This document shows positions 1 through 42,870 of a stretch of 42,870 nt of DNA, one piece after another. Numbering within the stretch: position 1 is the first letter of the stretch; the number at the start of each line of letters is the position of its first letter. Made by a program: the position numbers and the translations under genes. Below the pieces are notes generated by a model. The model worked only from the letters and a program-made list of their open reading frames with translations. It was not told the origin of the DNA and did no database searches. Source of the stretch: Bryobacteraceae bacterium CoA2 C42 (lineage in GTDB: Bacteria > Acidobacteriota > Terriglobia > Bryobacterales > Bryobacteraceae); NCBI GenBank assembly GCA_019931245.1, contig JAINDL010000074.1, positions 1-42,870 of the forward strand. The letters are read 5' to 3'.

Positions 1-121
1 ACACACACCGGCACCGGCGCCGGCACCGGCCTGCCCACCGGCGTCAGCGTCCCCGTCGCCCCCTCAATCCGGAACACCATCAACGAATCGGAGTCCTGAT
101 GCGCCGCCACCAAGGGCCGGC
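1..121 (-). pseudogene. 5'-truncated duplicate of the lactonase 3' end
   Basis: Bases 1-121 repeat bases 194-314, the 3' end of the neighbouring lactonase gene, at a constant offset of 193 bases with only a few mismatches. Read on the minus strand the copy encodes the same C-terminal segment, with the landmark QDSDSLMVFRIEGATG followed by the Pro/Val-rich tail. It lies in another frame relative to the intact gene, and upstream of about position 121 the homology stops abruptly. It is therefore a 5'-truncated fragment with no start of its own. The fragment runs off the left edge, so its far end is not visible. It looks like the scar of a partial tandem duplication. Confidence 0.75.
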
Positions 122-171
122 CCCCCTCCCTCGCGTCGCCGGCCCCTACCCGCCTCACCCAAAACCAGCCC

Positions 172-1305
172 CTATGCCATCGCCAGAAACTTCACACACA
201 CCGGCACCGGCGCCGGCACCGGCCTGCCCACCGGCGTCAACTTCCCCGTCGCCCCCTCAATCCGGAACACCATCAACGAATCGGAGTCCTGATTCGCCGC
301 CACTAGGTACCGGCCTGTCGGGTCAATGTTGAAGTTGCGCGGCGTCTTGCCCTGCGTCGGCTCGTTCCCGATCCGCCGGATCCGACCCGAAGCCGCATCA
401 ATCGAAAAGATCGCGATCGAATCGTGCCCACGGTTCGAACCGTAGACAAACCGCCCGTTCGGATGCACCACCGTCTCCGCCGTACTCAGCCCGCGGCCCG
501 CCGGAATCGGCATCGTCGGCTCGGTGTTGATCTCGGTCAACTTACCCGCCTTCCCGTCCCAGTTCATCGCGGTCAGGGTGCACAGCATCTCGTTAATCAC
601 ATACGCCCACTTGCCGTTCGGGTGGAACGCGAAATGGCGGGGACCGCTCCCCGGAGCCACGGCAAACTCACTGTGCGAGGCCATCGCCCCGTTCTTGGCG
701 TTGAATTTATACACCATCACCCGGTCCTTACCCAGGTCGGCCACCACTGCAAATCGATTGGTGTTGTCAAGATTGATCGAATGCGCGTGCGGCCCCGACT
801 GCCGGGCCGCGTTCGGCCCGAACGGCCCGGCATGCTGAAAAAAGGCGGTCCGCTTGCCGATCTTGCCATCGGCGCCCAGAGCAAAGGCGGAGGCGCTCCC
901 GCTCCCATAGTTGGCGCACAGAACCACCTTGCCGTTATCGCTGACCTTGACATGGCACGGGCCGCTGCCACCGCTGCCGGCCTGATTCAGCATCGTCAGT
1001 TTGCCGGAGGCGCGCTCGATCGCGTACGCGTTCACCGACCCCACCTTCTCGCCCTTGAACTCATCGAGCTCACCCACCGAGTAAAGAAAATCGCCCTTCG
1101 GATGAACGGCTAGAAACGAGGGGTTGGCCGTCTCGGCCGCCACGCCGAGCGGAGTCAAGGTGCCCGAGGAGGCGTCCATCTCATATTGATATATGCCCTT
1201 GCTCGCACCCCGCGTGTAGGTACCGACGTACACCCGGAACTTGGCCGGCGTCTGGGCCAGCAGTGGCGCGCTCAACATCATCAATCCGAAATCCCGTCTT
1301 TGCAT
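172..1305 (-). CDS. Lactonase family protein (6-phosphogluconolactonase-like beta-propeller), exported
   Basis: The 377-residue product belongs to the seven-bladed beta-propeller lactonase family (YbhE/Pgl type). Landmarks are the blade-1 motif YVGTYTRG near residue 28, repeated HPNGR/HPNGK turns, and the GSGPRHFAFHPNGKW segment. Family members hydrolyse 6-phosphogluconolactone or other lactones, but the substrate here is not fixed by the sequence. The N-terminus MQRRDFGLMML has a twin-arginine-like pair and a short hydrophobic stretch ending at LAQ, suggesting export. That argues against a cytosolic pentose-phosphate role. The start at 1305 is chosen because TAAGGAGAG lies just upstream. The gene follows lptD by 11 bp and may be cotranscribed with it. 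Confidence 0.85.
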   Translation of the reverse strand: MQRRDFGLMMLSAPLLAQTPAKFRVYVGTYTRGASKGIYQYEMDASSGTLTPLGVAAETANPSFLAVHPKGDFLYSVGELDEFKGEKVGSVNAYAIERASGKLTMLNQAGSGGSGPCHVKVSDNGKVVLCANYGSGSASAFALGADGKIGKRTAFFQHAGPFGPNAARQSGPHAHSINLDNTNRFAVVADLGKDRVMVYKFNAKNGAMASHSEFAVAPGSGPRHFAFHPNGKWAYVINEMLCTLTAMNWDGKAGKLTEINTEPTMPIPAGRGLSTAETVVHPNGRFVYGSNRGHDSIAIFSIDAASGRIRRIGNEPTQGKTPRNFNIDPTGRYLVAANQDSDSLMVFRIEGATGKLTPVGRPVPAPVPVCVKFLAMA

Positions 1306-1316
1306 GAAGGCTCTCC

Positions 1317-3785
1317 TTAAAACATGCGCTCTTGGCGGCGCAAAGTGCCAAAACTGCCAATGTTGGCTATCGCAAAAGATACCAGATATTGGTTCTCGTT
1401 GCGCGTGCCGAAACTCAACCGCCGAAACTGAAAGCTCAGTCCGCAGCAATCACTGTTGTAGCTGAGTTCGGTCGTGGCAAACTGCATCTTGGCGTCCCGG
1501 AAGTCATACACCCCCGTGTAGCCAGCACTCCAGCCGCGGCGCCCGGGCGCCCCGATGCCGCCCCGCAGTAGCATCTGATTCGCGTTCGGGCTCACCTGCG
1601 AAGTTCCCCGGACCTGGTTGTGGCCAATACCGAAGAAGGTCTGCCCCAGCCGGGCATCCGCTATCACGGTCGAATTGGTGATCCGTTTAAAGAGCGGATC
1701 CCAATCTGTTCGCCATTCGAGCGCCGCCGACCGCAGCGGCGACGCCCGCAGCACCGAGATCACCGGCGAGTAGTGCCGCGGCCGGTCGATAAAGCTGTAT
1801 CCCGTCAACGTCGTCGAGGACAAAAAAACATTCCGGGAGCCCTCGACCACCGCCCCGCCAAACGTCGGGTCAAAATACCGCCGCTGCATCACCTGCCAGG
1901 ACAGAACCTCGTCCACCGTCCCGTTCCGCTTGGCATAGAGCCGGTTCGTCAGCGAAACATCCGCCTCGGTCGTGGACGTAAGAATGTCGGCCTCGTCAAA
2001 GCGGATGATCTCCCGAAAATCACGCACCCCGGACACGTGCCGAAATGTCACTCGCGATTCAATCACGTGCTTCATCTCGCTCCCGAGCCACTTCGGCCCC
2101 CGGAATATCCGCTCCAGCGAGGGCAAGTTCAACTCGGCCCCCAAATCGTTCGCCTGCCGGTACAAGTCCCGACCCGCCGTCGCGGTCGCCGTCGCCATCG
2201 AAAGATCCTTCCGCGAGCCGTAGTGCGTCGCGTGAAAGGTGTAGGAAGGCGTCAGGCTGAACCCCTTCCACTGCAGAGAGGCCAAGATGCGCGGCGCGAA
2301 ATGCAACCGGTCCGTAAACTGGCGCGTGATAAACCCAGGCTCCCGGCGATTGAAGAACCCGGCACTTGAATCAAACGAGTACCAGACCGGGATGACCTTG
2401 CCGAACAACCGGCGATCCCGCGAATGGAAATCCACCGTCGGCAGCTTCCGGATCACCACCTGATCGTCAGGCAGAGTGCTCTGGAAAAACTGATGGCGGG
2501 AGAACTCCATTCCGAGTACGTAGGTGTCCCAGCTCCTCTGCACGTGCCCGTTCGAGTTCACCGCCGAAAAAATCGCCTCATTAAAGCTTTGCGTGAAGGC
2601 CTGCCGGAAAAGGAATGAAGACAAATAGTTTATGTTGGCCGCACCCGTCCAGCCCCTGCCCAACACCGAGCGCCCGGACCCGTTGATCAAGAATCCGCCC
2701 TCCCTGATCCGCTCCCCGCTGTCCGTCACCCGTCCCCGATCGTTCACGCCATAAAGATAAATGTCAAAATCAGTGCCCTGCCGCGGCTTGCCCCGAAAAT
2801 TCACTTCATGCGCCAGACCCCGCCGCGTGAACCACTGGCCGCGATACATCGCATCGTAGGACCGGTTGATCGCCCAATAGTAGCCCAGCCCGTACCTGAA
2901 GCCCAGGCGCGTGCTATTTCCAAAGTTGGGTGTCAGAAAACCACTCTTGCGCGGCTCCTCGGAAAGCGCCTTGTAAAAAACCGGCACATAGAAAATCGGC
3001 ACCCGCCGTAGCCGAAACACCGCCCGGTGCACCAGCGCCCGCTCTCCCGGGATGATGTCAAAGCGGGGAGCCGTCAGCCGCCACCACGGCTTGGGCAGCA
3101 CACAGTTGGTCAAAAAACCTTCGTACAGAATAAAGCGACTCTTTATCTTTTCCGCCCAACGTCCTTGAAAATTAAAGGGGTTCTGCGATACGAGCAGGCC
3201 TGGACGGAATTGAATCTTCCCCTGAGCATTACCCCTTACTTCTGAAAAGGTTCCAGACTCTTCTTTCAAGTTATACTTTGCCTTCTGCGCCCACATCTCC
3301 TCCGAACTCATGTAGTTCTTGTAATACACGTTCCCGCGGGCATCCACGTCCCCGGTAGTTTCGTTGTAGTCAATCTCATCCGCCTTCAACAGGATCTCGG
3401 CCGTCTCCACCTCCGCCGCCCCCCGCAGATGATAGACCTGGCCATCCACCTCTTGGCCAATGGCGCGCACCAGCACTTCATCCTCCGCCGGGGCGTTCTG
3501 TCGCTTGACCGGCACCCGCTTCGGAGGCGGCGCGACCGGACTCACCCCCCCCCCGAAAGGACCGCGCTGTTGCGGAAACACCTGGCCGAAAATTTTGTCG
3601 GCCGGGACCATAAGGCAAAAGCACAACGCCGCCGATAGTCCAAGGAAGGCTGAAGCGCCGGAACAAAATACAGCGCAAAACTCTATGATTTGGTTCGGAA
3701 TAGTGGTACCGTAGAAAGGATACGATTGGCTAGTACGATCGTACTTTCCATTCTGAAAAACTTGGATAGATTTTTCCGTCGCCAA
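1317..3785 (-). CDS. lptD: LPS-assembly protein LptD (OstA), outer membrane
   Basis: This protein of about 820 residues has the LptD layout: a hydrophobic export segment (about residues 36-60), a Pro-rich linker, an OstA-like beta-jellyroll (about 105-190, with AEILLKADEIDYNETTGDVDARG), then a long outer-membrane beta-barrel ending in a Phe. LptD with LptE inserts lipopolysaccharide into the outer leaflet. The start is uncertain. The longest frame opens at a TTG at 3836, only 2 bp from the divergent gene. I prefer the TTG at 3785, which has TAGGGT 7 nt upstream, but its N-region before the hydrophobic core is unusually long. A run of ten G (3545-3554) lies just after the signal segment and could cause slippage. 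Confidence 0.85.
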   Translation of the reverse strand: MATEKSIQVFQNGKYDRTSQSYPFYGTTIPNQIIEFCAVFCSGASAFLGLSAALCFCLMVPADKIFGQVFPQQRGPFGGGVSPVAPPPKRVPVKRQNAPAEDEVLVRAIGQEVDGQVYHLRGAAEVETAEILLKADEIDYNETTGDVDARGNVYYKNYMSSEEMWAQKAKYNLKEESGTFSEVRGNAQGKIQFRPGLLVSQNPFNFQGRWAEKIKSRFILYEGFLTNCVLPKPWWRLTAPRFDIIPGERALVHRAVFRLRRVPIFYVPVFYKALSEEPRKSGFLTPNFGNSTRLGFRYGLGYYWAINRSYDAMYRGQWFTRRGLAHEVNFRGKPRQGTDFDIYLYGVNDRGRVTDSGERIREGGFLINGSGRSVLGRGWTGAANINYLSSFLFRQAFTQSFNEAIFSAVNSNGHVQRSWDTYVLGMEFSRHQFFQSTLPDDQVVIRKLPTVDFHSRDRRLFGKVIPVWYSFDSSAGFFNRREPGFITRQFTDRLHFAPRILASLQWKGFSLTPSYTFHATHYGSRKDLSMATATATAGRDLYRQANDLGAELNLPSLERIFRGPKWLGSEMKHVIESRVTFRHVSGVRDFREIIRFDEADILTSTTEADVSLTNRLYAKRNGTVDEVLSWQVMQRRYFDPTFGGAVVEGSRNVFLSSTTLTGYSFIDRPRHYSPVISVLRASPLRSAALEWRTDWDPLFKRITNSTVIADARLGQTFFGIGHNQVRGTSQVSPNANQMLLRGGIGAPGRRGWSAGYTGVYDFRDAKMQFATTELSYNSDCCGLSFQFRRLSFGTRNENQYLVSFAIANIGSFGTLRRQERMF

Positions 3786-3838
3786 ATCAGCAACCCTAGC
3801 ATGTCCAATTCGGCGAGGCAACACACGAAGCGTCAATT

Positions 3839-4717
3839 ATGAACTGCCCAAACTGTAAAGTTTCCATCAGCGAAGAAGATCATCGTTGTCAGAACTGCGG
3901 CCGTCGTCTCGGCGCCAGTTTCAGCCCGGTATTGGCGATGCGCACCGCGACCGCCCTGAAACTCGATCCGTTTTCGACGGTTTATGAGCAGGAAGCACCG
4001 CCTCCCGCCCCGCGACTGGAGTATTCCAACGATACAGCCCCACGCTCCGTTCCGCGCCATGTTGCTGCCCTGCAAGGCTCGCTTTTCTCCCTGCGCGAAG
4101 ACACCAAGATTCAGACTATTGACGGTAATGGCCCGGCCGCTTCCCCCAACCGGAGGGCGCGTCGGCATGCTCAGCCGCAATCCTCCTACCTGCCCTACCA
4201 GGGAGTGCTCGAGTTTCCCGGTCCTGCGCCGGCCCGCACCCTGCCCACCTCGGTGGATGCCGTCATTTACTGCGACTACCCCGTGGCTACGCGGACCCAT
4301 CGTCTTCTCGGTGGTCTGGTCGATTTCGTCATTGTCCTTGGCTGCATGATGCTGTTTTTGGGCATCCTCTACATTGGCTGCGAAGGCCTGCCTTGGTTCA
4401 GTCTCGACATGACGACGATCGCCTTGGTCGGCGGCGCCACGGGCCTTTTGGGACTGCTTTACGAAGCCTTCTGGCTCATGGCCGGAGCGCCATCGCCGGG
4501 CATGGAGTGTGTTGGCTTACGGCTGGTTCATTTTGACGGCAACGAGTTGACCCGCAAGGATCACAACCGCCGTATTCTGGGTGGCGTTCTCAGCATGATG
4601 GCCGCATTCGTCGGTTTGGCGTGGGCCTTCGTCGACGAGGAGTGTCTCACCTGGCAGGATCACATTTCGCGAACGTTCCCGACTCCGATACGAGCACAAT
4701 ACGGCGTTCGTCGCTAA
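3839..4717 (+). CDS. Zinc-ribbon plus RDD-family membrane protein
   Basis: The 292-residue protein begins with a zinc ribbon (CPNC at residues 3-6 and CQNC at about 17-20). A low-complexity linker of about 120 residues follows, then an RDD-type membrane domain from about residue 150. That domain has the opening R-x-L-G-G-L-V-D pattern and hydrophobic segments around FVIVLGCMMLFLGILYIG, ALVGGATGLLGLLYEAFWLMAG and GVLSMMAAFVGLAWAF. The RDD domain is named for conserved Arg and Asp residues, and its function is mostly unknown; some members have been linked to ion transport. The gene is divergent from lptD and lies 18 bp before pgi. No strong Shine-Dalgarno sequence is visible, but MNCPNC is a natural start for this type. 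Confidence 0.75.
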   Translation: MNCPNCKVSISEEDHRCQNCGRRLGASFSPVLAMRTATALKLDPFSTVYEQEAPPPAPRLEYSNDTAPRSVPRHVAALQGSLFSLREDTKIQTIDGNGPAASPNRRARRHAQPQSSYLPYQGVLEFPGPAPARTLPTSVDAVIYCDYPVATRTHRLLGGLVDFVIVLGCMMLFLGILYIGCEGLPWFSLDMTTIALVGGATGLLGLLYEAFWLMAGAPSPGMECVGLRLVHFDGNELTRKDHNRRILGGVLSMMAAFVGLAWAFVDEECLTWQDHISRTFPTPIRAQYGVRR

Positions 4718-4735
4718 CTGGCTTACACTAAGGCC

Positions 4736-6124
4736 ATGGGCATTCAATTTGACGAGACCAATCTGCTGGCGCGGATGGTGGGCCCAGCCAACGGGCTGAT
4801 CCCAGACGAGCTGGCCGGCTCCGAAGCCTTGGCCACGCAGGCGTTAGCCGGGGTGAATTTGCTCGCTGCCGCGGGCACAGTAGGGTTTCCCAACCTTCCC
4901 AAGGATACGGGTCTGGCCCAGGAGATCCAGGCTTTTGCCGCCCGCCTGAAGGGGAGCTACGACACCGTCTGCCTCATCGGCATTGGTGGTAGCGCCTTAG
5001 GTGCGTGGGCGCTGGACTGCGCCCTGCGCGGGCCGCACCCGGTTCAGGGAATCCACACAGTAGACAACCCCCGCCTGGTGATCCTCGATAACGTCGATCC
5101 CGAGTTTGTTCACCTCGCTCTGGCCTCGATGAAGCCGAAAAAGACTCTTGTCGTCGTCATCGCTAAGAGCGGGGCGACCGCTGAGACCGTTGCAACCTTC
5201 CTGCTCGTTCGGGACTGGCTAGTCGTCGGCGCCGGAGCCAAAGGCGCAAGGGCGCGGACCGTGGTGGTGACCAGCCAGGGGCGAGGCGATCTGAAGGTTT
5301 TGGCCACCAACGAGGGCTACACGACCTTTCATATCCCGGAAAACGTCGGCGGTCGATTCAGCGTCCTGTCTGCCGTCGGTCTTGTGCCCGCGGCACTGAT
5401 CGGCATCGATATCCAAGCCCTCCTCCGCGGCGCGGCCCGGATGACAGCCACCGCCGCCAAGACCGACCTCGCGGCCAATACCCCGCTACGCGCGGCGTTG
5501 TTCCACATTCTTGCGCTGACCCGAAAAGGCAAATCCATCCAGGTCGCCTTCCCCTACGCTAACCGTTTGTGGGGAACGGCGTTCTGGTTCCGGCAACTCT
5601 GGGCCGAGTCCCTCGGAAAGGCCAGGAACCGCGCGGGAGAGTTGGTCCATGTCGGCCAAACCCCCATCGCGGCGCTCGGCACCACCGACCAGCACTCGCA
5701 GGTCCAGCTTTACATGGAAGGCCCGAACGACAAGGTCTTCACTTTCTGGTCCGTGAAGAAGCCCGCCGTCCCCGGCGCCATTCCAACCGCCAAGACGGGA
5801 CTCGAGGGTTTCGACTACCTCACCGGTCAGTCGCTGGCCAAACTGCTCGACGCCGAACTGCGCTCCACCCAGGCGGCTCTCACCGAGAATGAGCGACCCA
5901 ACTGTGGCTTCATCCTCGACCGCATCGACGCCGAGCATCTCGGCATGTTCTTCCAGTTGCTTGAGTTTGAAACCGCCTTCGCCGGCGAGATGCTCAACAT
6001 CAATGCCTTCGATCAGGAGGGCGTCGAGCTAGGCAAGCGGTTTACCTTCGGCCTCATGGGCCGGAAAGGCTTCTCCGAATTCAAGAAGCGCTACTCTGAT
6101 TACGAAGCGCGCCGCAAGGGCTGA
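4736..6124 (+). CDS. pgi: Glucose-6-phosphate isomerase
   Basis: The enzyme interconverts glucose 6-phosphate and fructose 6-phosphate in the cytosol. The 462-residue length matches the short bacterial form. Signatures include IGGSALGAWAL (about residue 82), the phosphate-binding AKSGATAETVATFLL (about 143), the PGI pattern GGRFSVLSAVGL (about 204), TTDQHSQVQLYMEGP with the catalytic His, and DQEGVELGKRF near the end with the conserved Lys. A TACACT hexamer lies exactly 6 nt before the ATG, so the transcript may be leaderless even though AAGG is also nearby. The ribBA-like gene begins 12 bp downstream and probably shares the transcript. Confidence 0.95.
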   Translation: MGIQFDETNLLARMVGPANGLIPDELAGSEALATQALAGVNLLAAAGTVGFPNLPKDTGLAQEIQAFAARLKGSYDTVCLIGIGGSALGAWALDCALRGPHPVQGIHTVDNPRLVILDNVDPEFVHLALASMKPKKTLVVVIAKSGATAETVATFLLVRDWLVVGAGAKGARARTVVVTSQGRGDLKVLATNEGYTTFHIPENVGGRFSVLSAVGLVPAALIGIDIQALLRGAARMTATAAKTDLAANTPLRAALFHILALTRKGKSIQVAFPYANRLWGTAFWFRQLWAESLGKARNRAGELVHVGQTPIAALGTTDQHSQVQLYMEGPNDKVFTFWSVKKPAVPGAIPTAKTGLEGFDYLTGQSLAKLLDAELRSTQAALTENERPNCGFILDRIDAEHLGMFFQLLEFETAFAGEMLNINAFDQEGVELGKRFTFGLMGRKGFSEFKKRYSDYEARRKG

Positions 6125-6136
6125 CGCCGCTCCTCC

Positions 6137-7251
6137 ATGCCATTCGCCCCTATCTCTGAGGCCCTGGCGGAGTTCCGCTCCGGCCGGATGTTGATTGTCG
6201 TCGACGACGAAGACCGCGAGAACGAAGGCGACCTGACCATCGCCGCCGAGCACATCACCCCCGAGGCGATCAACTTCATGGCGGTGCACGGCCGGGGCCT
6301 CATCTGCCTCGCGCTCAGTCCGGATAAGTGCGACTCGCTCGACCTGCCCCTCATGGCCGCGGCCAACACCTCCCGCTTCGGCACCGCCTTCACCGTCTCG
6401 ATAGAGGCCACTCACGGTGTCACCACCGGAATCTCCGCCGCCGACCGCGCGCAGACAATCCGGGTCGCCATCCGCCCCGATGCCCGGCCGGAAGATCTTG
6501 CCCGGCCCGGTCACATCTTCCCGCTCCGCGCCCGCCCCGGCGGCGTCCTCGCCCGCGCCGGCCAGACGGAAGCGGCGGTCGACCTGGCTCTCCTCGCGGG
6601 CCTGCAGCCGGGCGGGGTGATCTGCGAGATCCTGAACGAAGACGGCACCATGGCCCGTCTCCCCCAGCTGATTGAGTTCGCCCGGCGATTTGATATCCGG
6701 ATCATCTCGGTGGCCGATCTGATCCGGCACCGCCTGCGGCACGAACGGTTCATGCAGCGAACCGCCTCCGGCCTCATCACCACCCGCCACGGCGAGTTCC
6801 GCACCCACGCCTACAGCTCCACCCTCGGCGGCGGACAGCACACGGCGCTGGTGCTCGGCGAGATCGCCGGCGTCGACAATCCGCTCGTCCGGGTCCACGC
6901 CCACTGCGCCTACGGCAACCTGTTCGGCTCCACCGCCTGCGACTGCGCCCGCATCGTGGACCGATCCCTCGCCCTGATCCGCGCCGAAGGCGCCGGGGCG
7001 CTCGTCTACCTTCATCAGACGACGGCGGGCTACCAGCAGCGCCAGGGCGAGATCGTCGCCCACGGTCGCGATCCGCTCACCACGCCCCCCCCCCGGGCTC
7101 CACCGTACTCCAGCACGAAGCCGGACTCGGCGCCCAGATCCTGGCTGACCTCGGTCTGCACCGGATTCGCCTGCTGACCAACCACCCGCGCAAAGTGGTT
7201 GGTCTCGAAGGCTTCGGCATCGAGATTACCGCGCAGGTGCCGATTTTGTAG
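6137..7251 (+). CDS. RibBA-like (DHBP synthase + degenerate GTP cyclohydrolase II), frameshifted
   Basis: The N-terminal half is a 3,4-dihydroxy-2-butanone-4-phosphate synthase domain of riboflavin synthesis ([11 protein letters not shown] near residue 21, [26 protein letters not shown]). The C-terminal half resembles GTP cyclohydrolase II, with the three zinc cysteines in [15 protein letters not shown]. The frame breaks in a run of ten C at 7085-7094. The uninterrupted frame ends at 7177, but homology ([27 protein letters not shown]) continues in the next frame to 7251. Two catalytic features are also off. The usual GHTEA of RibB reads GQTEA (Gln143), and the QEGRGIGL loop of the cyclohydrolase is absent. 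It may be a decaying gene, a RibBX-like partial enzyme, or an assembly error at the C-run. Confidence 0.8.
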
Positions 7252-9064
7252 TAGGCCGGATCTGGGCCGGCCATTCATAGGTTGGCTGGTTGGCGAACCG
7301 CTTCATGGTTAGCGTCAGGGTTCCCACCGAACCCGGCCGCAACTGCACACTCAGGTGACGCGCGTTCACTTCGCGCTTCGTCTTGCCATCCTCGACAGTG
7401 AGGAACTGGTGTTCACCAAACGCCCCCGCCTGCAGAATGGTCTGCCGCGTCGCCGTCGCCGAAGTATTGACGAGCGTCACCCGCACGCTATCCTCCGTAA
7501 TCCGGTCCACCAGGGCGGCCACGTCCTCGGGAATGCCCGCGCGCTTCCGGTCGACGTCAAAATACCGCAGGCGCACATGGAGCAAGCCCCCATGATAGAT
7601 GTGGTTCGGCCCGCCCATCATCTGCTGCACCAACCCTTCGAGCACCACCGGATTCCGGTCCTGCCAGTGGTGGACGTTCATCTCCTCCGGAGGCGTCTTG
7701 TCAGCGCGGATCACGGCCAGGCGCCGCAGACACTCCGCGTAGTTGCCGCGCAGCACGTCGACCGGCCAGCTGGGATTATTCCCTTCGAGATACCGCATCC
7801 ACGGGCCTTCGTTCTTGTCGTCCCCCTTGGCCTTGCGATAGGGCGCGTTGGTCAGTTTCGGCATGTCCACTAACTGATTCAAACGCGCCAGGTCCGGAGC
7901 GCCGAAGCTCATGTACCAGAGGTTCACCGGATACTGCGGCACCGCCGGACGCCAGTCGTACCAGCCCTGCTCGGCGTGCCGGTTCGGTACGAGCACCTGG
8001 CCCTGCTCCGTCCGGCTGACCTTGGCGATGTAGGCCTGCTGGGAGCGGGGCAGCTCAAGAAACCGGGGATCGCCGGTCAGCAGCAGGGCGTTTGCCCCGC
8101 CGATCATGGTCGCCTCGAGTTGATTGAACAGGCCGTGCGGCCAGCGCCAGCCGTAGTAGCCGCCGTACCACTTCCCGTCCATCGTCTCGCCGATCTTGCC
8201 GTTTGGACCAATGTTATCGGGGATGATCCCGTCGTTGTCCCGGACGCGCTGCATCCAGGCATCGACATATTCGGTAATCCAGGTCTTGTACTTCGCCTCC
8301 CCGGTGTACATAAAGGCATGGGCGACCATGGAGGTGGACGCGAGGTTCAACGGCACGTCGGCGCGCATCATACGCTTGTTCATCGTTTCGAGGATGGAAG
8401 GGAAGAGTTTGTCGTCCTCCCACGCCTTCGATTCGGTCACGTTCGGGATATCGTTATACGGCAGCGGATAGTGCGAGAGAACATCGCGGTGCGTCACCCA
8501 ATCTTCGGCCGAGTTGACGAAGCGGGGTCCCTTCGAGCCGGTAATCGGCGAGGTGATCCGCTTGTGCACCGGGTCCCAGTTCGGGCCCTCGGTATAGAGG
8601 CGGGCAAACTCAAGAGCCCGGCGCCGCATCCGCGGTTCGTAGGGATCGGACAGGCCGAAGAAGTAAAAGTTGACGTAGCTTTCGCCGTGGTGCATCCAGT
8701 CGTAGTAGGAATCAAACTCCTTGTGGACGGTCCCGTAGCGGGTAAACAGTTCGGTGACCTTGTCCCATAAGTGGCGGGCCAGCGGATCCATGCGCGCATC
8801 GCCGCCGAGCGCGTGATAAAGCGGAAAGTTATAGAAACTCTCGTAGCCATCGTCGCTGCCGTCCATGCCGGGCCATTTGGCGCGCCAGATGAGCGTGCCG
8901 TCGGGCCGGGTGTAGCGTTTGACAAACTCCTGCGAGGCGGGCCAGTACTCTTTCAACAGCTGGCGCTGCCAGAGCGCCCATTCGGGCGCCGGCTTCGGGG
9001 TATCGATCACCACCGGCTGGGCCATGGCCGCCCACGCCACCGTAAGAAGTAGGAGGTATCTCAT
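7226..9064 (-). CDS. Secreted protein of unknown function (about 612 aa)
   Basis: I do not recognise the family. The start at 9064 is chosen because [16 protein letters not shown] is a clean signal peptide. The mature protein is rich in Trp, Tyr and His, with segments such as [18 protein letters not shown] (about residue 65) and [15 protein letters not shown] (about 125). Its predicted helix-rich character recalls (alpha/alpha)-barrel polysaccharide-active enzymes such as heparinase-like lyases, but I see no diagnostic catalytic motif. The last 100 residues look beta-rich, as in a C-terminal sandwich domain. It overlaps the true 3' end of the convergent ribBA-like gene by 26 bp. A role in extracellular polymer or glycan turnover is only an inference from export and composition. 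Confidence 0.65.
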
Positions 9065-9134
9065 GCCCACAGATTCTATCCCTATTCGCGCCGGCCGTGG
9101 GCGGAGGCACGGCGGTTTCTGCGATACTGCTTCC

Positions 9135-9632
9135 ATGAGCGACCGGCGTGAGTTCCTGCTTTCTCTTCTGCTCGAACCGGACCAGGAGCGCCCCATGCGG
9201 CGAGCCATCGCCCTGGCGGCCAACAACCCCGCGGCGCCCTACGCGGCGGTGCTGGTGGAGAGCGCCAGCGGCGAGATTGTGGCCGAAGGCTGGAACAAGT
9301 CGCGCCAGAACCCGCTGCTGCACGGCGAGACGGACGCCATCAACCGGTGCGCCGGGGAAAAACCGGGGATCGACTGGACCGCGCTGACCCTGTACACAAC
9401 GGCGGAGCCGTGCCCGATGTGCATGGCGGCCGCGCTCTGGGCGGGTATTCCGAAGGTGGTCTACGGCTCCTCAATTCCGTTTCTGACGGCCCTCGGCGGC
9501 AATCAGATCGATATCCGGGCCAGCGAGGTGGCCCGGCGGACCGGCTTCCGGCAGACCACGGTACTGGGCGGGGTGTTGGAAGAGGAGTGTAACGCCCTCT
9601 TTCTGGCGGCCAAGAAGCTCGCCGCCCGCTGA
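9135..9632 (+). CDS. Nucleoside/guanine deaminase-like protein (CDA fold)
   Basis: The 165-residue protein has both zinc motifs of the cytidine-deaminase superfamily: HGETDAI (about residue 63; His ligand and proton-shuttling Glu) and PCPMCMAA (about 93; two Cys ligands). Length and the TAEPCPMCMAALWAG pattern fit the guanine deaminase/TadA-like branch rather than true cytidine deaminase. The N-terminus MSDRREFLLSLLLEP carries an RREFL pattern like a Tat motif, but the hydrophobic part is too short for a convincing signal. The ATG at 9135 is preceded by GATACT with a 6-nt gap and no Shine-Dalgarno sequence, suggesting a leaderless transcript. A compact terminator follows. Confidence 0.8.
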   Translation: MSDRREFLLSLLLEPDQERPMRRAIALAANNPAAPYAAVLVESASGEIVAEGWNKSRQNPLLHGETDAINRCAGEKPGIDWTALTLYTTAEPCPMCMAAALWAGIPKVVYGSSIPFLTALGGNQIDIRASEVARRTGFRQTTVLGGVLEEECNALFLAAKKLAAR

Positions 9633-9642
9633 AATAACAAAA

Positions 9643-9661
9643 CGAAGCCAACTTCGCTTTT
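9643..9661 (+). terminator. Small Rho-independent terminator, possibly bidirectional
   Basis: A 5-bp CGAAG/CTTCG stem with a CCAA loop is followed by CTTTT and preceded by AAAA. It sits between the convergent deaminase and TPP-enzyme genes and could stop transcription from either side. Confidence 0.55.
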
Positions 9662-9716
9662 GCCGGAGACCCCGGGTCCCGAGCGCAGACAAGGGTCAGG
9701 GCCGGGGCGCCGGGAG

Positions 9717-11231
9717 CTACAGCAGAGCCTCGATGACGCTCGGACCCCGTTCCCGCAGGCAGCGGGCGAAGTGTTCGACAAATCCCTCCACGGTCTCCAC
9801 CCGCACCGCCGGCACCCCCAGCCCCTCCGCAATCCGGACAAAGTCCAGCGGCGGGGTCCCGATATCCACCATGGCGCCGGCACGCTCCCCAAAGCCGTTC
9901 GCCCCCGTGCGCCGCATCTCGACATCCAGAATCTGATAGCGGCGGTTGGCAAAGATTACGGTCACCACGTCCAGCCTTTCGCGCGCCATCGTCCACCAGG
10001 CCTGCGGCGTGTACAACGCGCTACCATCGCCCTCGAGCGCCACCACCTTACGGCCGGGACACGCCATGGCCGCGCCAACCGCCACCGGCAGCCCCTGGCC
10101 GATCGAGCCGCCCGTCACCGGCAGATAGTCAAAGCGCCGGGCGTGGCGCAGGGCCGCCAAGACCGGCGGTCCGGAAGAGACCATCTCGTCGGAGAGAATC
10201 GCCTCGGGCGGCAGCAGCGCGGCGATCGCCTGGCCCAACGCTTCGAGCGTCAGCGGGCCCGGCGGGGGGACGGGCAGAGCCGGCGGCTCGTCCCAGGAGG
10301 CCGGCGGCAGCGGCTCGGCCAGCGCGGCCAGCGCGGCGAGACCATCCTGCCCGGGAGTGGCGAGTTCGTGGACACGGCAGCCCTCCGGGGCAAGGTAGCT
10401 GGCTTCGTCCGGGTAACCAAAGAAAGAGACGGGAGCCTTGGCTTCGAGCAGGACCAGGTCCGTCAACCCCGCCAGTTGGGCCTGCGCCGGTCCCGGGAAG
10501 TAGGCGATCCGCTCCGGCTGGAAACCGCCGCGGCCCATGGTCATCCGGGCGGCATTGCGGTCGATCAGTACGCGCCAGCCGGCGGCGGCGAGGCGCGCGG
10601 CGAGGGCAAGGCCCCGCTCGCCGGTGGTCTGGCCGCCGAGGAGCAGACCCCACTTCCCTGCTCCGCCGAGCGGCGGCACGACGGGCGCCGGGGGCGGCGC
10701 GGGCGGGACCGGCTCGCCGATGGGGCCGCCGGGCGACCAGGAGAAGTCGGCGGGAATGATCAGGTGCGCAATCGAGCCCGGGTAGCGGCGGGCCGCGCTG
10801 ACGACGCGGGCGGCAGTGGGGCCCATGGCTTCGGCCGATGCGAGGCGGAACACTTCGGCCGAGACCGTGGAGGCGAAGGCGGCGATATCGGCGGTGAGCG
10901 GGGCGTCGTAGGCGAGGTGCCGGGTGGAGTGCTCGCCAATGAGGCTGACGATGGGGGTGCGGGCCTTGCGGGCGTTGTGGAAGTTGGCGAGGCCATTGGC
11001 GAGGCCGGGCCCAAGATGGAGCAGCGTGGCGGCGGGCTTGCCGGTCATGCGGGCGTAGCCATCGGCGGCGCCGGAGCAGACCCCTTCGAACAGGCACAGC
11101 ACGCCGCGCATGGCGGGGACGCGGTCGAGCGCGGCGACGAAATGCATCTCCGAGGTCCCCGGGTTGGCAAAGCAAAGCTCGACGCCGTGGGCGACCAGGG
11201 TACGCAGGAGAACTTCGGCTCCGGTCATCAT
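9717..11231 (-). CDS. Thiamine pyrophosphate-dependent enzyme (acetolactate synthase/benzoylformate decarboxylase-like)
   Basis: The 504-residue protein has the three-domain POX/ALS architecture. The N-terminal pyrimidine-binding domain contains the activating Glu in LFEGVCSGAADGYARMTG (about residue 48). A Pro/Ala-rich middle domain follows, then a C-terminal PP-binding domain with GDGSALYTPQAWWT and the downstream Asn (about 400-430). The middle domain is reduced compared with true acetolactate synthase, so a 2-oxoacid decarboxylase or related lyase is more likely than branched-chain amino-acid synthesis. The substrate is not determined. GGAGGAGAAGTC lies directly before the ATGATG start. 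It follows the Gfo/Idh gene by 21 bp, suggesting one operon. Confidence 0.8.
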   Translation of the reverse strand: MMTGAEVLLRTLVAHGVELCFANPGTSEMHFVAALDRVPAMRGVLCLFEGVCSGAADGYARMTGKPAATLLHLGPGLANGLANFHNARKARTPIVSLIGEHSTRHLAYDAPLTADIAAFASTVSAEVFRLASAEAMGPTAARVVSAARRYPGSIAHLIIPADFSWSPGGPIGEPVPPAPPPAPVVPPLGGAGKWGLLLGGQTTGERGLALAARLAAAGWRVLIDRNAARMTMGRGGFQPERIAYFPGPAQAQLAGLTDLVLLEAKAPVSFFGYPDEASYLAPEGCRVHELATPGQDGLAALAALAEPLPPASWDEPPALPVPPPGPLTLEALGQAIAALLPPEAILSDEMVSSGPPVLAALRHARRFDYLPVTGGSIGQGLPVAVGAAMACPGRKVVALEGDGSALYTPQAWWTMARERLDVVTVIFANRRYQILDVEMRRTGANGFGERAGAMVDIGTPPLDFVRIAEGLGVPAVRVETVEGFVEHFARCLRERGPSVIEALL

Positions 11232-11252
11232 GACTTCTCCTCCTTGACCGCC

Positions 11253-12539
11253 TTAGAGCTTCACCTTGGCCGTGTCGGGGTTCCAGGAGACGCGGGTCCG
11301 GTGGCGATAGGCGAGATTGCACAGGTGCGCGGCGGCGGCGGCGAAGTGGCCTTCTTCGGCGTTTTCCCGGCTGGGCTTGTTGTTCCGGATCGAGTCGAGG
11401 AAGTACCAGTTGTGGGACTGGCCGCGTTCGACCGGGATCTCCCGGGCCTCGGGGCGGGCCGGGCGCGCTTCGCCCGCGAACCGCGCCAGATACTCCTCGC
11501 GCAGCTTCTTCGGGAAGTTCAGGCTGCCGTACTCCTGGGCGTTGCCGGATTTGCGCTCCGGGGTTAGCTCAAGGCGGTTGAAGGTGACGAGCAGGGTTCC
11601 TTCATCCCCGTAGATAAGGATCCCGCGCGGCTGCTGGCCGTTGGCCTGGTTGACGTAAACGTCCACCAGAAAGCCCTCCGGGTACTCGAGCAGCGAATTC
11701 ATCACATCGGGTACCGTGCGGCCGTCCTTCCACTTGGCGAGCACGCCCTGCGAGACGGCCGACAGCGGAGCGCGCACCCCCATGATTTCGTGCATCTGCG
11801 TGAACTGATGGACGAACAGATCGGCGGCGACCCCGCCCGAGTAGTCCCAGAAGCGGCGCCACTGAAAGACGATCGCCGGGTCGAAGGCCCTCTTCTTCGC
11901 GCGGCCCTGCCAGGTGGACCAGTCGATGGTCTTCTCGGAGGCATCCGGGGGCACCGGGTACTGCCAGGCGCCCTCGGCGGAGTTGCGATGGTTGGCCATG
12001 CGGATCATGTTCACCTTGCCGAGAGCGCCGCTGGCGACGATTTCGCGGGCCTTGGCGGTGAGGGCCGAGGTCTTGGCCTGGCTGCCGACCTGGAGGACCT
12101 TGCCGCTGGCCCGGGCGGCGGCGATGATGCGAGGGCCTTCGGCGATGGACCAGGTCATCGGTTTCTCGATGTAGACGTGCTTGCCGGCGGAGAGGGCGTC
12201 GAGGGTGATCTTTTCGTGCCAGTGATCCGGGGTGGCGATGACGACGGCGTCGATCTCCTTCCTGTCGAGGAGGGCCCGGTAGTCGCGGCCGGTCCAGATG
12301 GCGTGGCCGAGTTGCTCTTGGGCGCGCTGCCGGCAGCCATCGTACAGATCGGCGACGGCGAGGCCGCGGCCGCCGGGGACGGCGGCGAACTCGTCGATGA
12401 GCTGTTTGCCGCGGACACCGCTGCCGATGAAGCCCAGCCGCACCTCGCCGGCGCCGGACTGGGCCAGGGCGGCCGCGGCGGGGCCGAGAGTGTAGACGAC
12501 CGAGGCGGAGCGGAGGAAGGTGCGGCGAGTCGAAGCCAT
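11253..12539 (-). CDS. Gfo/Idh/MocA family oxidoreductase with Tat signal
   Basis: The 428-residue protein begins with a clear twin-arginine signal (STRRTFLRSAS, then a hydrophobic stretch ending ALAQ near residue 27), so it is exported folded, probably with its cofactor. The Rossmann nucleotide-binding motif GFIGSGVRGKQL follows at about residue 36. The family EKPM motif (HVYIEKPMTWS, about 118) and the substrate-domain HQFTQMHEIMG are present. Such exported members in Acidobacteria and Planctomycetes act on sugars or glycosides through a tightly bound NAD(P). The start at 12539 is preceded by TACCCT with a 7-nt gap. It is the first gene of a likely pair with the TPP enzyme. Confidence 0.85.
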   Translation of the reverse strand: MASTRRTFLRSASVVYTLGPAAAALAQSGAGEVRLGFIGSGVRGKQLIDEFAAVPGGRGLAVADLYDGCRQRAQEQLGHAIWTGRDYRALLDRKEIDAVVIATPDHWHEKITLDALSAGKHVYIEKPMTWSIAEGPRIIAAARASGKVLQVGSQAKTSALTAKAREIVASGALGKVNMIRMANHRNSAEGAWQYPVPPDASEKTIDWSTWQGRAKKRAFDPAIVFQWRRFWDYSGGVAADLFVHQFTQMHEIMGVRAPLSAVSQGVLAKWKDGRTVPDVMNSLLEYPEGFLVDVYVNQANGQQPRGILIYGDEGTLLVTFNRLELTPERKSGNAQEYGSLNFPKKLREEYLARFAGEARPARPEAREIPVERGQSHNWYFLDSIRNNKPSRENAEEGHFAAAAAHLCNLAYRHRTRVSWNPDTAKVKL

Positions 12540-12744
12540 AGCTATCAGGGTACTGTACGGCAGCCGTGCCGGGAGGCCGGGCCAAAGCACAAACCGATTA
12601 CGGATTTTCGCGGCGCGAGCGCCGGGACTTCCCGGTCCGGCGCGGATGAGAACTTAGAGGCCGGACCCGGACTACCATACTGAAATTACATAGTAAGTCC
12701 TTAGTGAGGCGCCCGTGCGCCGCGCTCAGGCCATAGGTATCAAC

Positions 12745-13524
12745 ATGAGACACTTATTTCGACTTTCCATTGCCGCGGCTGGGTTTGCCTTTGCGGCGAT
12801 CAGCCCACTAAGTGCGGCCACGCTGATTACAAATGACCGTGGCGAATGGCTGTCCGGCGTATCCGGACTGCTCACGCTGAATCTCGACACTTTCGCTAGC
12901 GGAGCCACGGGCGGCTCCTTTGCCGTGGGAAACACGGTGCAACCCGGCAATATGGCTTTCTACAGCAATATGAACGGTTATTTCAACAATAACTTCCAGA
13001 TTACCGGGTCCACTGGTTCCGGGAACTTTCTCGGCCACACGCTGGCTTCCGCTGCCCAGACCTGGAATAACTGGGGAACCGGCGCCTTCCTGTTGAGCGA
13101 CACCAAAACCAGCACTAATTCGATTTCTCTCCGCGTGACCTTCCGGTCGGGCGGCGTTGCGACCCCGGTAAACGCCTTTGGTTTTGCGCTGGGATTAGGC
13201 GGCAACAGCGGCGCTTCCGGAACGATCACGGTGACGCCGCAAGGCCTGGGACCGCAGACGGTGACGACTTTCAATCAAGCTTCCGGCCTTAAGTTTTTCG
13301 GCGTCACGAGCGATACGCAGACGTTTGGTTTCGCCGACATCACGGTGCCCGATGTGAGTCGTTACATCATTCTCGATACCATCGAACAGGGCGTCTACAC
13401 GGCCCCCCCGCCCCCGGCGCCGCCCCCCTCGGAGGTTCCGGATGCGGCGACTTTGTTGTGCGTCGGCACGGGCTTGGCGGGGCTGGGTATGTTGCGCCGC
13501 GGGCGGGCCATGGGGTTGATTTAA
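12745..13524 (+). CDS. PEP-CTERM-like secreted protein of unknown function
   Basis: The 259-residue protein starts with a signal peptide (MRHLFRLSIAAAG to LSAA, about residues 1-25). It continues as a Gly/Ser/Thr/Asn-rich beta-type region typical of PEP-CTERM surface proteins, has a Pro-rich spacer, and ends with a sorting-like segment: VPDAATLLCVGTG, a hydrophobic helix, then MLRRGRA. The usual VPEP is here VPDA, a relaxed form. Proteins of this kind are processed by an exosortase and linked to exopolysaccharide or cell-surface structures; no exosortase gene is in the window. The start at 12745 is preferred over the upstream GTG (12715) because it gives a standard signal peptide. A strong terminator follows. 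Confidence 0.75.
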   Translation: MRHLFRLSIAAAGFAFAAISPLSAATLITNDRGEWLSGVSGLLTLNLDTFASGATGGSFAVGNTVQPGNMAFYSNMNGYFNNNFQITGSTGSGNFLGHTLASAAQTWNNWGTGAFLLSDTKTSTNSISLRVTFRSGGVATPVNAFGFALGLGGNSGASGTITVTPQGLGPQTVTTFNQASGLKFFGVTSDTQTFGFADITVPDVSRYIILDTIEQGVYTAPPPPAPPPSEVPDAATLLCVGTGLAGLGMLRRGRAMGLI

Positions 13525-13552
13525 CGGAAAGGCTTGGCAAGTAAGGAAGCTC

Positions 13553-13595
13553 GACCGGCGCCGTGCTCAGTCTCACACGGCGCCGGTCCGTTTTT
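13553..13595 (+). terminator. Strong Rho-independent terminator
   Basis: Perfect 13-bp inverted repeat (13553-13565 with 13576-13588, GACCGGCGCCGTG and its complement), a 10-nt loop, and a T5 run at 13591-13595. It ends the PEP-CTERM-like gene. Confidence 0.9.
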
Positions 13596-13623
13596 GCGCG
13601 GCGGAAGAGTGCGGAGAGCGGGG

Positions 13624-14841
13624 TTAGCGGGGTCGCCGGAACACGGAGGTGTCCGGATGGTAGTGGCGCCAGTCGAACCAATAATCCCGGATCAGTTCGA
13701 TCCGGTCAAGACAGGCCCCGGCGACTGGACCCGCGATGGCGCAGCCTTGAAAGTTCCAGCGGCTGCCGGTGACCTCGTCCATGAGCAGAGCGCCCGGTTC
13801 GCCGGTGAGGCGGTAGAAATCGGTCGGGACTCCGGAGACGGGCAGTTGCGCGCGGAAGGCGCGGATAGAACGGTTATCCGGGCCGAGGACGATGGCGATG
13901 GGCAGGGCGCCGAGACGGTCGAGCACGAGTGCTTCGCGGAGGAGGAGTTCGTGTGGGTAGGCCCGGGAGGCGCCGCCGGCCTCCACGCCCAACACGAGGG
14001 TGCGGGGCTGCAGTCCGGGCTCGGCGTAGCTCAGCACGGTGGGGGTGTTTTGCATCTTCGCCTCCCAGTCGCGGGCCGCATAGCGGGCGGCGTCGCGGGG
14101 CGCAGCGGCAAGCAGGGTGCCGGTGGGCTGTTCGGCTTTCCAGAGGCCGAAGGTCAGTTCGTCGGAAGGGACGAGTTCGAGTTGGCGCCCGGCCAGCGGC
14201 CCGGAGATAGCAAGGCCGCTGATCTGCTGCCAAAACGTACCGGTTTGCTCATCGCGCATGAGAAAGTTCTGATTGTTGATGCCCGCCAGCCGGAAGGTTA
14301 ACGTCAACTGGGCCACCGAACGCTTCCACACCAGACCGGTGTGACAGAGCGTTCAATACGTTGCCACGATGGGCACGCCTCCGGCGGTGTCGTTGACGAT
14401 GTGATGGTAGGCGATGGCGCGGACCGGATAGGCCCGGGCGTCGCCGCGCTGCTCGATCGCCAGCACCATCTCGTCAGCGGCCAATCGGGCCACCGCGGCC
14501 GATTCAAAAGCGGGCTGGTCGATGGGGTGGAACATCAGTTCAAAGACGTTTACCCGGACAGCGGCAGAGGCCAGAAGGGTGAGGAGCAGGGCGCCGGCAG
14601 CCGCGACTTTGGCGGACCGGCGGGTCAGGAGGTGGCGGAAACGGTAGATGGCCACGGCCGTTGTCCCCAGACACAGCAGGGTCCCGGCGGGCCGCAGGCG
14701 CAGGACGAGCAGCGCCGCCTCCAACTCGCGCGGGCCCTGGGCGCGGAAGGGACGGATGACGTAGAGGGGATAGAGGGCGCCACAGAGCGCGAGGCCCGCG
14801 CAGGCGGCCAACAGAAGCCAGAGGCGTCGGTGGTTCATCAC
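13624..14841 (-). CDS. DUF3179 membrane protein with in-frame UGA: probable selenoprotein (Sec163)
   Basis: Two open segments, 14841-14356 and 14352-13624, are in the same frame and separated only by one TGA (14355-14353). Joined, they give 405 residues with the full DUF3179 pattern. There are three hydrophobic segments in the first 110 residues, then ARAYPVRAIAYHHIVNDTAGG, then TY-(UGA)-TLCHTG, then NNQNFLMRDEQTGTFWQQISG, a second ARAYP-like repeat (SRAYPHELLLREAL), DEVTGSRWNFQG and a C-terminal WFDWRHYHPDT. The family normally has TYCPLC here, so the UGA replaces the first Cys and the second (Cys166) is kept, giving UxxC. A SECIS-like hairpin follows. Export orientation and redox function are inferred. 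The rival explanation is a nonsense mutation. The start is GTG at 14841 or ATG at 14838; TATCGT lies 6 nt before the GTG. Confidence 0.8.
14321..14355 (-). promoter_or_regulatory. UGA codon with bacterial SECIS-like hairpin
   Basis: Reading the mRNA (minus strand), the UGA at 14355-14353 is followed after 15 nt by the loop GGUCU (14337-14333). The loop is closed by a perfect 6-bp stem CACACC/GGUGUG. A lower stem CGCU/AGCG (14351-14348 with 14324-14321) is separated by a small internal loop (CUGU/GA). The E. coli fdhF SECIS, as I recall it, also presents GGUCU in its apical loop 18 nt after the UGA, where SelB contacts the G and U. Bacterial SECIS elements sit directly downstream of the UGA inside the coding region, as here. 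The spacing is slightly short and no 5' bulged U is obvious, so this is strong but not conclusive. Confidence 0.65.
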
Positions 14842-14927
14842 CTGGGTACGATACGCTCTCGCGCCAAGGATCCCAATAGTAGGTTTCGACTACTGGCGGA
14901 ACGACGGCGGGCGGTTCGTCTGCGGGG

Positions 14928-14933
14928 TATAGT
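14928..14933 (+). promoter_or_regulatory. -10 element TATAGT, leaderless start
   Basis: TATAGT lies 7 nt before the ATG at 14941, so transcription would begin at or next to the start codon. The 7-nt gap (TTTCTCT) holds no Shine-Dalgarno sequence. No convincing -35 is visible. Confidence 0.5.
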
Positions 14934-14940
14934 TTTCTCT

Positions 14941-15798
14941 ATGCCTTCGGTTCCGCTTTCCATTCCGGCCGGCGCCTGCGACTGCCACACCCATATTTTC
15001 GGCAACTACCCGCTCGTGGCGGAGCGCCGTTACACGCCCGAGCCCGCGGGGCCGGAGGCGATGGCGGCGCTGCACCGGTCCCTGGGGATTGAGCGGGTGG
15101 TGATCGTGACGCCGAGCGTTTACGGGGTGGACAACACGAGCACGCTGGACGGTATTCGGGCGCGGGGCGGGACGGCGCGGGGGATTGCCGTGGTTGACGA
15201 TCAGGTGGGCGAGGCGGAGTTACGAAGGCTGGCGGCGGGAGGAATCCGGGGCATCCGGCTGAATCTGGCAACGGCCGGGGTGGACGACCCGGTGGTGGCG
15301 GCGGCGCGTCTGCGTTGGTCGGCGGAGTTGGTGGGCGGCCTGGGGTGGCACGTGCAGGTGTATACGACGCCGGTGGTGATTGCGGCGCTGGCGAAGGTGG
15401 TGGCGGGTCTCGGGGTACCGGTGGTGTTCGACCACTTTGGTGGGGCAACGGCGGCACTGGGCGTGCGGCAGAGCGGGTTTGCTGAGTTATTGAAGCTGGT
15501 GGAGGCCGGGCAGGCGTATGTAAAGATCTCCGGGGCATATCATGTCTCGCGGCGGGGCCCCAACTATCCCGATTGCGCGCCGCTGGCGCAGGCGCTGCTT
15601 GCGGCCAACGCCGAGCGGGTGCTGTGGGGCACGGACTGGCCGCACCCCCCGGCACCCTCGCCGGCGCCGCTACGGCCGGCGCCGGCGAGGACGATCAACG
15701 ATGGTTTGCTGCTGCAGCAGTTGGGGGTGTGGGCGCCGGATGCAGCGGTGCGGGAGAGGATTCTCGTGACGAATCCGGCGCGCTTGTACGGTTTCTGA
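14941..15798 (+). CDS. Amidohydrolase family protein (2-pyrone-4,6-dicarboxylate lactonase-like)
   Basis: The 285-residue TIM-barrel protein has the metal-dependent hydrolase signatures of the amidohydrolase_2 group. These are CDCHTHIFG (about residue 14), the strand-end segment VPVVFDHFGG (about 160), KISGAYHVS with the conserved Lys (about 195), and WGTDWPHP (about 225). Segment order and length resemble LigI-type lactonases and related dicarboxylate or cyclic-ester hydrolases. The true substrate is unknown. It is divergent from the DUF3179 gene across about 100 bp that should hold both promoters. The likely leaderless start is described separately. Confidence 0.8.
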   Translation: MPSVPLSIPAGACDCHTHIFGNYPLVAERRYTPEPAGPEAMAALHRSLGIERVVIVTPSVYGVDNTSTLDGIRARGGTARGIAVVDDQVGEAELRRLAAGGIRGIRLNLATAGVDDPVVAAARLRWSAELVGGLGWHVQVYTTPVVIAALAKVVAGLGVPVVFDHFGGATAALGVRQSGFAELLKLVEAGQAYVKISGAYHVSRRGPNYPDCAPLAQALLAANAERVLWGTDWPHPPAPSPAPLRPAPARTINDGLLLQQLGVWAPDAAVRERILVTNPARLYGF

Positions 15799-15815
15799 GG
15801 CGGCCGCGGGCCGGA

Positions 15816-16736
15816 TCAGGCGTAGAGGCCGATGGGGACGCCGATGGTGGGGTCGACGACCACCGAGCGAACCGGGAAGGCCTGGTTCCCGACGCCCGGC
15901 ACCTTGATGATAGTCGTCGAAGTGACCGGGTAGCGGACTTTGGTGATGGTGATGGTGGCTAGCGCCGAGACGCCGGGGGCCGCCTTGTCGATCTCGTCTT
16001 TGATCTGCAGATTGACATTGGCGGTGAGGTCCTTGACGCCGCCGCGGACCTGCTTTTCGATGTCGCCCTTGCTGTGACACAGACCGGTAATCCAATCCGG
16101 CCCCGGAAGATCGATGTCGATCTCTTCGACCGAGAGGCGGACGAGTTCGGCAAGGTCATCGGAGGTGGAGGGCTTGACGTGAATCTCGAATTTGATTTCG
16201 GCACCACTCTTTTCGGCGGTGCACTTGATGGCGTTCGAACCGATGGCGGCTGTGACCTTATCGAGCTTGAGGCTCTTCTTCAATTTCGCGGCCTCCTTGC
16301 TGATTTCACTCGCAGGGATGCCCTGGTCGTCGGGGGTGGTCGAGGAGTAGACGTAGATCTTCTGGGCCGCACCGGTGACTTTGTCGAGGGCGAAGGGGGC
16401 GGAGCGGTAGAGCGGGGCCAAGACTTCGAGGGAGGGGATACCGGGCAGATTGACGTTGACCAACGAAGATTCGTAGGCGATCAGGCGGCCGCGGAAAGAC
16501 TTGAAGCCGTCGGGAACTTCGACGGAGAAGTCGCCGGCGGCGTTGGCGTCGGCCTTGTAGATCATGTTGGGAATGAAACTGCCACTGAAGGCGTTGAGCG
16601 GGGCGTCGGTGGCGACGTGGATCTTGGCCTTGCCAAAGTTGACGAAGCCGGCGACGGGTTTGCCACCCGTCTTGAGAAAGCTGACAACAAACGAATTGAT
16701 GTCGGTGATGCGATGGAGCCTGCCTTTGATTTTCAT
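15816..16736 (-). CDS. Hypothetical protein (306 aa)
   Basis: I do not recognise this protein. The start at 16736 (MKIKGRLHR) is chosen because GAGGT lies upstream. There is no signal peptide or membrane segment. The first 100 residues look beta-rich, with a KPVAGFVNFGKAKIHVATDAPLNAF region followed by GDFSVEVPDGF, resembling carboxypeptidase-regulatory or transthyretin-like sandwich domains. The middle is Lys/Ala-rich and probably helical, and the C-terminal part is Val/Ile/Thr-rich. It converges on the amidohydrolase gene with an 18-bp gap and lies 47 bp downstream of miaE on the same strand. Confidence 0.55.
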   Translation of the reverse strand: MKIKGRLHRITDINSFVVSFLKTGGKPVAGFVNFGKAKIHVATDAPLNAFSGSFIPNMIYKADANAAGDFSVEVPDGFKSFRGRLIAYESSLVNVNLPGIPSLEVLAPLYRSAPFALDKVTGAAQKIYVYSSTTPDDQGIPASEISKEAAKLKKSLKLDKVTAAIGSNAIKCTAEKSGAEIKFEIHVKPSTSDDLAELVRLSVEEIDIDLPGPDWITGLCHSKGDIEKQVRGGVKDLTANVNLQIKDEIDKAAPGVSALATITITKVRYPVTSTTIIKVPGVGNQAFPVRSVVVDPTIGVPIGLYA

Positions 16737-16783
16737 AGAGAGTTCTACCTCATCGGCAAAGTGGCAGGAGGCTCTCCAGCGTT

Positions 16784-17398
16784 TCAAAGACCGGAATGAA
16801 TGAGGGAACCGGGTTTCTGGGCGGCCAGGATTTCGGCCTCTGTATCAAGCCACTGCGACCAGTTTGCCGCCACGACATCGGGCGCGGCGATCTTGTTGGC
16901 AAGCTTGAGAAAGATCTTGTAGTGACCCATCTCGGAGGCAAACAGCGCGTGATAGAACCGGGCCAGATCGGGCTCCTGCTCCGCGGCCGCCGCGGCCAGG
17001 ACGGCGAAGCGTTCGCAGGAGCGGGCCTCGATCAGGGCGGAGACACAGAGGCGGTCGAGCAGCTCTTCGCCGCCGCCGTTGCGCACGCGGGCGCGCAGGG
17101 CGCGGGGGTAAGCGGCTTTATGGGACCGGACGAGGCGGCCGCCGCGCTTGATGAGGACGCGGGTGACCTGGGCCAGATGGGCGGCTTCGTCACGGGCGAC
17201 GCTCGTGAGGGCTTCGACCCAGCCGGGGAGCCAGGTGTTGGGCCAGCGGGTCATCAGGTCCATGGCGTTCTGCGCGGCCTTCATCTCGAGAAAGGCGTGG
17301 TCGTTGAGGAGCGCGACGGGATCGGCGAGGGCGATGTGGCCCCAGGCGAGCGGGGTGCGGGTGCGCAGCGGCAGGGAGTCTACGGATGCGGGGGGCAA
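16784..17398 (-). CDS. miaE: tRNA-(ms2io6A)-hydroxylase MiaE
   Basis: The ferritin-like di-iron monooxygenase hydroxylates the isopentenyl side chain of ms2i6A37 in tRNA. The 204-residue length is typical. The four-helix-bundle ligand motifs are all visible: FLEMKAAQNAMDL (about residue 37), ARDEAAHLAQ (about 69), IEARSCERF (about 124) and SEMGHYKIF (about 153), giving the expected Glu/ExxH pairs. The only start that keeps the N-terminus is a TTG at 17398, with TACCCT and GAGG close upstream, so the start is tentative. miaA and miaB, which make its substrate, are not in the window. Confidence 0.88.
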   Translation of the reverse strand: MPPASVDSLPLRTRTPLAWGHIALADPVALLNDHAFLEMKAAQNAMDLMTRWPNTWLPGWVEALTSVARDEAAHLAQVTRVLIKRGGRLVRSHKAAYPRALRARVRNGGGEELLDRLCVSALIEARSCERFAVLAAAAAEQEPDLARFYHALFASEMGHYKIFLKLANKIAAPDVVAANWSQWLDTEAEILAAQKPGSLIHSGL

Positions 17399-17449
17399 AC
17401 CTCAGGGTAGCGCACAAGCCGGCGGGACGGGACGGGTTAGGATAGAAAG

Positions 17450-18621
17450 ATGAAAGTCCTGGCGGCCCTGCTTGCCCTGGTGATAAGCGCGATGGCGCAG
17501 AACAACCGGCTGACACCGAAGGAGGCCGCCGAAGGCTGGCTGCTGCTCTTTGACGGCGAGTCGATGTTCGGATGGACCGCCGAGGGGCTGGCCAAGTGGC
17601 GGGTGGCCGACGGCGCGCTGGTGGCCGACAGCGGGGGCTACGGCTGGTTGCGGACCAACACGCAGGTTACCGACTACTCGTTGCGGGTGGATTTCCAGAC
17701 GGCGGCGGATGGCAACAGCGGTATCTTCCTGCGATCGGCCAAAGGCAAGGACCCCCACATCAGCGGCTACGAGTTACAGATTTTTGACGCGCACCCGAAG
17801 TTTCCGACCGGGTCGATCCTCGACGCCCGGCGGACGAGTAAGAAAATCCGGATCGATCCGGCCAGGTGGCACACCTACGAGGTCTTTCATATGGGCGCCC
17901 GCTGCCTGGTGAAGCTGGACGGAAAGAAAGTGCTGGACCTGAGCGACAGTAAGTCGGCGGGCGGGTATCTGGGTTTGCAGTTCAATCCCAACAAGCCCGT
18001 GGCGTTCCGGAACATCAAGATGCGCCCCCTGGGTTTGGCACCGCTGTTCAACGGGCGGAACCTGAGCGGCTGGCAGGAGGTGCAGCCGCCGAAGCCGCCG
18101 GCCAGCCCGGCCGTCTGGAGCGTGAAACGCGGGCTGCTGCACGTCGAAAAGGGCCCGGGGCAGTTGGAGACCAAAACGCTCTACGACGATTTCATCCTGC
18201 AGATGGAGGTTCGCACCAACGCAACCGACCCGAACTTCCATCCGAACAGCGGGGTCTTTTTCCGGGGCATGCCCGGGGGTTACTGGACCGGCTATGAGAT
18301 TCAGATCCGGAATGAGTTCAAAGACGGCGACCGGACCAAGCCGGTCGATACCGGCACCGGCGGCATTTACTTTCATCAGCCGGCGCGGCGCGTGGCCGGC
18401 ACGGACAATGAGTTCTATACGAAGACCGTCATCGCGCAGGGCCGGCACATCGCCACGTGGGTGAACGGCTATCCGGTAGCGGACTGGGAAGATCCCCACC
18501 CCGAGGGGACAAGTCCGCGTAACAGGCAGGCGCTGCTTAAAGCGGGACCGATCGCCCTGCAGGCGCACGATCCCAAGACCAATCTCGACTTCCGGAACAT
18601 TCGGCTCCGAAGCCTGAAGCG

Positions 18622-18625
<4 letters not shown>
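17450..18625 (+). CDS. Secreted protein with two DUF1080 (3-keto-disaccharide hydrolase-like) domains
   Basis: The 391-residue protein has a signal peptide ([17 protein letters not shown]) and two tandem DUF1080 jelly-roll domains of about 180 residues each. Each begins with the family pattern ([12 protein letters not shown] near residue 32; [12 protein letters not shown] near 198). Each also contains [16 protein letters not shown], a [17 protein letters not shown] segment and a W..YEV/V.. strand. DUF1080 members act on 3-keto-sugars or bind glycans and are abundant in Acidobacteria and Planctomycetes. TAGGAT lies 6 nt before the ATG. The 3' end overlaps convergent etfA by 4 bp. Confidence 0.85.
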
Positions 18626-19544
<919 letters not shown>

Positions 19545-19548
<4 letters not shown>

Positions 19549-20282
19549 AGGACGCGAACCTCATACTTCAATTTTTCGGCCAGGGCGCGAGCAGCCTTTT
19601 CAGGGTCGCCGTCGAAAATCTGAGCCTGCTTGGAGCGGCTGGGGGAATAACCGGCCCCGGCGGCGACCTGAGCCGGAAGGGGGGCGCCGGCGATCTCGCG
19701 GATCTCCTTGGTCTTGGCCTTCTTGATGCCCATCAGGGTGGCGTAGCGGAGCTTGTTGATGCCGCTTTGGATGGTGAGTACGGCCGGCAGCGGAAGGGTA
19801 ACGTGTTGGAACCAACCGTCTTCGAGTTCCCGCTTGACGCGGACCGCGGCCCCCTGCGGCTCGATGGCCATGATGAGCGTGGCATGGGCGTGGCCGAGCA
19901 GTTCGGCGAGAATGACGCCGGTCTGGCCGCTGCCGAGGTCGTCCGACTGCAGGCCGGTGAGCACCAGATCGGGCGCTTCGCTAAGCACCGCCTCGCGCAG
20001 GAGGTGGGCCACGCCGAGCGAGTCGAGTTGGCCGGGATCGTCAACCCGGAGGTGCACGCCGCGGTCTGCCCCTTTGGCGAGCGCTTCGCGGATGGCGGTG
20101 ACCACCCGCGGCGGACCGGCGGAGATGACCACAACCTCCCCCCCCTGCGCTTCCCGCAACTGCAGCGCGGCTTCGAGGGCGTAGGCGTCCGGTTCGTTGA
20201 TCTCAAACTGCAGATCGGCTTCCGGCGCTCCCGGGACAGAGTCCCGGGCCGGAACCTGTTTCAGGGCAACCGCGATTTTCAT
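19545..20282 (-). CDS. etfB: Electron transfer flavoprotein beta subunit
   Basis: The 245-residue subunit shows the ETF-beta pattern. It has MKIAVALKQVPARDS at the start, INEPDAYALEAALQL, the AMP-binding TGLQSDDLGSGQTGVILAELL (about residue 115), the signature VKRELEDG (about 155), and LPAVLTIQSGINKLRYATLMGIKKAK. It pairs with EtfA. Its ATG overlaps the fabF stop by 4 bp, so a fatty-acid synthesis gene and an electron-transfer gene are translationally coupled. Confidence 0.95.
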
Positions 20283-21547
20283 GGTTGATACTTCTTGAAG
20301 ATCAGGCCGCCGTTGGTGCCGCCGAAGCCAAACGAGTTGCTCATGGCGACGTTGATGGTCATGGGACGGGCAACGTTCGGCACGTAGTCGAGGTCGCAGG
20401 CGGGGTCGGGCGTTTCGTGATTGATGGTGGGCGGGGCGATCTGGTCGCGAATCGCCAGCACGGCGATGCCCGCTTCGAGGCCGCCCGCGCCGCCAAGCAG
20501 ATGGCCGGTCATGGACTTGGTGGAACTGATGGCCAGCTTGTAGGCATGGTCGCCGAAGGCGCGTTTGATGGCGGTTGTTTCGAGTTTGTCGCCGAGGTCG
20601 GTGGAGGTGGCGTGGGCGTTAAGATAGTCGACGGCCGTCGGTTCGATGCCGGCATCGCGGATGGCGGCGCGCATCATGCGGAAGGGGCCATCGCCGTCCT
20701 CGCTCGGGGCGGTCATATGGAAGGCGTCCCCGCTCATGCCGTAGCCCACGATTTCGGCAAGGATATTGGCGCCGCGGGCCTTGGCGAATTCGAGCTCTTC
20801 GAGCATGAGGATGCCGGCGCCTTCGCCGATAACGAACCCGTCCCGGTCCTTGTCCCACGGCCGCGAGGCGCGCTGCGGGTCGTCATTGCGCGTCGACAGC
20901 GCGCGGAGAGCGGCAAAGCCACCCACGCTGAGCGGGGTGATGGCGGCTTCGGCGCCGCCGCAGATCATGGCATCGGCATCGCCGCGCTGGATAATCTTAA
21001 AAGAATCGCCCACGGCGTGGGCGCCCGTCGTGCAGGCCGTGGCCACCGCGGAGTTCGGCCCCTTGGCACCGGTGCGGATGGAGACCTGGCCGCTGGCGAG
21101 GTTGACGATCGTCGCCGGAATGAAGAACGGCGAGATCTTGGACGGACCACCCTCGAGCAGCTTCGAGTGCTCCCGTTCGATGACCTCGAACCCGCCAATA
21201 CCGCTCCCGATGTAAACGCCGATGTTCTCGGCGTTCGAGGCATCGATTTTGAGACCCGAGGAGGCCAGAGCCTCGTCGGATGCGGCGATGGCGAACATCA
21301 TGAAGCGACCGAGCTTTTTGAGCTCTTTGCGCTCGATCCAGCGGGACGGATCGAAATCCTTCACCTCGCCCGCGAAGCGACAGGCATAACCGGTGGTGTC
21401 AAAAAGCGTGATCGGCGCGATGGCGCTCCGCCCGGCGATCAGGCCCGCCCAAGTGGCCTCGGTCCCGATGCCGAGACCCGAGACAAGCCCCACCCCGGTT
21501 ACGACAACTCGACGCTTGCAGTACGCAGTTTTTGATTGTTCAGCCAA
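20279..21547 (-). CDS. fabF: Beta-ketoacyl-ACP synthase II
   Basis: The 422-residue condensing enzyme elongates acyl-ACP with malonyl-ACP in type II fatty-acid synthesis. The catalytic triad is visible: Cys in VATACTTGAHAVG (about residue 170), His in YLNAHATSTDLGDKLE (about 312), and His in STKSMTGHLLGGAGGLE (about 349). The GFGGTNGGLIF ending is typical. No ATG precedes RRVVVTGVG, so the TTG at 21547 is taken. GGAGG 9 nt upstream supports it. It follows acpP by about 50 bp. Confidence 0.95.
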   Translation of the reverse strand: MAEQSKTAYCKRRVVVTGVGLVSGLGIGTEATWAGLIAGRSAIAPITLFDTTGYACRFAGEVKDFDPSRWIERKELKKLGRFMMFAIAASDEALASSGLKIDASNAENIGVYIGSGIGGFEVIEREHSKLLEGGPSKISPFFIPATIVNLASGQVSIRTGAKGPNSAVATACTTGAHAVGDSFKIIQRGDADAMICGGAEAAITPLSVGGFAALRALSTRNDDPQRASRPWDKDRDGFVIGEGAGILMLEELEFAKARGANILAEIVGYGMSGDAFHMTAPSEDGDGPFRMMRAAIRDAGIEPTAVDYLNAHATSTDLGDKLETTAIKRAFGDHAYKLAISSTKSMTGHLLGGAGGLEAGIAVLAIRDQIAPPTINHETPDPACDLDYVPNVARPMTINVAMSNSFGFGGTNGGLIFKKYQP

Positions 21548-21598
21548 TCAAGATCTCCTCCCGCCGGAATCGTGACGGGTCTACCCTGAATCGGATGC

Positions 21599-21835
21599 TT
21601 ACTTCTTCGCTTTGGCTTCGATATAGTCGATAGCGTCTTTCACGGTCTTGATCTTTTCGGAGTCATCATCCGGAATGTTCAAGTCAAAAGCCTCTTCAAA
21701 CGCCATCACGAGTTCGACAAGATCGAGCGAATCGGCGCCGAGATCGTCGACAAACGAAGCGGTGCCATCCACCTGGGCCTCATCCACGCCCAACTGTTCG
21801 ACGATGATCTGCTTTACTTTCTGGTCAACTGACAT
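21599..21835 (-). CDS. acpP: Acyl carrier protein
   Basis: The 78-residue acidic protein has the ACP signature [21 protein letters not shown], with Ser36 of the DSL motif as the phosphopantetheine attachment site. It ends in the Lys-rich AKAKK. It carries growing acyl chains in the cytosol. It is the first gene of the operon with fabF, etfB and etfA and has a good promoter upstream. GAGGAGAA lies about 13 nt before the ATG, a rather long spacing. Confidence 0.97.
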
Positions 21836-21868
21836 AAAAGGTCTGTGTGTTCTCCTCTGAACTTCCCG

Positions 21869-21898
21869 ATTCTAGCGGTTGGGGCGGTTGGCCCGCAA
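21869..21898 (-). promoter_or_regulatory. Sigma-70-type promoter of the acpP operon
   Basis: On the minus strand, TTGCGG (-35, 21898-21893) and TAGAAT (-10, 21874-21869) are separated by 18 bp. The predicted transcript would have a leader of about 30 nt before acpP, consistent with the visible Shine-Dalgarno sequence. Confidence 0.55.
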
Positions 21899-21952
21899 GC
21901 GAAAGACCCCGCATTGAACCGGACCCTCCCCTTTTAGCACAATGGGAAGTCT

Positions 21953-22588
21953 GTGCGCGTCATCTACCTTCATGGATTTGCGTCTAGTCCTTCTTCACGG
22001 AAGGCTACGTTTTTTGCCGGCCGGCTGCGGCGGGCCGGCGCGGCTTGTGATGTTCCGGCGCTCGACGGGGGCGACTTTTCCGGGTTGACGATTACGGGGC
22101 AGTTGGCCGTAGTCGACGCCTTGGCGGCCGGGGAGCCGGTGTCGCTGATCGGATCGAGCCTGGGCGGCTATCTGGCGGCGCTCTACGCGGCGACCCACGC
22201 CAACGTTGAACGGGTTGTGCTGCTGGCGCCGGCGTTCGGGTTTGCCCGGCGCTGGCCGCTGCGACTGGGCGAGGCGGCGGTGGCGCGGTGGCGGGCCGAG
22301 GGGTCGATGCCGGTGTTCCACTACGCGGCGGGCGAAGAGCGGCGGGTGGGCATCGGACTGCTCGACGACGGGGCGAGGTACCCCGATTTTCCGGACGTGC
22401 GGCAGCCGGCGCTGCTGTTTCATGGCCGGCGGGACGAGGTCGTGCCCTACACCTACTCCGAGGAGTTTCAGGCGCTGCACCCGGCGGCGCGGCTACACTT
22501 GTTGGAGTCGGGCCACGAGTTGACCGATGTGCTGGAGACGATCTGGCCGGTGACGGCGGAGTTTTTGGGGTTGGCGAATCATGGCTGA
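21953..22588 (+). CDS. Alpha/beta-hydrolase of the YqiA/YcfP esterase type
   Basis: The 211-residue protein starts RVIYLHGFASSPSSRKA, the typical opening of the YqiA-like family. It has the nucleophile elbow GSSLGGYLA (Ser at about residue 68), an acid-region FHGRRDEVVPY (about 160) and a late His in ESGHELTD (about 188), giving a complete Ser-Asp-His set. It is probably an esterase on small acyl substrates. It begins with GTG preceded by GGGAAG, and CACAAT lies 9 nt upstream. Its stop overlaps the rfaE2 start by 8 bp, so it opens a long forward operon. Confidence 0.8.
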   Translation: MRVIYLHGFASSPSSRKATFFAGRLRRAGAACDVPALDGGDFSGLTITGQLAVVDALAAGEPVSLIGSSLGGYLAALYAATHANVERVVLLAPAFGFARRWPLRLGEAAVARWRAEGSMPVFHYAAGEERRVGIGLLDDGARYPDFPDVRQPALLFHGRRDEVVPYTYSEEFQALHPAARLHLLESGHELTDVLETIWPVTAEFLGLANHG

Positions 22589-23063
22589 GTTCTATACACG
22601 GGCGGAGTTGGTGGAGCAGCGGGCGCGCTGGAAGAGCGAGGGGCGGAAGGTGGTGTTCACCAACGGGTGCTACGACATTCTGCATCCGGGGCATGTGCGG
22701 CTGCTGGAAAGCGCACGGTCGCTTGGCGATGTGCTGGTGCTGGCGTTGAACACCGATGATTCGGTGGCGCGGCTGAAGGGTCCGGCGCGGCCGCTGTTGA
22801 GCGAGCAGCAGCGGACGCAGATGGCGCTGGCGCTGGCCGCGGTGGACGCGGTGACGCTGTTCGATGAAGACACCCCGCGGGAGTTGATTGCGGCGGTGCT
22901 GCCCGATGTCCTCGTCAAAGGCGCCGACTGGAGCCACTTCATCGCCGGGCGCGAGGAGGTAGAGGCGGCCGGTGGCGTCGTCATGCCGCTGCCGCTCGAA
23001 CCGGGCTATTCGACGACCAACATCGAGAAAGAGATCCTCGAACGGCGGCCGGCGGGAGGTTGA
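22581..23063 (+). CDS. rfaE2: D-glycero-beta-D-manno-heptose 1-phosphate adenylyltransferase (RfaE domain II)
   Basis: The 160-residue stand-alone nucleotidyltransferase corresponds to the C-terminal half of bifunctional HldE. It has the NTP-binding FTNGCYDILHPGHV motif (HxGH at about residue 37), VLALNTDDSVARLKGPARP and the closing YSTTNIEKEI. It transfers AMP from ATP to heptose 1-phosphate to make ADP-heptose for LPS inner core. The heptokinase half is not in the window. Together with lptD and kdsC it supports an LPS-bearing outer membrane. It overlaps the preceding hydrolase gene and precedes mfd by 64 bp. Confidence 0.9.
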   Translation: MAEFYTRAELVEQRARWKSEGRKVVFTNGCYDILHPGHVRLLESARSLGDVLVLALNTDDSVARLKGPARPLLSEQQRTQMALALAAVDAVTLFDEDTPRELIAAVLPDVLVKGADWSHFIAGREEVEAAGGVVMPLPLEPGYSTTNIEKEILERRPAGG

Positions 23064-23127
23064 AGCCACCCGCCCCGCGTGCGTGCCGCCGCTCCCGGTC
23101 TGGCAGACTGAAGGGAGCCCTCCCCGC

Positions 23128-26100
23128 ATGACGCATCCCGCACTACGCGATCTGTTCGAATCCCTGGGCCGCGATCCGGCGTTTGACCGGATCCTCCGCG
23201 GCTTGCGCACGCATCCGCACCAGGCTCTTTCCGGACTGTCGCTACCCGCCAAAGCGCTCTATAGCGCTTTGCTCTGGCAGCGCACGGGCCAGCCCGTGTT
23301 GGTGATCACCGACGGCGCGCAGGAGGCCGAGGGGCTGTTCGCGGCCCTCGAAACATTTTTTGCAATTCTCGCCAATGACGAAACGAAGCCCAGGCCGCAG
23401 TTGCTGCCGGCGCTCGATGTGCTGCCTTCGCAGGGGCTGTCGCCGCACCCGGAGATTAGCGAGGAGCGGGCGGTGGGGCTCTACCGGCTGGCTTCGGGGC
23501 TAACGTCGATTACGGTCACCCCGATCGGTTCGGTGCTACTGCGGACCTATGCGGCGAACTTCTACCAACAGCTGGCGCTGGCGCTTCAGTTGAACGAGGA
23601 GATCGGGATCGAGGACCTGGCCGAGCATCTGCGGCGGATCGGGTACACGGAGCGGGATCCGGTGGAGATGGTGGGCGAGTTTTCCGTGCGCGGGGGAATT
23701 GTCGATATTTTTCCGGCCGAGTCGGCGCGGCCGCTGCGGCTCGAGTTCTTCGGCGACGCGATCGACTCGATGCGGCTGTTCGATGTCGAAACGCAACGGT
23801 CGGTGCAGAAGGTGGACCGGGCGGTGATTCTGCCGCTGGTCGAACACCCGAAGCCGGCCAATCCGGTGCCGGCCTGGGAGTTTACACGGGTGCTGGCCGA
23901 GCCGCGGCCGGGGACGCTGCTGGACCTGGCGGCGGGTGCGCTGGTGGTGATTGATGAGCCGGAGCAGGTGCGGTCGGCGGCCGACCGGATGTGGAAGCGG
24001 TTGGGGGAGAACCAGCGGGATCTGGTGGCGCCGCCCGAGGATCTGTACCTGACGTGGACCGAGTTGGCCGGACCGCTCGAGGCGCGGCGGCGTGTGACGC
24101 TGCGGCAGGTGGAGCTGCTGGGCGAGTCGGGCGCGGGGCAGACCGCGGACTTGCATACGCGGCCGGCGCCGGCGTTTCACGGCAACCTGCCGAACGCGGT
24201 GGCCGAGACGCGGAAGCTGGTCGAGCAGGGCTACAAGGTGGTGTACTTTGCCCCGGCGGTGGGCGAGGTGGAGCGGCTGGCCGACATTCTGCACGAGTAC
24301 TCGGTGCCGTTTCAATTGGCGCTGTCGACCGAAGATACGGTATCGCCGTTCCACGCCGAGCGGGCGCGGCTGTTCGGCGGTTCGGCCAGTACGCTGCTGG
24401 CGCGGGGCCGCATGGCGCGCGGTACGGTGCTCACGGAAGCCAAGCTGGCGATTATCGGCAGCGAAGACCTGTTTGACTCCTCCGACCTGGTGGCCGACCC
24501 GGGGCTGAACAAGCGCGCCGCGGCGGCCTTTGCGGCCGATATCGCGGACCTGAAGCCGGGCGACTACGTCGTGCACGTCACGCACGGGGTGGGCCGGTTT
24601 CTGGGCATCAAGGAGATTCCGCAGGGCGACCAGCAGGGCGATTTCCTGATTCTCGAGTACGCGGGCGAGTCGAAGCTCTACGTGCCGATGACCCGGCTCG
24701 ACCTCGTGCAGAAGTTCCGGGGCGCGGGAGAGGGCACGCCGCCGCTCGACCGGATGGGCGGGGCGACGTGGGCCAAAACCAAGTCGCGCGTCAAGGCCAA
24801 AATGCGGGATATGGCCGACGAGCTGCTCAAGCTCTACGCCGAACGGCGCATGGCGGCGGGCTTTCAGTTCTCCCCGGATTCCAACTGGCAGCGGGAGTTT
24901 GAAGACGCCTTTCCCTACACGGCAACGAAGGATCAGCTGCAGGCCGTGGCCGAGATCAAACGCGATATGGAACGGCCGCAACCGATGGACCGGCTGCTGT
25001 GTGGCGACGTGGGCTTCGGCAAGACCGAGGTGGCGATGCGGGCGGCCTTCAAGGCGCTCGGGGATGGCAAGCAGGTGGCCGTGCTGACCCCGACCACCGT
25101 GCTGAGCTTCCAGCACTACGAGACCTTCAAGCGGCGGTTTGCCAGCTTTCCGGTGAACATCGAGATGCTCAGCCGGTTCCGGACGGCGAACGAAACGAAG
25201 AAGATCATCGAAGACCTGGGCCACGGCAAGGTGGATGTGCTGATCGGGACGCACCGGCTGCTGTCGAAGGACGTTGAGTTTCTCGATCTCGGGCTGCTGA
25301 TCGTCGACGAGGAGCAGCGGTTCGGGGTGCGCCACAAGGAGCGGCTGAAGCAGCTGCGGCATAACATCGACGTGCTGACGATGTCGGCCACGCCGATTCC
25401 GCGGACGCTGCACATGTCGCTGCTGGGGCTGCGGGACATGAGCGTGATTGAGACGCCGCCCAAAGACCGGCTGAGCGTGCAGACGGTGGTGGCGCACTAC
25501 AACGCGGATCTGATCCGGTCGGCGATTGAGTTGGAGGTGAACCGCGGCGGCCAGGTGTACTTCGTGCACAACCGGGTGGACACGATCTTTCAGCGGGCGG
25601 CGTGGATTCAGGAGAAGATACCGGGGGTGCGGGTGGGGGTCGGCCACGGGCAGATGGGCGAGGCGGAACTGGAGAAGGTTCTGCTGGGCTTCATGCGGCA
25701 CGAGTTCGATTTGTTTGTCTGCACGACGATCATCGAAAACGGCATCGACATTCCGCTCGCCAACACCATTCTGATTGAGAATGCCGAAAAGTATGGACTC
25801 TCCGAGCTGTACCAGTTGCGGGGGCGCGTGGGGCGTTCGAACCGGCGGGCGTATGCCTATCTGCTGGTGCCGGAGAACAAGGACCTCACCGAGATTGCCC
25901 GAAAGCGGCTGGCGGCGCTCAAGGAGTTCAGCGACCTGGGGGCGGGGTTCAAGATCGCGGCGCTTGATCTGGAGCTGCGCGGATCGGGCAATCTGCTTGG
26001 GGGCGAACAGCACGGGCAGATGGACGCCGTGGGCTACGATACCTACCTGAAGCTGCTCGAAGATACGGTGCGGGAGTTGAAGGGCGAGGAGGTGCCGCCG

Positions 26101-26559
26101 GAGATTCAGGCGACTATCTCGCTCGGGTTGGATATCCGGATTCCGGCCAGCTACATCGCCGAAGAGATGCAGCGGCTCCGGGCGTACAAGAAGATCGCCT
26201 CGCTCGACTCGCCGCTCGAGGCGGCCAAGATTCTCGAAGAGTTTGCCGACCGGTACGGCCCCCCGCCAGAGGCGGTCAAAACGCTCACCAGTTTCTCGCT
26301 CGTGCGGGCCACGGCGCAGCGGCTGGGGATCGAGTCGATCGACCGGCGGCAGGGCTATTTCAACATCAAGGTGCATACCGAGGCCCGGATCCGGCCGGAA
26401 GGGTTGATGGAACTTGTGACGTCCACCCCGGGGGCGCAGTTCACCCCGGCGGGGGTGCTGCGCCTGCCGGCCGATGGCTTTGCCGCCGAGGCGGCCGGGA
26501 AGCTGTTGGACTACCTGCTGGAGACTCTGCACACGTTGGATTTTGTGGCGCTAAAATAG
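23128..26559 (+). CDS. mfd: Transcription-repair coupling factor
   Basis: The 1143-residue length is standard for Mfd, which removes RNA polymerase stalled at lesions and recruits UvrA. Visible parts are a UvrB-like N-terminal region (FSVRGGIVDIFPAES, about residue 185) and the CarD-like RNAP-interacting domain (LKPGDYVVHVTHGVGRFLGIKEI, about 475). The translocase follows, with Walker A GDVGFGKTEVAMRA (about 626), DEEQ box LLIVDEEQRFGV (about 724), the SATPIPRTLHMSL motif, TTIIENGIDIP and QLRGRVGRS. It ends in a C-terminal D7 domain. The ATG at 23128 is chosen over upstream in-frame codons because it gives the conserved N-terminus; GGGAG lies upstream. Confidence 0.97.
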   Translation: MTHPALRDLFESLGRDPAFDRILRGLRTHPHQALSGLSLPAKALYSALLWQRTGQPVLVITDGAQEAEGLFAALETFFAILANDETKPRPQLLPALDVLPSQGLSPHPEISEERAVGLYRLASGLTSITVTPIGSVLLRTYAANFYQQLALALQLNEEIGIEDLAEHLRRIGYTERDPVEMVGEFSVRGGIVDIFPAESARPLRLEFFGDAIDSMRLFDVETQRSVQKVDRAVILPLVEHPKPANPVPAWEFTRVLAEPRPGTLLDLAAGALVVIDEPEQVRSAADRMWKRLGENQRDLVAPPEDLYLTWTELAGPLEARRRVTLRQVELLGESGAGQTADLHTRPAPAFHGNLPNAVAETRKLVEQGYKVVYFAPAVGEVERLADILHEYSVPFQLALSTEDTVSPFHAERARLFGGSASTLLARGRMARGTVLTEAKLAIIGSEDLFDSSDLVADPGLNKRAAAAFAADIADLKPGDYVVHVTHGVGRFLGIKEIPQGDQQGDFLILEYAGESKLYVPMTRLDLVQKFRGAGEGTPPLDRMGGATWAKTKSRVKAKMRDMADELLKLYAERRMAAGFQFSPDSNWQREFEDAFPYTATKDQLQAVAEIKRDMERPQPMDRLLCGDVGFGKTEVAMRAAFKALGDGKQVAVLTPTTVLSFQHYETFKRRFASFPVNIEMLSRFRTANETKKIIEDLGHGKVDVLIGTHRLLSKDVEFLDLGLLIVDEEQRFGVRHKERLKQLRHNIDVLTMSATPIPRTLHMSLLGLRDMSVIETPPKDRLSVQTVVAHYNADLIRSAIELEVNRGGQVYFVHNRVDTIFQRAAWIQEKIPGVRVGVGHGQMGEAELEKVLLGFMRHEFDLFVCTTIIENGIDIPLANTILIENAEKYGLSELYQLRGRVGRSNRRAYAYLLVPENKDLTEIARKRLAALKEFSDLGAGFKIAALDLELRGSGNLLGGEQHGQMDAVGYDTYLKLLEDTVRELKGEEVPPEIQATISLGLDIRIPASYIAEEMQRLRAYKKIASLDSPLEAAKILEEFADRYGPPPEAVKTLTSFSLVRATAQRLGIESIDRRQGYFNIKVHTEARIRPEGLMELVTSTPGAQFTPAGVLRLPADGFAAEAAGKLLDYLLETLHTLDFVALK

Positions 26560-26566
26560 GGACCAT

Positions 26567-27706
26567 ATGAAGTTGCCGATTTTCGGATCGCTGTTGCTGG
26601 CCGCGGGGCTTTACGCCGCTGATGTGAAGGTGATGGAGCAGATTGTCGCCAAAGTGAACGGCGAGATCATCACGCGCACCGAGATTGACCGGATGACCAA
26701 GGCGCTCTACGACGCCGCGCGGGAGCAGAAGGTGCCGGCCAACGATGTCGAACGGATGGTGCAGGAGCGGGCCAAGGACCTGCTGCGCGAAAAGATCGAT
26801 CAGATGCTGCTCGTGCAGAAAGGCAAGGAGCTAAACATCAACGTGGACCCGGAGGTGACCAAGCAGATCGCCCGGATCCAGCAGGGAACCAAGATTGCTG
26901 ACCAGGAAAAGTTCCAGCAGTTCGTCAAAGAACAGACGGGCATGAGCTATGAGGACTACAAGGCCGAAACGAAAAACCAGTTTCTGACCCGGCGGGTCAT
27001 CGGCCAGGAGGTGTCCTCGAAGATCTCCGTATCGCGGGCCGAAGCCCAGAAATACTACGACGAGCACAAAGCCGAGTTTCAGCGCGAGGAGCGGGTGTTT
27101 CTGCGCGAGATCTTCCTGAGCACGGATGGCAAGGACGCCAAGGCGCAGGAGGCGGTGGAGAAGAAAGCAAAAGACCTGGTTTCAAGGGCGCAGCGGGGCG
27201 AAAAGTTCGGCGAACTGGCGCGGGAAAACTCCGAATCGGAGACGGCGCAAAACGAGGGTGAGCTGCCTCCCTACAAGAAGGGCGAGCTGTTGAAAGCGAT
27301 TGAGGATCTGATCTGGCCGGCGCCGCGCAACACGGCGATCGAACCCATCAAGCGGCCGAACGGCTGGCTGCTGCTCTTCGTCGAAGAGCACCATCAGGCC
27401 GGTCTGGCGGACTTTGAAGAGGTACAGGGCGAGATCACCAATAAGCTCTACGGTCCCCGCATGGAGCCCGCCATCCGCGCCTATCTGACCCAACTCCGGC
27501 AGGAGGCGTTCCTCGAAATCCGGGAGGGGTTCACCGATTCCGGCGCCGCCCCCGGGAAGTCGACCAAGTGGACCGACCCGGCGCAGTTGAAGCCGGAGAC
27601 GATCACCAAAGAAGAGGTGGCGATGCAGGTGCGCAAGAAGCGTCTGCTGTGGGCGGTGCCCGTGCCCGGAACGGCTGTGAAGGTGAAGTCCACCTCGAAG
27701 TCCTAA
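26567..27706 (+). CDS. SurA-like periplasmic peptidyl-prolyl isomerase
   Basis: The 379-residue exported protein has a signal peptide (MKLPIFGSLLLAAGLYA), a SurA-type N-terminal chaperone region (VKVMEQIVAKVNGEIITRTEID, about residue 20), and a PpiC/parvulin domain at about 165-275. A positively charged C-terminal tail follows. In the parvulin domain, FLREIFLSTDG, ARENSESETAQNEGELPPY and PIKRPNGWLLLFVEEH correspond to family strands. SurA-type proteins assist outer-membrane protein folding, which fits the LptD context of this genome. It lies 7 bp after mfd, and the next gene starts directly after its stop codon. Confidence 0.82.
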   Translation: MKLPIFGSLLLAAGLYAADVKVMEQIVAKVNGEIITRTEIDRMTKALYDAAREQKVPANDVERMVQERAKDLLREKIDQMLLVQKGKELNINVDPEVTKQIARIQQGTKIADQEKFQQFVKEQTGMSYEDYKAETKNQFLTRRVIGQEVSSKISVSRAEAQKYYDEHKAEFQREERVFLREIFLSTDGKDAKAQEAVEKKAKDLVSRAQRGEKFGELARENSESETAQNEGELPPYKKGELLKAIEDLIWPAPRNTAIEPIKRPNGWLLLFVEEHHQAGLADFEEVQGEITNKLYGPRMEPAIRAYLTQLRQEAFLEIREGFTDSGAAPGKSTKWTDPAQLKPETITKEEVAMQVRKKRLLWAVPVPGTAVKVKSTSKS

Positions 27707-28762
27707 ATGAAGCAATTCGCCAGTCAACTGGAAGCCAATCAGACCGTCCAGAGCACTTTTCTCGTGCTCCAAAAGGAGATCCGGCAGAAAAAGACCGGGG
27801 AGCCGTATCTGTCGCTCACGTTGGGCGACAAATCGGGCGAGGTGGATGCCAAAATGTGGGACCACGTCGCCGAGGTGATGGACACCTTCGACCGGCATGA
27901 TTTCGTCAAGGTCCGCGGGCTCGCGGCGGTTTACCAGAACCGGATGCAGTTAACCGTACACAAGCTGCAACGGGCCGACGATCGGGAGGTGGATAAAGCC
28001 GACTTCTTCCCCGTTTCCGCGCGCGACCGCGGCGAGATGTTCGCCGAGTTGCGGCAGCACGTCGACCGGATGACCGACCCCCATCTGAAGGCGCTGATTG
28101 AGGCCTTCTTCCGCGATCCGGTGCTCGTCGAGAAGTTCCAGACCGCCCCGGCGGCCAAGACGATTCACCACGCCTGGATCGGCGGACTGCTCGAACACGT
28201 CCTATCGCTGGCCACCCTGGCCGCGTTCACGGCGCGGCACTACCCCGGGGTCAACGCGGACCTGCTGCTGACCGGGGTGATTCTGCACGATATCGGCAAG
28301 ATCGAAGAGCTGACCTACGACCGCGGTTTCGGCTACTCGGACGAGGGACAGCTGGTGGGCCATATCCTGATCGGCCTGCGGATGATTGAAGCCAAAGTGC
28401 GGGAGGTGCCCGGCTTTCCGCCCCGGCTGAAGTGGCTGGTGGAGCATCTGGTGGCGAGTCATCACGGGGAACTGGCCTTCGGGTCGCCCAAGACGCCGGC
28501 GACGCTCGAGGCAATGCTGCTGCATCACCTGGACAACCTGGATTCCAAGGTGGAGACGGTGCGGCAGGTAGTCGGCCGGGATCCGCTCGTCGAGGGCAAC
28601 TGGACCGCCTACGTGCCGTCGCTCGAGCGGACGCTGCTCAAGCAGGACCGCTATCTGCAGGCCGCGCCGCCGCGGCCGGCCGCGGCGGCGAAGCCGGAGC
28701 CGGCCCGCCCGTCCACCGATTTTGCGAGCAAGCTGGCCGGGGCGCTGCTGCCAAAGGGATAG
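27707..28762 (+). CDS. OB-fold/HD-domain 3'-5' exoribonuclease (YhaM-like)
   Basis: The 351-residue protein combines an N-terminal OB-fold nucleic-acid-binding domain (about residues 15-95; KKTGEPYLSLTLGDKSGEVDAKMW) with an HD phosphohydrolase domain. The HD domain has HHAWIGGLLEHVLSLA at about 150 and the HD pair in LTGVILHDIGKIEEL at about 190, and SHHGELAFGSP supplies a further His. This is the YhaM architecture, a Mn-dependent 3'-5' exonuclease on RNA and ssDNA. A Pro/Ala-rich tail follows. The ATG abuts the previous TAA with no gap, indicating translational coupling. Confidence 0.82.
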   Translation: MKQFASQLEANQTVQSTFLVLQKEIRQKKTGEPYLSLTLGDKSGEVDAKMWDHVAEVMDTFDRHDFVKVRGLAAVYQNRMQLTVHKLQRADDREVDKADFFPVSARDRGEMFAELRQHVDRMTDPHLKALIEAFFRDPVLVEKFQTAPAAKTIHHAWIGGLLEHVLSLATLAAFTARHYPGVNADLLLTGVILHDIGKIEELTYDRGFGYSDEGQLVGHILIGLRMIEAKVREVPGFPPRLKWLVEHLVASHHGELAFGSPKTPATLEAMLLHHLDNLDSKVETVRQVVGRDPLVEGNWTAYVPSLERTLLKQDRYLQAAPPRPAAAAKPEPARPSTDFASKLAGALLPKG

Positions 28763-29158
28763 ATGCCGCGTCCCCCGCTCAGCCGCGACATCCCGCCCCC
28801 GCTCGAACTCGAGTGTCTGCGGGTGCTGTGGGCGCTCGGCGAAGGGAACGCGGCACGGGTACGGGAGGCCCTGGCGCCGGAGCGCCCGCTGGCCTACACC
28901 ACGGTGCTGACGCTGCTCGACCGGCTGGCCAAGCGGGGGCAGCTCGCTCGGCGCAAACAGGGTCGCTCGTATCTATACAAACCCCTTCAGGACCGGGAGA
29001 CGCTCCGGCAGACAGCGGTGGCCGAACTGGTGCACACCTACTTCGACGGGGACACCGCCGGGCTGGTCCGCTGGCTGCAGGCATGGGGGCACGACCACGG
29101 ACGCCGTCGGCCGGAAATGGACCGGAGCGAGCGGCCGCTCGATGCGGCGCTGCTCTGA
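28763..29158 (+). CDS. BlaI/MecI/CopY-family transcriptional regulator (orphan)
   Basis: The 131-residue winged-helix repressor matches the Penicillinase_R family: LELECLRVLWALGEGNAARVREAL, then AYTTVLTLLDRLAKRGQLARRKQGRSYLYKPL (about residues 45-75, recognition helix and wing). A C-terminal dimerisation part follows (LVHTYFDGDTAGLVRWL). These repressors normally pair with an M56/BlaR1 membrane protease that cleaves them, but no such gene is adjacent. It abuts the exoribonuclease stop codon directly. The last 25 residues are charged and not typical of the family. What it represses is unknown. Confidence 0.85.
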   Translation: MPRPPLSRDIPPPLELECLRVLWALGEGNAARVREALAPERPLAYTTVLTLLDRLAKRGQLARRKQGRSYLYKPLQDRETLRQTAVAELVHTYFDGDTAGLVRWLQAWGHDHGRRRPEMDRSERPLDAALL

Positions 29159-29191
29159 GCGAACAGCGCTCCGGCCCGCCCCGTTCTCGGT

Positions 29192-30043
29192 TTACCAGTC
29201 GAGCTTTTCCGGAAAATACTCGTTGAGCAGGTCCGTATAGTAGGGCCGGAGCGCCGCGAACGAGGGCTTGGAATCCGACTTCGAGTAGAGATCGAAGGGA
29301 TTGAACGTCCGCACCCATTCCATCATCGCTTCATCGTGCGGGGTCATCAGGTAGCCGTAGTCGCGTTCCCGGTGGGCGCTGTACCAGCTGTGATAGCGGA
29401 TCATGTACTGGGCCGGTTCGGGAAGATAGGCCTTGGTGACGTGATAGAGGTACTCGTCATGGCCCCAGGACATGCGAACCTGGTCGAGACCGCCGCCGGG
29501 CTGATAGACGCCGCACTCGGTCTGCAACTCCGGTTTGGCCGCGTCCGGGTTGGCCGCGAAAAACTCCGGGAAGACAATCCGGTTGCTCCAGGCGCAGCCG
29601 GTGGGGAAGGTATCGCCAACCACGGCCCACTGCGGTTCGCCCCAGATGGTTAACACCTTGCCGAGGTCGTGGATCAGCCCGGTGACTTGAAACCAACCAG
29701 GGTGACCAGCCGCGCGGATGGCCTCGGCGGTCTGCAGGTTGTGCTCTATCTGGCTGAGATCGGTATCCGGATCGGAGTCATCGACCAGCTCATTCAGCCG
29801 CTCCATCGCCTCCCAGATGCCCATTCGGCCGTGGCGCAGCGGGACGTACTCCGCCAGTTTGGCGCAGGCGAAGTCGTAGGTTTGGAGAGCATGGTTCTGG
29901 CGGTAGAACTCCCGGACTACCGGAGGGGTCGACTCGTCGTAGACGCGAAACTCCTCTTTCGTGCGATCAGCCCGATAGCGCGCTTTGACGTGGTCATCCC
30001 ACTGTTCGAGCGAGTCCAGCGGCCCCTGATGCGTAGCTTCCAT
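29192..30043 (-). CDS. Inositol oxygenase
   Basis: The 283-residue protein aligns end to end with eukaryotic myo-inositol oxygenase (MIOX, about 285 residues), a di-iron HD-like enzyme that cleaves myo-inositol to D-glucuronate. All metal ligands have counterparts: His101 (HNLQTAE), His125 and Asp126 (HDLGKV), His195 (SWGHDEY), His218 (IRYHSWY) and Asp251 (NPFDLYSK). GEPQWAVVGDTFPTGC is also conserved. The ATG at 30043 overlaps the fabH stop (TAATG); an in-frame ATG at 30061 inside fabH is possible. No other inositol or glucuronate catabolism genes are nearby. The gene is much less common in bacteria than in eukaryotes. Confidence 0.9.
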   Translation of the reverse strand: MEATHQGPLDSLEQWDDHVKARYRADRTKEEFRVYDESTPPVVREFYRQNHALQTYDFACAKLAEYVPLRHGRMGIWEAMERLNELVDDSDPDTDLSQIEHNLQTAEAIRAAGHPGWFQVTGLIHDLGKVLTIWGEPQWAVVGDTFPTGCAWSNRIVFPEFFAANPDAAKPELQTECGVYQPGGGLDQVRMSWGHDEYLYHVTKAYLPEPAQYMIRYHSWYSAHRERDYGYLMTPHDEAMMEWVRTFNPFDLYSKSDSKPSFAALRPYYTDLLNEYFPEKLDW

Positions 30044-31047
30044 TAAAATCCCCAGCGCCATAGATTGGCGCCCACGGTATACCCGGCACCGACGGCGGCA
30101 AACAACACGAGATCCCCTTTCTTCAGCCTACCGTGGCTGACCGCATCGCGGGTCGCCAGCGGGATGGTAGCGGCGGTCGTGTTGCCGTAATCGTGAATGT
30201 TGATGACGACCTTTTCGAGCGGCATGCCCAGGCGCTCGGCTACGGCCTGGATAATCCGCCGGTTGGCCTGATGCGGCACAAACACCGAGATATCGTGAAC
30301 GGAGAGGCCGTTGCGGTCGAGAAGGGCCTTCGAGGTATCCGCCATCTTCGAAACGGCATACTTGAAAACCTGATTGCCTTCCTGGTGCACGTAGTGCAGT
30401 TTCTGATCGATCGTAGCGTGCGAAGGGGGCATGCGGCTGCCGCCGGCGGGCATTTTAAGCGCATCGCCGCCGCTGCCGTCCACCTCGTTCAAATAGTCGA
30501 GGAATCCCTCTTCGCCCTCGCCGGCGGTTTCGACGAGGAAGGCGCCGGCGCCGTCGCCGAACAGAATGCAGGTGGCCCGATCTTCGTAGTTGAGAATTCG
30601 CGACATGGTATCGGCGCCGATGACCAGCACCTTTTTCGGCTCCCCGCTGGCCACCAGGTGGGCGGCGGTGGTGAGGCCGTAAACAAAACCCGAGCAGGCC
30701 GCAATCAGATCAAAGCCGAAGGCACCTTTCGCGCCAAGCCGGTCCTGCACCAGACACGCCGTCGAGGGGAAGAACATGTCGGGCGTCACCGTACAGACGA
30801 TGATCGCATGCAACTCCGTCGCGGGGATGCCGCGGGCGGCCAGCGCAGCCTGGGCGGCTTCCACGGCCATGTCCGAGGTCGCCATCTCGGGCGGAGCGAT
30901 GTGTCGCTGGCGGATCCCGGTCCGGTCCACAATCCACTGATCGGAGGTGTCGACCATTTTTTCAAGGTCCTGATTGGTCAGGACGGATGAGGGGGTAAAA
31001 CAACCGAGGGCGGTAATTTTGGCTTTACCCGAGAACGATTTTCCCAA
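30043..31047 (-). CDS. fabH: Beta-ketoacyl-ACP synthase III
   Basis: The 334-residue enzyme starts type II fatty-acid synthesis by condensing an acyl-CoA primer with malonyl-ACP. The Cys-His-Asn triad is visible: FDLIAACSGFVYG (Cys at about residue 117), VPHQANRRII (about 260) and HDYGNTTAATIP (about 290). It also has SDQWIVDRTGIRQRHIA. The start is a TTG at 31047 with GGAG 6 nt upstream, because no ATG precedes the conserved N-terminus. The MIOX gene is translationally coupled to it. It is divergent from the metallopeptidase gene across about 58 bp. Confidence 0.95.
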   Translation of the reverse strand: MGKSFSGKAKITALGCFTPSSVLTNQDLEKMVDTSDQWIVDRTGIRQRHIAPPEMATSDMAVEAAQAALAARGIPATELHAIIVCTVTPDMFFPSTACLVQDRLGAKGAFGFDLIAACSGFVYGLTTAAHLVASGEPKKVLVIGADTMSRILNYEDRATCILFGDGAGAFLVETAGEGEEGFLDYLNEVDGSGGDALKMPAGGSRMPPSHATIDQKLHYVHQEGNQVFKYAVSKMADTSKALLDRNGLSVHDISVFVPHQANRRIIQAVAERLGMPLEKVVINIHDYGNTTAATIPLATRDAVSHGRLKKGDLVLFAAVGAGYTVGANLWRWGF

Positions 31048-31105
31048 TGGAGCTCCGTGCGACGAGGAAGACGGCGATGTCGGCTATCCGCTATGTTACC
31101 TTTTG

Positions 31106-31852
31106 ATGTTAATGCAAGTCGAGAGCGCTGTTCTGTTTGAGACTCCGGCCGAAATTTGCGCCCGCGTCTTCCGGGGCCTGCGTCCCCGGACGCCGGTGCC
31201 CGAGTTCCGGGTCAGCTTCCGGAAATTCGCCAACGCCACCAGCACCATTCGCAGCCGCGGCGGGGTCATGGAGCTAAAGATTACCGACCTGCTGGCCGAG
31301 GCCCCGGCGCCGATTCTCGAGGCCCTGGCGGTCATTCTCCTCTCGAAACTCTTCCGCAAGCCCGTTCCCCCGCACTATAACGAACAATACCGGCGCTATC
31401 TGAACCGTCACGAGGTCCGCCGGGAGATCACTGAACTCCGCCAGACGCGCGGCCGCAAACGGCTCGACCCGCCGGCCGGGCAGACCTACGACCTGATCGA
31501 CCTTTTCGACGCCATGAACGCGCAGTTTTTCGCCGGCGCGCTGCCGCGGCCCACGCTGGGGTGGAGTCGGCAAACTTCGCGGACCATCCTCGGCCACTGC
31601 GACGCCGCGCACAACACGATTGTGCTGTCGCGGATCCTCGATCAGCCGCACGTCCCGCGCTTTGTCGCCGAGTACGTGATGTACCATGAGATGCTCCATC
31701 TGGTGCACCCGGTCGAAAGCCGGGGGGCCAAGCGGTCGATCCATCCACCCGTGTTCCGGGCCGCGGAAAAACAGTTCCCGCAAATCAAGGAAGCCAAGGC
31801 GTTTATCCGCCAGCTATGCTCCCGCTCCTCACCCTATTCGCTCTTGTTCTAG
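31106..31852 (+). CDS. SprT-like zinc metallopeptidase
   Basis: The protein of about 248 residues has the zinc motif YHEMLHLVHP (HExxH at about residue 193) and a following His in KRSIHPPVFRAAEKQF, as in SprT/YgjP-like gluzincins. It also has DLIDLFDAMNAQFFAGALPRPTLGWS, the family opening (substrate-cleft strand). The N-terminal third (FRKFANATSTIRSRGGVMELKITDLLAEAP) is typical of a bacterial subgroup of unknown role. The start is uncertain: ATG codons at 31106 and 31112 are both possible, and neither has a clear Shine-Dalgarno sequence. Its 3' end overlaps the DUF547 gene by 37 bp. Confidence 0.75.
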   Translation: MLMQVESAVLFETPAEICARVFRGLRPRTPVPEFRVSFRKFANATSTIRSRGGVMELKITDLLAEAPAPILEALAVILLSKLFRKPVPPHYNEQYRRYLNRHEVRREITELRQTRGRKRLDPPAGQTYDLIDLFDAMNAQFFAGALPRPTLGWSRQTSRTILGHCDAAHNTIVLSRILDQPHVPRFVAEYVMYHEMLHLVHPVESRGAKRSIHPPVFRAAEKQFPQIKEAKAFIRQLCSRSSPYSLLF

Positions 31853-32490
31853 CCGACCCGGCCGAGTTCGACCGCGTGCTGGCGAAGTTCGTGCGGTCCG
31901 ATGGCCGCGTGCGCTACGCCGCGCTGCGCGCCGATCTGACCCCGTTGACCCGCTACGTCGAGGCCCTCGCCGCGCCGCCGCCCCCCTTCCCAACCCGGCA
32001 GGCGGAGTTGGCCTACTGGATCAACGCCTACAACGCCCTCGTGCTCCACTCGATGGCCGCCGACTATCCGGGCGCGCGGAAACGCCTGACGGGCGCGCTC
32101 GGCCGGGCCTACTACTTCTACGGGCGCCGGTTCCGAATCGGTGGACGGTCCCGATCGCTGGCCGATCTTGAAAACAACACCATCCGCCGCCTGGGCGAAC
32201 CGCGGATCCATTTCGCGATCGTCTGCGCCTCGGTGGGCTGCCCGTGGCTGGCGCCGCGGGCGTATACGGGCGAGAACCTGGACGCCTTGCTGGAGGAACG
32301 AACGCGGCTTTTCTTTTCTCAAGAAAGAAACTGCGGGCTGCACGAGCCGGGCGTGGTGCGGCTGTCGCCGATCTTCGACTGGTTTCGGGAGGACTTCCCG
32401 CCCGGATTTGTCGAGCGCTACCGGCCAGAGGCGGCAGGGCGGAAGCGGAAGTTCGCCGACTGGGATTGGTCGTTGAACGACGCCCCGTAG
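31816..32490 (+). CDS. DUF547 domain-containing exported protein
   Basis: The 224-residue protein has a short signal-like N-terminus (MLPLLTLFALVLA) and the DUF547 pattern: YAALRADLTPLTRYVEAL, ELAYWINAYNALVLHSM (about residue 68), the IHFAIVCASVGCPWL block with two Cys (about 135), and FDWFREDF near the end. Its function is unknown. The two conserved Cys and export could indicate a redox or thiol-peptidase-like role, but that is inference. It overlaps the metallopeptidase gene by 37 bp, so the two are cotranscribed. Confidence 0.75.
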   Translation: MLPLLTLFALVLADPAEFDRVLAKFVRSDGRVRYAALRADLTPLTRYVEALAAPPPPFPTRQAELAYWINAYNALVLHSMAADYPGARKRLTGALGRAYYFYGRRFRIGGRSRSLADLENNTIRRLGEPRIHFAIVCASVGCPWLAPRAYTGENLDALLEERTRLFFSQERNCGLHEPGVVRLSPIFDWFREDFPPGFVERYRPEAAGRKRKFADWDWSLNDAP

Positions 32491-32509
32491 CCGGTCTCGC
32501 CGGATCTTC

Positions 32510-32539
32510 CTGACGAAGGTGGAACGAGTCTGATATATT
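32510..32539 (+). promoter_or_regulatory. Promoter of the molybdenum hydroxylase operon
   Basis: CTGACG (-35, 32510-32515) and TATATT (-10, 32534-32539) are separated by 18 bp. The predicted leader of about 35 nt contains AGGAAGG before the TTG start at 32581. Confidence 0.55.
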
Positions 32540-32548
32540 CAGATTCGT
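32524..32548 (+). promoter_or_regulatory. Palindromic operator candidate over the -10 box
   Basis: The imperfect palindrome has 10-bp arms ACGAGTCTGA and TCAGATTCGT (one mismatch) around TATAT. It covers the -10 box of the coxS-like gene, the classic position of a repressor site. The regulator is not identified. Confidence 0.5.
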
Positions 32549-32580
32549 CCGTTTGAATTCCCTAGAAAGGAAGGTGTCCG

Positions 32581-33210
32581 TTGAGCTCTTCGAAAGAAAA
32601 ACCGAAGGATCGGCAGCCCAAGAGTGCATTTTCACGCCGGAGTTGGCTCCAGGGCGCGGGTGTCTCGGGCAGTGTGCTGACCACTGGCCTGTTGGCGGAA
32701 GAAGCCCAGGCGCAGACCGCTGCGAACGTAATGTCGGGAGAGGTCGAGATTACCCTCGACATCAACGGCAAAAAACGGAGTGTGAAAGTTGAGCCCCGCG
32801 TGACGCTTCTCGATGCCCTGCGAAACCGGCTCGACATGACCGGCGCCAAGCGCGTCTGCGACCGCGGCACCTGCGGCGCCTGTACGGTGATTGTGGGCGG
32901 CAAAGTGATGTACGGCTGCTCCGTGCTGGCGGTGGATGCGGTGGGCAAGCCCATTCAAACCATCGAAGGGCTGGCGCCGGAAGGGCAGTTACACCCGGTT
33001 TCAAAGGCCTTCGTCAATCACGACGCCCAGCAGTGCGGCTACTGCACGCCGGGCTTCATCATGGCGACCAAAGGATTCCTCGATCGCAATCCGAACCCCA
33101 CCACCGAGCAGATCGATAAGGCTCTTTCGGGCAATCTCTGCCGGTGCGGAACCTACATGGGCATGAAGGCCGCGGTGCTCGAAGCGGCAAAGGAGATCAA
33201 GAATGGCTGA
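32581..33210 (+). CDS. Periplasmic molybdenum hydroxylase, 2Fe-2S subunit with Tat signal (PaoA/CoxS-like)
   Basis: The 209-residue subunit starts with a Tat signal (SRRSWLQGAGVSG at residues 18-30, then a hydrophobic stretch ending EAQAQ near 45). Two [2Fe-2S] domains follow: plant-ferredoxin type with Cys93, Cys98, Cys101 and Cys113, and the four-helix domain with Cys152, Cys155, Cys187 and Cys189. The arrangement matches E. coli PaoA, where only this subunit carries the Tat signal and the assembled heterotrimer is exported together. The start is a TTG with AGGAAGG 7 nt upstream. The stop overlaps the next gene by 8 bp. Confidence 0.9.
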   Translation: MSSSKEKPKDRQPKSAFSRRSWLQGAGVSGSVLTTGLLAEEAQAQTAANVMSGEVEITLDINGKKRSVKVEPRVTLLDALRNRLDMTGAKRVCDRGTCGACTVIVGGKVMYGCSVLAVDAVGKPIQTIEGLAPEGQLHPVSKAFVNHDAQQCGYCTPGFIMATKGFLDRNPNPTTEQIDKALSGNLCRCGTYMGMKAAVLEAAKEIKNG

Positions 33211-35344
33211 TTACAAGTGGCCTCCGATGGATAAGCGCCGGGTGATGGGCAAGCGGATTGCCCGTCTCGACGGCCCGATGAAGTCTTCGGGCCGCGCCAA
33301 GTACCCGAGCGATATGAACCGCTCCGATCTGCTGTTCGGCGCGCTGCTGACCTCTCCCCATGCGCACGCCAAGGTGACGGGCATCGACCTCACCGCCGCG
33401 AAGGCTATCAAGGGCGTCACCGCCATCCGGGTCATCTCCGGCCCGGGAACCGAGATCCAGTGGGCCGGCACCGAAGTCGCCGCCGTCAGCGCGGTAACCG
33501 AAGAGATCGCCCGCGACGCCGTGAAGGCGATCAAGGTGACCTACGAGGTGCTCCCGCATCTGGTAAAGGAAGACAATCTGGCGAAGGTGGGCGCGCGCGC
33601 CAAGGCGGCCGGCGAGCAGGTAACCGGCGATCCGGACAAGGCCTTTGCTGAAGCCGACGCCAAAACGGCCGGCGACTACGGCATTCCCGTCATCACGCAC
33701 TGCTGCCTCGAACCGCACGGTTCCGTAGTGGCCTGGGGCAAGGACAAGATCGACTTCTGGCCCTCGACGCAGGCGGTTTCTACCGTCGGCGGCGACCTCG
33801 CCAAGATGCTCGAACTGCCGGCGACGCAAGTACACGTCGACTGCCAGTACATGGGCGGCGGCTTCGGCGCGAAGTTCCCGGCCGACCGTTGGGGCGCCGA
33901 GGCGGCCCGGCTTTCGAAAGAGTCCGGCGGGCGTCCGGTGAAGATGTTCCTCGACCGCGCAACCGAGTTGACCATTGCCGGGGTACGGCCTTCCCACTTC
34001 GCCAAGATCAAGGTAGCGGGCAAGAAGGACGGCACCATAACCGGCTGGCAGAGCGAATCCTGGGCCACCGGCGGCATTGGCGGCGGCGGCATGGCGCCGC
34101 TTCCCTACGTCTTCACCAACATCCCGAACCGGCGGATGAACCACACGCAGGTCTCGCTGAACACCGGCCCGGCGCGCGCCTGGCGGGCGCCGAACCATCC
34201 GCAGGCCAGCTTCCTGACCTGCGCGGCGATCACCGACTTCGCCGATGCGATCAAGATGGACCCCTACGAGGTCTTCTTCAAGAACGCCGCGGTTTCGGCG
34301 CGTCCGGAAACCTACCGGAAGCAGTTGGCCAAGGCGGCCGAACTGATCGATTGGAAGAAGAAGTACACGCACGGTGCGCAGAAGACCGGCACCCTGCGGC
34401 GCGGTCTCGGCATTGGCATAGCAACCTGGGGTGGCGCCGGCCACGCCTCGAAGTGCAAGATCACCATTCACCCGGACGGCACCGTGGAAGTCGAGCTCGG
34501 CTCGCAGGACATCGGCACCGCGACGCGCACCTGCATCACGCAGGTCGCCGCCGAAACGCTGGGTCTGCCGATGAGCGGCGTAAAGGTGAAGCTGGGCGAC
34601 AACAGCTACCCGCCCTCAGGTCCGTCGGGGGGGTCAACGACCATCGGTGGCGTCAGCTCGTCCACGCGCAAGGCGGCGGTCAACGCGCTGGAGAAGTTGT
34701 TTGAAAAAGTCGCTCCCAGCCTGGGGGTAACCCCGGATCAGCTGGAAGCCGACGATAGCCGGGTCGTCGTCAAGGGCAACCCCGCCAAGGCGATGAGCTG
34801 GAAGCAGGCCTGCCAGAAGATGGGCCCCACTCCGATCAGCGAAATGGGCGAGAACGAGCCGCGCACGGCGGCCCGCGAAGGCCTGAACACGCAGGGCGCC
34901 AGCGGCATTCAGATGGCCGAGGTGGAGGTCGATATCGAAACCGGTGTTGTCCGCATCATCGAGGTCGTGGCCGTGCAGGACTGCGGCCTCGTCGTGAACC
35001 CGAAGACGGCCGAAAGCCAGGTGGCGGGTGCGATGATCATGAGCGTCTGCTCGGCGCTGATGGAAGAGCGGATCACCGACCAGACGACGGGCCGCGTCCT
35101 GAACGCCGACATGGAGTTCTACAAGCTTGCCGGCCTGCCGGACGTGGGCAAACTGACGGTGCACATGGACATCACGCCGGAGCACGACGCCCGTGGCATT
35201 ATCGGCCTCGGTGAGCCGTGCGCGATTGGCGGAATTGCGGCGATTGCGAATGCGGCGGCCAACGCGCTCGGTGTCCGGGTGCCCATGGTCCCGCTGACTC
35301 CCGAACGAGTGCTGGCCGCTCTGGCCAACCGGAGGAATGCGTAA
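33203..35344 (+). CDS. Molybdenum hydroxylase large subunit (xanthine dehydrogenase/aldehyde oxidase family, PaoC-like)
   Basis: The 713-residue catalytic subunit binds the molybdenum cofactor. Landmarks are the N-terminal MGKRIARLDGPMKSSGRAKYPSD, THCCLEPHGSVV (about residue 170), QYMGGGFGAKFPADRWGAEAARLS, NTGPARAWRAPNHPQASFLT, GSQDIGTATRTCITQVAAETLG, GPSGGSTTIGGVSS, and the C-terminal GLGEPCAIGGIAAIANAAANALG with the base-catalyst Glu. The length of about 710 is typical of PaoC/YagR-like enzymes rather than CO dehydrogenase, whose CxxRS active-site loop is absent. The substrate is probably an aldehyde or N-heterocycle. There is no signal of its own; export would depend on the Tat signal of the small subunit. 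Confidence 0.9.
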   Translation: MADYKWPPMDKRRVMGKRIARLDGPMKSSGRAKYPSDMNRSDLLFGALLTSPHAHAKVTGIDLTAAKAIKGVTAIRVISGPGTEIQWAGTEVAAVSAVTEEIARDAVKAIKVTYEVLPHLVKEDNLAKVGARAKAAGEQVTGDPDKAFAEADAKTAGDYGIPVITHCCLEPHGSVVAWGKDKIDFWPSTQAVSTVGGDLAKMLELPATQVHVDCQYMGGGFGAKFPADRWGAEAARLSKESGGRPVKMFLDRATELTIAGVRPSHFAKIKVAGKKDGTITGWQSESWATGGIGGGGMAPLPYVFTNIPNRRMNHTQVSLNTGPARAWRAPNHPQASFLTCAAITDFADAIKMDPYEVFFKNAAVSARPETYRKQLAKAAELIDWKKKYTHGAQKTGTLRRGLGIGIATWGGAGHASKCKITIHPDGTVEVELGSQDIGTATRTCITQVAAETLGLPMSGVKVKLGDNSYPPSGPSGGSTTIGGVSSSTRKAAVNALEKLFEKVAPSLGVTPDQLEADDSRVVVKGNPAKAMSWKQACQKMGPTPISEMGENEPRTAAREGLNTQGASGIQMAEVEVDIETGVVRIIEVVAVQDCGLVVNPKTAESQVAGAMIMSVCSALMEERITDQTTGRVLNADMEFYKLAGLPDVGKLTVHMDITPEHDARGIIGLGEPCAIGGIAAIANAAANALGVRVPMVPLTPERVLAALANRRNA

Positions 35345-36306
35345 TGGAAAACTTTGAATACGCCAATCCCACCACCCTCAAGGAGGCCTTGAGCCTCCTG
35401 ACGGCCGGCGCAGAGGTGCTCGCCGGCGGCACGGACCTGCTCAGCCTGCTGAAGGACGATGTCCACCAGCCCAAGCGGCTAGTGAACATCAAGAACATCA
35501 AGACGCTCGGCGGCATCGCCAAAACCGGCGGGAACATCCGCATCGGCGCCACGGTTACGCTCGATGAGTTGGCCTCTAACCAGCTCATCCGCGCGGCTTA
35601 CCCGTCGCTCGTGCAGGCGGCGCTCGGGGTCACCAGCCCGCAGATCCGCAATATGGGTACCGTCGGCGGCGACCTCTGTCAGCGCCCGCGCTGCTGGTAC
35701 TTCCGCAGCGGCAACGGCCTGCTCAATAAGAGCCTCGTCGAGAACGGCGAGAACAAGTACCATGCCATCTTCGGCTCCGGCTCGGCGCACTTTGTCAGCG
35801 CTTCGAGCCTCGGTCCGGCGCTGGTGGCGCTGGGAGCTACCGTGAAGATCGCGGGTGCCGACGGGAAGACGAAGGATGTACCCGCGAGCCAGTTCTTCAA
35901 GGCCCCGGCCGCCGAGGGCGAACGCGAAATCGCGCTGGCCTCGAACGAGATCGTCACCGAGATCCTCGTCCCCGCTTCGCCCACGAAGAACGCCACCTAC
36001 GAAGTGCGGCACAAGCAGGCGCTCGATTGGCCCCTCGCCACCGCCTCCGTCGCCCTGCGGATGGCCGGAACAAAGGTGACTTCGGCTTCGATCACCCTCG
36101 GCCACGTCGGCCCGACCCCGGTGCGCGCGACCGAAGCGGAAAAGATGCTGGTCGGACAGACCATCACTGCGGACTCGGCCGAAAAGGCGGGAGCGGCGGC
36201 GGTCGCCGGCGCCCAGCCCCTCAGCCAGAATGCGTACAAGGTGCAACTGGCAAAGGTGGCCGTCAAGCGGGCCCTTTTGACGGCGGCAGGCGTCAAAGCT
36301 GTATGA
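35344..36306 (+). CDS. Molybdenum hydroxylase FAD-binding subunit (PaoB/CoxM-like)
   Basis: The 320-residue subunit has the FAD-domain motifs EVLAGGTDLLSLLKDD (about residue 23), NIRIGATVTLDELA (about 65) and the second loop IRNMGTVGGDLCQRPRCWYFR (about 102). The CO-dehydrogenase C-terminal domain follows (TYEVRHKQALDWPLATASVAL, LGHVGPTPVRATEAE). In PaoB and HcrB, Cys residues after the QRxRCxYFR stretch bind an extra [4Fe-4S] cluster. Here the equivalent CNK reads LNK and the later Cys are missing, so the cluster is probably absent or incomplete. The ATG overlaps the previous stop (TAATG), and the stop overlaps the next start (ATGA). Confidence 0.9.
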   Translation: MENFEYANPTTLKEALSLLTAGAEVLAGGTDLLSLLKDDVHQPKRLVNIKNIKTLGGIAKTGGNIRIGATVTLDELASNQLIRAAYPSLVQAALGVTSPQIRNMGTVGGDLCQRPRCWYFRSGNGLLNKSLVENGENKYHAIFGSGSAHFVSASSLGPALVALGATVKIAGADGKTKDVPASQFFKAPAAEGEREIALASNEIVTEILVPASPTKNATYEVRHKQALDWPLATASVALRMAGTKVTSASITLGHVGPTPVRATEAEKMLVGQTITADSAEKAGAAAVAGAQPLSQNAYKVQLAKVAVKRALLTAAGVKAV

Positions 36307-36518
36307 TCCGGGCCGGATTAAGCCGGCCGGACGACGACCGGTGCTCGAATCTCTGTTGGAAGGGCATGTACATCGACGCCATCTGGGACCCGACCGTACA
36401 GGCCTCCAACGACCGGTTATACTGGTGTCAGAAGACCCAACTGCCGCTCGGACCGGATGGAAAAGGGGTCGATGAGTATGAGTGCAACGAAGCTCGCAAT
36501 TGCTTCAAGCTGCTGTAA
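36303..36518 (+). CDS. 71-residue five-cysteine protein coupled to the hydroxylase genes
   Basis: I do not recognise the family. The frame opens with ATGA overlapping the stop of the FAD subunit gene, which strongly implies translation and coupling. The product has five Cys (14, 18, 42, 61, 67), a WDPTVQASNDRLYWC segment and an acidic C-terminal half (GKGVDEYECNEARNC). There is no signal peptide or membrane segment. The Cys pattern suggests a metal-binding or disulfide-stabilised miniprotein. It could be a maturation factor, a cluster-carrying accessory subunit or an electron outlet for the hydroxylase, which has lost Cys ligands in its FAD subunit. All of these roles are inference. Confidence 0.65.
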   Translation: MIRAGLSRPDDDRCSNLCWKGMYIDAIWDPTVQASNDRLYWCQKTQLPLGPDGKGVDEYECNEARNCFKLL

Positions 36519-36527
36519 GGAGAAGGC

Positions 36528-37193
36528 ATGAAAACAATCTTCGCTACTTTAATGGCCGCCTCGTTTGCGTTTGCCGGAACTGGCATTAAGGGTTTTTACA
36601 TGGAAGCCCGGAGTGCGGATGTGTACGTGGGCCCCTGCTTTGCCAACTCGGAGACCGAGTTGAAAGGCGATCTGGCCGTGATGGGCTGGAAGATCAACTC
36701 CGGCTCGTATGACGGAGTCAAACTAGACGGATTGTCGGTGGTCGGGGTAGTAAAGGCCAGCGGTACCATTGGCAACACCTTCGCGGCGACCACGTTCCCC
36801 GTCAAGAGCGCTTTGATCATCGATGAAAAGGCGTCGCCGGAACAGCGGCTCGCGCTCCGGAAGTTCGCCCAGGCGATGAGCAAGGATATGTTGATGAACG
36901 TCGTCCGGGTTGACTACCGGCCGGTGTCTATCGACGTCGCCAACAACGACGTGCACAAGGCGACCGCCAAACTGCAGGCCGGCGAGTTGGCCGCCATTCA
37001 GACGCGCCAGTTGACCGAAGGCGACAACCACTGCTCGCACGAGGACGTCTGGTATCCGCCCATGGTCTCCACCGACCATGCCATGCCGGCCTACACCCTC
37101 GCGCATAACTACACCGGAAAGGATCTCGGCACCACCTGGTCCAGCCCGGAGAAGCGTAGCGCCTTTGTGGCTACCTTCCACTACAACGAATAA
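36528..37193 (+). CDS. DUF1326 domain-containing exported protein
   Basis: The 221-residue protein has a short signal peptide (MKTIFATLMAASFAFAG) and the DUF1326 pattern: YMEARSADVYVGPCFANSE (about residue 24), MGWKINSGSYDGVKLDGLSVVGVV (about 52), IIDEKASPEQRLALRKF (about 101) and NHCSHEDVWYPP near residue 167. The function is unknown. The conserved Cys and His in GPCF and NHCSH could bind metal. AAGGAGAAGGC lies before the start, and the gene is 9 bp after the Cys-rich miniprotein, so it belongs to the molybdenum hydroxylase operon. Confidence 0.75.
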   Translation: MKTIFATLMAASFAFAGTGIKGFYMEARSADVYVGPCFANSETELKGDLAVMGWKINSGSYDGVKLDGLSVVGVVKASGTIGNTFAATTFPVKSALIIDEKASPEQRLALRKFAQAMSKDMLMNVVRVDYRPVSIDVANNDVHKATAKLQAGELAAIQTRQLTEGDNHCSHEDVWYPPMVSTDHAMPAYTLAHNYTGKDLGTTWSSPEKRSAFVATFHYNE

Positions 37194-37234
37194 CCCTGCA
37201 ACTTCCCCTTACCCGCAAGCATCAGGAGGGCTGT

Positions 37235-37756
37235 ATGAAGACCTTACTTACGGCCCTCCTTATGACCTCCGCAGCTTTCTCCGCATCCTCCATCCACGAA
37301 TTTACAATGAATAACATCGACGGCCAGGCTACGCCCCTGTCGACGTTCAAGGGCAAGGCCGTGCTGTTGGTCAACGTGGCCAGCCAGTGCGGATACACCC
37401 CCCAGTATTCCGGTCTGCAGGCCCTCTATGAGAAGTACAAGGGCAAAGGCCTCGTGATTGTCGGCGTTCCCGCGAACAATTTCGGCGGCCAGGAACCGGG
37501 TTCGAACGAAGAGATCAAGCAGTTCTGCTCCCGCAAGTACAGCGTCACCTTCCCGGTCATGAGCAAGGTGAGCGTCAAGGGGAGCGATCAGACGCCCCTC
37601 TATCAGTTCCTTACCTCCACCATGGGCGGCGACGTCAAGTGGAATTTCACGAAGTTTCTCGTCGGCAAAGATGGTAAGCCGGTGCAGCGCTTTGAACCCG
37701 GCGTGAGCCCCGATAGCCCCGAACTGGCGGCGGCCATCGAAAAGGCTCTCCGCTAA
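37235..37756 (+). CDS. Glutathione peroxidase-family thiol peroxidase, exported
   Basis: The 173-residue protein has a signal peptide (MKTLLTALLMTSAAFSA) and GPx-fold signatures. They include the peroxidatic Cys52 in NVASQCGYTPQYSGL, Gln86 in PANNFGGQEPGSNEEI, a possible resolving Cys98, and Trp136-Asn137 in KWNFTKFLV. Cys forms with a resolving Cys usually use thioredoxin-like reductants rather than glutathione. The enzyme has Cys, not Sec, at the active site. It is 41 bp downstream of the DUF1326 gene. Export next to a periplasmic hydroxylase that can make H2O2 suggests peroxide protection, which is inference. Confidence 0.88.
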   Translation: MKTLLTALLMTSAAFSASSIHEFTMNNIDGQATPLSTFKGKAVLLVNVASQCGYTPQYSGLQALYEKYKGKGLVIVGVPANNFGGQEPGSNEEIKQFCSRKYSVTFPVMSKVSVKGSDQTPLYQFLTSTMGGDVKWNFTKFLVGKDGKPVQRFEPGVSPDSPELAAAIEKALR

Positions 37757-37808
37757 TTCCCCCCGGCAGACTTGCGCCGGTGGGCCCTCGATTGGCGACA
37801 ATAGTCGG

Positions 37809-39335
37809 GTGACTCTACGACAATCGCTGTTGACTCCCCCGGTTCTTCTGAAGTTCGGTACCAGCGGACGGCGGGGCGAGATTATCCATCTCACCCCGCT
37901 TGAAATCTATTTAAACGTGAGAGCGGAACTGGAATTTCTGCTGGCGCTCTCCGCCCCAGAAGGTGGCATTTGCGTTGGGGAAGAGTTCTACTTCGCCTGT
38001 GATCTTCGGCCCAGTTCACCCGCGTTGGCCGCCGCCGCCGTCGAGGCGATCCGAGATGCCGGCATGGTTCCGGTCAACTGCGGGTGCATCCCTACCCCGG
38101 CCCTCATGGCCTATGCCCTCTCCCGCGGCAAGGCCTCGCTCATGGTCACCGGCAGCCACATCCCGTTTAATCGCAACGGGTACAAGCTGAACACCTCGCG
38201 CGGCGAACTGCTCAAACATCACGAGGAGCCAATTAACGCCTTCGTCGCCCGCTGGCGCGATCGCCTCTACCAGGAGTCTGCCGGCGACTCCCGGTTTGAT
38301 GCCTCCGGCGCCTTCAAAACGGCTCCCGCCCCGCTGCCGCCCGAAAGCCCCGAGGCCGCCGAACTTTATCTTGAGCGCTACACCGTCTTCTTCGCCGGCA
38401 AGTCGCTGGCGGGCAAACGCATCCTCGTCTATCAGCATTCCGCCGTGGGCCGCGACCTGCTCGTCACCCTGCTGCAGCGCCTCGGCGCCGAAGTCGTCCC
38501 GGCCGGCCGCAGCGAATCCTTCGTCCCCATCGACACCGAAAACATCGAAGCCTCTCAGTTGGCCGCCATTCAGGCGCTCGTCGATGGGCCGTACGACGCC
38601 GTCGCCTCGACCGATGGAGACAGTGACCGCCCCCTGCTGCTGGGCGTAAACAGCGATGGTTCGCTGCGGTTTTTCGGCGGGGACCTGCTCGGCATGGTCG
38701 TAGCCGAGTATCTCGGCGCCGGCGCGGTTGTCGTCCCCGTCAGCTGCAACGACGCCATTGACCGCGGCAGCCTCGCCGCCGTCCTCGCCCCCAAAACACG
38801 CATCGGTTCGCCCTTCGTTATCGCCGGCATGGAAGCCGCCCTGGCTTCGGGTAAGCAGATCGTCTGCGGCTGGGAGGCCAACGGCGGCTTCCTGTTGGGT
38901 TCGGACCTGCCCGGCCTGCGTGCCCTCGCCACCCGCGATGCCTTCCTCCCGCTGCTGTGCGCCCTGTTTGCGGCCGGCCCCGGAACGTTGGGAGAACTCT
39001 TCGATCGGTTGCCCGCGCGCTTCAGCCGCGCCGCGCTGCTCAAGGAGTTTCCGCGCCCGACCAGCCTCAAAATTCTCGATCAGCTGACCCCCGAAACCAT
39101 CGCCCGCTTCTTCACCGCCGAACACGGCTTCGGCCCGCTCGAGCGGATTGACCGCACGGACGGCGTCCGCATGCTGTTCGCCGGAGGAGACGTCGCTCAC
39201 GTCCGTCCCTCCGGCAATGCCGACGAACTGCGCATCTACGCCGTGGCCGACTCCCAGGCGCGCGCCGATGCCATCGCCGCGGCGGGCGTTGCCTCCGACG
39301 GCATCCTGCGGCGACTCGAGCGCTTCGTCAGTTGA
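37809..39335 (+). CDS. Phosphohexomutase (phosphomannomutase/phosphoglucomutase family)
   Basis: The 508-residue alpha-D-phosphohexomutase has the expected four blocks: FGTSGRRGEI at residue 16, the phosphoserine loop VTGSHIPFNRNGYKLN (about 117; the Ser of TGSH replaces the usual TASH), the Mg site STDGDSDRPLLLG (about 270) and the sugar loop GWEANGGFLLGSD (about 355). A C-terminal domain follows, with AGGDVAHVRPSGNADELRIYAVADS. It interconverts hexose 1- and 6-phosphates; the sugar cannot be named from sequence. The start is GTG, with GACAAT 6 nt before it and no Shine-Dalgarno sequence, so the message may be leaderless. Confidence 0.88.
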   Translation: MTLRQSLLTPPVLLKFGTSGRRGEIIHLTPLEIYLNVRAELEFLLALSAPEGGICVGEEFYFACDLRPSSPALAAAAVEAIRDAGMVPVNCGCIPTPALMAYALSRGKASLMVTGSHIPFNRNGYKLNTSRGELLKHHEEPINAFVARWRDRLYQESAGDSRFDASGAFKTAPAPLPPESPEAAELYLERYTVFFAGKSLAGKRILVYQHSAVGRDLLVTLLQRLGAEVVPAGRSESFVPIDTENIEASQLAAIQALVDGPYDAVASTDGDSDRPLLLGVNSDGSLRFFGGDLLGMVVAEYLGAGAVVVPVSCNDAIDRGSLAAVLAPKTRIGSPFVIAGMEAALASGKQIVCGWEANGGFLLGSDLPGLRALATRDAFLPLLCALFAAGPGTLGELFDRLPARFSRAALLKEFPRPTSLKILDQLTPETIARFFTAEHGFGPLERIDRTDGVRMLFAGGDVAHVRPSGNADELRIYAVADSQARADAIAAAGVASDGILRRLERFVS

Positions 39336-39526
39336 CGGCGCGAAGAGACGCCGCCCCAACCGCGGCGGCCCGTCGGCCTACGCTGCACTCCTACGCCCAC
39401 CCCGAAACCCGCGCGGGCAGCACGCCGCCGTCCTCCACCCGCCGCGTCACACCCAACCCCGCGCCGACGCCATCGCCGCGGCGGGCGCCGCCTCGTCCGC
39501 TTCATTAGCCGAGGTCTTGGGGTAGG
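39336..39526. repeat. Intergenic mosaic of copied 3' ends of both flanking genes
   Basis: This 191-bp gap between convergent genes holds no gene I can support. Bases 39460-39487 match 39261-39288 (inside the phosphohexomutase 3' end) at 27 of 28 positions. Bases 39427-39456 resemble 39608-39640 (inside the acyltransferase 3' end) with one 3-base gap and a few substitutions, and on the minus strand translate to GVTRRVEDGGVL versus GVTRRVDADGIL. The gap seems built from degenerate copies of both neighbours. Confidence 0.6.
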
Positions 39527-39549
39527 CTATCCCTCCCCCAAGACCTCGG
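39509..39549. terminator. Hairpin between convergent genes
   Basis: Perfect 14-bp inverted repeat CCGAGGTCTTGGGG (39509-39522) with its complement at 39536-39549 and a 13-nt loop. It overlaps the last codons of the acyltransferase gene. There is no T-run on either side, so termination efficiency is uncertain. Confidence 0.5.
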
Positions 39550-40627
39550 CCGCCAACCGGCCCGTGTTCCACTCCGACTCCCGCCCCGGACCCGTCAGGT
39601 GCAAAATGCCGTCCGCGTCCACCCGCCGTGTTACCCCCAGCAGCGGCTTCCCCGCAAACGCCACCGGCCCACCCATCTCCCAGAACACCAACCACTTCCC
39701 TTCTCCCGGCCGCCACGGCCGCCCCATGGCCATCGCAAACAGCAACTCGTACAGCCGCCCGGCCGCGGGCGTGCCAAACATCGCCGCGCTCTCGATGGTC
39801 GCCAGCAGATCCTGCTGCCGTACCGCCAACCCGTCCATCACCACCGGCGCATCCCCCATCCCGAGCACCGCCGCCATCACCGCAATCGCGTACTCCCGGT
39901 CCTCGGCCGCCGTCACTTCCTCGAGCCGCCCCCCCCGCCGCCGCCGGGCCTCCTGCCACCACGCCCCAAACGTCAGCCCGTCCACGGCCACCGTCTCCCG
40001 CTCCCGCACCGCCACTTCGCGGAACCGCTCGGCGAGCGTCTGCCCAATCAGCCGCAGCACCTGCCGCTGCAACTCCTCCGGGCCTGTCGAGCCCGGCAGC
40101 GGCTTGCCGATCGAAATCGTCACCTCCCACCGCCGCCAGGGGAACCACGGCGACGGCGTCGGCGACAGCGGATGCCGCCACAACCCGCTCAAATGCATCG
40201 GAATGATCGGCGCCTCCGTCCCTTGCAGAATCTTTTCATAGCCCCGCCGAAACGGTCCCATGGCTCCCGTCCGCGTAATCTCACCTTCGGGAAAGATCCC
40301 TACCATGTGCCCCTGTTGAATCACCGCCTGCGCCCCGCGCAGGTTGGCGATAATCTCCCGGACACCCTCCTGCGCCATCGGAATGCAGAACAGCGCCTTG
40401 GCAAACGGTTGCGCGTACTTATTCTCGTAGTAGGGCTTCCACAGCAGATACCGGATCCAACGCCGCGTGCCGCTCCCCATCAGGAACGCATCAAGAAACG
40501 AGTAATGGTTCGCCGCCACCAGCGCCGGACCGCTCGACGGCAGCCGTTCCCCCCGCCGCCGCACGCGCAGCAACACCAACAGGACGCCGTGCATGAACAG
40601 GCGTAGCGCTTCGGAAATGAGAATCAA
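39527..40627 (-). CDS. 1-acyl-glycerol-3-phosphate acyltransferase-like protein (PlsC domain) with C-terminal extension
   Basis: The protein of about 366 residues has a PlsC domain in its first 200 residues: hydrophobic N-terminus (RLFMHGVLLVLLRV), catalytic NHYSFLDAF (H-x4-D, about residue 40), FCIPM, GIFPEGEITRTG (about 115) and the APIIPMHLSG block. It transfers acyl groups to lysophosphatidate or a related lipid. The last 150 residues (from about VRERETVAVDGLTFGAWW) are a domain I do not recognise, ending GVTRRVDADGILHLTGPG. The start is a TTG at 40627 overlapping the ROK-kinase stop (TTGA); an internal ATG at 40594 is an alternative. Confidence 0.8.
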   Translation of the reverse strand: MILISEALRLFMHGVLLVLLRVRRRGERLPSSGPALVAANHYSFLDAFLMGSGTRRWIRYLLWKPYYENKYAQPFAKALFCIPMAQEGVREIIANLRGAQAVIQQGHMVGIFPEGEITRTGAMGPFRRGYEKILQGTEAPIIPMHLSGLWRHPLSPTPSPWFPWRRWEVTISIGKPLPGSTGPEELQRQVLRLIGQTLAERFREVAVRERETVAVDGLTFGAWWQEARRRRGGRLEEVTAAEDREYAIAVMAAVLGMGDAPVVMDGLAVRQQDLLATIESAAMFGTPAAGRLYELLFAMAMGRPWRPGEGKWLVFWEMGGPVAFAGKPLLGVTRRVDADGILHLTGPGRESEWNTGRLAAEVLGEG

Positions 40628-41412
40628 CCGCGCACCGCCAGCGCCAGCGCGCCCAGCGTCCCGGCCCGCTGTCCAAACTTCGGCGCCCGGATCACCGGCA
40701 TCGGCGCATAACCGGCCATGTACCGCTTGGCGGCAACCCGCACCTTCGCTAACATCCCCGCCCGCTTCATCACGCCGCCACCAACTAACACCATCCGCGG
40801 CGATAACACGCACGTGTAAATCTGAATCGCCATGCCCAGATACTCCGCCGCTAAGTCATAATCATATCCCCGCGCGGCAATCGCCGGCCCGGAAGCCAAG
40901 CCTTCGAGACAGTCCCCATGCGCAAAGCAGATGCCCGGCGCCGCGTCTACCCGCGGCACCCGCACGTGCCCCATCTCCGGATGCAGCAGCCCGTGCAGTA
41001 GCTTTCCGCCCACCACCCCGCCGCCGCCAATGCCCGTTCCCACCGTCAGATACAGAAGCGGATCAATTCCCTGCCCCGCGCCCCACATCTGCTCGCCAAG
41101 CGCCGCACCGTTCACATCGGTATCGAGCACCGTCCGAGTCCGCAGCGCGCTCTCCACCGCCGCCTGCATGCCAAAGCCGCGCCACGCCACCTTCGGCGTC
41201 GTCCGGGCGATCCGGCCCGCCGCCAGTTCCACCGGGCCAAAACAGGCGATGCCCACCCGCTTCACCTTCCGCCCCGCAAAAAAAGCGGCCACCCCCGCCA
41301 TCGTCTCCTCCGGCGTCGTCGTCGGAATCTCCGCCGACATCACCACATCCTGCGGTCCCGTGCCCACCGCGCACACGAACTTCGTGCCACCCGCCTCGAT
41401 CGCTCCGAACAT
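40624..41412 (-). CDS. ROK-family sugar kinase (fructokinase-like)
   Basis: The 262-residue ROK protein has the ATP-binding GAIEAGGTKFVCAVG at its start, DTDVNGAALGEQMWGAG with the catalytic Asp (about residue 98), LTVGTGIGGGGVVGGKLLHG, and the zinc segment HPEMGHVRVPR with GICFAHGDCLEGLASGPAI. This HGDCLEG form is the one found in fructokinases such as bacterial Mak/ScrK-like ROK kinases, so phosphorylation of fructose or a similar hexose is likely. TACAAT lies exactly 6 nt before the ATG. It precedes the acyltransferase with overlapping stop and start, and is divergent from kdsC. Confidence 0.87.
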   Translation of the reverse strand: MFGAIEAGGTKFVCAVGTGPQDVVMSAEIPTTTPEETMAGVAAFFAGRKVKRVGIACFGPVELAAGRIARTTPKVAWRGFGMQAAVESALRTRTVLDTDVNGAALGEQMWGAGQGIDPLLYLTVGTGIGGGGVVGGKLLHGLLHPEMGHVRVPRVDAAPGICFAHGDCLEGLASGPAIAARGYDYDLAAEYLGMAIQIYTCVLSPRMVLVGGGVMKRAGMLAKVRVAAKRYMAGYAPMPVIRAPKFGQRAGTLGALALAVRG

Positions 41413-41478
41413 CGTTTTATTGTAGTGTATGCCGGCGCGAAGCCGGTTCTCCCGCCCCGCTGCTACACTGAGGAGTTC

Positions 41479-42030
41479 ATGGACCTCGTCTTCTCTCCCG
41501 CGCTCCTCGCCCAGGCCGCCAACATCAAACTGCTCCTCATGGATGTCGATGGCGTCATGACCGACGGTACCCTGTGGAACGTCCCCGGCCCGGACGGCCA
41601 GATCTTTGAAACCAAGGGATTTGACTCCCAGGACGGCATCGGCCTGCAGTGGCTCAGCTGGTACGGCATCAAAACCGGCGTCATCAGCGGCCGCGTCTCG
41701 CCGGCCACCGAAGTCCGCGCCAAGCAGTGCAAAATGGCCTACATCTACCAGGGCCACATCGAAAAGATCCCGATCCTCGACGAGATTCTGGCCGATGCCA
41801 AAATCAACCCCCAGCAGGTCGCCTACATCGGCGACGACTTCACCGATGTCGTCATCATGCGCCGCGTTGGCCTGAGCATTGCCGTCGCCAACGCCCGGCC
41901 CGAGGTCAAAGCCGCGGCCCATTGGACCACCCCCAACCGCGGCGGCTGCGGCGCCGTTCGCGATGCCGTGCAACTGATCCTCTCCGCCCAGGGCATCTGG
42001 CCCGAGATCGTCAAGAAGTACGAACTATGA
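41479..42030 (+). CDS. kdsC: 3-deoxy-D-manno-octulosonate 8-phosphate phosphatase (KDO 8-P phosphatase)
   Basis: The 183-residue C0-type HAD phosphatase releases KDO from KDO 8-phosphate for the LPS inner core. The motifs are LLLMDVDGVMTDGTL (nucleophile Asp, about residue 21), GVISGRVSPATEVRA (motif II), a conserved Lys in HIEKIPIL, and YIGDDFTDVVIMRRVGL (motif III, about 117). NRGGCGAVRDAVQLIL is the family tail. GAGGAG precedes the ATG at 41479, and TACACT lies 9 nt upstream. The stop overlaps the next start (ATGA). Confidence 0.93.
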   Translation: MDLVFSPALLAQAANIKLLLMDVDGVMTDGTLWNVPGPDGQIFETKGFDSQDGIGLQWLSWYGIKTGVISGRVSPATEVRAKQCKMAYIYQGHIEKIPILDEILADAKINPQQVAYIGDDFTDVVIMRRVGLSIAVANARPEVKAAAHWTTPNRGGCGAVRDAVQLILSAQGIWPEIVKKYEL

Positions 42031-42680
42031 AGCAGCGGATTGGCCTAGAGGCACGCGGCGACGCCGGTCCGGGCTTCCTGCATCAGCTTACCGGCGTCAT
42101 CGCGCATCACTCGGGCGACATCGTCTCCGTCGAGATCATCGAGAGCGTGGTCCACTCACGCACCTACCTCGAAATTGACCTGCCGGGCGATACGGAAGCC
42201 CTGCTGGCGGAACTCCGCGCTCTTGAGCGCGTAGACGAGGTCGAACTCGTCGAGACCCTGCAGAAGGTCTACGGCAAGCGGATCATCATCATGGGCGGCG
42301 GCGCCCAGGTGGGCCAAGTCGCCATCGGCGCCATCATGGAGGCCGACCGCCACAACATCCGCGGCGAGCACATCTCGGTCGATACCATCCCCTTGGTCGG
42401 CGAAAAGTCCCTCGCCGCGGCCGTGCGCGCCGTGGCCCGCCTGCCCCGCGCCAAGGCCCTGGTCCTCGCCGGATCGTTGATGGGCGGCGAAATTGAAACC
42501 GCGGTCCGCGAAGTGCGCACCAAGGGGCTCCTTGTCGTCAGCCTCAACATGGCCGGCTCGGTGCCAGACGCCGCCGACCTGGTCGTCACCGATCCAGTGC
42601 AGGCCGGGGTGATGACGGTGATGGCGGTGGCGGATACCGCCAAGTTCTCGGTGGACAAACTGACGCGCCGGATCTTTTAA
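42027..42680 (+). CDS. ACT-domain protein with DUF5612-like C-terminal domain
   Basis: The 217-residue protein begins with an ACT-like ligand-binding domain (about residues 1-75; GPGFLHQLTGVIAHHSGDIVSVEII). A conserved domain follows, with YGKRIIIMGGGAQVGQVAIGAIMEADRHN, SVDTIPLVGEKSLAAAVRAV, ALVLAGSLMGGEIETAV and NMAGSVPDAADLVVTDPVQAG. I recall this second part from archaeal proteins named DUF5612; its function is unknown. The GGGAQV and AGSLMGG loops suggest nucleotide or phosphate binding. It overlaps kdsC by 4 bp, so it is cotranscribed with an LPS-sugar gene, but no pathway link is evident. Confidence 0.7.
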   Translation: MKQRIGLEARGDAGPGFLHQLTGVIAHHSGDIVSVEIIESVVHSRTYLEIDLPGDTEALLAELRALERVDEVELVETLQKVYGKRIIIMGGGAQVGQVAIGAIMEADRHNIRGEHISVDTIPLVGEKSLAAAVRAVARLPRAKALVLAGSLMGGEIETAVREVRTKGLLVVSLNMAGSVPDAADLVVTDPVQAGVMTVMAVADTAKFSVDKLTRRIF

Positions 42681-42870
42681 GGAACCGCGTCTCCGAGGCT
42701 TTGGAATCAATGAGTTACGCGGCTGTCTCCAAGGGCGCCAGTTTGTAGCTATTCGGCCTACTTCCGCTGCCTGAACCTCTTCCGTTTGCATCACCGAGTC
42801 ACGCCGTCGCAGGTTCCTTCTCCTTTGCTCCCGGCCTACCCGGGCGCAACGCTTCTGCGGAACCGCGTCT
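42681..42870. other. Right-edge non-coding stretch with a 12-bp direct repeat
   Basis: No gene is supported in these 190 bases. The 12-mer GGAACCGCGTCT occurs at 42682-42693 and again as the last bases of the window (42859-42870). Its base composition is less GC-rich than its neighbours. It might be the edge of a repeated element or of an unrelated gene to the right, which cannot be judged from here. Confidence 0.4.

Follow-up and report, generated by a model that had tools for sequence, protein, structure and literature searches.

A probable DUF3179-family selenoprotein with a near-invariant SECIS-like hairpin in a Bryobacteraceae genome and its relatives

The window analyzed here is a stretch of 42,870 nucleotides of contig JAINDL010000074.1 from Bryobacteraceae bacterium CoA2 C42. 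On its minus strand, at positions 13624 to 14838, lies a candidate selenoprotein gene of the DUF3179 family that encodes 404 amino acids from an ATG at 14838 (an alternative start, GTG, is at 14841). The frame contains a single in-frame TGA, within TY-UGA-TLC at 14355-14353, and then stays open to a TAA at 13626-13624. The Pfam profile PF11376 (DUF3179) matches residues 107 to 398 of the read-through protein, and hence both sides of the UGA, with 210.1 bits against a gathering cutoff of 27 (E = 6.4e-62). The initial annotation, which described two halves in one minus-strand frame split only by the TGA, with conserved DUF3179 sequence on either side, is thus borne out on both counts; its numbering of Cys166 is correct from the GTG, and from the ATG, which we use throughout, the UGA codon (14353-14355, minus strand) becomes Sec162 (Sec163 counting from GTG) and its partner in the UxxC motif becomes Cys165 (codon 14344-14346). 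A further near-invariant position, His145 (codon 14404-14406), is His in 187 of 191 aligned rows and in 156 of the 159 that are distinct. The protein has no match in NCBIfam, a sequence search for solved structures of it returned none, and Rfam gives no match within the window at the gathering threshold.

A search of 300 relative genomes yields a DUF3179 match in 113. The set aligned around the UGA codon comprises 191 loci, one row each: 80 table places, 30 further loci, 80 named loci (the best 80 of 184 from a separate protein search), and the window. Of these, 159 are distinct over 300 nt around the column, and the codons assigned to the column by alignment are TGA (111), TGC (39), TGT (7), AGT (1), and AGC (1), corresponding to 111 selenocysteine (Sec), 46 Cys, and 2 Ser forms; because the relatives were partly picked for carrying TGA (70 of the 80 table places were pre-marked with it), this TGA share is not a population frequency. 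The alternation of UGA and Cys codons that the initial annotation proposed to look for is therefore present. Frames were cut at TAA and TAG, such that these codons cannot appear inside a row; a TAA or TAG break falls at the UGA column in none of the 191 loci, and the five loci that are in two pieces are all cut away from the column. The same TGA occurs at 92% protein identity in the best-scoring named relative, an acidobacterial metagenome-assembled genome (L133), and again at 76% (L169) and 64% (L134) identity. Three residues downstream, Cys is present in 110 of the 111 distinct Sec genes and Thr in the remaining one (L053).

Sec forms fall into at least four motif variants: TYUTLC (that of the window), TWUSYC/TWUGYC, TWUPLC/UPLT, and a distant TFUVVC (29 segments that do not fit the motif pattern were left out of this count). 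Among the best 80 of the 184 named loci, one Sec form lies outside the Acidobacteriota, in the myxococcote Nannocystis sp. RBIL2 (L206). The TFUVVC group (L130, L131, and L132) is DUF3179-like but distant and has its own hairpin, and two of its three members are in the genus of the window; it may represent a separate selenoprotein subfamily.

Immediately after the UGA is a SECIS-like hairpin (14326-14344, minus strand), recognized by folding and conservation, with a 7-bp stem and a 5-nt apical loop, GGUCU (14333-14337, minus strand), that is conserved in the Sec forms of this subfamily. The energy at the window is -20.6 kcal/mol for 50 nt. The rules for bacterial SECIS elements in the accessible text of PMC13188914 specify a loop of 3 to 9 nt, a G in the first two loop positions, a stem of 4 to 16 bp, an MFE of ≤ -7.5, and a spacing of 16 to 37 nt from UGA to apical loop. 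In loop, stem, and MFE, the window hairpin lies within these ranges, and its spacing is 15 nt when only the intervening bases are counted, or 16 when the count runs from the last base of the UGA codon to the base that opens the loop. As such, it shares with the bacterial SECIS model of that paper (its Fig. 2A) a 5-nt loop starting with GG, a 7-bp upper stem, a strong energy, and a position directly after the UGA, but differs in that its loop, 15 nt from the UGA, sits at the short edge and in that its sequence is nearly invariant among relatives.

Conservation of the hairpin was counted for the motif type of the window alone, in 121 Sec rows (62 distinct 36-mers, with some genes of the 121 occurring in both collections) and 13 Cys rows (12 distinct). 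The loop GGTCT is present in 60 of the 62 distinct Sec sequences versus none of the 12 distinct Cys sequences, and all seven stem pairs can form in 58 versus 3. Pair 18-24 is C-G in 58 distinct Sec sequences and G-C in 2, both sides having changed together; the coupled change is found in L117, L119, and L121. Deviating Sec sequences are L175, with a broken pair, L198, with the loop GCUCU, and L211, also with a changed loop. Across the phylum, the hairpin pattern with at most one mismatch occurs in 15 of 297 genomes and has a count of zero in every control listed. In minimum-energy folds, each Sec motif variant has a hairpin after its UGA, differing in sequence and place, whereas the lower stem that surrounds the UGA in the window sequence is not kept in the folds of most relatives.

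Codon usage near the UGA is narrow. In 52 Sec genes, 80 conserved columns offer a choice of codon; their relative codon entropy averages 0.82, and positions -1, +1, +4, +5, +6, +7, and +8 from the UGA have the smallest values of all. The Gly at +6 is encoded by GGT in all 52 Sec genes, although GGT makes up 13% of the Gly codons in these genes; in the 13 Cys rows, the same Gly is GGG (9), GGC (3), or GGA (1), and never GGT. These codon patterns support the view that the constraint near the UGA reflects selection at the RNA level. Tests on the single sequence give a weaker signal: among synonymous recodings, 3 of 3,000 match the observed folding energy and 394 of 20,000 give all seven pairs plus the GGTCT loop, and against dinucleotide shuffles, the fold is modest (z = -2.1, with 7 of 200 shuffles as good). 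For the Tyr directly before the UGA (14356-14358), 119 of the 121 Sec rows use TAT, versus 6 of 13 Cys rows; this codon lies outside the seven-pair stem, and the hairpin does not account for the preference.

We investigated the history of the Sec/Cys column with a quickly built maximum-likelihood tree that covers 112 of the 191 rows, 90 of them Sec and 22 Cys. The state changes at least four times in this tree, in which the neighbors of the window include Solibacteraceae and Bryobacterales. Twelve Cys rows with TYCTLC, including Edaphobacter, form one group (SH-aLRT 99) nested inside Sec rows, and L181, a further Cys row, is joined to a Sec row. Read most simply, Sec gave way to Cys on two occasions within the subfamily of the window. 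The tree puts the three TFUVVC rows within the type A Sec group, on a branch 2.9 long; this placement carries a long-branch warning and was not used. The Cys form of Edaphobacter lichenicola (L161, L163, L168, and L171) is the same type of protein, with TYCTLC, but has TGC in place of the TGA of the window and has lost the GGU of the loop. The E. lichenicola strains (Cys) and Nannocystis sp. RBIL2 (Sec) thus offer a natural Sec/Cys series on one scaffold for testing what selenium contributes.

The genome that contains the window (6.07 Mb in 237 contigs, 97.7% complete) has the machinery for selenocysteine insertion, which the initial annotation had named as a point to check: selA (450.6 bits, above the cutoff), selB (366.8 bits, in an open frame of 791 residues), selD (355.6 bits), and a tRNA-Sec with anticodon UCA (70.1 bits) are all present. 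Among the relatives, tRNA-Sec is detected in 241 of 300 genomes and in 62 of the 66 with a Sec form; under strict search filters, it was not found in the other four (G013, G023, G094 at 96% completeness, and G231 at 98%), nor in four of the six genomes with a TYCTLC or TWCGxC Cys form. A Fisher test beside these counts (P = 0.0013) ignores relatedness and is given no weight. The selD gene itself (contig C189, 34150-35070) also contains a TGA in frame, within AGUASKLSPKVL, after which 45 nt fold into a hairpin of -17.2 kcal/mol; the SelD of this genome is probably a selenoprotein too, and Sec-containing SelD is a known kind, listed as UxxK in PMC13188914.

Taken together, the Sec machinery, the TGA/Cys column, and the conserved hairpin support the proposal of the initial annotation that the UGA is read as selenocysteine, and on this comparative sequence evidence, Sec is almost certainly inserted at 14355-14353. 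A nonsense mutation or a sequencing error in a Cys gene, leaving a pseudogene, finds some support in the Cys that 46 of the 159 distinct loci have at the column. Such an accident, however, should leave close relatives all with Cys and no hairpin, whereas they keep the TGA along with a conserved downstream hairpin. The same TGA at 92%, 76%, and 64% identity, the lack of any other stop, and the frozen codons near the UGA are features that a pseudogene would not keep, and the conserved column and hairpin rule this explanation out for practical purposes. A regulated stop, in which a short three-helix protein is the main product and read-through a minor one, could make use of the hairpin as a read-through signal, but the downstream part is conserved as protein, the Cys forms make the whole protein, and the genome has the full Sec machinery; we regard it as very improbable. 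With insertion of Sec as the preferred reading, what many acidobacterial genomes present as a broken gene is a conserved gene for a selenoprotein, which annotation that halts at the UGA would cut in two.

The DUF3179 family is already known to include selenoproteins and is not new in this respect. The initial annotation had mentioned a selenoprotein form of DUF3179, correctly: PMC13188914 (Table 1) and PMC9312934 each tabulate a DUF3179 selenoprotein (PF11376, UxxC/T), and both papers credit Zhang and Gladyshev (2007), working on an Olavius algarvensis symbiont, for it. The listed protein shares the Pfam family and the UxxC motif with the one described here, and its UxxT form is also present in our set (L053). 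The word stem "Acidobacteri-" does not occur in the main texts of PMC9312934 and PMC13188914, and the accessible portions of the literature naming DUF3179 or PF11376 report no function, Acidobacteriota, or Rieske-like fold. Judged by title, none of the listed matches on selenocysteine and Rieske concerns such a protein. For the phylum, a 2006 survey counts three selenoprotein families and four selenoproteins in Acidobacteria (PMC1794560), and a 2025 predictor paper gives three known selenoprotein genes and no new ones for the acidobacterium Occallatibacter riparius (PMC12013277), as far as the accessible text of each goes. What we add is the spread within Acidobacteriota, at least four Sec motifs, a nearly frozen SECIS, and a structural model.

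AlphaFold2, applied to an alignment of 51 rows (the window plus named loci), returns a model with a mean pLDDT of 96.6 and a pTM of 0.92. Three N-terminal helices are predicted (residues 3 to 27, 36 to 66, and 74 to 93; 14560-14832, minus strand), which we take to be membrane helices, although hydropathy windows exceed 1.5 at the first and third only. After the helices come two halves with the same strand order in the model, a repeat that is also recognizable by sequence (BLASTP E = 4e-10; hhalign probability 99.7, E = 1.5e-24). The first copy (14089-14529, minus strand) has a Rieske-like beta fold in the model and is the only one to contain Sec162, in Sec162-x-x-Cys165, whereas the second (13639-14013, minus strand) lacks a CxxC. 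In the first domain, A136, Y137, P138, H145, D150, Sec/Cys162, Cys165, D196, W203, and G213 are among the positions that hardly vary. The second copy has Cys366 and Cys376 (13711-13743), both present in 38 of the 51 rows and both absent from the other 13; some of the subfamily may have a second pair of thiols here. Positive residues ahead of the first helix and between the second and third lead us to infer that the domains are outside the cytoplasm; membrane anchoring with an external domain is likely.

The model consists mostly of strands, and by title there is no thioredoxin among the best 50 of 217 Foldseek rows for the full model or the best 50 of 158 for the domain. Neither the full model nor the first domain alone has a match in the PDB at E = 0.001. 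For the first domain, the top 15 rows are Rieske ferredoxins and oxygenases (probability 0.77 to 0.98, best E = 0.26), 12 of them parts of carbazole 1,9a-dioxygenase. TM-scores in these rows rise to 0.64 (5cxm) when normalized by target length and to 0.47 when normalized by query length; 3gce aligns with a probability of 0.98, a TM-score of 0.55 by target length, and an rmsd of 3.1. The 15 rows include 8h2t, which we count among the Rieske proteins. By Foldseek, the DUF3179 domain resembles Rieske proteins and NirD (5cxm, 3gce, 1fqt, and 2jo6) in its beta fold and in the order of strands and loops, but differs from them in its tandem arrangement, in lacking their ligand set and any profile match, and in E-values that are nonsignificant. 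Membership in the Rieske family by sequence was rejected after hhalign comparisons of the DUF3179 domain sets with 20 Rieske sequences, which offer no support (0.5, 0.7, 0.1, and 0.4%), and PF00355 (Rieske) finds no match in the protein. Where Rieske proteins have C-x-H plus C-x-x-H, this family conserves just His145 and Sec/Cys162; the last position is Cys165, and at residue 143, A, G, or S occurs in 130 of the 159 rows. Given the absence of a profile match and of the ligand set, we claim a Rieske-like fold, which the model makes likely for the first domain, and not Rieske membership. This fold prediction provides a structural lead for an uncharacterized family.

We propose that the SelA, SelB, SelD, and tRNA-Sec of the genome read the UGA, directed by the hairpin at 14344-14326, to yield a protein of three helices followed by two tandem, predicted Rieske-like beta domains. 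The helices would anchor it in the inner membrane with the domains facing the periplasm, where Sec162 and Cys165 may form a redox pair (a selenenylsulfide) that passes electrons to or from a partner in the cell envelope. As a whole, a DUF3179-family Sec gene for a Sec-Cys redox protein of the envelope is the best explanation and, in our estimation, very probably correct; on the narrower choice between a Sec-Cys redox pair and a metal site, we lean toward the redox pair.

The competing view of the active site, that Sec162, Cys165, and His145 hold a metal or an iron-sulfur cluster in a Rieske-like site and do not act as a dithiol-type pair, draws on several structural parallels. Rieske proteins such as 3gce and 5cxm head the Foldseek list for the single domain, the strand order of the model fits, and the Sec-x-x-Cys comes after a strand, as does the Cys-x-x-His of Rieske proteins. 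His145 and Sec162 are 17 residues apart, compared with 16 for His and Cys in the Rieske protein encoded in the same genome (L214), whose loop reads CPCHTSSF, versus UTLCHTGLVW in the DUF3179 protein. All of the PDB matches nonetheless fall short of E = 0.001, the first 15 rows for the domain are dominated by one enzyme and have TM-scores at or below 0.47 by query length, the profile comparison is null, and where a Rieske site would need C-x-H, position 143 is mostly a small residue and the fourth ligand would be Cys rather than His; a metal site is accordingly unlikely. Somewhat less likely again is a broader formulation in which the protein is a tandem Rieske fold on the outer face of the inner membrane whose Sec-x-x-Cys and His either bind a metal or cluster or replace it. 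That UxxCH might be a variant attachment motif for heme c is suggested by a His at position 166, directly after Cys165, in 91 of the 111 distinct Sec genes and by a survey of heme motifs in Idiomarina, whose accessible text places a DUF3179 protein among the CXXCH proteins (PMC9230427). Yet the other 20 Sec genes have N, G, or R at this position, and the 46 Cys genes have G in 23 cases, H in 13, N in 8, and R and S in one each, a variability that makes His166 a subfamily trait, and no cytochrome c domain is recognized among the fold matches listed, two of which are chains of a bc1:aa3 complex with the subunit unassigned; heme attachment there is a very slight prospect. The Sec-Cys redox pair remains the reading that we prefer.

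On the plus strand, an amidohydrolase gene (PF04909) runs divergently from the DUF3179 gene, and among the other genes nearby are those for GFO/IDH/MocA enzymes, TPP enzymes, and an ETF subunit; none of these points to a partner. Context was clustered for open reading frames of at least 110 residues (stop to stop) around the 62 of 80 named loci with more than 8 kb of sequence, excluding those of the DUF3179 stretch itself. This analysis found no conserved partner gene, the largest clusters covering 10 of the 62 loci, and these clusters resemble lineage synteny, for which reason function was not assigned from gene context. In one genome (G006, contig C231), a Rieske gene (27653-27835) is located about 3 kb from the DUF3179 gene (30619-31416). 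At 12715-13521 on the plus strand of the window, a predicted protein without a Pfam match ends in what we take, by eye, to resemble a PEP-CTERM sorting signal.

Among viral models, Foldseek matches an uncharacterized protein of Indivirus ILV1 (E = 6.6e-5, TMq 0.66) and one of Hokovirus HKV1 (E = 0.025); judging from these model comparisons, both are possible carriers of DUF3179-like domains.
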